Below are positions 1-64,000 of a stretch of DNA of 64,000 nucleotides, one piece after another. The DNA is from Phyto melanocephala. Its lineage: Eukaryota > Arthropoda > Insecta > Diptera > Rhinophoridae. The notes below the pieces were generated by a model. The model saw only the letters and a program-made list of their open reading frames with translations, ran no database searches and had not been told where the DNA came from. The stretch spans positions 63,821,043 through 63,885,042 of the forward strand of contig OW799234.1 of assembly GCA_941918925.1 (NCBI GenBank), read 5' to 3'. The position numbers and the translations under genes are program-made. How positions within the stretch are numbered: the stretch's first letter is position 1; every line of letters starts with the position of its first letter.

Positions 1-664
1 ATTTTCATTTCCGATCCCATAAAGTATATATTTTCTGAAAGCTTATAAATAGAAAAGTCGATTAAGCACTGATCGTCTGTCCGTGTGTTGGTTGAAATCA
101 ACTTTTAGAAGCAACTATATGTTCCTCAGATTTGTGTATGGTATCAATCACTTGGAAATATCCGGAAATTAATCGCTATTGAAATTCAGCACAAGCGCCC
201 TATAACTTTCTGATATATGAGCAAAAAACCACGATCACCTCGGTTTTTTTTCACAATTACAACAACAACATACATATATACTGGTTAAAGTAAACTTGGC
301 ATCGAATCCCAGCTGAGCAAAAAAAATTTTTTTTTTCATTTTATCTATTATTTATATTTTTATTATTTTTTTATATATATTTTTTTTTAAATTTTTTTTT
401 AATATTTTTTAAAATTTTTTTTTAAATTTTTTTTTTGTATTTTTTTTGTAATTTTTTTTTAAGTTTTTTTTTTGTAATTTTTTTTTAGAAACATACATAC
501 GCAAACTCAATTTATAATTTTGTAATGGGATGTTTTTATATATGTATGTATGTTTTTTATTTCATATGAGATGAATGGTGATACAAACAATTGTTATTGC
601 ATGACTACACGTTGTGAAGGGTATATAAGATTCGGCACGGCCGAATATAGCACTCTTACCTTTT
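1..664 (+). mobile_element. DINE-1/HINE-like element, family A, 5' end cut by window edge
   Basis: The 3' end shows GTGAAGGGTATA followed by the hairpin ATTCGGCACGGCCGAAT (630-646) and a short terminal tail, the arrangement of Drosophila DINE-1/Helentron-associated elements. The body matches, in reverse complement, the complete family-A copy at 33488-34303, including the stretch with repeated GTCYGTC motifs and the T-rich centre. These are non-autonomous and encode no protein. The 5' hairpin lies outside the window. Confidence 0.8.
320..486. repeat. T-rich low-complexity core of the family-A element
   Basis: Runs of 6-10 T separated by short A or G interruptions. The same tract, as A-runs, is in the family-A copy at about 33669-33870, so it is the element's variable central region rather than an independent repeat. 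Confidence 0.8.
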
Positions 665-1316
665 TTTATATCTTTATATCACGTTGTGAAATTTTACTTG
701 TTATATTAGATTTTTTATAGTGTTACTTTCTTCGTTTTGATATATGTACATATTGGAGAGGTTTTTATTTACTGCATTAATAGAAAATATTTTTATTTTT
801 ACACTGTAATGAATTTACTTAAGATATAGAGATTTTTTTTTTAAATATGTAGACCAACTACTTGTTTTAATCATTTTGTTTTAAATTAACTTGTAAAAAA
901 GTTATACGGACTTTCTAATTGATATCTCGTTGTAATAACTAGTGCGTGTTAGTGTGCTGGCATATGGCAATGGGAGGTTTGTGTTAGTGTGTGGAAATTA
1001 TATCTTCCATCTAGTCGTTATTTCACCGCAAAGCAACAAAATGAAAGTGTTCTCATTAATTACCTACACGAAAGTTTGACTTTAACTGTTAAACTTTGGT
1101 GCACTTTGTCTAGATAAAATGAACAGAAATTATTTACGTCGTTTGTCTTAAAGATGAAAAACATCCGATAAACAAACAAACAAACAAACAAGCATAATAA
1201 TAATATGTAGTCAACGAAATAATCAAAAATAAAAAAGACGACAGAAAGTTGAGTTATAATTTATTTAAATTTTATAAAGACAATTTTACAAATAAAAAGT
1301 AAATCACGAAATTATT
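665..1316. other. No gene seen; AT-rich spacer between two DINE elements
   Basis: Contains only short simple repeats, such as AAAC repeats near 1170-1190. No coding frame or RNA gene is visible. Confidence 0.6.
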
Positions 1317-1318
1317 TT

Positions 1319-1352
1319 TATACCCGCCACCAAAAAAATGGTGGGGGTATAT
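1319..1352 (+). repeat. 5' terminal hairpin of family B copy 1
   Basis: TATACCCGCCACC pairs with GGTGGGGGTATA around an A-rich loop. The same CCACC/GGTGG plus TATACCC pair recurs near the 3' end of other copies as GGTGGTGGGTATA, giving the subterminal inverted repeats expected of Helentron-type elements. Confidence 0.85.
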
Positions 1353-1904
1353 TCATTTTGTCATTCCGTTTGTAACACATCGAAATATCCATTTAAGACC
1401 CCATAAAGTATATATATTCTGAATCAGGGTTTGATTTGATGGCGATCTAGTTATGTCCGTCCGTCTGTCCGTCTGTTGAAAGCACGATAGAGGTCGCACC
1501 GAAAAAGCTAGGGGGCTCAAATTTTGCCAGAATCTTTTTTATAGACAAGGTATCGAAAATGGGCAAAATCGGAATATTGGAAAGTGAGTTATAGCTCGTA
1601 ATGCAAGAGTAGGTCAAAAAAACCGTGTCCTTCGAACATCGAATAAAATGGAATTGTGTCCAAACGCATTACCGTACAGTCATGAAACTTCGAATATATA
1701 TTTCTCGAGTCAAAGCAATATCTTTCTCGAAAAATTGCTTATATCAATGCATTAGGAAAGGAGTTATAGATAAAAATGTACGAAAATTTATACCGCGCAG
1801 TGTATTTTTCAGTATATTTAAAAACAAAGACGTCATAAAAGCAACAATATAAGATGTAAGATTCTGAAATTTTGCATACTTTGCTTTTTGGTGAGTGGGT
1901 TTTC

Positions 1905-4900
1905 TGTCACGGAAAATCAAAGTGCCACCCCCACTTTTTCGACCACCTCCCATATAGCGTTTTACCTAAAATTCATATAATTTCTCTATTAATAATGATT
2001 TTGGAATAATAAACGATCATATTGAAACATCTAAGTTGTACTCATTAGCAAAATCAACTTTGACACGCCTAATATAACGCCCACTTCTCACGTTATCTTC
2101 CGTTAATGAAATTTAAAAGCTTATAAAACCGCCAAAACTAGAGGTATGATGATGAAATTTGCTACGTATGTTCCACTAGGCAATGTCATTACTGTGCCAA
2201 TTAAGGTGCCACGCCCACTTTTACGCCCACCTTTCATATAACGTTTTACCTAAAATTCATATAATTTCTCCATTAATAAAGATTTTGAAATAATAAAGGG
2301 CTATATTGAAACACTTAAGTTGTACTCATTCGCAAACATAACTTTGACACGCCTACTATAACGCCCACTTTTCACGTTATCTACCGTTAATGAAATTTAA
2401 AAGCTCATAAAACCGCCAAAACTAGAGGTATGATGATGAAATTTGCTACGTATATCTCCCTAGGCAATGTCATTACTGTGCCAGAAAATTAAGATGTCAC
2501 GCCCACTTTTACGACCACCTCCCATATAACAATTAACCTACAATTCATATAATTTCTCTATTAATAAAGATTTTGGAATACTAAAGGACTATATTGAAAC
2601 ACCTAAGTTGTACTCATTCGCAAAAATAACTTTGACACGGCTACTATAATGCCCACTTTTCACGTTATCTACCGTTAATGAAATTTAAAAGCTCATAAAA
2701 CCGCCAAAACTAGAGGTATGATGATGAAATTTGCTACGTATATCTCCCTAGGCAATGTAATTACTGTGCCAGAAAATTAAGATGTCACGCCCACTTTTAC
2801 GACCACCTCCCATATAACGATTTACCTACAATTCATAAAATTTCTCTATTAATAAAGATTTTGGAATAATAAACGATCATATTGAAACATCTAATTTGTA
2901 CTCATTAGCAAAATCAACTTTGACACGCCTAATATAACGCCCACTTCTCACGTTATCTACCGTTAATGAAATTTAAAAGCTCATAAAACCGCCAAAACTA
3001 GAGGTATGATGATGAAATTTGCTAAGTATGTTCCGCTAGGCAATATCATTACTGTGCCAAAAAATTAAGGTGCCACGCCCACTTTTACGCCCACCTTTCA
3101 TATAACGTTTTACCTAAAATTCATATTATTTCTCCATTAATAAAGATTTTGAAATAATAAAGGGCTATATTGAAACACTTAAATTGTACTCATTCGCAAA
3201 CATAACTTTGACACGCCTACTATAACGCCCACTTTCCACGTTATCTACCGTTAATGAAATTTAAAAGCTCATAACACCGCCAAAACTAGAGGTATGATGA
3301 TGAAATTTGCTACGTATATCTCCCTAGGCAATGTCATTACTGTGCCAGAAAATTAAGATGCCACGCCCACTTTTACGCCCACCTCCCATATAACGATTTA
3401 CCTACAATTCATATAATTTCTCTATTAATAATGATTTTGGAATAATAAACGATCATATTGAAACATCTAAGTTGTACTCATTAGCAAAATCAACTTTGAC
3501 ACGCCTAATATAACGCCCACTTCTCACGTTATCTACCGTTAATGAAATTTAAAAGCTCATAAAACCGCCAAAACTAGAGGTATGATGATGAAATTTGCTA
3601 AGTATGTTCCGCTAGGCAATATCATTACTGTGCAAAAAAATTAAGGTGCCACGCCCACTTTTACGCCCACCTTTCATATAACGTTTTACCTAAAATTCAT
3701 ATTATTTCTCCATTAATAAAGATTTTGAAATAATAAAGGGCTATATTGAAACACTTAAATTGTACTCATTCGCAAACATAACTTTGACACGCCTACTATA
3801 ACGCCCACTTTCCACGTTATCTACCGTTAATGAAATTTAAAAGCTCATAAAACCGCCAAAACTAGAGGTATGATGATGAAATTTGCTACGTATGTTCCAC
3901 TAGGCAATGTCATTACTGTGCCAAAAAATTAAGGTGCCACGCCTACTTTTACGCCCAACTTTCATATAACGTTTTACCTAAAATTCATATAATTTCTCCA
4001 TTAATAAAGATTTTGAAATAATAAAGGGCTATATTGAAACACTTAAGTTGTACTCATTCTCAAACATAACTTTGACACGCCTACTATAACGCCCACTTTT
4101 CACGTTATCTACCGTTAATGAAATTTAAAAGCTCATAAAACCGCCAAAACTAGAGGTATGATGATGAAATTTGCTACGTATATCTCCCTAGACAATGTCA
4201 TTACTGTGCCAGAAAATTAAGATGTCACGCCCACTTTTACGACCACCTCCCATATAACGATTTACCTATAATTCATATAATTTCTCTATTAATAAAGATT
4301 TTGGAATAATAAACGATCATATTGAAACATCTAAGTTGTACTCATTAGCAAAATCAACTTTGACACGCCTAATATAACGCCCACTTCTCACGTTTTCTAC
4401 CGTTAATGAAATTTAAAAGCTCATAAAACCGCCAAAACTAGAGGTATGATGATGAAATTTGCTACGTATGTTCCACTAGGCAATGTCATTACTGTGCCAA
4501 AAAATTAAGGTGCCACGCTAACTTTTACGCCCACCTTTCATATAACGTTTTACCTAAAATTCATATGATTTCTCCATTAATAAAGATTTTGAAATAATAA
4601 AGGGCTATATTGAAACACTTAAGTTGTACTCATTCGCAAACATAACTTTGACACGCCTACTATAACGCCCACTTTTCACGTTATCTACCGTTAATGAAAT
4701 TTAAAAGCTCATAAAACCGCCAAAACTAGAGGTATGATGATGAAATTTGCTACGTATATCTTCCTAGGCAATGTCATTACTGTGCCAGAAAATTAAGATG
4801 CCACGCCCACTTTTACGCCCACCTCCCATATAACGATTTACCTACAATTCATATAATTTCTCTATTAATAAAGATTTTGGAATAATAAAGGACTATATTA

Positions 4901-6190
4901 AAACACCTAAGTTGTACTCATTCGCAAAAATAACTTTGACACGCCTACTATAATGCCCACTTTTCACGTTATCTACCGTTAATGAAATTTAAAAGCTCAT
5001 AAAACCGCCAAAACTAGAGGTATGATGATGAAATTTGCTACGTATGTTCCACTAGGCAATGTCATTACTGTGCCAAAAAATTAAGGTGCCACGCCCACTT
5101 TTACGCCCACCTTTCATATAACGTTTTACTTAAAATTCATATAATTTCTCCATTAATAAAGATTTTGAAATAATAAAGGACTATATTGAAACACTTAAGT
5201 TGTACTCATTCGCAAACATAACATTGACACGCCTACTATAACGCCCACTTTTTACGTTATCTACCGTTAATGAAATTCAAAAGCTCATAAAACCGCCAAA
5301 ACTAGAGGTATGATAATGAAATTTGCTACGTATATCTCCCTAGGCAATGTCATTACTGTGCCAGAAAATTGAGATGCCACGCCCACTTTTACGCCCACCT
5401 CCCATATAACGATTTACCTACAATTCATATAATTTCTCTATTAATAAAGATTTTGGAATAATAAACGATCATATTGAAACATCTAATTTGTACTCATTAG
5501 CAAAATCAACTTTGACACGCCTAATATAACGCCCACTTCTCACGTTATCTACCGTTAATGAAATTTAAAAGCTCATAAAACCGCCAAAACTAGAGGTATG
5601 ATGATGAAATTTGCTACGTATATCTTCCTAGGCAATGTCATTACTGTGCCAGAAAATTAAGATGCCACGCCCACTTTTACGCCCACCTCCCATATAACGA
5701 TTTACCTACAATTCATATAATTTCTCTATTAATAAAGATTTTGGAATAATAAAGGACTATATTAAAACACCTAAGTTGTACTCATTCGCAAAAATAACTT
5801 TGACACGCCTACTATAACGCCCACTTTTCACGTTATCTACCGTTAATGAAATTTAAAAGCTCATAAAACCGCCAAAACTAGATGTATGATGATGAAATTT
5901 GCTACGTATGTTCCAATGTCATTACTGTGCCAAAAAATTAAGGTGCCACGCCCACTTCTACGCCCACCTTTCATATAACGTTTTACCTAAAATTCATATA
6001 ATTTCTCCATTAATAAAGATTTTGAAATAATAAAGGGCTATATTGAAACACTTAAGTTGTACTCATTCGCAAACATAACTTTGACACGCCTATTATAACG
6101 CCCACTTTTCACGTTATCTACCGTTAATGAAATTCAAAAGCTCATAAAACCGCCAAAACTAGAGGTATGATGATGAAATTTGCTACATAT
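1905..6190 (+). repeat. Satellite-like tandem array, about 15 monomers of 288 bp
   Basis: The landmark CCGTTAATG recurs at 2100, 2384, 2672, 2960, 3248, 3536, 3824, 4112, 4400, 4688, 4976, 5264, 5552, 5840 and 6121. Spacing is 284 once, then 288 twelve times, then 281 (a 7-bp loss near 5915). Monomers fall into at least three subtypes, told apart by CGATCATATTG / GGGCTATATTG / GGACTATATTG and by TTAGCAAAATC / TCGCAAACATA / TCGCAAAAATA. The other family-B copies hold only one or two related monomers. There is no coding potential. Confidence 0.95.
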
Positions 6191-6373
6191 AACAGTTTAT
6201 CTTAAATTCATTGAATTTCTCTATTGACAAAGTTTTTGGGAAAATAAAGGACTATATTGAAATATCTAAGTTGTGTTTATTAGCAGAAACTTTATTGACA
6301 CGCCTTCTTTACCGCCCACTTTCATTGAAAGACTACATTTACAAAAGCATTTTATTAGCATATCGAAGTTATA

Positions 6374-6986
6374 AAGGGTGGTTAAATTTTAAGGGTCGAT
6401 GTTGAATTAAAAAAAAACACAAATTATTTAGGAAATTATTATTATTTGTTTTTGTAATGATAATATTTGTATGGTTCAATTACGTATTTAACAAAATATC
6501 GGCCAAATGGCTCCCCCATGGCGCTACTCCTCTATCTGACGGTCAAAATTTTCAATGACAATGTTTATGCTCAATTGTTGGGCATGATGATGAGGCGAGG
6601 TTGACTGCTATTTTGCCACACTATCGCAAGAACCAGCAGTGGTTCCCATTCAACGAACTAAGAAGGCATTCACAGATTTTCTAACATTTTATACAGACCT
6701 GTTTTGCAGAAATTTAAATATTTTTTACAATTCTCCCGATTGTGGACGAATATGAAGGATTATTTTGATCAAAAGAATTACTAAGTGCACAAAATGCATT
6801 TTGATTTGAACGCACATTTTTATAAAAAACCTAAATAACTTTTAAGCGTTGCTCATTTGCGTATCTTTCCACGGATCAAATTGAGTAAGTTTGAGATTGA
6901 GAAATGTCAAATGAAATGCAGAAATAATATTTAGAGACTAGGTGTAGTTCACCTTCAACATGGGCCCTTAAAATTTAACCACCCTC
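6374..6986 (-). mobile_element. Mariner-derived MITE nested in family B copy 1
   Basis: Perfect 20-bp inverted repeats (6376-6395 GGGTGGTTAAATTTTAAGGG and its complement at 6965-6984) are flanked by TA on both sides (6372-6373 and 6987-6988), the Tc1/mariner target. Read on the minus strand, the interior keeps decayed pieces of the N-terminal and C-terminal ends of a mariner-type transposase, with the catalytic middle deleted. The family-B copies at 20330, 40886 and 44119 show the empty site, GTTATAnAAAG, at the same place. Confidence 0.88.
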
Positions 6987-7036
6987 TACAAAGAAAGTGA
7001 TACATATTTTATTATAAAGAGATTATTCCATAAAAG

Positions 7037-7071
7037 ATTCGGCACAGCCGAATATAGTGCTCTTACTTGTT
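7037..7071 (+). repeat. 3' terminal hairpin and end of family B copy 1
   Basis: The palindrome ATTCGGCACAGCCGAAT is followed by ATAGTGCTCTTACTTGTT. The same block closes copies 2 and 7 (copy 4 and reverse-complement copy 3 differ by one or two bases). A hairpin a short way inside the 3' end is typical of Helitron-type elements. Confidence 0.85.
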
Positions 7072-7394
7072 AATTGCTAGATTTGACTTACATTTATATA
7101 TATTTGTGCTACGCCATTCGTTAGCGGCGGCCATCTTGAATTTAAAATTTTTTATAGTATATTATTTTTCACTGATCAAGCCTAGATTTTGATATCTTTA
7201 TCGCTCCTCTCTATTGTCCAGTAGCTGAAAGAAATCAGTTTGTTTGTTCCTTTTTTCAACCTGTCCTCTGACCAGTCTCCAATTATTATACTAATGCGCA
7301 GCTGCCAAAACATAGAAAAACCTTTTTTTGGCTTTCTAATGGACATAATAACTGGCTCAAATATATAAAGTATGTAAGTTCTTACGTACCTCAA
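7072..7394. other. Short spacer before a LINE remnant, nothing recognised
   Basis: AT-rich sequence with no coding frame that I can tie to the downstream LINE. Confidence 0.5.
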
Positions 7395-9157
7395 AATATT
7401 TCACTGAAATCCGAAAATGCTGTAAACGTATTCTCGGAAACGTTATTAACTGGAGCTAAAGTAGTTACACCTTTTAAATGCTATAACGGCACTAAAAATA
7501 AATTTTCAACGACCATTCAAAACCTTATAAAGGAAAAGAGAAATCTAAGAAGACAATGGAAACTACACCGCTCGCCAACCTTGAAAAGACAACTAAGCCA
7601 CAGTCAAAGAACCATTTATAGTGCTCTTTGGCAGAACAAACAATCAGCTATAAAAGCATATTTAGAAGGTTAACACGCAACGAAATTCACTGATTATAGT
7701 CTTTGGAAGGCCACCAATGACTTAAAACCCAATTAGATGCGAATCTGTAATTCGGTTTAGCGATGGTAACTGGGCTAGGTCCCATAAAGACAAAGCTGAA
7801 GTTTTTGCTGATCATCTCGAAAAATTATTTACGCCTAATATTTCTAGCTCATGCACAACTTTACCAGAGATTCGTTTCTCGTCCCTAATTTCAGCAAATA
7901 ATTCCCCTGGCATGTACAAAATTTCTGGAAAAATGATACTGGAACTACCAACATCTGCCCTTAAGCTGGTGCTATTCATATTCAATTCCATCTTAAGAAC
8001 CGGTTTCTACCCTAAATCATGGAAAACATCAGATATAACTATGATACCTAAGCCAGGTAAGGACGCTAGCCAAGTGTCATCTTATTGCCCTATAAGCATA
8101 CTTTTAATTTTTTCAAAGCTCTTTGAGAAAATATTTTTAAATGCATTGACCCCATATCTAAACGACCACCACATCATTCCCGTTCATCAATTTGGATTCC
8201 GAAAAGATAATGGCACCATAGAACAGGTTCGTCGCAGGTTTATCAGACAGGATTTTGAGGACAAGCACTATTGCTCATGACTCTTTATAGACATTTGTCA
8301 GGCTTTTGACAAGGTTTGGCATGATGGGCTTCTAAATAAAAAAGGGTCTTTATTTCCCTAAAATACCCACAAATTACTGCGAAATTATTTATTGGATCGT
8401 TCATTTGTAGTAAAGTATAAAGACCATATCTCAGAAAAATTGCAGCAGGAGTATAATTTATACATCAGATATGCCCACTAATAACTTGATACACACGTCA
8501 ACTTTTGCAGACGATACATAAAAATCCAGCTATTGCTTCTAATTGCCTGCAGGATCATATTAAAGATCTGGAAAAATGGCTCAACCAATGGAAAATAAAA
8601 GTAAACCCAGCAAAGTGCGCACATGTCACTTTCAGCTTGAGCAAGGGAAACTTTCCTAATCTGAAGATTAATAACATCGCTATCCCAGTTCAAAATCATA
8701 TAAAATATTTTGGTGTACACCTTGATCGACGCCTTACCTGGTCTCAACATATCGAATCCAAATCCATACAACTCAAAACACTACAACTTCAGTGGCTTCT
8801 TTGTTTTCATTCTGCTCTCAACCTAAACTACAAGGATTTATTCTTCAAAGCTATCATTATGCCAATATGAACCTATGGTATCCAACTATAGGGAACTGCT
8901 TCTGCTTCTAATATAGAGAAACTACAAAGACGAAAAAATAAAATATTGCGACTTATAACTGGGGACCCTTAGTTTATTAGTAACGCAAATATTCATAAGG
9001 ACCCTAATATTCCATTTGTTCGCGACGAAATAAAAACCTTCTGCTCAAAATATGTACGAAAGCTGGAATTTCATCCAAATCCTCTCGCACAGAATCTACT
9101 GTATTATAATGGACATATTCGACTCAAGAGGATCGATACATTGGGCACAAACAAGTA
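7395..9157 (+). pseudogene. Jockey-type non-LTR retrotransposon, dead reverse transcriptase
   Basis: Translated fragments in several frames follow the Jockey ORF2 order. The pre-RT stretch LIKEKRNLRRQWKLHR is near 7530. Then come the RT fingers (IPKPGKDASQVSSY near 8050, HQFGFRK near 8188), motif A IDICQAFDKVWH near 8290, FADD near 8508, the thumb VHLDRRLTW near 8714 and the conserved tail KLEFHPNPLAQ near 9062. Motif B (PQG) is missing: an AGV-like remnant near 8450 joins almost directly to the segment before FADD, so a short deletion removed it. Stops and frameshifts separate most blocks. In the family the protein copies RNA by target-primed reverse transcription. No endonuclease region or intact 3' tail was seen, so this copy is 5'-truncated and inactive. 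Confidence 0.88.
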
Positions 9158-9164
9158 GTTGTAT

Positions 9165-9740
9165 TTTGTTTTATATATCTCAGTTAGTTTTCAACCGATT
9201 TTTCAGTTTTTCTTCGATATAAGAATTTTAGAGACTACACTTTGCACTTGGGTGTTTATAGCATGTCACAAAATTAATTTTGAGCTTAAGGAACTAGATG
9301 TATTTCAAAAAAAAATTGTTATGCCTATAACTTTGCGATTCGTGACCGCTACGTCCAAACATTTTCACGAATAGCTGTAGAGGCATATCATATCTACAAC
9401 TAGTGATAAACGTGTGTAGAAATTATCCTCAGGCTGAAATATTTTAATTGTTATGGTAAAAATATAGGATAGACTAGAGAGAGAGAGAGTAGTGCTTATT
9501 TGCTCATATCTAAGAAAAATATGGGTTAATTGTGTTGAGTTTCAATGGCGATTGATTTCCCGATATTTGAAAAAGATTGATACTACATGCAGATTTGTGC
9601 AATATGTGGTGTTGATTTTAACAACGTCTGAACGGACAGACGAAAATAGCTTAATTGGCTCCTTTAGTCATAAGCTTTCCGAAAGTTATGGGATCGAAAA
9701 GGAATATTGTAGAAATGACAAATGGAAACAAAAACAAACC
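9165..9740 (-). mobile_element. Fragment of a DINE-like element related to family A
   Basis: The segment with TTTGCTCATATCT, ACGGACAGACG and TTATGGGATCGAAAAGGAATATTGTAGAAAT matches the 5' half (reverse complement) of family-A copies at 33488-34303 and 45852-47056. Neither terminal hairpin is clearly preserved. It abuts the LINE remnant upstream. Confidence 0.6.
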
Positions 9741-10987
9741 CTTGCCACACCACAGGTGAAAAGTTTAAAAATAAGAATCTGCTGAAAATTTTACCCTATA
9801 ATTTGAATTTAATATTAATTTCGGTTTAATATTTTTCCCTTTCACTTCCCCTAAACACAATGAAATTTACCGCAAAACACCCGCACCAATTTCTCAACCA
9901 CTCCTGTTTTTTATTGATCTCTGATAACCCCCACTTAAGCTTACAGTCACATAAAACATTCACAATAAGGTTATAAGTGTCATTAAAACTTGTCGTTTAA
10001 ACCAATAATAGAAAACCTTTTTATATCTAGCAAATTTATTTTGCCATTATAAGTATGAGTATGAAAGACGTACAATTTTTATGAATTTACAGGCGTTTCA
10101 AATTTCATTTATTTATTAATCGACAACATGCCAACTTTTGTCTCACAAAAATAAAAAAAAAACAAACAAACAAACCGCAGGTGTAGAAAGGTTAAATTGA
10201 ATTTGGATGACTGATATATGGACAGACTAAGAAACAAAAAAAAAAAAGAGTTCAAAAAGTGCTTTCTTAGAATACCATCATTCTTAAAATAAAAAATTTT
10301 TTTATTGTATATGAATTAGACATTTGTGTGTTAAAAGTTTGTTATCATTATCAAAAACATCATTCATCAACAAGTTCATTTCACGGTCAATTCATTAAAA
10401 TACCTACTCAAATAAGGGCGACAAAAACAGCAAAACGGCCGTAAATAGCCATTTAACTTTTCTTTATGAATCCTTTAAACTAACTGCTGAAAAACAACAC
10501 ACACTCTTACGAAGGACATAAAAGGAAAAGAGACAAAGTGTTTTTTAAAAGGGTCATTTTATTAAGACATACTTTAGGACTACAAAAATTCTTATTGTTT
10601 AGTATGGACATACACACACACATACATTATTGCATACATTTATACATTCATACATACCTACGTATGTATATTTATATATCTGTATGTATGCAAATATATT
10701 TGTATCTACAAACTTATTGTCCATGCTAGTTTTTCGTAGCATTATTGTTGTTGTTATTACTGTTAAGCATGCATAGGCTTGATTAGGAATTTATAGTGTT
10801 GATTTGTGTACGAGTATTTTGAAAACAGAAATGAATGAGATTTTTTATACGTATGAAAGTATGAAAGTGACCATCTTGTTCATAGGTATAAAGACCACAT
10901 CACAGCGTAGCCTAGATTTCAGATTTAATGCTAGACGCTATTATGCTTAATTATTTCTAACTCCTTCCTCGATTCTTTTTTAAAAAT
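9741..10987. other. AT-rich stretch without a recognised gene
   Basis: Holds a CA/TATG-type microsatellite at about 10609-10692 and short A-runs. No protein or RNA gene is supported. Confidence 0.55.
10609..10692. repeat. Imperfect ACAC / TACA / TATG microsatellite
   Basis: Alternating ACACAC, TACAT and GTATGTAT units with partial dyad symmetry. Confidence 0.7.
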
Positions 10988-11487
10988 AAAGGGCCCGCCA
11001 GATAACTTTTTTTTTGAAACAGGGGGCAAAACATCAAGTATAGCTTCGGCTACCAATATCCTCCCCTTCAATTTTTGTGAACAAAAATTTTTTTAGCATG
11101 GCCCGATAACGATCGCCATTGACTGTAACGGCCACTCCTGGCTTCTTTTCGAAGAAAAATGGCCCAATTATACCTCTGGACCAAAATCCGCACCAAACAG
11201 TGACTCGTTTTGGGTTTATCGGCTTTTTAATGTATGCGTGCGGGTTTTCTGTGTCCCAAATGCGACAATTTTGCTTGTTTACATACCCGCTAAAATCAAA
11301 ATGAGCTTCATCTGAACAGATGATTTTTTTTTGCAAAATCGCAGGCAATGTTTCCCAGCGTATACACAACCATATTCGTTTAGCGGAAGGATAAAACTAA
11401 TTATCTGTCAAATCAAACATGAGCTAAGTGTTACCATTCACGAAATAAGCACTAGTTGAGAAAAAAACGTTAGATGGCGGACTGCTA
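10988..11487 (-). mobile_element. Tc1/mariner deletion derivative, copy 1
   Basis: Ends read AAAGGGCCCGCCAGATAAC (left) and, in reverse complement, GCAGTCCGCCATCTAAC (right), so they form a GGTCCGCC-type inverted repeat shared with the copies at 19925-20330 and 63425-63955. Between them lies a short N-terminal start joined directly to the catalytic half of a transposase on the minus strand. All three copies share this internal deletion, so they form a non-autonomous subfamily. Confidence 0.82.
11034..11369 (-). pseudogene. Truncated Tc1/mariner transposase, catalytic segment
   Basis: The 111-residue reading frame has ICSDEAHFDFSGYVNKQNCR (about residues 17-36), PKRVTVWCGFWSRGIIGPFF (about 53-72) and VNGDRYRAML (about 83-92), the hallmark core of Tc1/mariner (IS630) transposases. 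The aspartate of SDE is the first catalytic acid. The second (QQDGA-type) is not reached, because the frame ends at SRSYT where the sequence should continue to it. The start is not a true N-terminus but the edge of the internal deletion. Such proteins cut and paste DNA at TA sites. This one cannot be active, lacking both the DNA-binding domain and the distal catalytic residues. It might still be a relic passenger of a MITE family. Confidence 0.85.
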
Positions 11488-11829
11488 AGGGCGACCAAGA
11501 TTGAAAAATTTAAAGCACCACTAACTAATACTTCAATGCACTGCTTCGTTATTTATATTTGATCCGACTTTGTTAAGACAGAAATTGCAACAGGTATTGA
11601 TTCACTTGTCTTCGTTTTTTCAAGCCAATATTCGGACTATATTTTCTTCTACATTTTTCGAACTATCTAACATTTGTAAGGGCTTCTGCTGCTACACTGC
11701 ATAAATTTGGGCAATTACAAATCTATCATTCTTTTTCCCTTTTTATACTTATTGCACTTATGTATACGTTCTTATTATGTGTCGAACAATTTCCAATAAA
11801 TTGGTTTATTTGCCATTGTACAATTACCA

Positions 11830-12400
11830 TATTAAAATTTTAGCACGTAGTGTTGATTTTAAATAAAACACAAATTATTTAGGAAATTATTGTCATTTAT
11901 TTTTATTTTGATAATATTGGTATGGTTCAATTATGTGTGGAACAAAATATCGCGCAAATGGCCGCCGCGAACTCGGTGATCCAAATTTTTAATGACAATG
12001 TTGATGTTCAATTTTTGGGCACGATGATGTCAAGGTTGACTGCTCTTCTACCATACTATCGCGAAAAACAGCAATGTTTTCCGTTCAACGAACTAAGAAG
12101 GCATTCACAGATGTTTGCACACTTCATACAGACCTGTTTTACTGAGATTTAAATATTTTTTTTGTGGACAAATTTGAGCGATTATGTTGTCCAAACGAAT
12201 CACGAAGTGCATGAAATGCATTTTGATTTGAACCATTTTCATAATAAGCCTGAATAACTTTAACGCGTAGCTCGATTGTGTATCTTTCCATGGTTAAAAT
12301 TGAGTTAGTCTAAAATTGAGAATTTTCAAATCAAATGCAGAAAAAAAAATTACGTTTAGGTGTGGTTCACATTCAACATCGGCCTTAAAATTTAACCATC
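11830..12400 (-). mobile_element. Mariner-derived MITE, free-standing copy
   Basis: It matches the nested MITEs at 6374-6986 and 15156-15762 along its whole length. Shared landmarks are GGAACAAAATATCG near 11940, GGCACGATGATG near 12018 and CAACGAACTAAGAAGGCATT near 12085, and the inverted ends TTAAAATTTTAG and CCTTAAAATTTAACC. It has the same deletion of the catalytic core. Here it lies outside any DINE. Confidence 0.8.
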
Positions 12401-12426
12401 TTTTTTTTATATACTGCTATAAAAGT

Positions 12427-12555
12427 AAGTACTTATTAAAGTCCCTATTTATAAACGAACGTTATAAGTACTTATACGAGTCCCTACTTGTAAGCGAGGG
12501 TGGTAAGTACTTATTTAAGTCTCTATTAGTTAGCGAGCGAGATAAGTATTTGCCT
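12427..12555 (+). repeat. 39-bp tandem repeat, about 3.3 units
   Basis: AAGTAC/AAGTAT landmarks at 12427, 12466, 12505 and 12544 give an exact 39-bp period. Units share AAGTACTTAT and GTCCCTA/GTCTCTA. One plus-strand frame translates as 13-residue repeats (KYLYESLLVSEGG, KYLFKSLLVSERD), but there is no sign of a larger protein. A 14-bp piece, TTGTAAGCGAGGGT, recurs in reverse complement inside the MITE at 59299-59707. Confidence 0.85.
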
Positions 12556-12579
12556 GCAATGTCATCGCCGTGTTAAAAT

Positions 12580-13249
12580 AATGTGTTTGAATGCAAAATT
12601 GTGCGTAGTGAAAAACTGTTCTCTAGTACTTTCAACTCATTCATTTGTAATGTGTTATTTTGCTACAAAGTACCAGCAAAATCGAATAACTATTAACCAA
12701 CCTCAAAACTAGTCTAAACTTTTTTTGATCTCTTTAAAATTCAGTCTTTAAAATACAAAATTTTCGATAAAAATTGGTCAGTGACGCAAATCTAAATTGG
12801 CCTTAATTACTTTTGTTCACTCAGTCATTTATTTTACATGCAACTATTTTCAATTAAATCTTTCTCTTACAAGACGGTCTATGTCACATAAATCCATCTA
12901 TTTTCATAGTAAAAGTATAATAGGAAGTACAAAAATAAATTACATTTTTTTTATTTTTTGTTTGCAGCATTAGCAGCACATTGACAGCTTTATTGTATTT
13001 GCAACTGAACGATTTTTTATTTAATTTATTTTTTCACAATTCGTTTTTTATTTCTTAAATTTTTTTAATCTTTAACTCCGAGTGAGCCGTTTCAATGATT
13101 GTTGTCTTATAAAAAAAACAGGCGTAAAAATTGGAAAAATCGAACTTTTACTGCTGAGACTGCTTCAATAATAATGCTACAAAAAAAAACAACAACAACA
13201 CAAAAAATGGTACAGTTTAAAAAAATCTATTGTAATCAATACACATTTT
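12580..13249. other. No gene seen
   Basis: AT-rich with A- and T-runs, no coding frame of note. Confidence 0.55.
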
Positions 13250-15907
13250 TATACCCGCCACCAAAAAAATGGTGGGGGTATATTCATTTTGTCATTCCGT
13301 TTATAACACATCGAAATATCCATTTTAGACCCCATAAAGTATATATATTTGAATCAGGGTTTGATTTGATGACGATCTTGCTATGTCCGTCAGTCTGTCC
13401 GTCTGTTGAAAGCACGATAGAGGTCGCACCAAAAAGCTAGGGAGCTCAAATTTTGCCAGAATCTTTCTTATAGGTTTGTTTGGTATTGAAAATGGGCTAA
13501 ATCGAAATATTAGGAACAGAGTTATAGCTCGAAAAGCAAGAGTAGGTCGAAAAAACCGTGTCCTTCGAACATCGAATAAAATGGAATTGTGTCCAAACGC
13601 CTTAACGTAGACTCATGAAACTTCGAATATATATTTCCTGGGTAAAGACAATATTTTCCCCCGAATATTGTCTAAATCTATACATTAGGAGAGGAGTTAT
13701 CGATCAAAATGTACGAAAATTTATATTGCACAGTGTATTTTTCGGTATATTTAAAAACAAAAACGTCATAAAACCAACAAAATTGGATGTACGACTCTGA
13801 AATTTTGCACACTTTGCTTTTTGGTGAGGCGCTTTTTTGTGACGGAAAATCAATGTGCCACGCCCACTTTTACGCCCACCTCCCATATAACGTTTTAACA
13901 AAAATTCATATAATTTCTCTATTATTAAAGATTTTGGAATAATAAAGGACTATATTGAAACACCGCAGTTGTACTCATTCGCAAAAATAACTTTGACACG
14001 CCTACTACAACGCCCACTTTTCACGTTATCTACCGTTAATGAAATTTAAAAGCTCATAAAACCGCTAAAATTAGAGGTATGATGATAAATTTTGCTACGT
14101 CTATCCCCCTAGGCAATTTCATTACTATGCCAAAAAATTAGGGTTCCACGCCCACTTTTACGCCCACCTCCCATATAACGTTTTACCTAAAATTCATATA
14201 ATTTCTCTATTAATAAAGATTTTGGAATAATAAAGGACTATATTGAAACACCTAAGTTGTACTCATTAGCAAAAACAACTTTGACACGCCTACTATAACG
14301 CCCACTTTCACTTTTGAATTGTGTCCAGACGCATAAACGTAGTCATGAAACTTCAAATATATATTTATCGAGTCAAAAGAATATTTTTCCCTGAAAATCG
14401 CTTAAATCTATGAATTAGGAAAAGAGTTATAGATAAAAATGTACGAAAATTTATACCGCACAGTGTATATTTCAAATTTAAAACGTAATAAAACTGACAA
14501 AACTATATGTATGGTCAAAGTCTTCGTTATAACGCACACTTTTTTCTTTAAATATTTATAAAAATATATTAGTCATATATATTAGCATTTATTCATCTTA
14601 CACTGCACCATTTATTGTAATGTAGCTAAATATAAGATAAAGATGATAAGATAGATGACTCTACTAGCAACTACTAGATGGCATGCTAACAACTTATGCT
14701 TATGTTCTCCTGAAGTTATGCTCTATTTAAAATGGGAATTTAGGAAAATTTTGACTTAAGTAAAAAAAAATTATCTCTAAACATTATAAACAATTTATTT
14801 TCATGTACTAATGGCTAACAAATTTTAAAATTATACAAAACTTATTTCGTTTGAAAATCTTTTAAAAGCAAAATGTTATAGAAGTTTAAAAATCAAAATC
14901 TTACTAATAAATTTCCCGTTTTAGAAAAATGCAGAGAATGTATATTTTAAATCACCCTGTGGCCCTTAAAATTTAACCTTAAATTCACTTTCTTCCTCTT
15001 AAATTCATGTAAATTCTCTATGAATAAAGATTTTGGAATATGAAATATCTAAGTTATGTATATTAGCAGAAACTTTATTGACACGCGTATTTTAACGGCC
15101 ACTTTCATTGAAAGACTAAATTTACGAAAACATTTTACTGGCATACCGAAGTTATAATGGGTGGTTTAATTATAAGGGACTATGTTGTTTTGAATAAAAT
15201 TATTATGAAATTATTAGCATTTATTTTTATAACGATAATATTTGTATGCTTCAATTATGTATGGAACAAAATATCGGCCAAATGGCCTCCCAACCTAGGC
15301 GGCACACTTCGATCCGATAGCCCATATTTTCAATGACACTGTTGATGCTCAATTGTTGGGCACGATGATGAGTCGAGGTTGCTTGCTCTTTTGCCACGTT
15401 ATCGTGAAAAACAGCAATGTTTCCCATTCAACGAACTAAGATGGCATTCACAGATGTTTTCACATTTCATACAGACCTGCTTTGCAGACATTTAAATATT
15501 TTTTACAATTCTCACGATTGTGGACGAATTCGAACGATTATGTTGACCAAAAGAATCACGAAGTGCACGAAATGCATTTTGATTTGAACTCCCATTTTTA
15601 TAAAAATCTTTAATATTTAAAAGCGTTGCTCGATTGCGTATCTTTCCACGGTTCAAATTGAGTTAGTCTGAGATTGAGAAATGTCAAATGAAATACAAGA
15701 AAAAAGTTGAAGTTTAGATGTGGTTCACCTTAAACATGGGCCCTTAAAATTTGACCACCCTCTACAAAGAAAGTGTTACATATTTTATTATAAAGAGATT
15801 ATTCTATAGCGATTAACAAAATAATAAATATTGTTCTTTAAATGTACACAAAATTGGTGGTGGGTATAAAAGATTCGGCACAGCCGAATATAGTGCTCTT
15901 ACTTGTT
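13250..15907 (+). mobile_element. DINE-1/HINE-like element, family B copy 2 (composite)
   Basis: It starts with the TATACCCGCCACC hairpin and ends with the ATTCGGCACAGCCGAAT hairpin (15873-15889) and ACTTGTT. The tandem region holds about two 288-bp-type monomers (CCGTTAATG near 14032), against 15 in copy 1. A segment resembling 13570-13770 is repeated at about 14318-14500, so the element also carries a larger internal duplication. A nested mariner MITE fills 15156-15762. Copy 3 at 30813-33380 has the same architecture in the opposite orientation. Confidence 0.88.
15156..15762 (-). mobile_element. Mariner-derived MITE nested in family B copy 2
   Basis: TA dinucleotides at 15154-15155 and 15763-15764 flank inverted ends GGGTGGTTTAATTATAAGGG and CCCTTAAAATTTGACCACCC. 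It occupies the same insertion point in the DINE as the MITE of copy 1. Minus-strand remnants include an ENIAVFHDNVAKEQ-like piece of the transposase N-terminal domain. Confidence 0.87.
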
Positions 15908-16714
15908 TATATTTGTTACACATGTTTTCTTTTGTTTTGCTATTGGGGGGGCGGTTGACAATTTGTCATGTCGTTTCTTTTGCAAAGTGGAACTTTTGTT
16001 AACGCTATTTTCGACATTAAAAAAATTAAAATGTTTGTTGGTATGGCATTTTTACTTAAAATTAAATATAAATTTTATACATACATTTATAGTGCCTTCT
16101 TTGGAGTTGCTATAAAAATAATTAGATTTATGTAAATTACTGCAAATTAGTAAGTAGTTCGAGTGTAAAAAATATAAAATTGAAAAATAAATGTTTGTTT
16201 CAATTCAAAAATAATTTTCTTCTTGAAAAGTACATATTATCAATTGTCAAAATATTTTTTTAACAAAACATTGAATCACTAATATTTTAAAATTTATTAA
16301 AGAAACCGATATACATATTTAATTGCTTTGTCACTTTAAGTTTCTTAGCTGTTAAATATAAATTCTGACACATTCTACTTTTTTGTTGGGTGATTAATTT
16401 TGTGGTTTATATAAACATGTAGGGGGAACACCGAAGCATACCTTTTTAACGTGTCCCTTTTAGACCCATATCGTTCCTCAATGATTACAGGAATGCCGAT
16501 GAGGTATCACCGGCCTCACTGAGTCTCGTAGACTAATGATTATCTATAGACTTCCTGATAGCGTCTTTCGTATTCGCCAGCATTTATCAATTTCCCCCGT
16601 AGCGCTCACATCTAGCGTGTGGTGCTTAGTCTGCTTCCAGTCATTGCCTAAATTGCTGATTAATTTTTTTTTAACTGAAAACAACTTTCGTAAGGATTAT
16701 TTAAGATACAAAAC
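15908..16714. other. No gene recognised
   Basis: Mostly AT-rich. A less AT-rich block at about 16420-16660 looks unlike its surroundings and could be a repeat fragment, but I cannot place it. Confidence 0.45.
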
Positions 16715-17040
16715 TACGCAAACTTTCCATATAACGCTTTATCCTCAATTCCTATAATTTATCTATGGACTCAGATTTTGGAAGAATAAACGACACTATT
16801 TTGAAATGTCTGAGTTGAATTTCTAAGCAGAAAATACTTCGACACACCTACTATAACGCACATTTTTCACATAATATAATGTTAATGAAATTTAAGAGCT
16901 TATAAAACCGACTAAATTCAATGTCATTGTTATGTCAGAAAATTAACGTGACACGCCCCCTTTAATGCCTACCTCCTATATACCGCTTTATCTTAAATTC
17001 ATATAATTTCTCTATGGACAAAGTTTTCGGTATTTTGGCA
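16715..17040 (+). mobile_element. Internal fragment of a family-B DINE
   Basis: Contains diverged monomers of the 288-bp type (GTTAATGAAATTTAAGAGCTTATAAAACCG near 16882, CCATATAACGC and TCATATAATTTCTCTATGGAC near 16999). Neither terminal hairpin is present. Confidence 0.75.
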
Positions 17041-18257
17041 ACGCTGCTATAAAATTCAATAAAATTGGAGAAGTAAAATTGTTTTTTTTTTTTTAATTTA
17101 AATTAATTTAACTGGTCTTCACATAAAGAATTACAAATTAGTGCGTCAGCCCCTTGCTCTATACCCCAAAGAGAGTGTCGGAGTCCTTGTGTCCGAAAAA
17201 AATAAGGTTGCCTACCACTTCTTTTTGCTGCTGGGATATAACAGCATCTTGTTGCTTAATATCAGCCCATATTGCTATTGTAATTGTTGTTGTCGTCATT
17301 TTGCTCGATGAACTGTAAGCAATAAATAAAGAATTATTCGTTTCTTTGATTTCTAGCGCACGTTTATTTATTTAATAATATTTGAAAATTGTATTATTTT
17401 ATGGTGAAAACGATATGCTTAACAATATTGTTGTAACGTCTTCTTCTTTTTTGTTTCTATTAAAAAACACTTGTGTCATCCGATGAAAAAAAATGTCAGA
17501 AATATAATGTGAAATCATTTAAAAACAATGTAAGATATAGATGAAAGGGGATGAATTTCAAATAGCTTGTAGTAGGGGGCTACAGAAAAGTGTTTTTATA
17601 TAACTTCGATCTATTTTTCATCATTTGGAAATTTTATAAAAAAAAATTTTTTATAATATTTTTTTTTTTCTTTTTAAATAAAGGTTGCGATATCAACGCT
17701 ATGATCAGAAGTGGGAAGTCCTCAACTCTCAACTCCTCAACTTAGTGATTCCAATACATTTCACACAAATACACCAAGCCACACATATTTAATGCAACAG
17801 TAACAAAAATAATAGTTTTACAAGGAACTTTACAAAAGAAATTAAATAAAAATAATACAGTTTTTATTAGCAGAAGAAGGCAAATTCTTCTGTCAAGTTA
17901 CAATTATTTAAGTTAGGGCCTTTCTAATAGTGCAGATGTTAAAATAATTTTCTTAAATTTTTATTTACTTATCGAACATTTCTGTTTAAACTAATATTTA
18001 AATTTTAATTAGGTTAGAGTTCATATTAACATTCTTATTGTAACAAAGAATTTTTTTAATTGTGATAAATGAAAGAATAATCTGAAAAATTACATTTTTA
18101 CCGACACTAGCAGAGTGGAATGCATTTTCAAAACCAGCTACGATTTCATCATCAGCAATATTTGATCGGTGGTTACATGTTCGTTGTAAATATCATCTAT
18201 TTAACTCCAGGGAAAACCTAAGTAGTTACCGAATTCAATTAACTAAAATCCTGGGAG
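17041..18257. other. No gene recognised
   Basis: AT-rich sequence with homopolymer runs near 17080 and 17640-17680. Nothing coding is supported. Confidence 0.5.
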
Positions 18258-19938
18258 TTAACACGTTGACTGCCATGTGCGCCACCGGTGGCTCACACAT
18301 TTCCTTTTACATGATACCGCGTGTACCACTGGTGGTGCACATTGGTTCTTGTATTGTTTATGAAATATTTTATGGCCTGTTATTGATATTTATTTTTCTT
18401 CTTCAGTGGCTCTTCAATAAAAATATAAAGTTTTACTATGCAAAAAAATGTTGGGGTATTACAAGTTTTTCTTTCTTTTTTTTTTAAATATTTCATACAT
18501 TTTTGAAGTTCATAACTTTGGAATATTTTATTTATTATTTTAATATAACATAAAAAAAACTTAAAAATTCATAAATTCATAGAGATCAATAAAACAAATA
18601 ACAATATTAACTTATATATATATTATCTATAATATTAATCTAATGGTTTTTGCTAAAACATTCCAAGCATAAAGCTGGCTTGCCATCACAATAGTTACAA
18701 AATGTAGACACCCTTTTAGCTTTTTTTATTGCAGCATTTCTTCCCTCATTTTTTTTTATTTTTTTGATATCGCTATAACAGCTGACACAACATTTTCTAG
18801 ATTTCCTGTTATTTTTATCTCTTATTTCGTATTCCTTCATGGTGTGTTTGTTGCTGCTAGATGTGGTTGAAAGACTAACTTCACAAAGAGCTTCACAGAG
18901 TGATTGTCGGAACTCTAAAATTTGAATATTGGCGCAAAACTCCTTGTAAATTACTAATGCATTCACTACTTAAAAGAAATTCAAAGGCAACTTTGTGGTA
19001 CCACCTGAATCTGAAATATCTATCCCCTGTTTAGCCACATTATACTCCATGATCATCTTCAACTTCTTTGTTTCCATATTATTGCAGTTTCGTTTTCCAG
19101 TGCCAATAACATCTAAATTGTGTTTTGTGCTAAGCATTAGAACATCGCGCTTGTCTTTCCACTTTGCAACTACTATACCCGAGTTTGCACAACCAATTAC
19201 ATCATTCTTTTTTAGTTTTGCTTTTATTACATCTGTTGGATTCCTACATCTGTTACTGCGAAGAGTTCCAACAAGATATGTCCTACGATCTATTAGTAAT
19301 TTAGCTAGTGCTACAGATGTATAATAATTATCCGTGGCAATTGTTCTTCCTTTGTCTAAATATTTATCATCAAGGTCTAAAACAATCTGAGTGCTATGAG
19401 AGGTGTTTGTTGATGGTCTACCTCTCTGATGTTGTTCATCACATTTTCCGCCATATTTGGAGCAAGTATAAGTATATCCACTGGGATCACAAAGCTTGTA
19501 AACTTTTACTCCATATTTGTGTGACTTTCCAGGGTTATACTGACGAAACTGTAGCCTTCCTCGTCAAGGAATCATGCTTTCGTCAACAGCTAAAATTTCG
19601 CCCGGAACTAGAGCATTGACGAAGTTTTTCTCAAGAATTTAAAGCAAATGGCTTACCTTACCAAGGCGATTGCTACCAATTTCAGAGTTGTCGGCAAAAT
19701 GGATAAATTTTAAAAGTAGCTGAAGTCGATTTCGGGACATAATTTGCGGAACAAAATTGTTTCTATAAAATGGATTATTGCTCCAGTACAGCGAAATAAA
19801 TGGATACTTTACCAAGCCCATATACATTAGAATTCCAAAAAACTTTTTTATCTCCGCGATATTTGTATCACTCCATCTCTTAATGCGGGATCCACGAGTA
19901 ATAATGGATTTGGCTACGAACTGTTGGGCCGATATCAA
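18258..19938 (-). mobile_element. piggyBac-like transposon, transposase 5' end lost
   Basis: The lower-coordinate end carries TTAA (18258-18261) followed by CACGTTGACTGCCATGTGCG, the typical start of insect piggyBac-like elements inserted at TTAA, and then a short GCCACCGGTGGC palindrome. The transposase is read on the minus strand toward this end. The other terminus is missing because Tc1-like sequence begins at about 19925. Confidence 0.85.
18640..19938 (-). pseudogene. piggyBac transposase remnant with C-terminal cysteine domain
   Basis: On the minus strand the frame runs through RGSRIKRWSDTNIAEIKKFF, YMGLVKYP and MSRNRLQLLLKFIHFADN (19938-19640). It passes an in-frame stop and continues with EILAVDESM, GKSHKYGVKVYKL, ATDNYYTS, TYLVGTLRSN, DKRDVLMLSTKHN and EYNVAKQGIDISDSG. 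The aspartates of AVDES, TDNYY and GIDISD fit the DDD catalytic triad of piggyBac. Two premature stops interrupt this frame (TAA near 19640, TGA near 19570). After GIDISDSG a short deletion and stop removes the usual KWY-type segment. The last 108 residues (18966-18640) end in a zinc-binding cluster of C-x2-C pairs (CCVSC, CNYC, CLEC), as in the family. The enzyme excises and inserts DNA precisely at TTAA. This copy is dead. Confidence 0.9.
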
Positions 19939-20330
19939 TCGCCATTGACTACGGCCACTCCTTGCTCATTTTCGAAGAAAAATGGCCCAATTATGCCTTT
20001 GGATCAAAATCCGCACCAAACAGTGACTCGTTTTGGGTGTATCGGCATTTCAATGTATGCGTGCGGGTTTTCTGTGCCCCAAATGCGACAATTTTGCTTG
20101 TTTACATACCCGCCAAGATCAAAACGAGCTTCATCTGAAAAGATGATTTTTTTTGGCAAAATCGTCCAAAGTAATGTCGCAATATTTCCCAGCGTTGTTT
20201 AAGCGTATACACAACCATATTCGTTCAGCGGAAGGATAAAACTAATTATCTGTCAAATCAGACATGAGCTAAATGTTACCATTCACGAAATAAGCACTAG
20301 TTGAAAAAAAGCGTTAGATGGCGGACCCTT
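19925..20330 (-). mobile_element. Tc1/mariner deletion derivative, copy 2, truncated
   Basis: About 405 bp closely match the copy at 10988-11487, including the end GTTAGATGGCGGACCC near 20312-20327. The left end is missing and the sequence runs straight into the piggyBac remnant. The translated core (minus strand) includes SDEARFDLGGYVNKQNCR. At the right it passes directly into family-B DINE sequence. Confidence 0.82.
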
Positions 20331-21406
20331 TATATTCATTTTGTCATTCCGTTTGTAACACATCGAAATAACCAGAATATATGTTATACACAAGGTTTGT
20401 TTGATATTGAAAATGGTCTAAATGGAAATACCAGAAAGAGAGATATAGCTCGTAATGCAATAGTAGGTCAAAAAAATCATGCCCTTCGAATAAAATGCAG
20501 TTGTGTTCAAACGCATTAACGTAGAGCCATTAAATTTCGAATGTATATTTTTTGAGTAAACAAAATATTTCTTCGTGACAAGTGCTTGAATTTTTGAATT
20601 AGGAAAGGCGTCATAGATCAATATATACGAAAATGTATACCTCACAGTGTCTTTTTCGGTATATTTAAAATTTAAAACGTAAGAAAACTAACAATTGGTT
20701 CTAAGATTTTGCAAACGTTGCTTTTTGGTCAAAGGCTTTACACTAATGGGAAATTAATGTGACACGCCCACTATTACGCCCACCTCCCTTATAACGCTTT
20801 ATCTGAAATTCATATAGTTTCTCTATGAATAAAAATTTTGGTGGAATAAAAGACTCCATATTGAAATATCTGAGTTGAATTTTTAAGCAGAAAAAACTCC
20901 AACACGCCTACTATAATGCCCACTTTTCACGTAATCTAATGTTAATGAAATTTAAAATCTCATAAAACCGACGATATGATGATGAAATTTCGTACATATA
21001 GCTTTATAGTCAATGTCACTGTTAAGCCAGAAAATGAAGATGACAAGCCCCTTTAACGCCTACCTCCTATAAATCGTTTTATCTTAAATTCATATAATTT
21101 CTCTATGGACAAAGTTGTGGAAGAATAAAGGACTATATTGAAATATCTAAGTTGTATTTATTAGCAGAAACTATATTGATACGCCTACTTCAACGCCCAC
21201 TTGCATTGGAAGACTAAATTTACTAAAATATTTTTACAGCATATCAAAGTTATATAAAGAAAGTGATACATATTATAGTATAATGAGATTATTTCATTGC
21301 GATAACTGTTAATAACAAAGTAATAAGCTTTATGCTTTAAAAGTACACAAAATTGGTGGCTGGTATCAAAAATTCGGCACAGCCGAATATGGTGCTCTTA
21401 CTTGTT
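20330..21406 (+). mobile_element. DINE-1/HINE-like element, family B copy 4, 5' hairpin lost
   Basis: Starts inside the family-B 5' region (TATTCATTTTGTCATTCCG) next to the Tc1 derivative and ends with ATTCGGCACAGCCGAAT (21372-21388) and ACTTGTT. It keeps one or two diverged monomers. At the spot where copies 1-3 carry a mariner MITE it has the uninterrupted site GTTATATAAAGAAAGTG (near 21248). Confidence 0.82.
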
Positions 21407-23929
21407 TAATATTTAAATTTATTATTTTCACAAAATTATCAATTAATATTTATGATTTATTTTGTGAATCATATTTACAGTACTTAGATATCTCTTGTTG
21501 TTTTTTATAACTTTTCTTATTTTTTAAAAACATTCTTTCCAGAAAATACCAACTTAATGTTCAATATCTTCTACAATTCCCACACATATTTTTATGCACA
21601 CACACATACATACACTCTTGCATTACAAACACATTTCTGTTTATTGTAGTTACAAGTATTTGGGGTTTAAAACTGAAAGAACATTTCTTTTTGTTCTACA
21701 AACGTGATGCTTATTGATGAGGGATTACGAACTGACATTAAAGAATTTTAGGTGGTAAAAATGGTTTGCTTCGTTTGCCGCCTGACTGGATATAAAGTTA
21801 TAACAGTCGCTTGTACCGTACGTTGTTAAACCTCTCGTTATGACTTTGTGAAAAAAAGGTAACAAATAATCATTTTTAATCTTTCAATTTAACTTTAATT
21901 GGCTACATCCTTGAAAGAATTGCTTTATTGGACTAACATATCATAAACGTTACATTGCAAAAAGGGTAAACCAATTGCAATGCAATAAAAACGAGAAAAG
22001 CATTTTAAGTTTGACCGATGACGAAGTCCTAAACGGAGGAGCCATTTTAATCATGGTGAAAAGATTTTTGTTTAAGGGTTAAATTAAATTCATACAATTT
22101 TTTTTTTTGCACTTTTGCTAAAACTAGTTACCTTTCATTTGGCTTAAAACATAAGGAAAAAAAATACAAAAATTCAAGTGGCTTAAAAGAAAATCTTCCT
22201 CTCACACGCTTTTTGTCTTTGTGGATTAAAATTTGCCTTTTTTTGAAAAGACAAATATGTCCACAAAAAGATCAACATGCATGCAACAACCTCAGAACAT
22301 CTATCCCACAGACATAAAGCTTAATTTTAAAATGCCAGTCGACATTACCAAAAAACAACTACAACAGAAACACTACATGCAATAATCCACACACCGTTTT
22401 AGAATTTTTTCCCATAATTCTAACCATTTACCTTTAAACAATAGACCGTTGGTCAATGCGATAAAAAGAGATAGAGACAGAAACGTCTGAGTATGCAGCC
22501 AAAGCATAATAAAAGTTTGTTTTATATGTAAGTATGCTAGTAAAAGTATAGACGACTTTGCTTAAAGTATCTATTTGGTTGAGTAAATGGATAGTTGGCT
22601 GACTTGTTATATGTCTTTATATTGAAAATATCGAAAGATGGCTTACAATCGATGTCATTGTTGTTTTTCTAATTGGATAGGTTTTTGTTATAGGCAACGA
22701 GAAAACACATCAACAACCTTTAAAATTAAACTTCAACTGTGAATACAGAATACAGCATAAGCTAAAGGCAATTCAGATACATAGTTAAGAACGAATTCAA
22801 AGAGAGCTAAATATGACTCGTAAAACATACAACAGAAAATTAGCATTAATTTTAAAGATTTTTTTAAAAAATATATCTGCTATCGTTGTGTTCCTATTTC
22901 AAGCAAATTCATCCCAGTGCCCACAATAACGAAGAGTTTCCAACAAATATATTTTAACATCTCTGGAATGCTTAGTACGTAGTAGAACTAGTAACGGAAT
23001 TGATCTTTTGAACCTACTCTGCCAAATTACAGTTGTACGAATAGAAGAAGAATAGAAGAAGATGATCCATGAATTTTTAAATTTCTCAGCTCAGTAGTAC
23101 AACAGAGTTCGTTGTGTGTATAACAAATTGAGTTTAGTGTTTAATGTGTTAAAAATTAATAAATTATTTTAAACTTTTATAACGTAAATTCAAGAGTTTC
23201 CGATTGAAGGATCAATTAAATTTAAATTTATACAGCCTCTGTCGATAGAGAATAATTTTGATTTGTTTTGCGTGTTAAATACATTTACTTTTCAACTATT
23301 CGAATCGCTTATTTTAAACTACACGTGAAATAATCATTGAGCAAGGCTAAAATGGGATATTTGCACTATAAAAGAAATGTATCAGGATTTTAAGAATAGA
23401 AATAAATTTTACTTTTGCAAGAGCATTAAGATCCAGCATAAAAAAAAAGCATGCAAAAGAATCAGTGAATGCATTGCTTCAACTCAAATTGTAGTGAATT
23501 AGTGTAGGTGAAACATGCATGATGTTAACATTAACGTGTCACTGGGGATACTGCTTTAATATAAATATACTGGCATATAACCCGCTACTTCGATAGCGCA
23601 GTTCTTACTATTTATTGAATGCTCAAGTTCTATTTTTAATTATTAAATATTTTTGGTTGAATTCATAAAAAATTGTATTTCTGATTAAATTTTTTTAGAA
23701 AAATAAAAAGTAAAGTAAGGATATATCGGGCATATATTTTCTATCTAAAAGCCAGATCAATGCTACTGAATTTCAAAAATTAAAATTTATAATTTCAGAA
23801 TTTGCAGAAATGACCCTAAAAATAATAAAAGTAAGATTTGTTCCTTCGACAAAAATTTCAACTTAGTTTATAACTACCTACATTCAGAATTCTATGTATA
23901 CAAAATATAAAAAAAAAATGAGAAAAATT
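21407..23929. other. 2.5 kb without a recognised gene
   Basis: AT-rich, with short homopolymers. No transposon end, RNA gene or sustained reading frame was found by eye. It could be host intergenic or intronic DNA. Confidence 0.5.
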
Positions 23930-25270
23930 AATTTTTTGGTCGTCCATTATATTAGGAGTTAGGACCTCGAATCAATAAATACTAATTTTAGGAATCTATG
24001 TTAACAAACGTAAAAATATAAAAAGTACAATAAAAATGCGGAAAGACATCTTTTGTGTCGCCAATATCATTTCTATTCTCAACTTGAATCAATGATTTTA
24101 TATTTCACAATTTTAGCTTTATAAACGTAGAACATACAAAAAGTTAAAAAAAAATTTAAAAAGTACCACACCTCGTATAAATAGTCAATAATTTTGAAAT
24201 TCTAGCTTCACAAATGTTAAAAACACTGAAAGTACCATAAAAAATTCGAAAAAGTACCTTTTTTTACTTTTTACAAAAAGTACCATAAAAATACGAAAAA
24301 GTACCTTTTTGGTCGCCCATTAAGTTTTCAGCCTCATCTCGGATCAATAGTCCCTAATGTCGAAATTTTAGCTTAATTAACGTAGAAAATACAAAAAGTA
24401 CCCAAAAAACAGAATAGTACCTTTTTTGGGTTTTCCATATCAATGCATAAATTCCAAGTTTAAAATGTTCAAATATCTTTGTACAAAATATTTTAATAGA
24501 CATGATTAAAAGTGAGTAATCTATGTTGCATAAAAGTAATTATGTTCTAAAAAGTACCAAAATATGTTTAAATTTTTACTAAATTACATAATTTTTTATG
24601 TCTGTTGAAATCCCTATTACAAATTTTATGCAAACTGGTCCTGTATTTAGAAATAAATAGATATTTTACGCTGTTTTTCCCCTTTCTGGTACCTTTTTTG
24701 TCCCCCTAAAAGTTTCCTAAAATTTCACCTAAATAATTGTCCATATTCCATTAGGTAATAATAATTATAAAATTTTGTCCCATTAAATAATATTATAAAA
24801 AAAGTTTCTTTTATAAAAAGTACTAAAAATAGGGACATTTTTTACCCCTTATACTTACGAATTTGAAAAAAAGTGCAGACATCTTATTAATATTTTTTCA
24901 TGGTATAACAAATGCAGTTTAAACTTTTTCCTAGCTTTATGTGCTTGAAAGTTACATAGAGTACCAAAACAGTACCAAATTATAGTTTTTACCCGTTTTT
25001 TCCCCTTAGGGGTTGAAAATTCAAAAAAAAAAGGCCAGACACCTATCAGCTTATTTTTTATGCAAATTACAAAACTTTTTCAATTTAATGTGTATCATTT
25101 TTAGGTTAGCAGATATAAGATTACCGATTTTACACGTTTTTACCCTTTTTTACCCCCTTAAAGTAGGAATTTCAAAAAACCTTTCTTATTGGAGCTATAC
25201 ATTGAAAGGGAAACCGATTGTCAAAATTTCATGGATTAATAAAATGCACTTCATTCCAAAAAGTAACTAG
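23930..25270. repeat. Degenerate GTACC-rich repeat region
   Basis: The motif AAAAAGTACC and its partner GTACCTTTTT recur about a dozen times (for example 24150-24310, 24390-24420, 24550, 24686, 24960), often as inverted pairs. Larger blocks with GGTCGCCCATT and a following GAATCAATA/GGATCAATA segment repeat every 100-200 bp near 23938-24420. The later part has phrases such as TTTTTACCCCTT. The structure is a decayed tandem or inverted-repeat family with no coding role. Its identity is unknown. Confidence 0.7.
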
Positions 25271-25804
25271 GAAATACATAAATCGATTTTTTATGATTTC
25301 GTGATGTTTGCTTACCTGAACTGTTTAAAATATTTTGCATGAATTTCAGATATTTTAAAGCTCATCGTTTATGAAAAACGATTTTGCATTTAGTGAGACA
25401 TCAAGAACTCACTCTCCTGCTTTATTGATTAGTGAAATAGTGAATTTGTTTTTGATGGAGAGTAGTGTATCTAACTTCATTGAAGTAAGAATGTGGTATA
25501 TAGAAAAATTTTTTTAATAAATTTTTAAAAACACAAACCACACGATGTTAATTGTAAATAAAGCAAAAAAAATTTTAAAGAATTATCTTAATATTTTTTG
25601 ATATCACAGAAGGATCTATGACAGTTATGTGTGCAACAAAATATCGGACTCGTGACAATTTCGGTGAATTACTTCCAACCGATCGTTCATATTTTCAGCG
25701 ACACGGTGACATAATTGAGCTTCAATTAATGTGCCGACATATCTCATCTTGTAGCTCTTAAATTGTCTACATAATATCCACCAGGAAAGAAGTCCAACGC
25801 CACT

Positions 25805-26890
25805 CTCACATAAGGGTATTTAGCCAATCAAGGCGGACATCACTTTTTTTAAGATTTTATTGCTTCTTAAAAGTTTTTAAGTGCTCCTAGCAGAAATATG
25901 TATTGTAGTCATAGGCTGGTAAAGCTTGAAAATATGAAAAATCCTATTAAGGGGAAAGAGATTTCCTAAGAAGAACTAATCCTACCTCTGAAAAATTCTA
26001 CTTCTTTGAAGTTTTCCATTGCTTTTGTTTGGCAAATGCAATTTTTTCGTCAGATAAATGTATGGGTAAAAGCAGGTATTCCCCGACACCACTACCACCA
26101 ACAGGCAACAATGTCTCATTCATAACAGTTGTGCCATGCCCTGTAGGTGTCATAGGATGTCAGGGATATAGGGTAAGGTCACGTTTTGCAGTGTCTAAGC
26201 AATAATCTGCAAACTTGTGCAAATGGATTTTGTGGCCAATGTGTTTTACGTCCATAATATTTTTAATTCGGTAGATGAAATCAAATTCAATTCCAGATAT
26301 TTGCTATCACCGTTGCTGTTACCAAATCCAGTGGGTGGGGTGGGTGAAAATTACACATGACATTCTTTGCGCAGGTAAATAAGGGTAATAAATAAGTTTA
26401 CTAATTTAAATAAATAAAATTTAGGTTCAATTGTAAAAAACCAAAATATTTTCTGAATGCCATTAAGGCTCATACTCACCTGCACAAAATATTGCAAAAT
26501 GATCCAAAAACAGAAAAAGGGTGATATTTTCAAAAAATCATTAAAAAAATAGGGGAAAAACGCTCAACGTTTTTTTTTTTTTTTTGGTCTAATAATAGAG
26601 ATTTCATATTATATCGTAATGATTTGTATAAACAGCTGTTAATATAACCTTTCACAAAAAAAAAAAAGAATTCAATGTTAAATCTTTATTCGTTTAGACC
26701 CAAAAAATTATATTGTAAGCCTCTCAAAGCTGTAAAAAAGTACCCATGCAATTTACTAAACTTTCTTGACTTTAACAGTGTCCCAAAAGGACATATCTCA
26801 AGAAAAAGTCTTGAAAATTCACTAAACGATGCAAAATTTTGTTGTCTCTTGAGCTGCGTAATTAAATTTTCACATCTTTTAAATTTCACT
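25805..26890. other. Unassigned DNA splitting the mariner remnant
   Basis: About 1.05 kb with a 19-T run near 26567-26585. No protein family is recognised. The exact edges are uncertain and no target duplication could be confirmed. Confidence 0.5.
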
Positions 26891-26904
26891 TTAGACCAAA
26901 TGTC

Positions 26905-27690
26905 CGGCTAGTTTGGCAAAATACCCCTATGTGCGACGTGGGATGACACGGCCATTGAATTTTTCCCACAAAAGGGCCCTTGTTCCGTTGGCTGTACGGC
27001 ATTTGGCACTATCCTGTTGGAACGATAAATCGTCCCGATCCACATTCTCAATTTCTGGCCACAGAAAAATCCTTTATCATCTCGTGATAGCAAACATAAT
27101 AATAAACATAGACACAGTAACTGCTTGGCAGACCATATTTGTACAGAAGTACGACCTCACCAAACACTCATTCTTTGGGGATGCATCGGCCTTTTTACCA
27201 ATCATTCGTGAAGTCTTACTTGCCTTAATGTGACAATTCTGCTTGTCAACGAATCCACTGAGATGAAAGTGTGCCTGAAGATCATTTTTTTTGCAAAATC
27301 ACTATTCAAATCTTTATTCAAATTTCGCATCGGTGATGTCCGCGAGATGTTTAATTGTTACGCAGAACGACGAATAGATGTGGGCAACTCTTCCGTCGCT
27401 CTTTCGTGAACAACAGCAATGATTTTCCCAAAGCGAGCTGAGCGAACGTGAACAGGTGTTTTCACATTTCCTTCAGAACCGGGTCTGATTTTTCACACTA
27501 AAATTTTCGCACAATTCTCCCCATTGTGGACACATTTGGTCGATTATGCTGACCAAAAAAATCACGATGTGCACTAAATGCATTTTTAATTTGAACGTCC
27601 ATTTTGGAAAAAGGCTTTAACAAACTTAAAGAGATGCTTAATTGCGTACTTCTGCATGGTTGAGCTTGTCAAAACTTAAAATTAAGAAAT
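26905..27690 (-). pseudogene. Mariner-type transposase remnant, N-terminal and catalytic parts
   Basis: The minus strand reads, across several frames, FFQNGRSN (start region, near 27600), VHERATEELPTSIRRSA (helix-turn-helix region, near 27390) and VDSLTSRIV/FVDKQNCH in overlapping frames near 27250. LWPEIENVDRDDLSFQQDSA with HTA-like KCRTANGT follows near 27060-27000. QQD holds the second catalytic aspartate. The first (SDE) is spoiled near 27275. The C-terminal piece AQLCHRVAENMNDRLEVIHR lies beyond the insertion at about 25730. There are many stops and frameshifts. It belongs to the Tc1/mariner superfamily that inserts at TA, and it probably represents the parent of the local MITEs. Confidence 0.75.
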
Positions 27691-27744
27691 TACATATTAA
27701 GTTGGGCAAAAAAGTAGGTGTCGTTGGTCATAATCAAACGCGGA

Positions 27745-28300
27745 TCATGGAGGGGGGAATAAAAGGCATATTTTTAATAAATATATGGTTCTATATAATA
27801 AGTTTTCTTGTAATTTAGTTCATCTTTTATTTATAATTCGTGCTGTAACTCAATGACAATTTTGTTCAACTTGAAAAAGTTTTTTTATTAGAAAAAGTCC
27901 ATTCATTCATTCGAAAGTAGGTGTTATATAAAATCAATAGGTAATAGTGCATTTTATTTTTATATAACTTACATATGTATGTACAGTATCAAGAAAATAT
28001 TTTTAAATACTATAATAAACCTAAAAAAAGTTTTCGATGATGTACTAAACCACTTTTAATTTTGAATTTATCAAAAGTTTTGTATAAAATTTTAATTTGA
28101 AAATTGTAAATAAAGACTATTTATACATATTAAAACTTTTGTAAATTGTTGTAAAAGCTTTAACAAATATTGGTATTTGATGTTGGCAGAAAAAGGAGGT
28201 GTAAAACAAATACAGGAGATTGCAACAAACGGAAAACAAACTCCCTGATATTCCCACAAACTTAACAACTCGATTTCTAAGAGCAACAAGGTGCCAGTTA
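27745..28300. other. No gene seen
   Basis: AT-rich spacer between the mariner and hAT remnants. Confidence 0.5.
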
Positions 28301-28305
28301 AATAA

Positions 28306-29352
28306 ATGGATGTATCGTTTGTTATAGAAAGAACAAGATTTTTTAAAAGTCGTCTTCCCAGGCGAAATGCGACTTTGGAAAAGTTCTTAGGAGTCAAACT
28401 GTCACAATTGTGCGAAACTAGATGGGTTAATTGTCATGATTCCATTTTACAATTTAAAGTGAATTTAGAAAATATAATAGAGGCTCTAAAAATGATATCC
28501 AAGTGAAAAGACAGGAATACATCTTCAAAAACTTTATTACTAAGAAATTCATTAAGCGCGTATGAATTTTTGTGTGGATTATATATTCTAAGTGATATAC
28601 TTGCTCTTACACTACTGCTCAGTGTAATGATACAAAAACCGGAAATATAAACCGGATATTTAAAAATAATTTCAGATCTCATACAAAAAGGAATGAAGCC
28701 AAAAAAGAATTTAAAATAATTTTTGAAGAAACACAGAAGATTTGCTTTGGTATGGAAATTCCAGTTGAAAAGCCAAGATTTGAACGAAATCATCCTATAG
28801 AAGATTTAGAAGAGTACTAGCGCATAGAGGAATACATCTCCCCTATTGATTCTGTTCTTCAGGACTTAAAAATACGTTTTTTAAAAGACGCTGCCAAAAA
28901 GAATTAAACATTATTCATTAGACTTAACCAATTTAATTCCACTCCTTGTAGACGATTTGTTTAAGTACGATGAAACAGATAAAAAAAACTATTAAAATCT
29001 ATACATGAAGCTGAACTTTTGCATTGGCAGCAGAAATGGAAAATCGGTCAAGAACTTTCAGAAAATGTGATAGATGTTTTAATTATGTGTGACCCAGATA
29101 TTTATCCAAATTTAAGAAAAATATTTACCATTTTTGTTTCAATGCCGGTAAGTAATGCTACGGACGAAAGATCATTTTCTACTTTTCGTCGCATTAAAAC
29201 GTGACTGAGATCAACCATGACAGAGGACAGGCTAAACGGATTAGCCATGTTACATATTCGCAACGTAATCGAAGTTGATCCAGTAGTTGTGCTTAATAAA
29301 TTTGGTGCAACAGGAAACTACAAATTACTTATACAATATAAGTGTTTTTGTT
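28306..29352 (+). pseudogene. hAT-superfamily transposase remnant
   Basis: The plus strand first gives TRFFKSRLPRRNATLEKFLG and LCETRWVNCHDSILQFK (about 28320-28460). After several stops come FLCGLYILSDILAL (28568-28610), PRFERNHPIEDLEEY (28770-28820) and SPIDSVLQDLKIRFLKDAA (near 28840-28890). Last is the C-terminal dimerisation segment MPVSNATDERSFSTFRRIKT (29141-29202), followed after a stop by LRSTMTEDRLNGLAMLHIRN. CETRW and the ERSFSTFRR block are hallmarks of hAT transposases of the zinc-finger/dimerisation type. The N-terminal BED finger is absent and at least four stops break it. hAT enzymes act at 8-bp target sites. No terminal repeats were recognised. Confidence 0.87.
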
Positions 29353-30812
29353 AAACTTTATGTCAGAAAATTTTTTATTTTATTTTTTTTTTCGTTGTTG
29401 TTTAATAAATATTTATTTTAATTGAACTATTAAAAATTTTTGTTTCATTTATACCCCCCAAAAGTGTGTTAAAATACCTATAACTTTTATAACGTTAATT
29501 TCAAGTGTGATGATTATCATTTGCAATAAAAGGAATCAACGTTTATAAAAGATACAAACTGTAAAATAAAACAAATTTTTGTTTGTTTACAGTTTTCGTA
29601 TTTCGACTAAACTGTTACCTTGGAATCATCTTAGAAATTATGCAAACTTATTAAAAGAAAAAAATTGGTTCGGTTCGTAAATGTTGCATTTTATTCTCTA
29701 CATCCTGATTAGTTATAGGGAATAAGTATGCCAATAAGCAAGATTGCTGCAATTAAAGTTTAGAAAATTTAAGAGATTAATAAATGAATTCAATGGTATT
29801 TTTTAATGAAGCTGCCTAGTTTAAAAGTTTTGTTATCACAGTATTTTACATATACAAATTTAAGATAGTATTTAAATTATTGTATTAAGTATATTGTACG
29901 TGGAAGGATGCCCAGTATAATGTCTAGTTCCTTATAACTCAATCTTTGGAAATAGAGTCATCACTGTGTTATTCCAAATCCTATGAATAACTCATATATG
30001 AAAAGTTTTTCCACAAAAATAACAAAAGCGTATGCTATGTTATGCTCTTTGTTCTGTTCTGCAATGCTTAATAATGGCTTTTTGTTTTTTGTTGTTGTTA
30101 CTATTGTTGTTGTTATTGTTGCTTTTGTTGTACTCCCCAATTAAGGTAAACACGACAGTTTTTGTGATCCAATGAATTAGAAACAAGATAAAGGACAGCT
30201 ACAAAACAAGAACAACCACAACATCTATTATACTTGCAGTAAGAGGAAAATAACAAGAAAATCTACAATATGCTTTCTCTTCTAATTTTCTGTTTCAAAG
30301 AATTGTGTAAAATTTGAAAATTGACTAGGCACGTGAAAAATGCAAAGAATCGAATATGCTCAAGCATACAGCCGCATAAATCGGTTTAAAAAAAAATTCC
30401 TTAAATGTATACGAAAAACAAACACCAAATATCAGAGATGGAAAATTACTTTTGAATTTAATAGGCTGTAAACAACTATACATATGAGTACTTTTATAGG
30501 AGGAGGGGCTCAAAAATGTTGTGTAAGTTTTATTTGTACTTTCAGTAATGATATTTTTAAATGTGTTGTATGTTTTGAAAATGTGCTTAAATTAAAGTTT
30601 TGCAATGTTATTTGTAGTTTTTCTTAGACCTTAAAGAAACAGGTAATGTTTCAATTTTGTTTTGTATTTGTTTAATTCACAAACTGCCATTGTATTTTGT
30701 GATTCCTGTACGAAAATATATTTTTGGATTATTTGGATAATTTCACAACAATTTCTTCTTTTATCGGATGTATTATTGAACGTCAAATAATATTAAACGT
30801 CAGGCCAATAAA
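29353..30812. other. No gene recognised
   Basis: AT-rich, with a GTT/TTG microsatellite-like tract at about 30088-30130. The block near 29480-29550 (ATAACGTTAATTTCAAGTG, ATCAACGTTTA) resembles 35460-35530, so a short unclassified repeat is present in both. Confidence 0.5.
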
Positions 30813-33380
30813 AACAAGTAAGAACACTATATTCGGCTGTGCCGAATCTTTAATACCCACCACCAATTTTGTGTACATTTAAAGCACAATATTTATTATT
30901 TTTTTAATCGCTATAGAATAATCTCTTTATAATAAAATATGCGTTATAATAAAGTGGGCGTTCAAATCAAAATGCGTTTTGTGCACTTCGTGATTCTTTT
31001 GGTCAACATAATCGTTCGAATTCGTCCACAATCGTGAGAATTGTAAAAAATATTTAAATGTCTGCAAAGCAGGTCTGTATGAAATGTGAAAACATCTGTG
31101 AATGCCATCTTAGTTCGTTGAATGGGAAACATTGCTGTTTTTCACGATAACGTGGCAAAAGAGCAAGCAACCTTGACTCATCATCGTGCCCAATAATCGA
31201 GCATCAACAGTGTCATTGAAAATTCGGACTATCGGATCGTGGTGTGCCACCTAGGTTGGGGGGCCATTTGGCCGATATTTTGTTTCATACATAATTGAAG
31301 CATACAAATATTATCATTATAAAAATAAATGATAATAATTTCAAAATAATTTTATTCAAAATCAACATAGTCCCTTAAAATAAAACCACCCATTATAACT
31401 TCGGTATGCTAGTAAAATGTTTTCGTAAATTTAGTCTTTCAATGAAAGTGGCCGTTAAAATACGCGTGTCAATAAAGTTTCTGCTAATAAACATAACTTA
31501 GATATTTCAATATAGTCCTTTAGTATTCCAAAATCTTTATTCATAGAGAATTTACATGAATTTAAGAGGAATAAAGTGAATTTAAGGTTAAATTTTAAGG
31601 GCCACAGGGTGACTTAAAATATACATTCTCTGCATTTTTCTAAAACGGGAAATTTCTTAGTAAGATTTTGTTTTTTAAACTTCTATAACATTTTGCTTTT
31701 AAAAGATTTTCAAACGAAATAAGTTTTGTATAATTTTAAAATTTGTTAGCCATTAGTACATGAAAATGAATTGTTTATAATGTTTAGAGATAATTTTTTT
31801 TGACTTAGGTCAAAATTTTCCTAAATTCCCATTTTTAATAGAGCATAATTTCAGGAGAACATAAGCATAAGTTGTTAGCATGCCATCTAGTAGTTGCTAG
31901 TAGAGTCATCTATCTTATCATCTTTATCTTATATTTAGCTACAGTACAATAAATGGCGCAGTGTATAATGAATAAATGCTAATATATATGACTAATATAT
32001 TTTTATAAAAATTTAAAGAAAAAAGTGTGCGTGGCACATCTATTTTCCGTTATAACGAAGACTTTGACCAAAAAGCCATGTTTGCAAAATTTCAGAATCG
32101 TACATATAGTTTTGTCAGTTGTATTACGTTTTAAATTTGAAATATACACTGTGCGGTATAAATTTTCGTACATTTTTATCTATAACTCTTTTCCTAATTC
32201 ATAGATTTAAGCGATTTTCAGGGAAAAATATTCCTTTGACTCGATTAATATATATTCGAAGTTTCATGACTACGTTTATGCGTCTGGACACAATTCAAAA
32301 GTGAAAGTGGGCGTTATAGTAGGCGTGTCAAAGTTGTTTTCGCTAATGAGTACAACTTAGGTGTTTCAATATAGTCCTTTATTATTCCAAAATCTTTATT
32401 AATAGAGAAATTATATGAATTTTAGGTAAAACGTTATATGGGAGGTGGGCGTAAAAGTGGGCGCGGCACCTTAATTTTTTGGCATAGTAATGAAATTGCC
32501 TAGGGGGATAGAAGTAGCAAAATTTATCATCATACCTCTAATTTTAGCGGTTTTATGAGCTTTTAAATTTCATTAACGGTAGATAACGTGAAAAGTGGGC
32601 GTTATAGTAGGCGTGTCAAAGTTATTTTTGCGAATGAGTACAACTGAGGTGTTTCAAGATAGGCCTATATTATTCCAAAATCTTTATTAATAGAGAAATT
32701 ATATGAATTTTAGTTAAAACGTTATATGGGAGGTGGGCGTAAAAGTGGGCGTGGCACATTGATTTGCCGTTACAAGAAAGCGTGTCACCAAAAAGCAAAG
32801 TGTGCAAAATTTCAGAGTCGTACATCCAATTTTGTTGCTTTTATGACGTTTTTGTTTTTAAATATACCGAAAAATACACTGTGCGGTATAAATTTTCGTA
32901 CATTTTGATCGATAACTCCTCTCCTAATGCATAGATTTAAACAATTTTCGGACAAAAATATTGTCTTTACCCAGGAAATATGTATTCGAAGTTTCATGAG
33001 TCTACGTTAAGGCGTTTGGACACAATTCCATTTTATTCGATGTTCGGAGGACACGGTTTTTTCGACCTACTCTTGCTTTTCGAGCTATAACTCTCTTCCT
33101 AATATTCCGATTTAGCCCATTTTCAATACCAAACAAACCTTGTCTATAAGAAAGATTCTGGCAAAATTTGAGCACCCTAGCTTTTTCGGTGCGACCTCTA
33201 TCGTGCTTTCAACAGACGGACAGACGGACAGACGGACGGACATAGCTAGATCGTCATAAAATCAAACCCTGATTCAGAATATATATACTTTATGGGGTCT
33301 AAAGTGGATATTTCGATGTGTTACAAACGGAATGACAAAATGAATATACCCCCACCATTTTTTTGGTGGCGGGTATAAAA
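30813..33380 (-). mobile_element. DINE-1/HINE-like element, family B copy 3, inverted relative to copy 2
   Basis: The 3' hairpin ATTCGGCTGTGCCGAAT lies at 30831-30847 and the 5' hairpin ends at about 33377, so the element points left. It shares with copy 2 (13250-15907) the monomer pair, the GGCATGCTAACAACTTATGC block (complement near 31880) and the nested mariner MITE. The MITE is shortened at its left side. The two copies form an imperfect inverted repeat of about 2.6 kb with roughly 15 kb between them. Confidence 0.87.
30957..31392 (+). mobile_element. Mariner-derived MITE in family B copy 3, one end deleted
   Basis: The right end has CCCTTAAAATAAAACCACCC and then TATAAC, the expected insertion point. 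The other end is lost: near 30955 DINE-like sequence (ATAAAGTGGGCG) joins directly to the MITE interior (TTCAAATCAAAATGCG). Confidence 0.78.
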
Positions 33381-33487
33381 ACATGAAGGGGAAAGTTTAT
33401 CAACTGTTTCTTCTTCGTGGTCACAACATTTTTGAGTTAAAATTTTTTAGCAGAGATAAAACAAAGTCGACAAAACATTTTAATTAA

Positions 33488-34303
33488 AACAAGTAAGAGC
33501 GCTATATTCGGCCGTGCCGAATCTTATATACCCTTCACAGCGTGTAGTCATGCCATAACAGTAGTTTGTATCACCATTCATGCCATATGAAATACGTACA
33601 TACATATAAAAACATACATATATAAAAACATCCCATTGTAAAATTATAAATTCAAGTATGTATGTTAAAAAAACAAAAAAAAAAAAAAATAAAAAAAAAT
33701 TAAAAAAAAAAATTAAAAAAAAAAATTAAAAAAAAATTAAAAAAAAATAATTAAAATATATATAATAAATATAAAACAAAAATAAAAAAAAATAAAAAAA
33801 AAATTAAAAAAAAATAAAAATATAAATAATATATTAAATAAAAAATAACAAAAATTTAAAAAAACTTTAAAAATTTTTTTTTTTGGCTCAGCTGGGATTC
33901 GATGCCACGTTTTCTCTAACCAGTATACACTTTTGTATGTATGTATGTTGTTGTTGTAATGTTGTTTTTGTGAAAAAAATCGAAGTGGTCGTGGGTTTTT
34001 GCTCATATCTCATGTTTCTACCGATACCGATGTTTCTGATTTTCAATACCGATCTACTCCTGAATTTTTATAATTTTTTAATACCTCACCCGGGTCCAAG
34101 CGATGTCGGGGGCTTCAAAAAGTTGATTTCAACATACACACGGACAGACGGTCAGACGGACAGACTGACAAAGCCTAATCGACTCCCCTATTGATAAGCT
34201 TTCAGAAAATATATACTTTATGGGGTCGGAAATGAAAATTGTAGAAATTTCACAAGGAATGACAAACCTATATATACCCTTTTTCACTGTGTGAAGGGTA
34301 TAA
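33488..34303 (-). mobile_element. DINE-1/HINE-like element, family A, complete copy
   Basis: Begins AACAAGTAAGAGC with hairpin ATTCGGCCGTGCCGAAT near 33507-33523 and TATACCCTTCAC. It ends with TATACCCTTTTTCAC / GTGAAGGGTATA near 34273-34302, the 5' hairpin of the element in reverse. The centre is A-rich, and the GACGGACAGAC block is near 34140-34168. It carries no coding sequence. It lies within 110 bp of the 5' end of family-B copy 3. Confidence 0.85.
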
Positions 34304-34584
34304 AAACCCTATTTTTTTTTAATTTTAAGAATACAAAAATACTAGAAAATTATTTTTTTTTAATTCAGCAAAACATTTTTAATTCCCAATCCCTTTATAA
34401 ATCCACTTAAACACTGCATGAAATGAAATTGATTGTTTTACAAAATGTTTTAATGGAAATTACCAACAAAATGTATACAATACTGATAACACCTACAAAA
34501 ATAGTACCAGCTGTACATTACAACGGGAGTTGTGTATTAAAGTACTAACTTTTTGTTTCTTTCATTATAATCAAATCAAGCAGA

Positions 34585-35417
34585 AAGCTATGTACTCGAT
34601 ATTTCATCATCATAATTCTAATTTTGTCGGTTTAATGAGCTTTAATGAGTTTTAATGATAGTGGTATATGTGGGAAGTTAACGTTAAAGAAGGCGTGGCA
34701 TAGTAATTTTTCATAATGAACTAAATTTCAATACAGAATCCATTATTCTTTTAAAATCTTTTTCCATAGAGGAAAATATATGAATTTGAGATAGAGCGTT
34801 ATATGGAAGGTTGGCGTTCAAGTGGGCGTCTCACCTTAAGTTTCCGTTGTTACAAGTCTTTTGATCATAAAAACCATGTTTGCAAAATTTTAGAATCGTT
34901 CATCTAATTTTGTCAGTTTTATTAAATTTTTAATTGACCGAAAAAGACATTGTGCGGTATAGAGTTTCGTACATTCTCATCTGTAACTCCTTTTGTAAAG
35001 TATAAATTTGAGCAATTTTTGAGGAAATATATTTTTTTTTTTATCTCAGGAAATATAGATTCGAAATTTCATCGCTCTACGTCAATGCGTTTAGACACAG
35101 TCGCAATTTATTCGATGTAGAAACGCCATTGTTTTTTTAACTACTCTTGCATTACGTGTCCTCTCTCTCTCTTAATCTACTGATTAAGCTCATTTTCAAT
35201 ATCCAAAAAACCTTGTATATATATTGGAAATGTGATCCTCCTAACTTTAGTGTGACGGACAGACGGATGGACATAGCTAGATCGTCCTCAAATGAAATCA
35301 GGACTCAGAAATATATAGTTTGTGGGGTCTAAAATGGATATTTCGATGTGTTACAAATGAAATGACAAAATCAATATACAACCACAACCTTTTTTTTTTT
35401 TTGTGGTGGTGTGTATA
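34585..35417 (-). mobile_element. DINE-1/HINE-like element, family B copy 5, 3' end lost
   Basis: The 5' hairpin (CCACAACCTTTTTT...GGTGGTGTGTATA, 35390-35417) and GACGGACAGACGG region are clear. The left part keeps a diverged monomer (TTATATGGAAGGTTGGCG near 34797). The ATTCGGC hairpin end is missing. Confidence 0.8.
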
Positions 35418-35609
35418 AAAACGCGTATTTTACCATATTCCAGTGTTTTCAAACAAACCATTACAACGTTAATTTCAAAAGTGCAGATGATCAGAATCAC
35501 GGTTAATTTAAAGGAAATAAATCAACGTTTACCGCATGTGCAAACGAAGCAATATTTTAAATGATGAAAACTTTTCTGATTGTGGGACAATGATTGTAAT
35601 TTTTTCAAA

Positions 35610-35955
35610 TATTTTTTTACTAGAATAGTGGCCTTCAGACATACCCTTCTGGGCCTGGATAGGGTATCTCTGAGGGCCACTATTGGGGTTTTAACAGAGC
35701 ACTGTCCTATGAGGACTAGGATTCGTAGATGGGATCGCGGCACTCCGGATTATTGTATAATGTGTGAAGATAAGGACGATCTGGAAACTGTGTAACACAT
35801 TGTCTGTCACTGCCCAAAGCTACAAAATCACAGGCTAAAATGGCTAGGTAAACGATTTCACGATGAGTTGGGTGATGTTTCGGAGTGCAAGCCGGGGAAT
35901 ATTATCGGATTCATCATGGGGATCGGCTGGTTGGTGAACATGCAATGGGGATCGT
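35610..35955 (+). pseudogene. C-terminal end of a non-LTR retrotransposon ORF2
   Basis: The frame reads RATIGVLTEHCPMRTRIRRW, then YCIMCEDKDDLETV, a stop, and HIVCHCPKLQNHRLKWLG. This is the cysteine-histidine motif (C-x2-C, H-x4-C) that follows the RNase H or thumb region in I/R1/LOA-type LINEs. It sits close to the element's 3' end, as expected. One stop interrupts it after LETV. Everything upstream (endonuclease, RT) is missing, which fits 5' truncation during target-primed insertion. The clade is uncertain. Confidence 0.75.
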
Positions 35956-36175
35956 AGAGAATATGTTTTTCTTTCTTTCTTCTATTCTATTTCCTACTTA
36001 CTTATTTTTATTATTTTTTCATGTACTATATCTTTGACAACCCTCTCTATCTACCTTTTTTATCTTTACTATATAAAGGGTAACGCAATGGACCTTATTG
36101 GTCTCCGAGTTTGGGTGTAGGAGGCAGATACTGCTTTCTGCATCCTCCTATCCTACCTACCTACCAACCTTACTA
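35956..36175 (+). mobile_element. 3' untranslated end of the same LINE
   Basis: Pyrimidine-rich sequence, then a GGGTAACGCAATGGACCTTATTGG block, ending in CTACCTACCTACC-type repeats near 36155-36170. No poly(A) is seen. Confidence 0.55.
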
Positions 36176-36611
36176 GAATTTCTTGTTAAACGTAAAGCAT
36201 TTCCGTTTTTTCTTAACTTGTTCATTATTAAAATAATACTTTCATACAAAGTATTATTTATGTTCTGAAAAAAAATATCTGATGCTAAATATTCTCTTAA
36301 GACTTTATCACATATTTATTAATTAAAAAAAAGGTTTGTCTAGAGCTTTTTTTTGCAGATATGTTTTTTTTTAATACATTTTTTGTATTTAATATATTTT
36401 AGTACATTTTAGAGTTAATAATCTGACAACCAATCAGCATTTATAGCAGCGTACACACTTCAAAACTTTCATTTCAGCGAAACACCTTTATCTTCATTTT
36501 AATAAAACAAAGCACACTTGTCCATTGTTTGGTAATAAATAGAATATTGTTTTACTATTGTTATTATTCTGTCCTAATGAACACAGATTGCTAGAATTGT
36601 ACATGTATACT
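36176..36611. other. No gene seen
   Basis: AT-rich spacer. Confidence 0.5.
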
Positions 36612-36613
36612 TA

Positions 36614-37377
36614 CCCTGAAGGAAACCTGGGGGCAAGTGTCTCCAAGTCACCAGTTTTGTCGACTATTGTGGTGACTTCTTGGCGACATTGTCAACAAGT
36701 GTTTACATTTTTTTAATTTTCTTTGTTGAGAAAAAAAAATGTATACACAATAAATAAAAGTTCTTATTAAATGAAATGTACCTAATTTACTTTTAATATT
36801 TGATATTTAATGAATTCCTTAATTTTTTTTAATAAAACATCATATTTTAACAAAAGTTTCATTAACGACGTCTATTTCAGAAAGGTATCAAAAGTGTAGA
36901 CTAGAATTACTTAAATACACTATTGAATCCCTGGTGATAATGTCTACATATGGTACTTAAAGAACTATCTACTTTGTATTTAGTGCCAGTGTCAGTAGTA
37001 GATTTCCAATGACACGCACATGGTAAATGTCTATAGCAAAAAGCATTGTCGAGGGTACAATAAGTCACTAGTACTGGTGACTGTGTCAACAGTGGGTCAG
37101 TACAGATTCACTTCTGACATTTACATCACAAAAGTACCAGAAGTGTAGACTAGAATTACTAAAATGAACTAGTGAATCTATGGTGACAATGTCTACATAT
37201 GGTCCCAAGAGAACTACCTACTCAGTAGTACCAGTGTCAGTAGTAGATTTCCAATGACACGCACATGGTAAATGTCTATAGTAAAAAAGCATTGTCGGGG
37301 GAATAATAATTCAGTAGTACTGGTGACAGTGTCAATAGTGAATCAGTACTGATTCACTAGTGACATTTCCTACAGGG
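36614..37377. mobile_element. MITE with CCCTGWAGGAAA ends and TA flanks
   Basis: CCCTGAAGGAAA (36614-36625) is mirrored by TTTCCTACAGGG (37366-37377). TA lies directly outside both ends (36612-36613 and 37378-37379), consistent with a Tc1/mariner-type target. The right two-thirds is a tandem pair of about 249 bp. There is no transposase. Confidence 0.8.
36893..37377. repeat. Tandem duplication, period about 249 bp, inside the MITE
   Basis: AGTGTAGACTAGAATTACT starts at 36893 and again at 37142. The stretch CAGTGTCAGTAGTAGATTTC, with the flanking ACACGCACATGGTAAATGTC, is repeated with few changes. The second unit ends in the MITE's terminal repeat. Confidence 0.88.
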
Positions 37378-37379
37378 TA

Positions 37380-38735
37380 GTTTTAATACCACACCTACAC
37401 ATATACATACATTTCTACATTCGTGGTATAAATGATGATGCGTGTTCTATCGCATCAATCGGTTATTTTCTCTCACCGACGTTATCCCTTTTTCAATAGC
37501 AAATACCATCTTAATAATGTTTTAGATTCTATTGTTTTCATTAAAACTCATGGCATATTCTATCTGTCGGTCGTTTTCCCTTTCTCCTTCGGTTTTTTTT
37601 TTTTTGTATTATAGTAGAGCGGCTTTGTAATTTAGCATTATATGTATGTATTGCGAAATTATTACAATACAAAATGGCAAAGAGAAATTTATATTTTAAA
37701 AGCTATTTGAGTTAATGTACATAAAATATCTATTTAAATACAATGACAATCAGCCAACAACTGTACATGTACACATGCATATATGTATTGTATGTAAAGG
37801 GAGTCGCAAAATTGGCGAAACAAACTTGATGAAATAACAGCAGGTATGGCAGACGTTATCCTGATAGAACATTGGGTTTCTTGTCATAATCGGCTTTAGT
37901 AAACATTTATTTTTGTTAAAATATAAGAATAAGTTGCTTATAACTCGATCACAGCGCCACCTATAGTATCCAATTGTTATTTTTTAATAGTCTGGTATCT
38001 AACTGAATAGACTATTTCATCAAAATCAGTCCCAAAAAGAAAGTCATATAACCCAATACTATTACAAGTAGGGACCAGTCATGGATTCAAGAGGGGTTGC
38101 GTAAAGGATATTCCCCCCTTCCACCAAAAAGACAATTGTTTTCCCTTGATAAGTAATAGTTTTGACAGTCATAAACCCACCCCTCAGAAAATTAGTTGGA
38201 TTCAGGCTTAGTACAGACAGAGGGTCATTACGAATATTACACCAATAATTATTTTAATTTTCCTGCAGATAATGCGGACAAATTGCACGCATGTAAAGTA
38301 TACTCTCTAATGGACTAGGACTAGCGAAAAATTCATTCAAATGTATGGAGAAAATATGGTTGATCACGATGTCCTACAATGTTATACAATCCAGTATAAC
38401 TAATTACGTCGATGGATGTGGTCTCAAAACTACTACGACTACGACTATTATACAGTTCTAGACAACACTGTGCCCAATTGTTAAAACATAAGCAATTGTC
38501 GTTTACCGATAAACTTACGTTCAAAAATTATATGGTCCATGATCGCAAATGTTTTAATAACCTGTCAATTTGCTTAAACCTTTTGAATAAGCAAAATAGA
38601 AGGCAGTTGTTAAACAACTTGTTCACTAAGTTTCCCAATTGCTGTTATATTCATAGATTTGGTGATTTAAGATTACTTCTAGACGGAAGATATAAGATCG
38701 ATGTCTCCACCATAAAATTGTATGTATTTGTCTTA
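37380..38735. other. No gene recognised
   Basis: AT-rich. The longest plus-strand frame (38412-38738) has no recognisable family and runs up to a transposon end, so I do not call it a gene. Confidence 0.45.
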
Positions 38736-39819
38736 TAGGGCCCATACGCAACACCATAAAATTGTGCAGTGAAGTGTTGGTGCAATTAAGCTTTAAGCAC
38801 ACACTACACCAGCATGGTGGTACAAAATTCATTGTTAACCCAAAAATTGGGTGGAAAAGTTTGTAATGAATATCGAAAAAATTTGTGCTGCACTTATATT
38901 ACTATTATCCTAAAACGAAAACGAATTAGGAGCAAAAAAAAACGTGTTTGGATGAAGAAATGGTTATGAATTGGCATTTATATTTAAAATGTTGTATTTT
39001 TTTGATGTTTATGCCTTGACGATTTAACTTTTATGAGCTAATTTTGCCACACACGACTAAATCATGCTGGTACAATCATATATATATAAAAGTGAAACTC
39101 TGTGTGTGTGTGTGTGTGTTAGCTATAGACTCTGAAACTGTAAAACCGATCGGACTCAAACTTTGGCAAGTTGTTGTACACATTCCAGGGAGTGTTTATG
39201 GGTGAAAAAAAGTGGGCGGGGTCACGCCCATAAAAAATTAATTATCAGCTTTAGCTACTTGCACTTGACCGATTTTTCTGAAACCTTGCACACATATCGA
39301 GCTCTCATGACTTTATAATTTCGTGATTTAAAAAGTGGGCAGGGCCACGCCCATAAGAAATTAGTGATAGTTTTTAGCTCCTTGCACTAGATCGATTTGT
39401 CTGAAACTTTGCACACACATATTGAGCTGTCATGACTATATAATTTCGTGATTAGAAAACTGGGCAGGGCCACGTCCATAAAAAAAGTTATAATTTTGAG
39501 GAACTTGCTCTAGACCGATTTTCGTGAAACTTTGCACACATATTGAGTTGTTATGACTATACAACTTCGTGATTAGAAAAGTGGGCAGTACCACGCCCAT
39601 TAAAAAAAGTAATAACTTTTAGCTTTTTGCACTTAATATTCAATTAAAAATCAGAATGCATTTTTATTCATTAAGGGGCGTAGCAACGCGCGCCGGGCTT
39701 TTATAGTTTTTGATAAAGCACCATCAGCTGGAACAATCACACCACAACCTCATAAACGATCAATCAGCTGGCACAGTCACTTGATTGCACAATTATTATG
39801 GTGTTGTGTATGGGCCCTA
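38736..39819. mobile_element. TIR element with TAGGGCCCATAC ends and TTA duplication
   Basis: Ends TAGGGCCCATACGCAACACC (38736 on) and, in reverse complement, TAGGGCCCATACACAACACC (ending at 39819) pair over about 40 bp, on to AATTGTGCA. TTA flanks both sides (38733-38735 and 39820-39822). A 3-bp TWA duplication and G/C-rich ends fit PIF/Harbinger-type non-autonomous elements. Another repeat is nested inside. There is no coding sequence. Confidence 0.8.
39079..39705 (+). mobile_element. Microsatellite-headed repeat with internal tandem units, nested
   Basis: It opens with ATATATATAAAAGTGAAACT and a TG run, then has four related units of roughly 100-130 bp. Each unit contains TTGCACAC and GTGGGC(A/G)GGG(C/T)CACGCCCAT. 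It closes with GTAGCAACGCGCGCCGGGC. A second copy starts at the window's right edge (63980). The architecture recalls Helitron-like repeats of insects that begin in a TATA/TG tract and end in a GC-rich hairpin. That assignment is only an inference. Confidence 0.65.
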
Positions 39820-40885
39820 TTAGGTGACGTTTATGCCAAAATTCGTTGGTGTCACCGCAAAGCGTTACATGTTAAAAATCTAGCATCTTGATATTTTTTT
39901 AAAATAATCGTTTGACATGTTAAAGGACCACTTAACGTTGATTAGAAATATTACCTATAACTTTATTTTATTATCAAGACTCTTAAGAAAGATTGTTCAA
40001 AAAAAGCTATTTAAATTTATTATTCATAAAAATTTAACTCAATTTTAGATTATGAGAAAAAATAAAAGATTTTTAAGCTTTTACCGCCCCCAAAAAAAAT
40101 TTTTGTCTACGTCAATGGCGAGGACTTTGCAAAATCTCACTTAAGTATCAAAAATATCTTCCGAGGAAAACATTATACGGTCAGAAGTACCGGGACAGTT
40201 TCATATTTGACAAATCTGCGCTCAGTTGAAACATGTGGTAGCAGGTAAAAGGTGAAAGTAAAAACGTTGATTATGCCGCAGAAGGAGAACAATTTTAAAT
40301 TCATGAGTTTTAAATATGGAAATTTAAATATGTCTTGTCCATCTAGCTGACTGATGCACTAATAAAGCTGAGTAGTTGTCTTAATTACAACAATCTAAAA
40401 AAGGTAAACCCTGTATTGATGCTGTTCTCTTAAAACATATCCGCAAACAAGTTTCCTGTCTCTATCACATCATTCAATCAATTTTATGCTGCTAACAATA
40501 GCAAGACAAGACAAAACAACAACACAACAACCAAGACACTTGTTTCAACCAGCCACCAACAATATATCGACCAACACTACTTTTACAATATTTTCCAATT
40601 AACATCCTGGGTATTCATAATACGATTAGTTTTCATAATTTCTATACCGAGTACAAATAATAACATTTACATTATAACAATGGAATTGATGATGCTAGCG
40701 ATGGTGAGGACGCCACTACAATAATAATATTGTTGTTGACTTGATAGCAAGCTGAAACTACAGAGAGATGATTGCGATAATATTGTTTGGCTGTTTGTGT
40801 TTGTTCCTCATTAAATGTGTGTATTGTCTTGTAGAAATGACTGTCTATCAGAGATATGCAATACGGTTTATTAAACTCGTGTTTT
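39820..40885. other. No gene recognised
   Basis: AT-rich. Near 40180-40330 a block reading GGTCAGAAGTACCGGGACAG and then ATGCCGCAGAAGGAG looks like a possible transposon 5' end with a start codon, but no family match is evident. Confidence 0.4.
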
Positions 40886-42133
40886 TATGCCTGCCACCAA
40901 AAAAAAAAAATTGTGGGGGTATATTCATTTTGTCTTTCCGTTTGTAACACATCGAAATATATACTTAAGACCCCAAAAAGTATATGTTTTCTGAATTGGG
41001 GTCTAATTTTATGACGATCTAGCTATGTCCGTCCGTCTTTCCGTCTGTTGAAAGCACGATAGAGGTCGTCGTACCGAAAAAATTAGGGGCTCAAATTTTG
41101 CCAGAATATTTCTTATACACAAGGTTTGTTTGGTATTGAAAATGGGCTAAATCGGAATATTAGAAAGAGAGTTATAGCTCGTAATGCAAGAGTAGGTAAA
41201 AAACTATGTCCTTCCAACATCTAATAAAATGCAATTGTGTCTAAATGCATTGACGTAAAGTCATGAAACTTCGAATTTATATTTCCTGAGTAAAAACAAT
41301 ATTTTTCCCTAAAAATTGCTTAATTCCATGCATTGGTAGTTATAGATCAAAATGTACGAAAATTCATACCCCACACTGTATTTTTCGGTATATACAAAAT
41401 TTAAAACCTAATAAAACTGACAAAATTAGATGTATAATTCTGAAATTTTGCAAACATTGCTTTTTGGTCAAAAGCTTTGTACTTACGGATAATACATGCG
41501 ACACGCCCACTTTTACGCCCATCTCCAACATGACGCTTTATTTCAAATTCATAATATGTCTATGAATAAAGAATTTGAAAGAATACAGAACTATATTAAA
41601 ATATCTTAGTTGTATTTATTAACAGAAACTACTTCGACACGCCTACTAAAACGCCCACTTTTAATAAAATTTTAAATCGCATAAAACCGACTATATTACA
41701 GGTATGCTGATGAAATTTAGGACACATAACTTTCTAGTCAATGTCATTGTTTTGCCAGAAAATGAAGGTGACACGCCCACTTTAAGGCCTACATCCCATA
41801 TAACGCTTTATCTTAAATACATATAATTGTTCCACGGACAAAGTTGTTGGAAGAATAAAGCACTATATTGAAATATCTAAGTTCTATTTATTAGCAGAAA
41901 CTATATTGACACGCCTACTTTAATGCCCATTTGCATTGAAACACTAAATTTATGACAATATTTTACTAGCATATCGAAGTTATACAAAGAAAGTGATCCA
42001 TATTTCAGTATAAAGAGATTATTCCATAGCGATTACGGTTAATAACAGAATAATAAATTTTGTGCTATAAAAGTACACAAAATTGATAGGGATATCGTAA
42101 AATCGACACAGCCGAATAAAGTGCTCTTGTTTA
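40886..42133 (+). mobile_element. DINE-1/HINE-like element, family B copy 6
   Basis: The 5' end TATGCCTGCCACC is a slightly decayed hairpin. The 3' hairpin is worn (AATCGACACAGCCGAATA near 42101) and followed by GTGCTCTTGTTT. The interior has diverged monomers. At 41970 it shows the uninterrupted site GAAGTTATACAAAGAAAGTG, the empty counterpart of the MITE insertion in copies 1-3. Confidence 0.83.
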
Positions 42134-42393
42134 TGTTTTTTTTCTGAAGTTAAATTTTTAATTTTTTATAACGAAATAAAAATTGTTCTACTTTTCATTT
42201 TCTTATAAGCCAGAGTAAATTTACTATAAAATGTTATTTTGCAACGAGCAAGTTAAAAATGGGGGCTCTAAACAATATCGGCCTGCTAAAGATCGCTAAA
42301 AAATAATAATATAAAAATTACCCAAATTAATTTGTTTCCACACCAATTTCAGTAAATAGAACAAAAAAAGGATATACAAATGTACATGATATA

Positions 42394-43134
42394 CTACACG
42401 CAAAGAAAAACCATGGTTACGGCATGATCACGACGGTCATATTATTTTTTCTATAATAATATTTGGTTGTCGAAAACAATTAATAGTTATTTTTGTTTTA
42501 TTTCATCATATATTTTGTCACGATAATCAAGCATTTGCTTGAATTGTATCATTTAATGATTACTTTTCGTAAAAATTTCAAAATGGTTTTCATTTAAAAA
42601 TAGTACGATTTAAAAAAAATTAATTTGACAAAAATAACATTATATTCAAAATCATTAAAAATTAAAAATAATCACTAAATAATAAGTGAGACAACAGTAT
42701 GATTACAAAATAATCAAGCTATGATTTTTTTTAATAATAATTTGATTTCAACTGTTCTTCTTCTTGCTGAATAAATTTTTATTATTTTAAAAGTTTGAGA
42801 TGTCAAAAAAAGGAACAAAAATTTTGAAAATTTTAAGAAAATTTAAAAATAAACGTGAAAATGTTAAAAAAAAATTGGCAAAAAAAATTGCAATTAAATT
42901 GGTAAGTACAATCAATATGTGTATGTTACAGCAAAAGACAATAATTTGCGGCAAAAAAGCAAAAATTGTCGATTTCAATCGTAATCATATATATAATTAT
43001 TGAATGATTCTTTAATTAAACATAATAATGATAACTGGTAACCATTATATGTTTTAACCATAATCATACAATTCAATCATAGTATGTTGCTCTTCGATTA
43101 TGGTTACCACAACCATATTTTTTTTTGCGTGTAG
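42394..43134. mobile_element. MITE with CTACACGCAAA ends and TA flanks
   Basis: CTACACGCAAAGAAAAACCA at the left is mirrored by the right-hand end (TTTTTTGCGTGTAG). TA lies on both outer sides (42392-42393 and 43135-43136). The interior is rich in ATCAT/ATGAT and ATAATCA dyads and could fold back on itself. There is no coding sequence. Overlapping short frames inside are by-products of its AT-rich composition. Confidence 0.78.
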
Positions 43135-43136
43135 TA

Positions 43137-43784
43137 TCAAGGATCTACATATTCTTTCCACTATACAGAATAGATTTGCACTATTGGAACAGTAAGTAAG
43201 ATTTGGGCTATTGGAACAGTAAGAACGTCTCAACTAACATTAAGCATAACAAATATATTCTTAATTAATTACTGTAAAGAAAAAATCCGAGGTTTTTGAT
43301 AAAAGTTGAAAAGTCAATATTTTTTCTGAAATAAAAGTTAAACCGATTTCCAAGAATATGTTATGTACACGATGCGACATTGTAGGCTAATTGATAAAAA
43401 CTTTAAAATTAAATTTAGTTTTTAATTCATCATTGAATTGATCATCATCTCTTAATCTGAACGATTTCAAAACTAGAAAAATATCACTGTTAGAGAAGTT
43501 GAAAAATATACACTGCGGCACGTCAATTTTAAATATTTCTTATAATAACACAGCGATTAGAGAATATCTATTTTGCAATCTGAAAGAGCATTAAAATTTG
43601 ATATTTATTCATATGTTTTTCACCGTTATCACAATTAATTTGATTTCAAAATGGTGCGCTGTGATAGCCGCACGTTTAACAGCATATTACTACTAAAAAT
43701 TATTTATAAATCAGCAGTGAGTTGAACCTCAATTGTTGGAAACAAATTTGAAGGTTTTATTTAGCGTAGGTTTTGTAAGCTTAA
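43137..43784. other. No gene seen
   Basis: AT-rich spacer with a short direct repeat CTATTGGAACAGTAAG near 43183 and 43209. Confidence 0.5.
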
Positions 43785-44691
43785 CGGCCCTTTTCACAAT
43801 CTGTGATTATATTAATTTAACAGGAACATTAACAAACCGCCGATATCGTTAACCGAAACTATTTAACATACGGTTAGTATTTTGCGTTTCACCATCTTTC
43901 GGTTAGTTAACACTAACATTATAGAAAAAGTATGGTAATACTGGTTTTTATTATTTACGAAAAATAGTGGAATGAAAGAAAAGAATCAAAAAATATTATA
44001 CAAAAATTCTTAGCAATATTTTGATGAGAGACAAATATATATTTAAAATAAAATAGATTAAATACAGTTCCTTGGTAAGTATAAATTGTTATGTGTTATT
44101 TTATTATAATATTTATATTATAACCGCCACCAAAAAAAATGTGGAGGTATATTCATTTTGTCATTCCGTTTGTAACGTAAATATTTATCTTTATCTCAAC
44201 TTCATTAAATTTTTCTATTAATAAAGATTTTGGAAGAATAAAGGACTATATAGAAATATCTGAGTTGTATTTATTAGCAGAAACTTTATTGAGACGACTA
44301 CTTTAACGTCCACTTTGAAAGACTATATTTACGAACACATTTTACTAGCATATCGAAGTTATAAAAAGAAAGTGATACATATTTTAGTATAAAGATATTA
44401 TTGCATAGCGATTATTGTGAAAAACAAAATAATAAATTTTGTGCTATAAAAGAACATCAAATTGGTGGTGGGTATAAAAGATTCGGCACAGCCGAATATA
44501 GTGCTCTTACTTGTTTATTTTTATTTAAATAAAAGCCTTTAACCGGAAGATTTTGTTCGGTTAAATTTAACAGAGACTTTTTGATTAATCTCTGCCGGTT
44601 ATATGCTAACCGTACTTTGTGAAATTCAATTTTGCCTGACTTATGGTTAAAGTTCATGTTAAATTATAATCGAACTTTGTGAAAGGGGCCG
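43785..44691. mobile_element. TIR element with CGGCCC ends and TAA duplication
   Basis: The left end CGGCCCTTTTCACAA continues through GATTATAT and TTTAACAGGAAC. The right end, in reverse complement, is CGGCCCCTTTCACAA with GATTATAATTTAACATGAAC, an inverted repeat of about 48 bp. TAA flanks both sides (43782-43784 and 44692-44694). A 3-bp TWA duplication suggests a PIF/Harbinger-type MITE. A family-B DINE (44119-44516) sits inside it. Confidence 0.8.
44119..44516 (+). mobile_element. DINE-1/HINE-like element, family B copy 7, short, nested
   Basis: It has both terminal hairpins (TATAACCGCCACC...GTGGAGGTATA at 44119; ATTCGGCACAGCCGAAT at 44481-44497) and ACTTGTT in only about 400 bp. It has lost the tandem core and keeps GAAGTTATAAAAAGAAAGTG, the empty MITE site. 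Confidence 0.85.
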
Positions 44692-44714
44692 TAAAACATA
44701 TTTATTTAGTGTTT

Positions 44715-45230
44715 GCCTCAATAACAGCAGATTTTAAGTTTATAATTGTGCCAAATTGCTTATTTCTAGAATAGATTTTGCGCACTTTGATTCCCCAGAT
44801 ATTTTCCATATGATTTTGGTCTAAAGAACGGGCTATCAATTCCAAATGTGATATATTATTTTACTCAAATCACAACCGGCTTTTTTAATTTTGTGAACCG
44901 CGGTATTATCCTGTTGCAAAATCATATTTTTTTATAATTTTTTTCAAATAAAGATATCGATATCATTTTAGTACTGGGTAATACCAACTTTAGTACACCA
45001 TGGGATTTTTATGCTGAAGCGGACGATTTATATTTTATCAAGTTTTTGTGAAGCTACTTGCGCCTGTCATAATTTTGCGTTAACCAAGTTTCGATTTTCT
45101 TCCCGCATTTTGTTTTTCTTTTAGCCGCACATTGTAGGGTCTGTTAGGAACATGCTGATCGGCTTAGTTTTCGCGTAATTTCCCAAAAACTAACACACCT
45201 AGCAAGTGAAAAGAAACAATTTGGCCTTTT
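44715..45230 (-). pseudogene. Tc1-type transposase remnant, C-terminal half
   Basis: Minus-strand fragments ILQQDNTAVHKIKKAG (near 44935-44890) and, after a frameshift, ENIWGIKVRKIYSRNKQFGT with INLKSAVIEA (44800-44712) are the distal catalytic aspartate and the glutamate region (QQDN... E-N-x-W-G) of Tc1-type DDE transposases. Upstream sequence to 45230 is probably the same element but too decayed to read. Terminal repeats were not located. Confidence 0.75.
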
Positions 45231-45851
45231 CTATGTGAGACAAATAACAATCGGGCTGTATTTCTTAACTTTGACTAATATGAAATGTACCAAAAAAAAA
45301 AAAAAAATCGAGCAATTAAATGACAGTATTTAAAGTTAATTTAATTATGACCATTGTTTAATGTGGAAGTGTGTTCTGTTTCATTGTTAAAAAAATTGTG
45401 AAACAGAATTTGTTTAAGTGTTTTAAATAACAAATATTTTATACCAAAATTTTTATATTTTTCGGACAATAATTTTGTCCATTAAAGGCTACTGAAAAAC
45501 ACTCTTCTAATTTAAAATAAAATAAAACAAATTTAAAGAAATTTAATCATTTTCTTACCGCGAAATTTTTTAATAAGTCAAGAACCGAAATGTAATAGAA
45601 TTTGTCGCATCTAGTTATACCCAAAACATATTTTAGAAAACAATTTAAAAAAATGTTTATAAAGTTTAATAAAAAAAAAATTTCCAATGGGTCAGAATTC
45701 ACAAATGATTATCAAGCATATTTTCAATAAGATCCGACTCTTTATAAAGTGTTTAATTTAATTAATTAAATGGCTCTGATAATAAGACGAAAACTAGAAA
45801 CATACACAGCCTGCCGTATTTAATTATTTTGCAATTCATCAAAGTAAACAA
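45231..45851. other. No gene seen
   Basis: AT-rich with A-runs near 45290 and 45670. Confidence 0.5.
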
Positions 45852-47056
45852 AAACAAGCAAGTGCTACATTCGACCATGCAGCATCTGATTATTCCCTAC
45901 ACTATCATGTCTAAAGATATATGTGTTCATTAGAAGCGTGATTTCATTTTTAAATTTGTACGCTATTGTGCATTTATTATTATTATTTGATTTTGATTCT
46001 AAATTTTTCTAGAGATAACTGTATTGTACCAGTCAATAAGCACTTTCATTTGATACTAATATTGATGGGGTTAAGAAAAAATTTTCGCCATTTTGTTTTC
46101 TATGTTATTTTGAATATAACACTTTTTCATAGTATCATTTAATACCAATATTTAATGTAGAGGTTCAAGGGGACAAATCCCTATTTGACTTATATATGCG
46201 CCATTTCATTTAGGAGTTTAAGGTCTATTAAATTTTACGGCTCAAGAGGTTTTATTTGATACCAATGTTGAGGAGTTTGAAGGCGGAATACTTTTAGTTA
46301 CAAGATTTGATAAGTAATTCAACACCATTTTATAGTGGCAGCCATGATCGATCTTAAGTTTTCTATTGTGTATTGTATGTGCTAGTCAACCCCTTTTACC
46401 TTTAAGGTTGTCAAGAGCTTAAAAAATCAATTTTGTGTGCAATTTTAGTTTTTATGCTTATAGCTCAGTGAGTTTGAAGAGTTCTCAGAGTTATTTTTCG
46501 AGTTTACGAACTTTAACTAGTTGTCTTAAGCGTATTCAAAATTTAATAAGAAGCTTTAGAGACTTTTTATATTTAAAAATATAAATATTTTTTTTTATAT
46601 CTTTGGCTATAACTTGCTGAATACTGACCGATTTGACTAAAATTGTTCACGAGTGGCACTAGAAGCATATTTTATCAATAAATGGTTAGAAATTTTCCTC
46701 GAAAATGTTAATTTTTATGATAAATATTTACGAAAAAAAAACGGTGATGTTTATTTGCTCATATCTTAAAAGGTTGTCGGGCGATTGTACTTGATATCAA
46801 AAGCAAAATATTCACAAATATTTCCGAAAGATGGATACCATATTCAGATCCTTGCAACATAGGGGGCTTATAAAAGTTGAGTTCAACTAACACACGGACA
46901 GATTAACAAACGGCCAAACGGATATTGCTCAATCGACTTCCATATTCATAAACCTTTACAAAATATATACGAAAATGAATATTGTAGAAATTGCAAACGG
47001 AATGACAAAGCTATATGTATACACCTTTGGCACCACAAGTCAACGGTATGAAAACC
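45852..47056 (-). mobile_element. DINE-1/HINE-like element related to family A, old copy
   Basis: The left end AACAAGCAAGTGCTACATTCGACCATGCAGC is a decayed version of the 3' terminus and hairpin. The right end has ACACGGACAG (near 46900), ATTGTAGAAATTGCAAACGGAATGACAAAGC (near 46980) and a worn TATACACC hairpin. It is longer than the copy at 33488 and carries several diverged TTTGAT(A)CCAATRTT-type repeats. Confidence 0.72.
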
Positions 47057-49135
47057 AAAAATAATGGAAATAAATCTCTTTCCAGTGCCCAATAATATCC
47101 ATTTGCCTTTTAAGAACCTACGTTGTAATGAGTCAGGACTTAAGAGCTGAGCAAAATGTTCTTAAATTTATATATTATATTTTTTGTACTACTTCCGATC
47201 ACAAAATTAAGTGTAAATATAAAAACCAAAACAAACATAACATGACTCTTGCCAAAACAAATCGATCATCATTTGAAAAGTTTTTCTTTACCACTATGTA
47301 AGTGTTTGTTTTCAAACAAAGAAGAATACCAAAACAGAACACGGCAATGAAACTGAGAAACAGTAAATCATGACAAAAACAACGAGTATAACAGTATACA
47401 TACAACCATTTAAAAAATATTTAGCAGCAGCGTTACTAAATTATTACATTTAGGACAGATTTAAGAGAACAGAATTACAGCATTAGGTATTTTACTAAAA
47501 CATTTAAACATGTTTTAAAAGTTCTATTTCAGTTTTAATGTTTTATTTCATATTTGTTTTGATTACAATTTATTTTATTTCAATGTTGTTTTACTGCACT
47601 TTTGTTTTATTTTGCGATGTTTGGATCGTAAAGCAAAATACATATTTTTGAAAATTGTAAATTGGTTTTCAAAAACTATGAAACAATGATATTCAAATAA
47701 TATCAGACAACAAGTTAATTATAAACAAGCATATTACAAAATATATATTTTATAATGAAAGAGTTACTATTTTAAATTTCCGTAGATTGCTTGTAAGTCA
47801 TTTTTCTTATGCTTGTGCAGCTCTTTACTGAAGACAAATAAAAACGGAATCTAACAAATTAGTTAAATTGCTTATCATAGCGAGAACATAGCTGGCGACT
47901 TCCTGGAATATTTATTTCTTTTTATTTTCGTTTTAATTTTAAGGCTAAATTTTATAATTCTTAGTTCTTTTTATGGGTTAAATTAAATTTATCATCTCCA
48001 CTTTGAAACCCTTTTTTTGTTGCCAGCTATTATGGGCCTATCATTTCGGCTTTGTTGTATCTTGTAGGGTGGCAGTAGCATAGCCAATATACCCACTAAT
48101 TTTACTCAATTATTATAGAAATCAATCATTTTTAAGTATTTTCTTTTTCTTTTTTTTTTAACTTGTATTTGTTACTTAAATGACAACTTCTTAAAATTTA
48201 TTAAGGGAATAAAATTACGATTATTTTGCTGCTACTGCAATAGATAATAACAAGAACATTAAAAAAATGAAAAAAATGTTCATGTTCTTTTATATATGCG
48301 AGTCGACTAGAAAGAAAATATATTAAAGTTGACAATCATTAAGAAGACCAAGGCTATTTGTTATTTAAATCAATCGAAAACCTGTCGAAAAGCAAAAGCA
48401 ATAGACAGCAGGAAGCATAGAATTTTTAATAAACGATATATATCAAAATAAAAATATTTTTCCCCCTACAATACACTTTAAGATGATGTTATATTTATAA
48501 AGTCCCCTACAAGAACAGTGACAGTTATTTGGTCGGACATATGTCTAACACTATTGAATGACTTATCGGTCATCGCATAAAATAAAGCTTCTGCTAAGTT
48601 AATTAGAGCAATATGAAAAATAAAAATGAAACATTTGTGTATGTATGTGTAGTTTTACATCATCTTTTAATTTATTAGTTCTAAAGACTATAGAATATAT
48701 AACAGAATTGCTCACACTACTTGTGTTTTCAATGATAATATTATAATAAGGTATTAAGAATTGACTAAATATGCTTGACGTATTTAATATACCGATCAAA
48801 GTTAACGTGTATGCCTATTACAAAAAAAAAACACGATTTATTAGCTTTTATATTGAAATATTTTATACTATTTTATAACTATTAATTTTTATTGCAAGGA
48901 TATCGCCAATGATTCTTAAATGTGCTCACCAAAATTCCTAAGCAGGGTACAGAAATCCTTGTAATTACGAATTTTGTTTTGTTTTGTCATTTTAATTCTG
49001 TATTGAAAATATATTTGTTTAAACTACTTTTAAGTCACCCTTAAATTGTTTACATTTTGCCAGTTTTTTAAATGAACTAGAGGTTCGTTCATTTAAAGTT
49101 CTACATTCTAGTTTTGTAATTCTTGCTCAGATTTC
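47057..49135. other. 2 kb without a recognised gene
   Basis: AT-rich. No transposon ends, RNA genes or credible reading frames were seen. Confidence 0.5.
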
Positions 49136-49139
49136 ACAT

Positions 49140-50529
49140 TCATAAAGGATACTGTTGTAGGCTTCCATAAGTAGTTTCCTCTTTTTGGAAGGGGTACCCC
49201 GACATTAATCTGCTTAACTTAACTGTTAACTCGACAGCTTTTTTAGTAGCGTGCGTGAACAGAGTATGTAATAGGGTGATCGACTCGGCTTTACAACCGG
49301 TGGAAAACCCGGTTTTTTCCTCTTTTTGCTGGCGGTTTTTTCTAAATATTGATTTTTCGAATATCGAATACACCGGTTTTTATCCGAAAAAACCGGTTTT
49401 TTTATATTTTTAAGTTTATTTTCATATATCTTTGTAACCAATCGTACCATAGTATATTGAGTACGCGAAAAGTTTCCAAAAATCAGAAAAAAAACTATTA
49501 AATATTCTTACATAATATTGTAAGAAATTTATTTGTTGTTTAAAAAACGAATGCAAAATAAGAAAAATAATTAAGCTAAAATATTATTTTTTATAGGATA
49601 TAAACCTAACGTTAAAAGTTAAAAGTAATTGGAGCATAAACTAAGCTGATTGATCACCTTTAGGTGAAAAGTGTAGTTACAATAAAGAAAAAGCAATAAT
49701 CTCTTTTCCCATATCCTAATTTTAATTAATGGCATTGAGTGTCTGTCAACTTAAATTTCAATTAAACCATTGAACAAACTAGTTTGTGCCGGTATTTGTA
49801 TGTCTGTCTGGGGTATAAGAAAGAATTTTTTAAATAAAATTTTAAAGATTTTCTTTCTAGTCTTTAAAATGTATTTCAAATTACAGAAATCATTTCAAAC
49901 AAAATACGTTAGTGAATATTAGTATTTAACATTTAAAACATGTACAGAAGGAGATAACAATTTATAACAGCCTTATAAAAACTCTTATTTATTTATGTAT
50001 TAATTTTTGTATTTATTTATTTAACTAGTAAAGAGTACCTTTTGACCTAAATTCAACTAATTAAAACCAAATTAGTCAACTGCATTCATGTCAGTTATTG
50101 CGTTATTGTGCAGCCAAACGTATATAAACTGTAAAAATTTCATATTTAGATATAATTTTTATTATAATCTTTTTGAACAATATTTTTTAATTTTTTCTTT
50201 AAAGATTATATTTTATATATTCGAACCGGTTAATCGGTTTTTTCTTAATTTTCAAAATAGCAACCGGTTTTTTTTAAATTCTAAGTTTCAAACTATTTGA
50301 AAACCGGTTTCTTAAAAAAGTAGAATAATCGATCACCCTAGTATGTAAGCTTTGAATCCAATCGTATGCCAAGATATTTAACAATATCCCTTGTTCTCAT
50401 AATAATTTTGTCAAAACATTTATAGCTCCCAACATACATCGTACAATGAGTTAGGGGGAAGTACGTACACCCTTCCTCAATCGAACGATTTTTTGTCGAA
50501 ATAAAAGAAAAGAGATAAATATAAATCAC
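49140..50529 (-). pseudogene. LINE reverse transcriptase fragment split by a MITE
   Basis: On the minus strand the part right of the MITE gives IVKYLGIRLDSKLTY (50390-50345). The part left of it gives HATKKAVELTVKLSRLM and LWKP/YGSLQQY (49255-49145). Together they match the thumb region after the YxDD box in R1/LOA-like LINE reverse transcriptases: a YLGxxLD segment, then an AAxKA...LSRLM segment. The two parts abut when the intervening 1069-bp element and one 8-bp duplication are removed, with one frame slip. The RT catalytic core is missing. Confidence 0.72.
49272..50340. mobile_element. hAT-type MITE with exact 8-bp duplication
   Basis: The ends TAGGGTGATCGA are inverted (49272-49283 and 50329-50340). 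GTATGTAA occurs immediately outside on both sides (49264-49271 and 50341-50348), an 8-bp target duplication typical of hAT. Near both ends AACCGGTTTTTT motifs and their complements recur, giving subterminal repeats that a transposase could bind. No transposase is encoded. Confidence 0.9.
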
Positions 50530-50575
50530 ACAAAGATTTAAGATTATAGATGTAATAGTTTTGTAGATATCTAAT

Positions 50576-50776
50576 CAAGGCATATTTATTCATCAGGTAA
50601 TTGCAGTTCGGAGAAAATTTTTTTGTTTATATTTTTTATATATGAAGTTGACATTTGAAATTAATGAGAGAGAAGAGAAAATTGTTTTTTATCTATAGAC
50701 TTTGACAGCTGAAATAAGTGAAGAAAAAAATAATCAGCTGACGAAACAAGACTACCTGATGAATAAATATGCCTTG
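50576..50776. mobile_element. 201-bp MITE with 9-bp duplication
   Basis: Inverted repeats of 24 bp start CAAGGCATATTTATTCATCA (50576) and close at 50776. ATATCTAAT lies on both outer sides (50567-50575 and 50777-50785). A 9-bp duplication points to a Mutator-like origin, though an 8-bp class (hAT or P) cannot be ruled out. Confidence 0.88.
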
Positions 50777-50785
50777 ATATCTAAT

Positions 50786-52660
50786 AAAACTTATTCTACT
50801 GTTCTTTTCTAATTATATTTTTAACCAAAGGTAAAATATTGTTCTGACTATGCGGCAAAAACGATTAGTATTTTGGAGATGCCATGGCCACTTTAAATTT
50901 TTTCTGGCGATGCGCTTAGCATCATTTCACTTTTTATTTATATAGATTACAAGTCAATTTTGTTTTATAATAGAACTTGGTGGACTATAAATAAAGTTAT
51001 TCATATACCAACTCTAAGTTCCGTTTCGTAACTGGCCATAAAGTGACGTATTTGCTTGTCATGTAACATGACGTAACGTATCTAACGTAACGTGACACCA
51101 GAAAATATTTAAAAAAAAAGCTTAATGGCATTTAAGTTGTGCGTTGTGCTGTTTTTATATTTCCAGCGATCGCTTTGATTCGAAGTTTATCGTGTAACTA
51201 ATTTTTGTTACACTCATAAAACACATGCAAAATTTTCTATAAAAAGTCTAATGAACGTTTAAAGTTTGTTAAAAAAAAAACTACAAAGTCATAGGAAGGA
51301 GTGCCTGTCGCAAAAATACTCTTTTGTCTAAAATTTAGAAGCTAAAATTTTAAGGCAAACTGCAACTTTTAAAACAGGATTTTTGCCGCACTTAGCTAGA
51401 CCTTAAACCAATCATCTCAAGTTGTTTAATATAAAGAAAAGTTGCAAATCGCAGTGTATCACAGCAATAATTTTGCACAAATAATTTAAAATGTTGTCTA
51501 ATGTAGGGTACTCGATAAAAACTAAACTTGACCAGTTTTATCGCCTGCTATTAGTATACAGTTTCATTTTAAAAACAAAACAAACAAAAAAAAAAACAAA
51601 TTAGATATAGAGTAACAAAATCGTTCAAAAGAAACGGATATAAATTTGCTAACCTAACGAAAAGAATGACAATGGAAAATAAAAATAAAACAGTAACAAA
51701 ATAAGGACTTTTTTTTTAAATGAACCCAAATTGGTACAAAGATTGAAAGAAATATAAAAAAGGATCAAAGCCAATTTACAACAAAAAATATTCGAAGCAA
51801 AAAAAGCAAAGCAAGCACAGAATCAAACGTAAAGCAAAAACAATGGCAGCTAATACACAAAATAAGCATTTTAAAAATACTGGCAGATGATAATACCCAA
51901 GGAGGCTGAAATTTAAAAATGATTTAATTGTCATATGCATTGGCTAAACTTCTTCTTTTATTTTTTTTAATTAAAGCTTCTGTGTGATGTACATTTTTAA
52001 GTTTAATATCAAGTAAAAACAAGATTCAAAAGAGAAGGATAAATACATGCATACGTTATAGTAAATGTGGCAAGCGAGCAACTAAAAATGGTTTATGATT
52101 AAAAACAATTTAAGGAAACTTTTTTAAAAAGCAGTATTTGTTTGTTCCATTTTTTACGACACAATTATTTTCCTGCAGAAAATTGTCTTTTGTCTGTTTT
52201 TAAGGACAAAATGCTTTTAAAATAGTCGTTGGACTTAACGAAAAAATCCACTATGCACTACGCATTTACAATATGTTATCGTGAACACATCCACACAAAC
52301 ACACCTAGAACCCCAAAATGTATAAGTAATGTACGAGGATAGGCGGAGAAATGTCAAATTATATAGTTTGGGTTCTCATTAATTTGTAAATCAAAGATCT
52401 GTGGATCTATTTTATGTTGGAAATGGTTTTTCTAGGTCTTCAAATACTTATACAAAAGGTTTGAATGGTTTAAACATGAAAAGTTTCTTCAAACTGCTTT
52501 TATCATGCTCTAGTTTTAAAGTTCTCACTGTCTCAACTAAAAGAACAATGCAAAATCATACAAAAACGTACAAACACTGGTTCAAAGTAACTGCATTAGA
52601 TTAATTTATATCACCTGTGTTCCTTGACTGAGCTTTTGCTTACAGATCGTCCTTCGTAAA
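50786..52660. other. No gene recognised
   Basis: AT-rich with poly-A blocks at about 51570-51720 and a small ACGTAACGT repeat near 51050-51095. Nothing coding is supported. Confidence 0.5.
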
Positions 52661-52676
52661 TTATTTATTTATTTAT
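52661..52676 (-). repeat. (ATAA)n tail of the minus-strand LINE
   Basis: TTATTTATTTATTTAT on the plus strand is an ATAA-repeat tail on the minus strand. It lies about 100 bp beyond the LINE stop codon at 52781-52779, where a non-LTR 3' tail is expected. Confidence 0.65.
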
Positions 52677-52857
52677 GTGTTTAATTTATTGTCTATAGAT
52701 TATAAATCCTTACAGACTAAAGTATATAAAATAACGAAACAAAATTAAGGTTATATATAAAATAATATTCTATACAATTCAACGATTTAAATATAAAATG
52801 ATATTTCTTCTGACAATTTCTTTATTTTCATTAAGGCCAATAAGGTGATAATAATTA
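52677..52857 (-). pseudogene. Last codons and 3' UTR of the minus-strand LINE
   Basis: From 52857 down, the minus strand reads NYYHLIGLNENKEIVRRNII and LYLNR, then TGA (52781-52779). This continues the LINE frame that stops at 56119, once the transposon 52858-56118 and one TTA are removed. About 100 bp of 3' UTR follow, then the ATAA tail. Confidence 0.8.
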
Positions 52858-53372
52858 CACTGTGCATGAAATTTACACTTTTTTTACGTGACAAGCTGGG
52901 CACCTGGCGTTTGAACATAATTCGGGTACGCTGAATCCAGTGGTGCCCGCAGTTTTTTAAGATTAGCTCTGGTTTTCGAGATATACCGTTATTTCGAAAA
53001 TGGAGGAGGTTGCACAACATATGTTCGCGTAACTCAAAAACGCTTTAGCATATTGAAAAAAATTAAAAAACCGAAATTCCGCAATAAAATTTCCTTTAGC
53101 AAAAATAAAACTTCTTTCTAATATCCCAAGTCGTTTTAGAAACATAATTTTTTTTTTTTAAATTAATTTTTTTATCGAAATTTCGAAATTTTTGTTTTTT
53201 AAAAAATCATAAAAAATTAAAAAATGCAGGTAGACTTTTAATTGCAGACATATAAAAAATGAATCTGGTAACAAAACAAGCCATAAATGTTTAAAATCTG
53301 TTGGCAACTTTTGATTTTATTCACAAAAGTCGACAAATTTTAATTAATTTAAGAATGTCATAAAACGCAATA
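52858..53372 (+). repeat. Left terminal inverted repeat, about 515 bp
   Basis: It pairs with 55608-56118. Shared landmarks are GGGCACCTGGCG (52898-52909), CATAATTCGGGTACGCTGAAT, AATGGAGGAGGTTGCA, TCGTTTTAGAAACATAAT and ATGTCATAAAACGCAA. The outermost 30 bp pair poorly: 32 bases lie between CACTGTGC start and GACAAGC here, against 22 on the right. Confidence 0.92.
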
Positions 53373-53744
53373 TTTGTATGGGAGGCCCCCTAAGAGGTGG
53401 AGTTACCGATTAAAAAATTCTTAGAATTAAGAAATAAAGTCATAAATGCTTTCATCTTTGTATTTTATTGTGCAGTCAAAACCGCACTAATCGGTCTTGT
53501 AAAAAACTTAAATAACATATTCTATTATTATACCTGGAACAGGTAGAAATATTATTCGTTCTGGTTTTTTTTACAAAACATGGTCATGAACGTCTCGACA
53601 GGTACTTTGATTAAAACAATTACAGTATAAATAAGAGTTCCTAAACCCCTTCACTTTCATATGGAAAGTGCTTGCGAAAGTGATTAGTGAAGTTAAAAGC
53701 CTTTAACAGTCTCCTATCCAATAAGTTATATTGAAATATATAAG

Positions 53745-54071
53745 ATGGAGGCGTGTAAAAAGTTTAATTACTTTTGTTATGTGTGTGGGAAATATAAAAA
53801 TATGCCAAGTCGCCGTAAAATCACTACTGAAACAAGTACCTTGTATTTATCATATTTTTCTTTAAGGGTTATATATGGTAAGAGTTGGACACCATCAATA
53901 GTGTGTACACACTGCATTTACCATTTAAATAAGTGGGGAAAAACTGGAGACACCATGCCATTTGGTGTTCCAATGATTTGGAGAGATCCCATAGTTGATG
54001 TTGAAGTTGAGTGTTATGCATGCATAAATTATACAGTCACAATGAAATCACGCAAGATCGTCTGGATATAA
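53745..54071 (+). CDS. Transposon protein, N-terminal cysteine-rich part
   Basis: The frame starts at an ATG about 370 bp inside the left arm and gives 108 residues. It begins MEACKKFNYFCYVCGKY and has three C-x2-C pairs: CYVC (about residues 11-14), CTHC (about 52-55) and CYAC (about 91-94). A SWTPSIVC segment and the phrase MPFGVPMIWRDP come before the last pair. Such paired cysteines suggest a zinc-binding, probably DNA-binding, head. The frame closes at TAA after KIVWI. Similar protein (QSILLTKELKRANILAPGVQ) resumes in another frame from about 54101, so a lesion or an unrecognised intron lies at 54060-54100. I recall this head-plus-body arrangement from unnamed arthropod proteins, without a functional name. 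The role is inferred from position between long TIRs. Confidence 0.75.
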   Translation: MEACKKFNYFCYVCGKYKNMPSRRKITTETSTLYLSYFSLRVIYGKSWTPSIVCTHCIYHLNKWGKTGDTMPFGVPMIWRDPIVDVEVECYACINYTVTMKSRKIVWI

Positions 54072-54100
54072 TGGTACGGCGTCTAAAATTATCTTAAATA

Positions 54101-54252
54101 CAGAGCATTCTCTTGACTAAAGAGTTAAAACGAGCTAATATTTTAGCACCAGGTGTACAAACATACGGGGCTATCAATCGCCATAGACGATTTACGACTT
54201 TTTTAAATCTATTGAGAATAATTCTATTGCGTATTGTACTGACATCCGCGGA
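54101..54252 (+). pseudogene. Frame-shifted linker of the transposon protein
   Basis: One frame gives KELKRANILAPGVQ and NRHRRFTTF up to the T6 run at 54199-54204. After a one-base slip there, the next frame gives DFFKSIENNSIAYCTDIRG, which runs without a stop into the main segment. This shows that the head and body were once a single protein. Confidence 0.7.
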
Positions 54253-54787
54253 TTGGTTTTAACAATGCAAAATGAATATAATCCTGGAGATTGGCGCTTA
54301 TTCATTGATTCTTCCAAAAGTAGCTTAAAAGCAGTTTTGCTACATGTCACTAATTTAAAAAGTCCTATTCCGATAGCACTTAGCACAAATACTAAAGAGA
54401 CATACGCATCAATGAAAAAAATAATACAGTTAATAAAATATGAAGACCACAAGTGGAAAATATGCGCAGATTTAAAAGTGGTAGCTCTTTTAAGAGGCAT
54501 GCAATTGGGCTATACTAAAAATATGTGCTTCATGTGCTTATGGAATACGCGTTTCGATGGCGACCAGTACAATACACGGGATTGGGCTTTACGTGAGGAA
54601 AGCAGATTGCATAGAAACAATGTTATTGAGTTACCACTTGTGTCGATGGAAAAGATTTTGCTTCCTCCACTCCACATCAAACTGAATATTGTAAAAAATT
54701 TTATAAAAGCATTGAGCCCAGATGGTGTTGCTTTTACCGAATTGCACCGAATTTTTCCACGATTAAGCGGCATGAAAGTAAAAGAAG
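54253..54787 (+). CDS. Transposon protein, putative catalytic part, exon upstream of intron
   Basis: Continuous with the upstream frame (a TTG at 54253 is not a real start). Residues counted from there show NEYNPGDWRLFIDSSKSSLK (about 7-26), KICADLKVVALLRGMQLGY (about 70-88), CFMCLW (about 92-97), LLPPLHIKLNIVKNF (about 136-150) and FPRLSGMKVKEG (about 169-180). IDSS and CADLK have the look of the first two aspartates of an RNase H-like DDE fold, with a C-x2-C insertion after the second. That reading is inference. The exon ends at 54787 in AAAGAAG|GTATGA, a good insect 5' splice site. Read-through past it gives only 14 unrelated residues and a stop. Confidence 0.78.
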
Positions 54788-54853
54788 GTATGAACTCTAA
54801 CTACTTTATTCAATTAGATTTATATTTCATTTCATAATGTTTCTATTTTACAG
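54788..54853 (+). other. 66-bp spliceosomal intron
   Basis: Begins GTATGA and ends TTCTATTTTACAG. Removing it joins K-V-K-E-G to I-L-N-G in frame. A size in the 60s is typical of fly introns. A polypyrimidine tract is visible before AG. Confidence 0.88.
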
Positions 54854-55236
54854 GAATTCTTAATGGACCGGACATTCGCCGTCTTATGAAGGACCATCAA
54901 TTTGAGGTTGCATTGAATGATATCGAGCTATTGGCCTGGAATTGTGTGAAATCAGTAATAGAAAATGTATTAGGAAATCATCGGTCTGAAAACTGGCGAA
55001 TTTTAATCAAAAATATGCTAACCGCATTTAAAAACTTAAACGTTAGAATGTCATTGAAAATACATTTTTTGCATTGCCATGCCGAAAAATTTAATGAACA
55101 ATCACCAGCCGAGTCTGATGAACATGGCGAGAGATTACACCAAGTAACAGCCAGGCTCGAACACTGGTATAGCGGCAAACAACTTGATTTGCTATTAGGG
55201 GATATTTGTTGGAATCTGCAGGAGGAAGAAGAATAA
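54854..55236 (+). CDS. Transposon protein, C-terminal exon
   Basis: It continues ILNGPDIRRLMKDHQFEVAL through ELLAWNCVKSVIENVLGNHR, then MSLKIHFLHCHAEKF, SDEHGERLHQVTARLEHWY and LLLGDICWNLQEEEE to TAA at 55234-55236. The glutamate in DEHGERLHQ is the best candidate for the third acid of a DDE triad (inference). The MSLKIHFLH and GERxHQ blocks are the most family-like parts of the protein. A poly(A) signal AATAAA follows at 55244-55249. The exon is intact for its whole length. Confidence 0.82.
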
Positions 55237-55243
55237 ATTTCTA

Positions 55244-55249
55244 AATAAA
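55244..55249 (+). promoter_or_regulatory. Poly(A) signal AATAAA
   Basis: Eight bases after the stop codon of the transposon gene. A second AATAAA overlaps the stop itself at 55232-55237. Confidence 0.6.
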
Positions 55250-55607
55250 AACTTTAACTTTAATTACTTAGCAACACAAATTTTTTAGTTTGGTTATTAT
55301 AAAAAATTTCATCTTTTCTGAAAAAATCAAAAGTTGTAGACAGACTTTAATCACTAATAGCTTTTTTTGTTTGGAACTTTGTTTTTTATACGCGTAGAAC
55401 CCTAGCCTTAAATTTTGCACCTGCAGTGCCTGAGATACCCCTAGACGGGCCAAATTTATGACCAGCGCAACTTTATTTTTCATTTCCATCATTTGTTTAT
55501 AAGGCTTAGGATTCACTCCTAGGGGGATAAAATGTATGACCGACCTCCAATGTTTTTTGTTCTTAACATTTTCTCAAATTATACTTTCCATTTATCACCA
55601 CCCCTTA

Positions 55608-56118
55608 GGGTGGTTGCGTTTTATGACATTCTTAAATTAATTAAAATTTGTCGACTTTTGTGATTAAAATCAAAAGTTGCTAACAGATTTTAAAGATTTA
55701 TGGCTTGTTTTGTTATCAGCTTTATTTTTTATATGTCTGCAAAATATTAGAAGCCTACCTGCATTATGCATTTAATTTTTTATGAATTTTTAAAAAACAA
55801 AAATTTCGAAATTTCGATAAAAAAATTAATTTTTTTTTTTCAAAAAACAAAAATTATGTTTCTAAAACGACTGGGGATATTAGAAAGAAATTTTATTTTT
55901 CCTAAAGGAAATTTTATTGCAAAATTTTTTCAATAAGCTAAAGCGTTTTTAAGTTACGCTAACATATGTTATGCAACCTCCTCCATTTTCAAAATAACGG
56001 TATATCTCGAAAGCCAGAGCCAATCTTAAAAAACCGCGGGCACCACTGAATTCAGCGTACCCGAATTATGTTAAAACGCCAGGTGCCCGGCTTGTCTGTT
56101 TTTTCAACTAGCATAGTG
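55608..56118 (-). repeat. Right terminal inverted repeat, about 511 bp
   Basis: Reverse-complement partner of 52858-53372. It ends GCATAGTG at 56118, followed by TTA. Inner homology stops near GTTGCGTTTTATGACATTC (55611). Confidence 0.92.
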
Positions 56119-57505
56119 TTATTAAAGTTTTCACATATACGACAAAGAGGATCATTATTAGCATAGTTGGATTTATAGTATTTTAAGTTAATAAAACGGA
56201 AATTTCGAGTTGGTTAAAAGATATTTTACTTAGCAGGAATTCAGAGTCGATATCGCCTTGAATTAGGCCCAGCACAAAAGAAAAACTCAGCATTGAACGA
56301 CGACTTTTTAAAGTTGGTAATTTTATAAGACAAAGTCTGCTTTCGTATGAATGTAGTAAAAACGAATTCCATCCAAGGCCACGAAGACAAAATATTAAAA
56401 ACTTCTTTTGTACAGACTCGATACTATCAATATGAATATTATAGTAAGGATCCCAAATAATCGATCCGTATTCTAGAATAGGTCGAACTAACCATGAATA
56501 TAATTGTTTCGTAATATAAGGATCTAGAAATTCCTTGCACCACCTTTTCATAAATCCAAGTACACAATTTGCTTTGTTAACAATTAAAGAAATATGGTCA
56601 CGAAAATTTAATTGCTGATCAAGCAAAATACCAAGACCAAGAAAGTTAAGAACTTTATCAAGTTTACACTCATTAATGCAATAAAATAAATCCAATTTCC
56701 AAATTCTGAAAAAGGACATATGCTTACATTTTTTTATATTCAGTTCCATTAAGTTGATTTTACACCAATTAACCAATTTGTCAATATCAGATTGAAGGAA
56801 AACTTGATCTTCGGGATTATTAGAAGAACGCAAATTTTTGATATCATCGGCATACATAAAAACTTTAGAGTGCTAAATAACTGAGGAAAGATCGTTTATA
56901 AATAAGGTAAATAAAAGAGGACCAGGGTGGCTACCTTGCGGAACATCAGAAGGAACTTTGATACCATTAGACGTAGCGCTTCCATACTTAACTTGTTGAG
57001 TTCTAAAAGACAAGTATGATCTTAACCATTTTATTGTCATATCCGAAAATCCCATTAATGACAATTTGTAAAGCAAGAGATCATGGTTTACCTTATCAAA
57101 AGCTTTACTCAAATCTGTATAGATAGCATCAGTTTGCAGATTATTTATAAAACCGTCATTTATTGTAGCTCCAAAATATTAGTCGTTGTAGAGCGATGTT
57201 TACAAAAACCATGTTGGCACGGTGATAAAATCCAAGAAATTTGATCATATAAATTATCAGTTAAAATTTTTTCAAAAACTTTGGGAATATCACTCAGCTT
57301 AGCAATGCCACGATAATTTGATCTCTCAATTTCGCTTCCATTTTTAAACAACGGAATTATATACGATAATTTCCAAATCAATGGTACGTACCCTAATTTA
57401 ATGGATTTGTTAAATATAGCAGTAAGCGGGTAACATACATTTTCTGCACAATTTTTTAGAACACAATTTGGTATTTCATCTGGACCTGCATTAAACGAAT
57501 TATTT
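56119..57505 (-). pseudogene. Non-LTR retrotransposon reverse transcriptase, minus strand, 5'-truncated
   Basis: The minus strand from about 57505 reads AGPDEIPNCVLKNC, then SNYRGIAKLSDIPKVFEKIL and QHGFCKHRSTTTN (RT fingers). After a frameshift near 57170 come TDLSKAFDKVNHDLL (motif A) and VPQGSHPGPLLFTLFIND (motif B). One stop later is FMYADD (catalytic YADD, near 56850). The thumb and tail run to LGILLDQQLNFRDH and GSIIWDPYYN. A frame slip near 56200 leads to NNDPLCRICENFN at the transposon edge, and the end of the protein is at 52857-52779. It differs clearly from the two Jockey copies in this window. The clade (CR1/RTE/R1 side) is not settled. It has only about three lesions besides the insertion, so it is rather young. 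Confidence 0.88.
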
Positions 57506-57507
57506 TT

Positions 57508-59146
57508 GCTGGTGCTGAATTATTCATAAAATCTAACATTCAATATGAAGTTGCACAAGAATTTCAAATTAATTTGTTAGAATCAGCAGGATTTAAAGTT
57601 ATTTGTAATACTATTCCAATTAACATTTATTCTATATATTTCCAAAACATTCAGTAAAATGCCAAGATTATGAAAACTTTTTTAAAACATTAGGTTCACG
57701 CTTCACTGTGGCTGGAGATTATAACGCAAAACACCCTTGGTAGGGCTCTAGACTTTCTAATCCAAAGGGTAAAGAATTATATAAGTGCATAATGCAAATC
57801 AGTTTAAACACATTATCAGGAGGTAGACCAACATATTGGCCTACTGATCCAACAAAAATACCAGACCTCCTCGACTTCGTTGTATACAGCGGCATCTCTA
57901 GATACTCACTTGATATCTTAAATGATGATAGCTTTAGTTCAGATCACACGCCTTTCATTGTTAATTACAATGTCAATATTAAACTAACCCCTAAAAATGT
58001 TAAACTTATAAAGCGAAACACTAATTTAGACTTCTTCGAAGAATTTATTGAAAATAATGTAGACCTTAACATGAAAATTCGAACTGAAAAAAATTTAGAT
58101 GATGCTGTTAAAACTTTTTCCTTATTCCCCACCAACTGTTTACTGTCAGAACGTAGGTCGCAAAGTACAAGCGTCAGCGGCGGGTCGGGAAATGATTAGG
58201 CAATCAAGACGACTAAGAAGAATTTGGCAACGCACGAGAAACCCAAAAGATAAAACTAACTGGAACCTGGCAATAAAGTTGTGCTCAGAAAAGTTGGCTA
58301 AAGAGAGAAATTAAAGTATAAACTTCTATTTAAAAAAACTTAAACCTCAAAATAAAAATAAAGAACATGAACTATACAACGCCACTAAATTTCTTAAACG
58401 ACCTACAATTAGAAATATTCCTGTAAAAAATTCAAATAATCTATGGTGTAGAAGAGACATTGAAAAATCCATTGCTTTTGCCGACCATTTAGAACAAACA
58501 TTTAAACCAGAATATATAAATAACGATGACGTCTGTATCCGTCAGTTTTTAGATATCGCGTGTCAAATGGAACTGCCAATAAAGCATATTACCCCACATG
58601 AAACAAAAATGGAAATAAATGCTTTAAATAATAAGAAATCTACAGGATATGATTAAATAGATGCGACTGCAATCAAGTCGTTACCATTTAAGAGTGTTAT
58701 ATTTTTCACTCTAATATATAACTCCATTTTATGACTTCAACATAATCCGTCACAATGGAAGTGTGCGGAATTAATGATGGTTTTAAAACCAGGTAAACCA
58801 GAGAATGTAGTATCTTCTTATAGACCTATTAGTCTACTTCCAATATTTTCAAAAATATTTAAAAAATTACTTTTAAAACGTTTAACACCACTCCTAAAGG
58901 AAAATTATATAATTCCTGACCACCAGTTCGGGTTTAAAAATAAGCATGAAACACCAGAACAATGCCATCAAATTATAAAGGTAATCACTGATTCCTTTGA
59001 GAACAAAAAGAACTGTTCTGCAGTGTTTTTGGACATTCACCAGGCGTTCGATAAAGTTTGGCACGAAGGATTGTTATACAAATTAAAAACTAATCTTCCA
59101 GCACCGTTCTATAATTTTTTTCGATCATATTTAAAGAACAGATTCG
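57508..59146 (+). pseudogene. Jockey-type LINE, endonuclease to mid RT
   Basis: It starts inside the AP-endonuclease domain (FAGAELFIKSNIQYEV, then VAGDYNAKHPW, LLDFVVYSGI and SSDHTPFIVNYN by 57972). After frame slips near 58110 and 58315 come IRQSRRLRRIWQRTRNPKDK and FYLKKLKPQN. RT follows: NNKKSTGYD, SSYRPISLLPIFSKIFKKLL, DHQFGFKNKHETPEQCHQII, FLDIHQAFDKVWHEGLL (motif A) and FFRSYLKNR at 59145. Motif B, the FADD box and the tail are absent, because the sequence breaks at a DINE-like 3' hairpin. At least two stops and two frameshifts are seen. It lies head to head with the minus-strand LINE; both are cut near 57505. Confidence 0.88.
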
Positions 59147-59162
59147 GCACGGCCGAATAGTA
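59140..59162 (+). mobile_element. Terminal DINE hairpin scrap at the LINE break
   Basis: AGATTCGGCACGGCCGAATAG is the DINE 3' hairpin of the type seen at 630-646. It supplies the last residues (FGTAE) of the LINE frame, so these are not LINE sequence. The usual ATAGTGCTCTTACTTGTT tail is not present, so this may be a tiny remnant or a recombination joint. Confidence 0.6.
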
Positions 59163-59298
59163 GAGTAGGTAGTTGAAAAAAAAATCAGCAAACAAATTGG
59201 AAATAGAAACGTCTTCATCAGCGTCAGTTGATCCATATTTAAAGTATTTTGGATTGACGCACGATTGTGTTCTATATGTATCGGTTTTATATGTCACA

Positions 59299-59707
59299 TC
59301 CCAGCAAAATCTTTACTTACCTAGTAAGTTAGCAATAAGCTAGTTACTTTTCGACTGAATAACTACTTATTTTTGTTTGAGTTGTCTCAGAAATCATGAC
59401 CCTCGCTTACAAATGAACTTACAAAAATCAATAAAATAAGTAGGTACCAATAAAGCTGAATCATAGCGGATATTTTTATACTGTTGCAATACAAAAAAAT
59501 GATAATATTGGGCATATTATAATATTTATGAAGTTAATTTAAAGTTCACTGTTTAAAAAAATATATAAAAAGTATTTACGAAGGTCATAACCAATAGCCC
59601 ATTACTATGTACTTTAAAATAATGATGTTGGTAACGACCCCTTATTACTATGTAATATATGAAGTAATGACAACCTATTACACAATTTCAAAAATATTTT
59701 GCTGGGA
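59299..59707. mobile_element. 409-bp MITE with TCCCAGCAAAAT ends
   Basis: TCCCAGCAAAAT (59299-59310) is mirrored by ATTTTGCTGGGA (59696-59707). No clear target duplication is seen. Inside, TTACTTACCTAGTAAGTTAG and CTCGCTTACAA elements resemble the 39-bp repeat at 12427. There is no coding sequence. Confidence 0.65.
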
Positions 59708-62055
59708 TAGAACACAATCATTTACGAACGACGAGATGTAGACGTACATACATACATATGCATTCTGCTTTATTATTTAAATGTGGTTGCATTTTAATTA
59801 AAATATTTAGAAATCAGCTCTCAGACATACAAATTTAAGTCTAAAGTCCAAGCTATTTCTTATTCTTACTAAAATGGCAGAAGTCACTCGAATTTTGGAA
59901 TTGAGGGATTAATTTTTTTATAAAATGCTTTGGGTTAGATATATTTATAATTTTATTTTATTAATTACACAGAAAAACAAAATAACACTAATTTTGTTGC
60001 ATAAAGTTTTTCTACTGTTGTTTCCTACTTTGGGTGCGCTGATTTCAAAGCTACTCTCAGATTTTTTGTAGCAGCTCTAGTTAGTGAGATACAGGTACCG
60101 TCTTAAATTTACATAAGTAGTCGATGAAACTTAACTAGTTCCTTTATAAATTTCAGTAGGTCTTCCTGAAGAAGGACGTGTTTAAATAATCCTTATTGTT
60201 TTTGTGTTATTCGTGGAGAATATATGTTCCAAAATCTTTGTTTAAATGTGTCGGACTTTGTGCAAAAGGCATACTTGGACTACTTTGAGTTTCCGTTGCC
60301 GTCAAAGGCTTTTAATCTTTTTTGTTTTAATTTAATTTTTTATTTATTTTTTAATATTTAATTGAATAACTGTTCTGATGTTTAAACTGTAGTCTTTATG
60401 ATATTTTGTCGTGTTGTATTAAAAAACCAAATTCAAACCAATTTGATTATATCAATTATAAATAAGTGAATTGTTATATATAAGCAACTTTGCTCAACCT
60501 ATACCAAAGGTATTTAAAAATTATCTATGAACTCAAGCCTAATTAAAAACTTATAAATATTAGTTTAAAATTATCTACTTTTCTCTTATTATTTCGATTT
60601 CAAAGATCATTTGAAGTCCCAAGCCAATTCTACTTAAAAGCTTATATCAAACTTACAGATAAAAATAAAAAATCACGAACGGGTGTTCAGGGTGTTTTTG
60701 CTTTATAACCATATATTCCGAAACCCCGAAACTAACAAAAAATTAGTTGGTCAAAATTGACCCCCAATCCTCGTTTATTGTCCTTATAAAAGAAAATTGT
60801 TCAGTTAGAAAAAAAAAAACAGAGCCAACGATGCAAACCATAGTTACATATACCGGAAATGAGTACATCTTATATCCTTCGAATTATGCATACACATGGA
60901 ATGATTGTGTGTATGCAACAAAACGTATAATTTTAAATAAACCATGTGTGTGTGTGTGTATGTGTGAGCATGCATTTGGTTGCAATGGGTCACTTTGGTG
61001 ACTTGGGTATTTTTATTTTGGAGTTTTTATTTAAACATAATGATGACATTTAGAGAATCATATTGCATACACAAACATACAATTACTTTTCTTTATATAA
61101 ATACGAGTTTGTGCAGAACTAACCCGTATGTTTCGGGCATATATGTATGTACATATTTTTCAATGTATAACTCTAAAGTGCTAATATGCTTGTGTGTATA
61201 TTTTTAAATATACACTTAAGCATTTACGTATCTATTAAAGCGGTCGGTCTATATGGATTCACTTTTAAATGTCGTGCTCTATAAGCAGCATAAACACTTC
61301 TTTTACTACCTTCCACTGTTGAGCGTCAGTATGTCCTTTAGGGCGTCTCTATACCATCAACTAAAAGCTTAAATAATCAAGCGACATCTATATGTTAAAC
61401 TTCTTTCGTTTAAGCCACTGTGCTGAAATGTATCTCGAAATAAAACTACTACTACAATTTCGGTAAAGGCGACATCAACATAAAAGAAATAAAAACAAAA
61501 TTGTACAACACACAAACATGGATGTGAAGCACAAATAAATACGTAAACGAAAACGTATAAAAGAATATACCTGCGTTTTAATTCAAAGCAAAATGATCAT
61601 GTTGGGTTGGTTGAGCAGATAAGGAGTTTGTACTTTTTTCTGCTGCTGTTTAAAATAAAGTCTTTCTGTGCTTTTTATAGCAGAAAAAACAGAAGAAAGA
61701 AGGTAGCTGGTCTTCTTAATCTAGTTAAAGTTTGATTACGAATTATATGCTGGACGGTAAAATAAACTCCCTTAAACCACACTGGTTAAAAAATTTATTG
61801 GGGTCTGACTTAGCCATTTTCTTTTTTTTTATTATTTTGTGTGCATATTTAAGGAGGCAAATTCTTAAAAACTCACTATGAGTTGCCAATATAACAATAC
61901 ATATTTGAAAAGTTATTAATGGTATGGTAAACGTTATCAAAATTTTTAGCTTATATATGTAACTGCTTGCTGAATTTGTTAATATGCTTAACGATTTTAT
62001 AAAATTTTTTTATTTGGACAAGTATACTTAATAATAACAAATTTTTTTTTATACA
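59708..62055. other. 2.3 kb without a recognised gene
   Basis: AT-rich with a TG microsatellite at 60944-60966. No transposon ends or credible coding frames were seen. It might be host non-coding DNA. Confidence 0.5.
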
Positions 62056-62059
62056 GGGT

Positions 62060-62500
62060 GGTGCAACCATACCATACGATGTTAAGTAGTAGTAAATAAA
62101 ACAAAAAGCCTTCAGAGAATTATCTTAATATTATTTATTATGATATAAGGATTTATTATGTGTGAAACAAAGTATCGGCCATATTCTCTCCACTGTTTCG
62201 CTGCCGTACTTTTAGCCGATGGTTCGTTTATATTCACAATGACACTATTGGCTTATTGGCATACACTTCTTCTTTTAAATATACCCAAAGAAAGAAGTAG
62301 GCTTCAGCTCTTGTGTTAATTTAACCTCGTTAGCGTGTAAATTTAAATGTTTATTCAAAATCCGCATCACTGATGCCTGTGAGATGTGCTACCGCGATCA
62401 ACAGCAATGTTTTTCGTAGAACGAACTGGGTGAGAATCAGAGAACTTCAAAATCACAATTTTTCTTGATTTTATTCAGCACAAAAATTTTTGTTAATTTT
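62060..62500 (-). mobile_element. Mariner-derived MITE-like copy, diverged
   Basis: Starts GGGTGGTGCAACC just after TACA. It shares ATTATGTGTGAAACAAAGTATCGGCC (near 62155) with the copies at 11830 and 25535, and reads on the minus strand as the C-terminal tail of a mariner-type transposase. The right limit is uncertain. Confidence 0.65.
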
Positions 62501-62970
62501 AAGGAATAAAGAAAAATTCAATGATGATTAAAAATCATATTCATTCTGTTGTACACATCAAATTCTGATTATGAGTAGAATTAACAAAAGCATTTTATAA
62601 AAAAAGACCGCACAGGCTAGAGAAAAGCTTGCAGTAAATTCATTGTGTCCAAACGTTATTATTCTCATTAAGTCATACAACATGTTTGAACCGACCGTCT
62701 GTATGGCATGAGCAATATGATATACCAACAATGTAAACAACAAAATTCTTAAACAAAATGGCGAAACAAATCTTTTTTACAATACCGTAAATTATTAAAG
62801 AATGTACAATCCAAGATGGCGTCTAAAACAAAATGGCGAACCAAATTTCTTTAATCCCATTAATATGAATATCGAATTAAAGGGCTACGATGTGGGACTA
62901 TACCTATGTACATGATGGTGAAATGTATTATCAAATTCCAAAATCTGTAAATAGCAGAGAGCAGAGCAGA
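62501..62970. other. No gene seen
   Basis: The phrase AAACAAAATGGCGAA occurs at about 62753 and 62827 as a small direct repeat. Confidence 0.5.
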
Positions 62971-62974
62971 GAGG

Positions 62975-63155
62975 CAATCGTCTTTATTTGCCCATATCTC
63001 AGAAAGTTATGCGGCAATTGTGCTAGATTTCAGTAGCGATTCATTCATTTGCAGAATATTGAAATGTCTGTCGGAAATTAATATTTTAGAAACTACAAAA
63101 GGAATTACAAAGCTATTATATCTTGGGCACCATAGACGAAGGATATAATAAAAAG
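62975..63155 (-). mobile_element. Family-A-type DINE fragment (5' part)
   Basis: TTTGCCCATATCTCAGAAAGTTATGCGG and AGAAACTACAAAAGGAATTACAAAGC match the 5' part of family-A copies in reverse. TATCTTGGGCACCATAGACGAAGGATATAAT is a worn terminal hairpin. Confidence 0.65.
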
Positions 63156-63244
63156 CGTATACGTGCTTATTATACATTTTAAACTTCGGCGTCCGAATAA
63201 TAAATTAAAGTGTTACTATATCTGACACTATACCTACATACCTA

Positions 63245-63308
63245 CATATCTGAATAATGGCGAAGGGTATTATTAGACTCGGCAGGGCTGAAAATAGCGT
63301 TCCTGCAG
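63245..63308 (+). mobile_element. Decayed DINE 3' end
   Basis: GCGAAGGGTATTATTAGACTCGGCAGGGCTGAAAATAGCG is a degraded form of GAAGGGTATATAAGATTCGGCACGGCCGAATATAGC at 616-652. It points in the direction opposite to the fragment at 62975. Confidence 0.6.
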
Positions 63309-63424
63309 GATTTCATTTTTCATAATTTCTTAACCAGACCATGACCTTTGTACTACGTAGTTGTTTTTAAATTTAAACAATTTAAATATTAAACGCTATT
63401 AGTTTTTACAAATATATACAGAAG

Positions 63425-63955
63425 TGGTCCGCCATCTAACGTTTTTTTTCAACTGGTGCTTATTTCGTGAATGGTAACACTTAGCTCATGTCTGATTTGA
63501 CAGATAATAAGTTTTATCCTTCCGCTGAACGAATATGGTTGTGTATACGCTTGAACAACGCTGGGAAATATTGCGACATTGCTATGGCCGATTCTTTTCA
63601 GATGAAACTCATTTTGATATTGGCGGGTATATAAACAAGCAAAATTGTCGCATTTGCGGCTCAGAAAACCCGCACGCATACATTGAAAAGCCGATACACC
63701 CAAAACGAGTCAGAGTTTGGATTGGATTTTGGTCCAAAAGTATAATTGGGTCATTTTTCTTAGAAAATTAGCAAGGAGTGGCCTTAGTCAATGGCGATCA
63801 TTATCGGGCCATGTTGAACGAATTTTTGTTCACAAAAATTGAAGAGGAGGATATTGGCAACATTTGGTTTCAACAGGATGGCGCTACGTGCCACACAGCC
63901 GAAGCTACACTTTTTTTATAGCATTTTCAAAAAAAAAAGTTATTTGGCGGACCTT
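63425..63955 (+). mobile_element. Tc1/mariner deletion derivative, copy 3, both ends present
   Basis: GGTCCGCCATCTAACGTTTT at the left is mirrored by AAAAGTTATTTGGCGGACC at the right. TA occurs just outside (63417-63418 and 63957-63958), although a few bases differ between TA and the repeat. It is 531 bp long, with the N-terminus of the transposase joined to the catalytic half as in copies 1 and 2. Confidence 0.85.
63535..63920 (+). pseudogene. Internally deleted Tc1/mariner transposase
   Basis: MVVYTLEQRWEILRH is a genuine-looking transposase start (residues 1-15), fused almost at once to FSDETHFDIGGYINKQNCR, SENPHAYIEKPIHPKRVRVW and a SIIGSFFLEN segment before a stop at 63769-63771. Beyond the stop the same frame gives VNGDHYRAMLNEFLFTKIE and FQQDGATCHTAEA, so both aspartates of the catalytic motif (SDE and QQD) are still visible. 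The paired DNA-binding helices are missing. It cannot act, but it shows how the deletion derivative was built: a start codon region followed by the catalytic core. Confidence 0.85.
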
Positions 63956-63979
63956 TTATTTGATATAAACATTATTAAT

Positions 63980-64000
63980 CTATATATATAAGAGTGAAAC
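63980..64000 (+). mobile_element. Start of a second microsatellite-headed repeat, cut by window edge
   Basis: CTATATATATAAGAGTGAAAC matches the beginning of the element at 39079 (TATATATAAAAGTGAAAC). Confidence 0.55.

Follow-up and report, generated by a model that had tools for sequence, protein, structure and literature searches.

A very probable Chapaev3 element: an internally deleted copy from a young, high-copy transposon family in Phyto melanocephala

The window, that is the whole 64,000-nucleotide stretch of Phyto melanocephala DNA that was analysed, contains a segment with long inverted arms and a gene between them. What kind of mobile element is it, and is its family new? An earlier note had read it as an uncatalogued-looking DNA transposon of CMC-like class with its own intron-bearing transposase gene. 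We conclude with high confidence that it is an internally deleted copy of a young, high-copy cut-and-paste transposon of the Chapaev3 type (CMC/CMCT), an assignment made by published hallmarks.

Structure of the element and its gene

The element carries one gene, on the plus strand. Its features, in window positions, are as follows.

52855..52857, no strand: left target site duplication (TSD), TTA, read from the sequence
52858..56118, plus strand: whole element, internally deleted copy, 3261 bp
52858..53370, plus strand: left arm, end type A, with tip CACTGTGC and, 33 nt inward of it, the shared inner block
53745..54033, plus strand: N-terminal part of the transposase, holding three CxxC pairs and a zinc domain predicted to be ZAD-like (fold from the same domain in relatives)
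54033..54034, plus strand: breakpoint of a 202-bp deletion, by comparison with the full-length copy L029
54095..54097, plus strand: in-frame stop TAA, from the sequence
54187..54788, plus strand: catalytic core as far as the intron, an open reading frame (ORF), with the IDSS, CADLK and CFMCLW blocks
54198..54199, plus strand: 1-bp deletion, by comparison with L029
54307..54309, plus strand: first catalytic D (IDSS), D in 85/85 relatives
54469..54471, plus strand: second catalytic D (CADLK), D in 84/85 relatives
54526..54537, plus strand: C(2)C motif, both C in 85/85 relatives
54789..54854, plus strand: intron of 66 bp, gtatg...tttacag, from its borders
54855..55236, plus strand: last exon including the stop codon (ORF), with the DEHGERLHQ block
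55063..55080, plus strand: H(4)H motif, H in 84/85 relatives at each position
55129..55131, plus strand: catalytic E (GERLHQ), E in 84/85 relatives, one gap
55614..56118, minus strand: right arm, end type B, with tip CACTATGC and, 23 nt inward of it, the shared inner block
56119..56121, no strand: right TSD, TTA

The arms pair from 52890-53370 (481 nt) to 55614-56096 (483 nt) and are 88% alike over 498 alignment columns. The outermost 22-32 nt of the two ends are unlike, except for the terminal CACTRTGC. No further copy of the arms was found by blastn elsewhere in the 64-kb window. An element with identical ends recurs across the host genome, which excludes a chance origin of the ends and arms.

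The protein blocks picked out by the earlier note are all in place, and the acids it had proposed in IDSS, CADLK and GERLHQ are the conserved D, D and E in an alignment of 85 relatives. The C(2)C, LH and H(4)H motifs of a DDE transposase are found in these relatives and in the codons of the window copy. The relatives are annotated solely as uncharacterized, hypothetical or unnamed proteins. The intron-bearing gene is confirmed with two qualifications. The splice borders, together with frames that stay open on either side in full-length copies, support a single intron, and the gene of the window copy is broken by the two deletions and the in-frame TAA. The frame jump near 54033 was considered as an intron and rejected, being the 202-bp deletion. 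The window copy is a non-autonomous, internally deleted derivative and, because its transposase gene is broken, could move at most in trans.

The transposase core has a predicted DDE fold of the RAG1/Transib type. In the transposase model the core aligns with RAG1 and Transib as the best folds, RAG1 ranking top only after VIA re-alignment of the candidates from Foldseek. Foldseek alone gave no significant match to the whole model (best E 8.7e-3, to glucokinases). No match to the model at E<=0.001 was found in a viral structure library, and the sole NCBIfam match among five proteins was weak and unrelated (E 0.09). The reading of the gene as the element's own transposase is supported.

Some other repeats lie in the window. 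Fragments of reverse transcriptase genes occur at 56183-56872 on the minus strand (RVT_1, E 0.001), ending about 65 bp from the transposon, and at 7726-8280 on the plus strand (E 2.1e-4), both below the cut-off. A DDE_Tnp_1_7 transposase fragment, which we take to be piggyBac-like, is found at 18970-19563 on the minus strand (E 5.1e-34). Tandem repeats of 288 bp, about 15 in all, span 1912-6191, and a short array at 32304-32846 has the same period, with a unit that looks akin by eye.

Copies, target duplications and end types in the host genome

The 740-Mb host genome was searched with the left arm (best 40 of 1818 first-look candidates scored), with the coding DNA (best 40 of 906) and with the relative P0002 (best 75 of 7496), and the copy numbers are therefore lower bounds. 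The loci read were 20 stretches selected among the best arm matches (L009-L028), ten full-length copies (L029-L038) and the window. Both ends were readable in 24 of these 31 loci; the second end was unreadable in L010, L014, L015, L018, L021, L022 and L023.

The 3-bp direct repeats flanking the element match in 22 of the 24 copies. Twenty are TTA or TAA, one is TTT (L031) and one TAT (L033); L028 and L032 do not match. Random re-pairing of the same flanks gave a mean of 9.7 matches and a maximum of 18 in 20,000 trials. Just outside the duplication stands an A at 46 of the 48 ends. The termini are CAC...GTG across copies, the exceptions being one GAC end in L027 and a variant after CAC in L010. 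The inverted arms, the CACTRTGC ends and the 3-bp duplication reported for the window copy are thus repeated features of a family. The outcomes named beforehand as speaking against a transposon (single-copy homologues, no TIRs, an unrelated fold) were not found: the family is multi-copy, has TIRs and encodes a core that resembles RAG1 and Transib in the model. None of 36 pattern-matching stretches in viral contigs encodes a relative.

The joined flanks of the 24 copies were compared with the loci read from the host genome and gave no clean empty site. Of the 437 hits, 75 cross a junction, all from L009, L034 and L035; these are 65.7-80% alike and many are A/T-rich. A candidate empty site at the L015/L065 copy was rejected, since its flanks are TTA on one side and TAA on the other, and the copy beside it is truncated.

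In length, the ten full-length copies range from 3616 to 3775 bp; pairwise they are 98.3-99.7% alike. They encode a transposase of about 542 amino acids, in which an N-terminal zinc domain is followed by the DDE core with a zinc-binding insertion. At least five of the ten have an open 542-codon frame once the intron is removed. The near identity of the copies and their open frames suggest that the family spread recently. The deleted form has probably itself transposed. At a distance of 131 kb from the window copy lies L016, which is a 99% match to the coding stretch of the window from end to end and likewise lacks the 202 bp, yet its flanks differ and it has its own matching duplication.

Several copies are rearranged. 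Relative to the A and B tips, the internal part is inverted in L030 and L032 versus L029, L031 and L033-L038, and in the window copy versus L016. The presence of both orientations suggests that recombination between the long arms has inverted the internal part. In L022, L024, L025, L026, L027 and L028, an extra inverted subterminal piece gives longer, foldback-like arms. L028 (G000:C5:25604000-25613500), which has two A-type ends, also lies inside a palindrome (3512-5323 versus 7599-9425) with 1.8-kb arms that are 98% alike and take in about 1.1 kb of flanking DNA per side. This palindrome may stem from a template switch, from an inverted duplication by way of a hairpin, or from an error of the assembly.

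The ends of the family are of two types, which share the inner block ACAAGCYGGGCACC. In type B ends it starts 23 nt from the tip (21 of 22, the exception being the degenerate L011), and in type A ends, all 26 of them, it starts 32-33 nt from the tip. The offset is 9-10 bp, about one helical turn, and the spacers after the octamer are 15 nt and 24-25 nt. Among the 24 copies, 22 pair A with B, two pair A with A (L013, with a matching duplication, and L028) and none pairs B with B. The A ends are favoured among L009-L028 because the query with which these were chosen carried an A tip; the ten chosen by protein are A+B without exception. Shared ancestry could be enough to account for the A+B pattern, and L013 speaks against a strict pairing rule. 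Unequal end spacers are a feature of the P element. As described in PMC8289069, the two ends of ProtoRAG are asymmetric and their 27/31-bp spacers bear on its activity, and the RSSs have spacers of 12/23, as against 15 and 24-25 nt in the present family. In their sequence, the two end types with unequal spacing look new and hint at a likeness to the unequal RAG signals.

Relationship to Chapaev3 and related transposons

In the description of insertion sites given by Zhang et al. 2014 (PMC4079192), all examined Chapaev3 elements create TWA duplications and insert between A and T. The same source describes CAC ends and a transposase with C(2)C, LH and H(4)H motifs, names insects, lampreys and others including Helobdella as hosts, and cites Repbase Reports. 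Repbase Reports of 2007 and 2008 are cited for Chapaev3 in PMC4411706. All of these hallmarks occur in the present family. The insertions are between A and T with TTA or TAA in 20 of the 22 matching pairs (24 examined), the termini are 5'-CAC...GTG-3' apart from the L027 and L010 variants, and the three motifs are present in the 85 relatives and in the window codons. The element is filed as Chapaev3. The CMC-like class suggested earlier is supported. The claim that the family is uncatalogued falls, as the TWA duplications, CAC ends and motifs are already published for Chapaev3 in PMC4079192. Nor is it new to tie the protein family to mobile DNA, since Chapaev3 transposons with these hallmarks are described in the cited parts of PMC4079192 and PMC4411706. 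A new superfamily was rejected because the tested TSD, end and motif hallmarks are those of Chapaev3. Kapitonov and Koonin 2015 (PMC4411706, in the part concerned) place Transib, TransibSU, Chapaev, Chapaev3 and RAG1 in one superfamily, and the CMCT clade as outlined by Kojima 2025 (PMC12730594) unites Transib, Chapaev, Chapaev3 and others.

The Chapaev3 elements Merrow, Garfield and Conan, as characterized in the corresponding section of PMC4079192, share with the present family the A-TWA-T duplication, the CAC/GTG ends and the C(2)C, LH and H(4)H motifs, and also a transposase of about 550 amino acids (556 in Garfield) and the occurrence of deletion derivatives. The differences are in length, intron and arms. 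The full-length Merrow and Garfield consensus sequences are about 2.29-2.45 kb long and have an intron after approximately codon 78, and most other Chapaev3 elements there are single-exon. The present family is 3.6-3.8 kb long, with an intron after approximately codon 415 and none near codon 78. Its arms align over 396-422 columns in the full-length copies and over 498 in the window. What looks new is a family whose arms measure about 0.4-0.5 kb and whose intron has a position of its own.

These same differences from Merrow and Garfield in length, arms and intron position would favour a branch of its own within the CMCT clade, lying outside Chapaev3 but having the TWA duplication and the motifs in common with it. 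We think this improbable, given that the A-TWA-T target, CAC ends and motifs of Chapaev3 are all found and that a Helobdella robusta protein is a close relative by search, Helobdella being among the Chapaev3 hosts of PMC4079192. An affiliation with Transib and RAG draws on the best folds of the core. Transib, RAG1 and ProtoRAG are alike to the present family in predicted core fold, in the C(2)C and H(4)H motifs within the insertion, in a CAC-type heptamer, in a possible N-terminal similarity to RAG1 and in unequal end spacing. However, the duplications of ProtoRAG, Transib and RAG are 5 bp and GC-biased according to the pertinent parts of PMC4411706 and PMC8289069, whereas those observed here are 3 bp and AT, and membership in Transib/ProtoRAG was rejected on the 3-bp length.

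The ends and duplications also suit a CACTA/EnSpm element. CACTA elements have CACT(R) ends and 2-4-bp duplications, and according to PMC12730594 the C(2)C and H(3-4)H motifs are common to both groups. The present family differs in its A-TWA-T target, and no CACTA family was among the listed Pfam matches (window pieces; 85 relatives, with 25 of 40 matched Pfam families listed). Either a Transib/RAG-like or a CACTA/EnSpm identity in place of Chapaev3 is very unlikely. Least probable, to the point of being negligible, is a host gene or domesticated transposase that merely happens to lie between inverted repeats. The uninformative annotation of the relatives would allow it, but it is contradicted by the multiple copies with identical ends and matching TSDs and by the broken window copy; at the window locus it is already refuted, and a host gene was rejected on copy number.

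The N-terminal domain and the proposed transposition mechanism

In models of relatives, approximately the first 70 residues of the transposase have a ZAD-like predicted fold, and the two CxxC pairs of ZAD (zf-AD) align. Both recall the ZAD of insect zinc-finger proteins. Unlike in ZAD factors, the transposase N-terminus leads into a third CxxC and the DDE core and not into C2H2 fingers. The sequence similarity to ZAD is weak and below the Pfam cut-off in the rows with scores shown. The N-terminus of P0005 scores 25.5 bits against a cut-off of 28; seven of 22 transposase N-termini match zf-AD at E<=1 (best E 4.3e-6), and window exon 1 has no such Pfam match. Single rows match other small zinc or unclassified domains (DUF7685, E 7.8e-4; zf_RING-like, 0.0035). 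A fragment of the M1BP ZAD gave two short hits in the protein collection.

Profile comparison by hhalign of the 22 N-termini with 25 ZADs of the same genome (from 26 fetched loci among 72 listed matches, L043 being dropped for stops) gave a score of 24.76, at an E of 3.6e-4 for one pair and a probability of only 37%. None of 100 column shuffles reached this score (maximum 18.48). None of 100 shuffles with fixed cysteine columns did so either, although one came as high as 24.55 (mean 13.8, sd 2.9), which leaves a ZAD signal little margin over what the cysteines give.

According to Kapitonov and Koonin 2015 (PMC4411706), RAG1 has in common with these transposases a zinc domain, Chapa, at the N-terminus. 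Here, the profile of the transposase N-termini matches the RAG1 N-terminal region 21wb_A weakly (E 0.0079), and RAG1_imp_bd is matched, also weakly, in 8 of 22 N-terminal rows (best E 0.02). The RAG1 N-terminal structure is absent from the structural matches of the N-terminal model (51 chains re-aligned). Among the matches listed from the open-access literature, no paper joins ZAD to the Chapaev or RAG1 N-terminal domain. An N-terminal domain whose predicted fold is ZAD-like and whose sequence hints at a likeness to the RAG1 N-terminus looks new.

By analogy with RAG1 and Transib, a RAG1-type DDE enzyme would nick at the CACTRTG ends, excise the element and join it to an A-TWA-T target cut with a 3-bp stagger. 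Such cut-and-paste with staggered joining is the best supported mechanism. Strand chemistry, hairpins and synapsis we infer to be as in RAG1 and Transib. One A and one B end may be used together in a synapse, and deleted copies would be mobilised in trans.

A more far-reaching reading is that the Chapaev3 N-terminal domain is homologous to ZAD, with the RAG1 N-terminus and the insect ZAD factors derived from one transposon domain, and that the A and B ends, whose spacing differs by one helical turn, work together as unequal partners, which would extend something like the 12/23 rule beyond the RAG/Transib branch. This reading is tentative and, on balance, we doubt it. If the ZAD link were true, it would indicate the origin of a large family of insect regulators and of part of RAG1. 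As an element it is nothing unusual for an animal genome. Its young, near-identical copies, predicted RAG1-type transposase and two unequal ends make it a good testbed for RAG-like end choice. As would fit an insect, the host genome also carries zf-AD domains, at least 72 of them from the 150 candidates scored out of 225, and several lie in clusters on C2 and C5.
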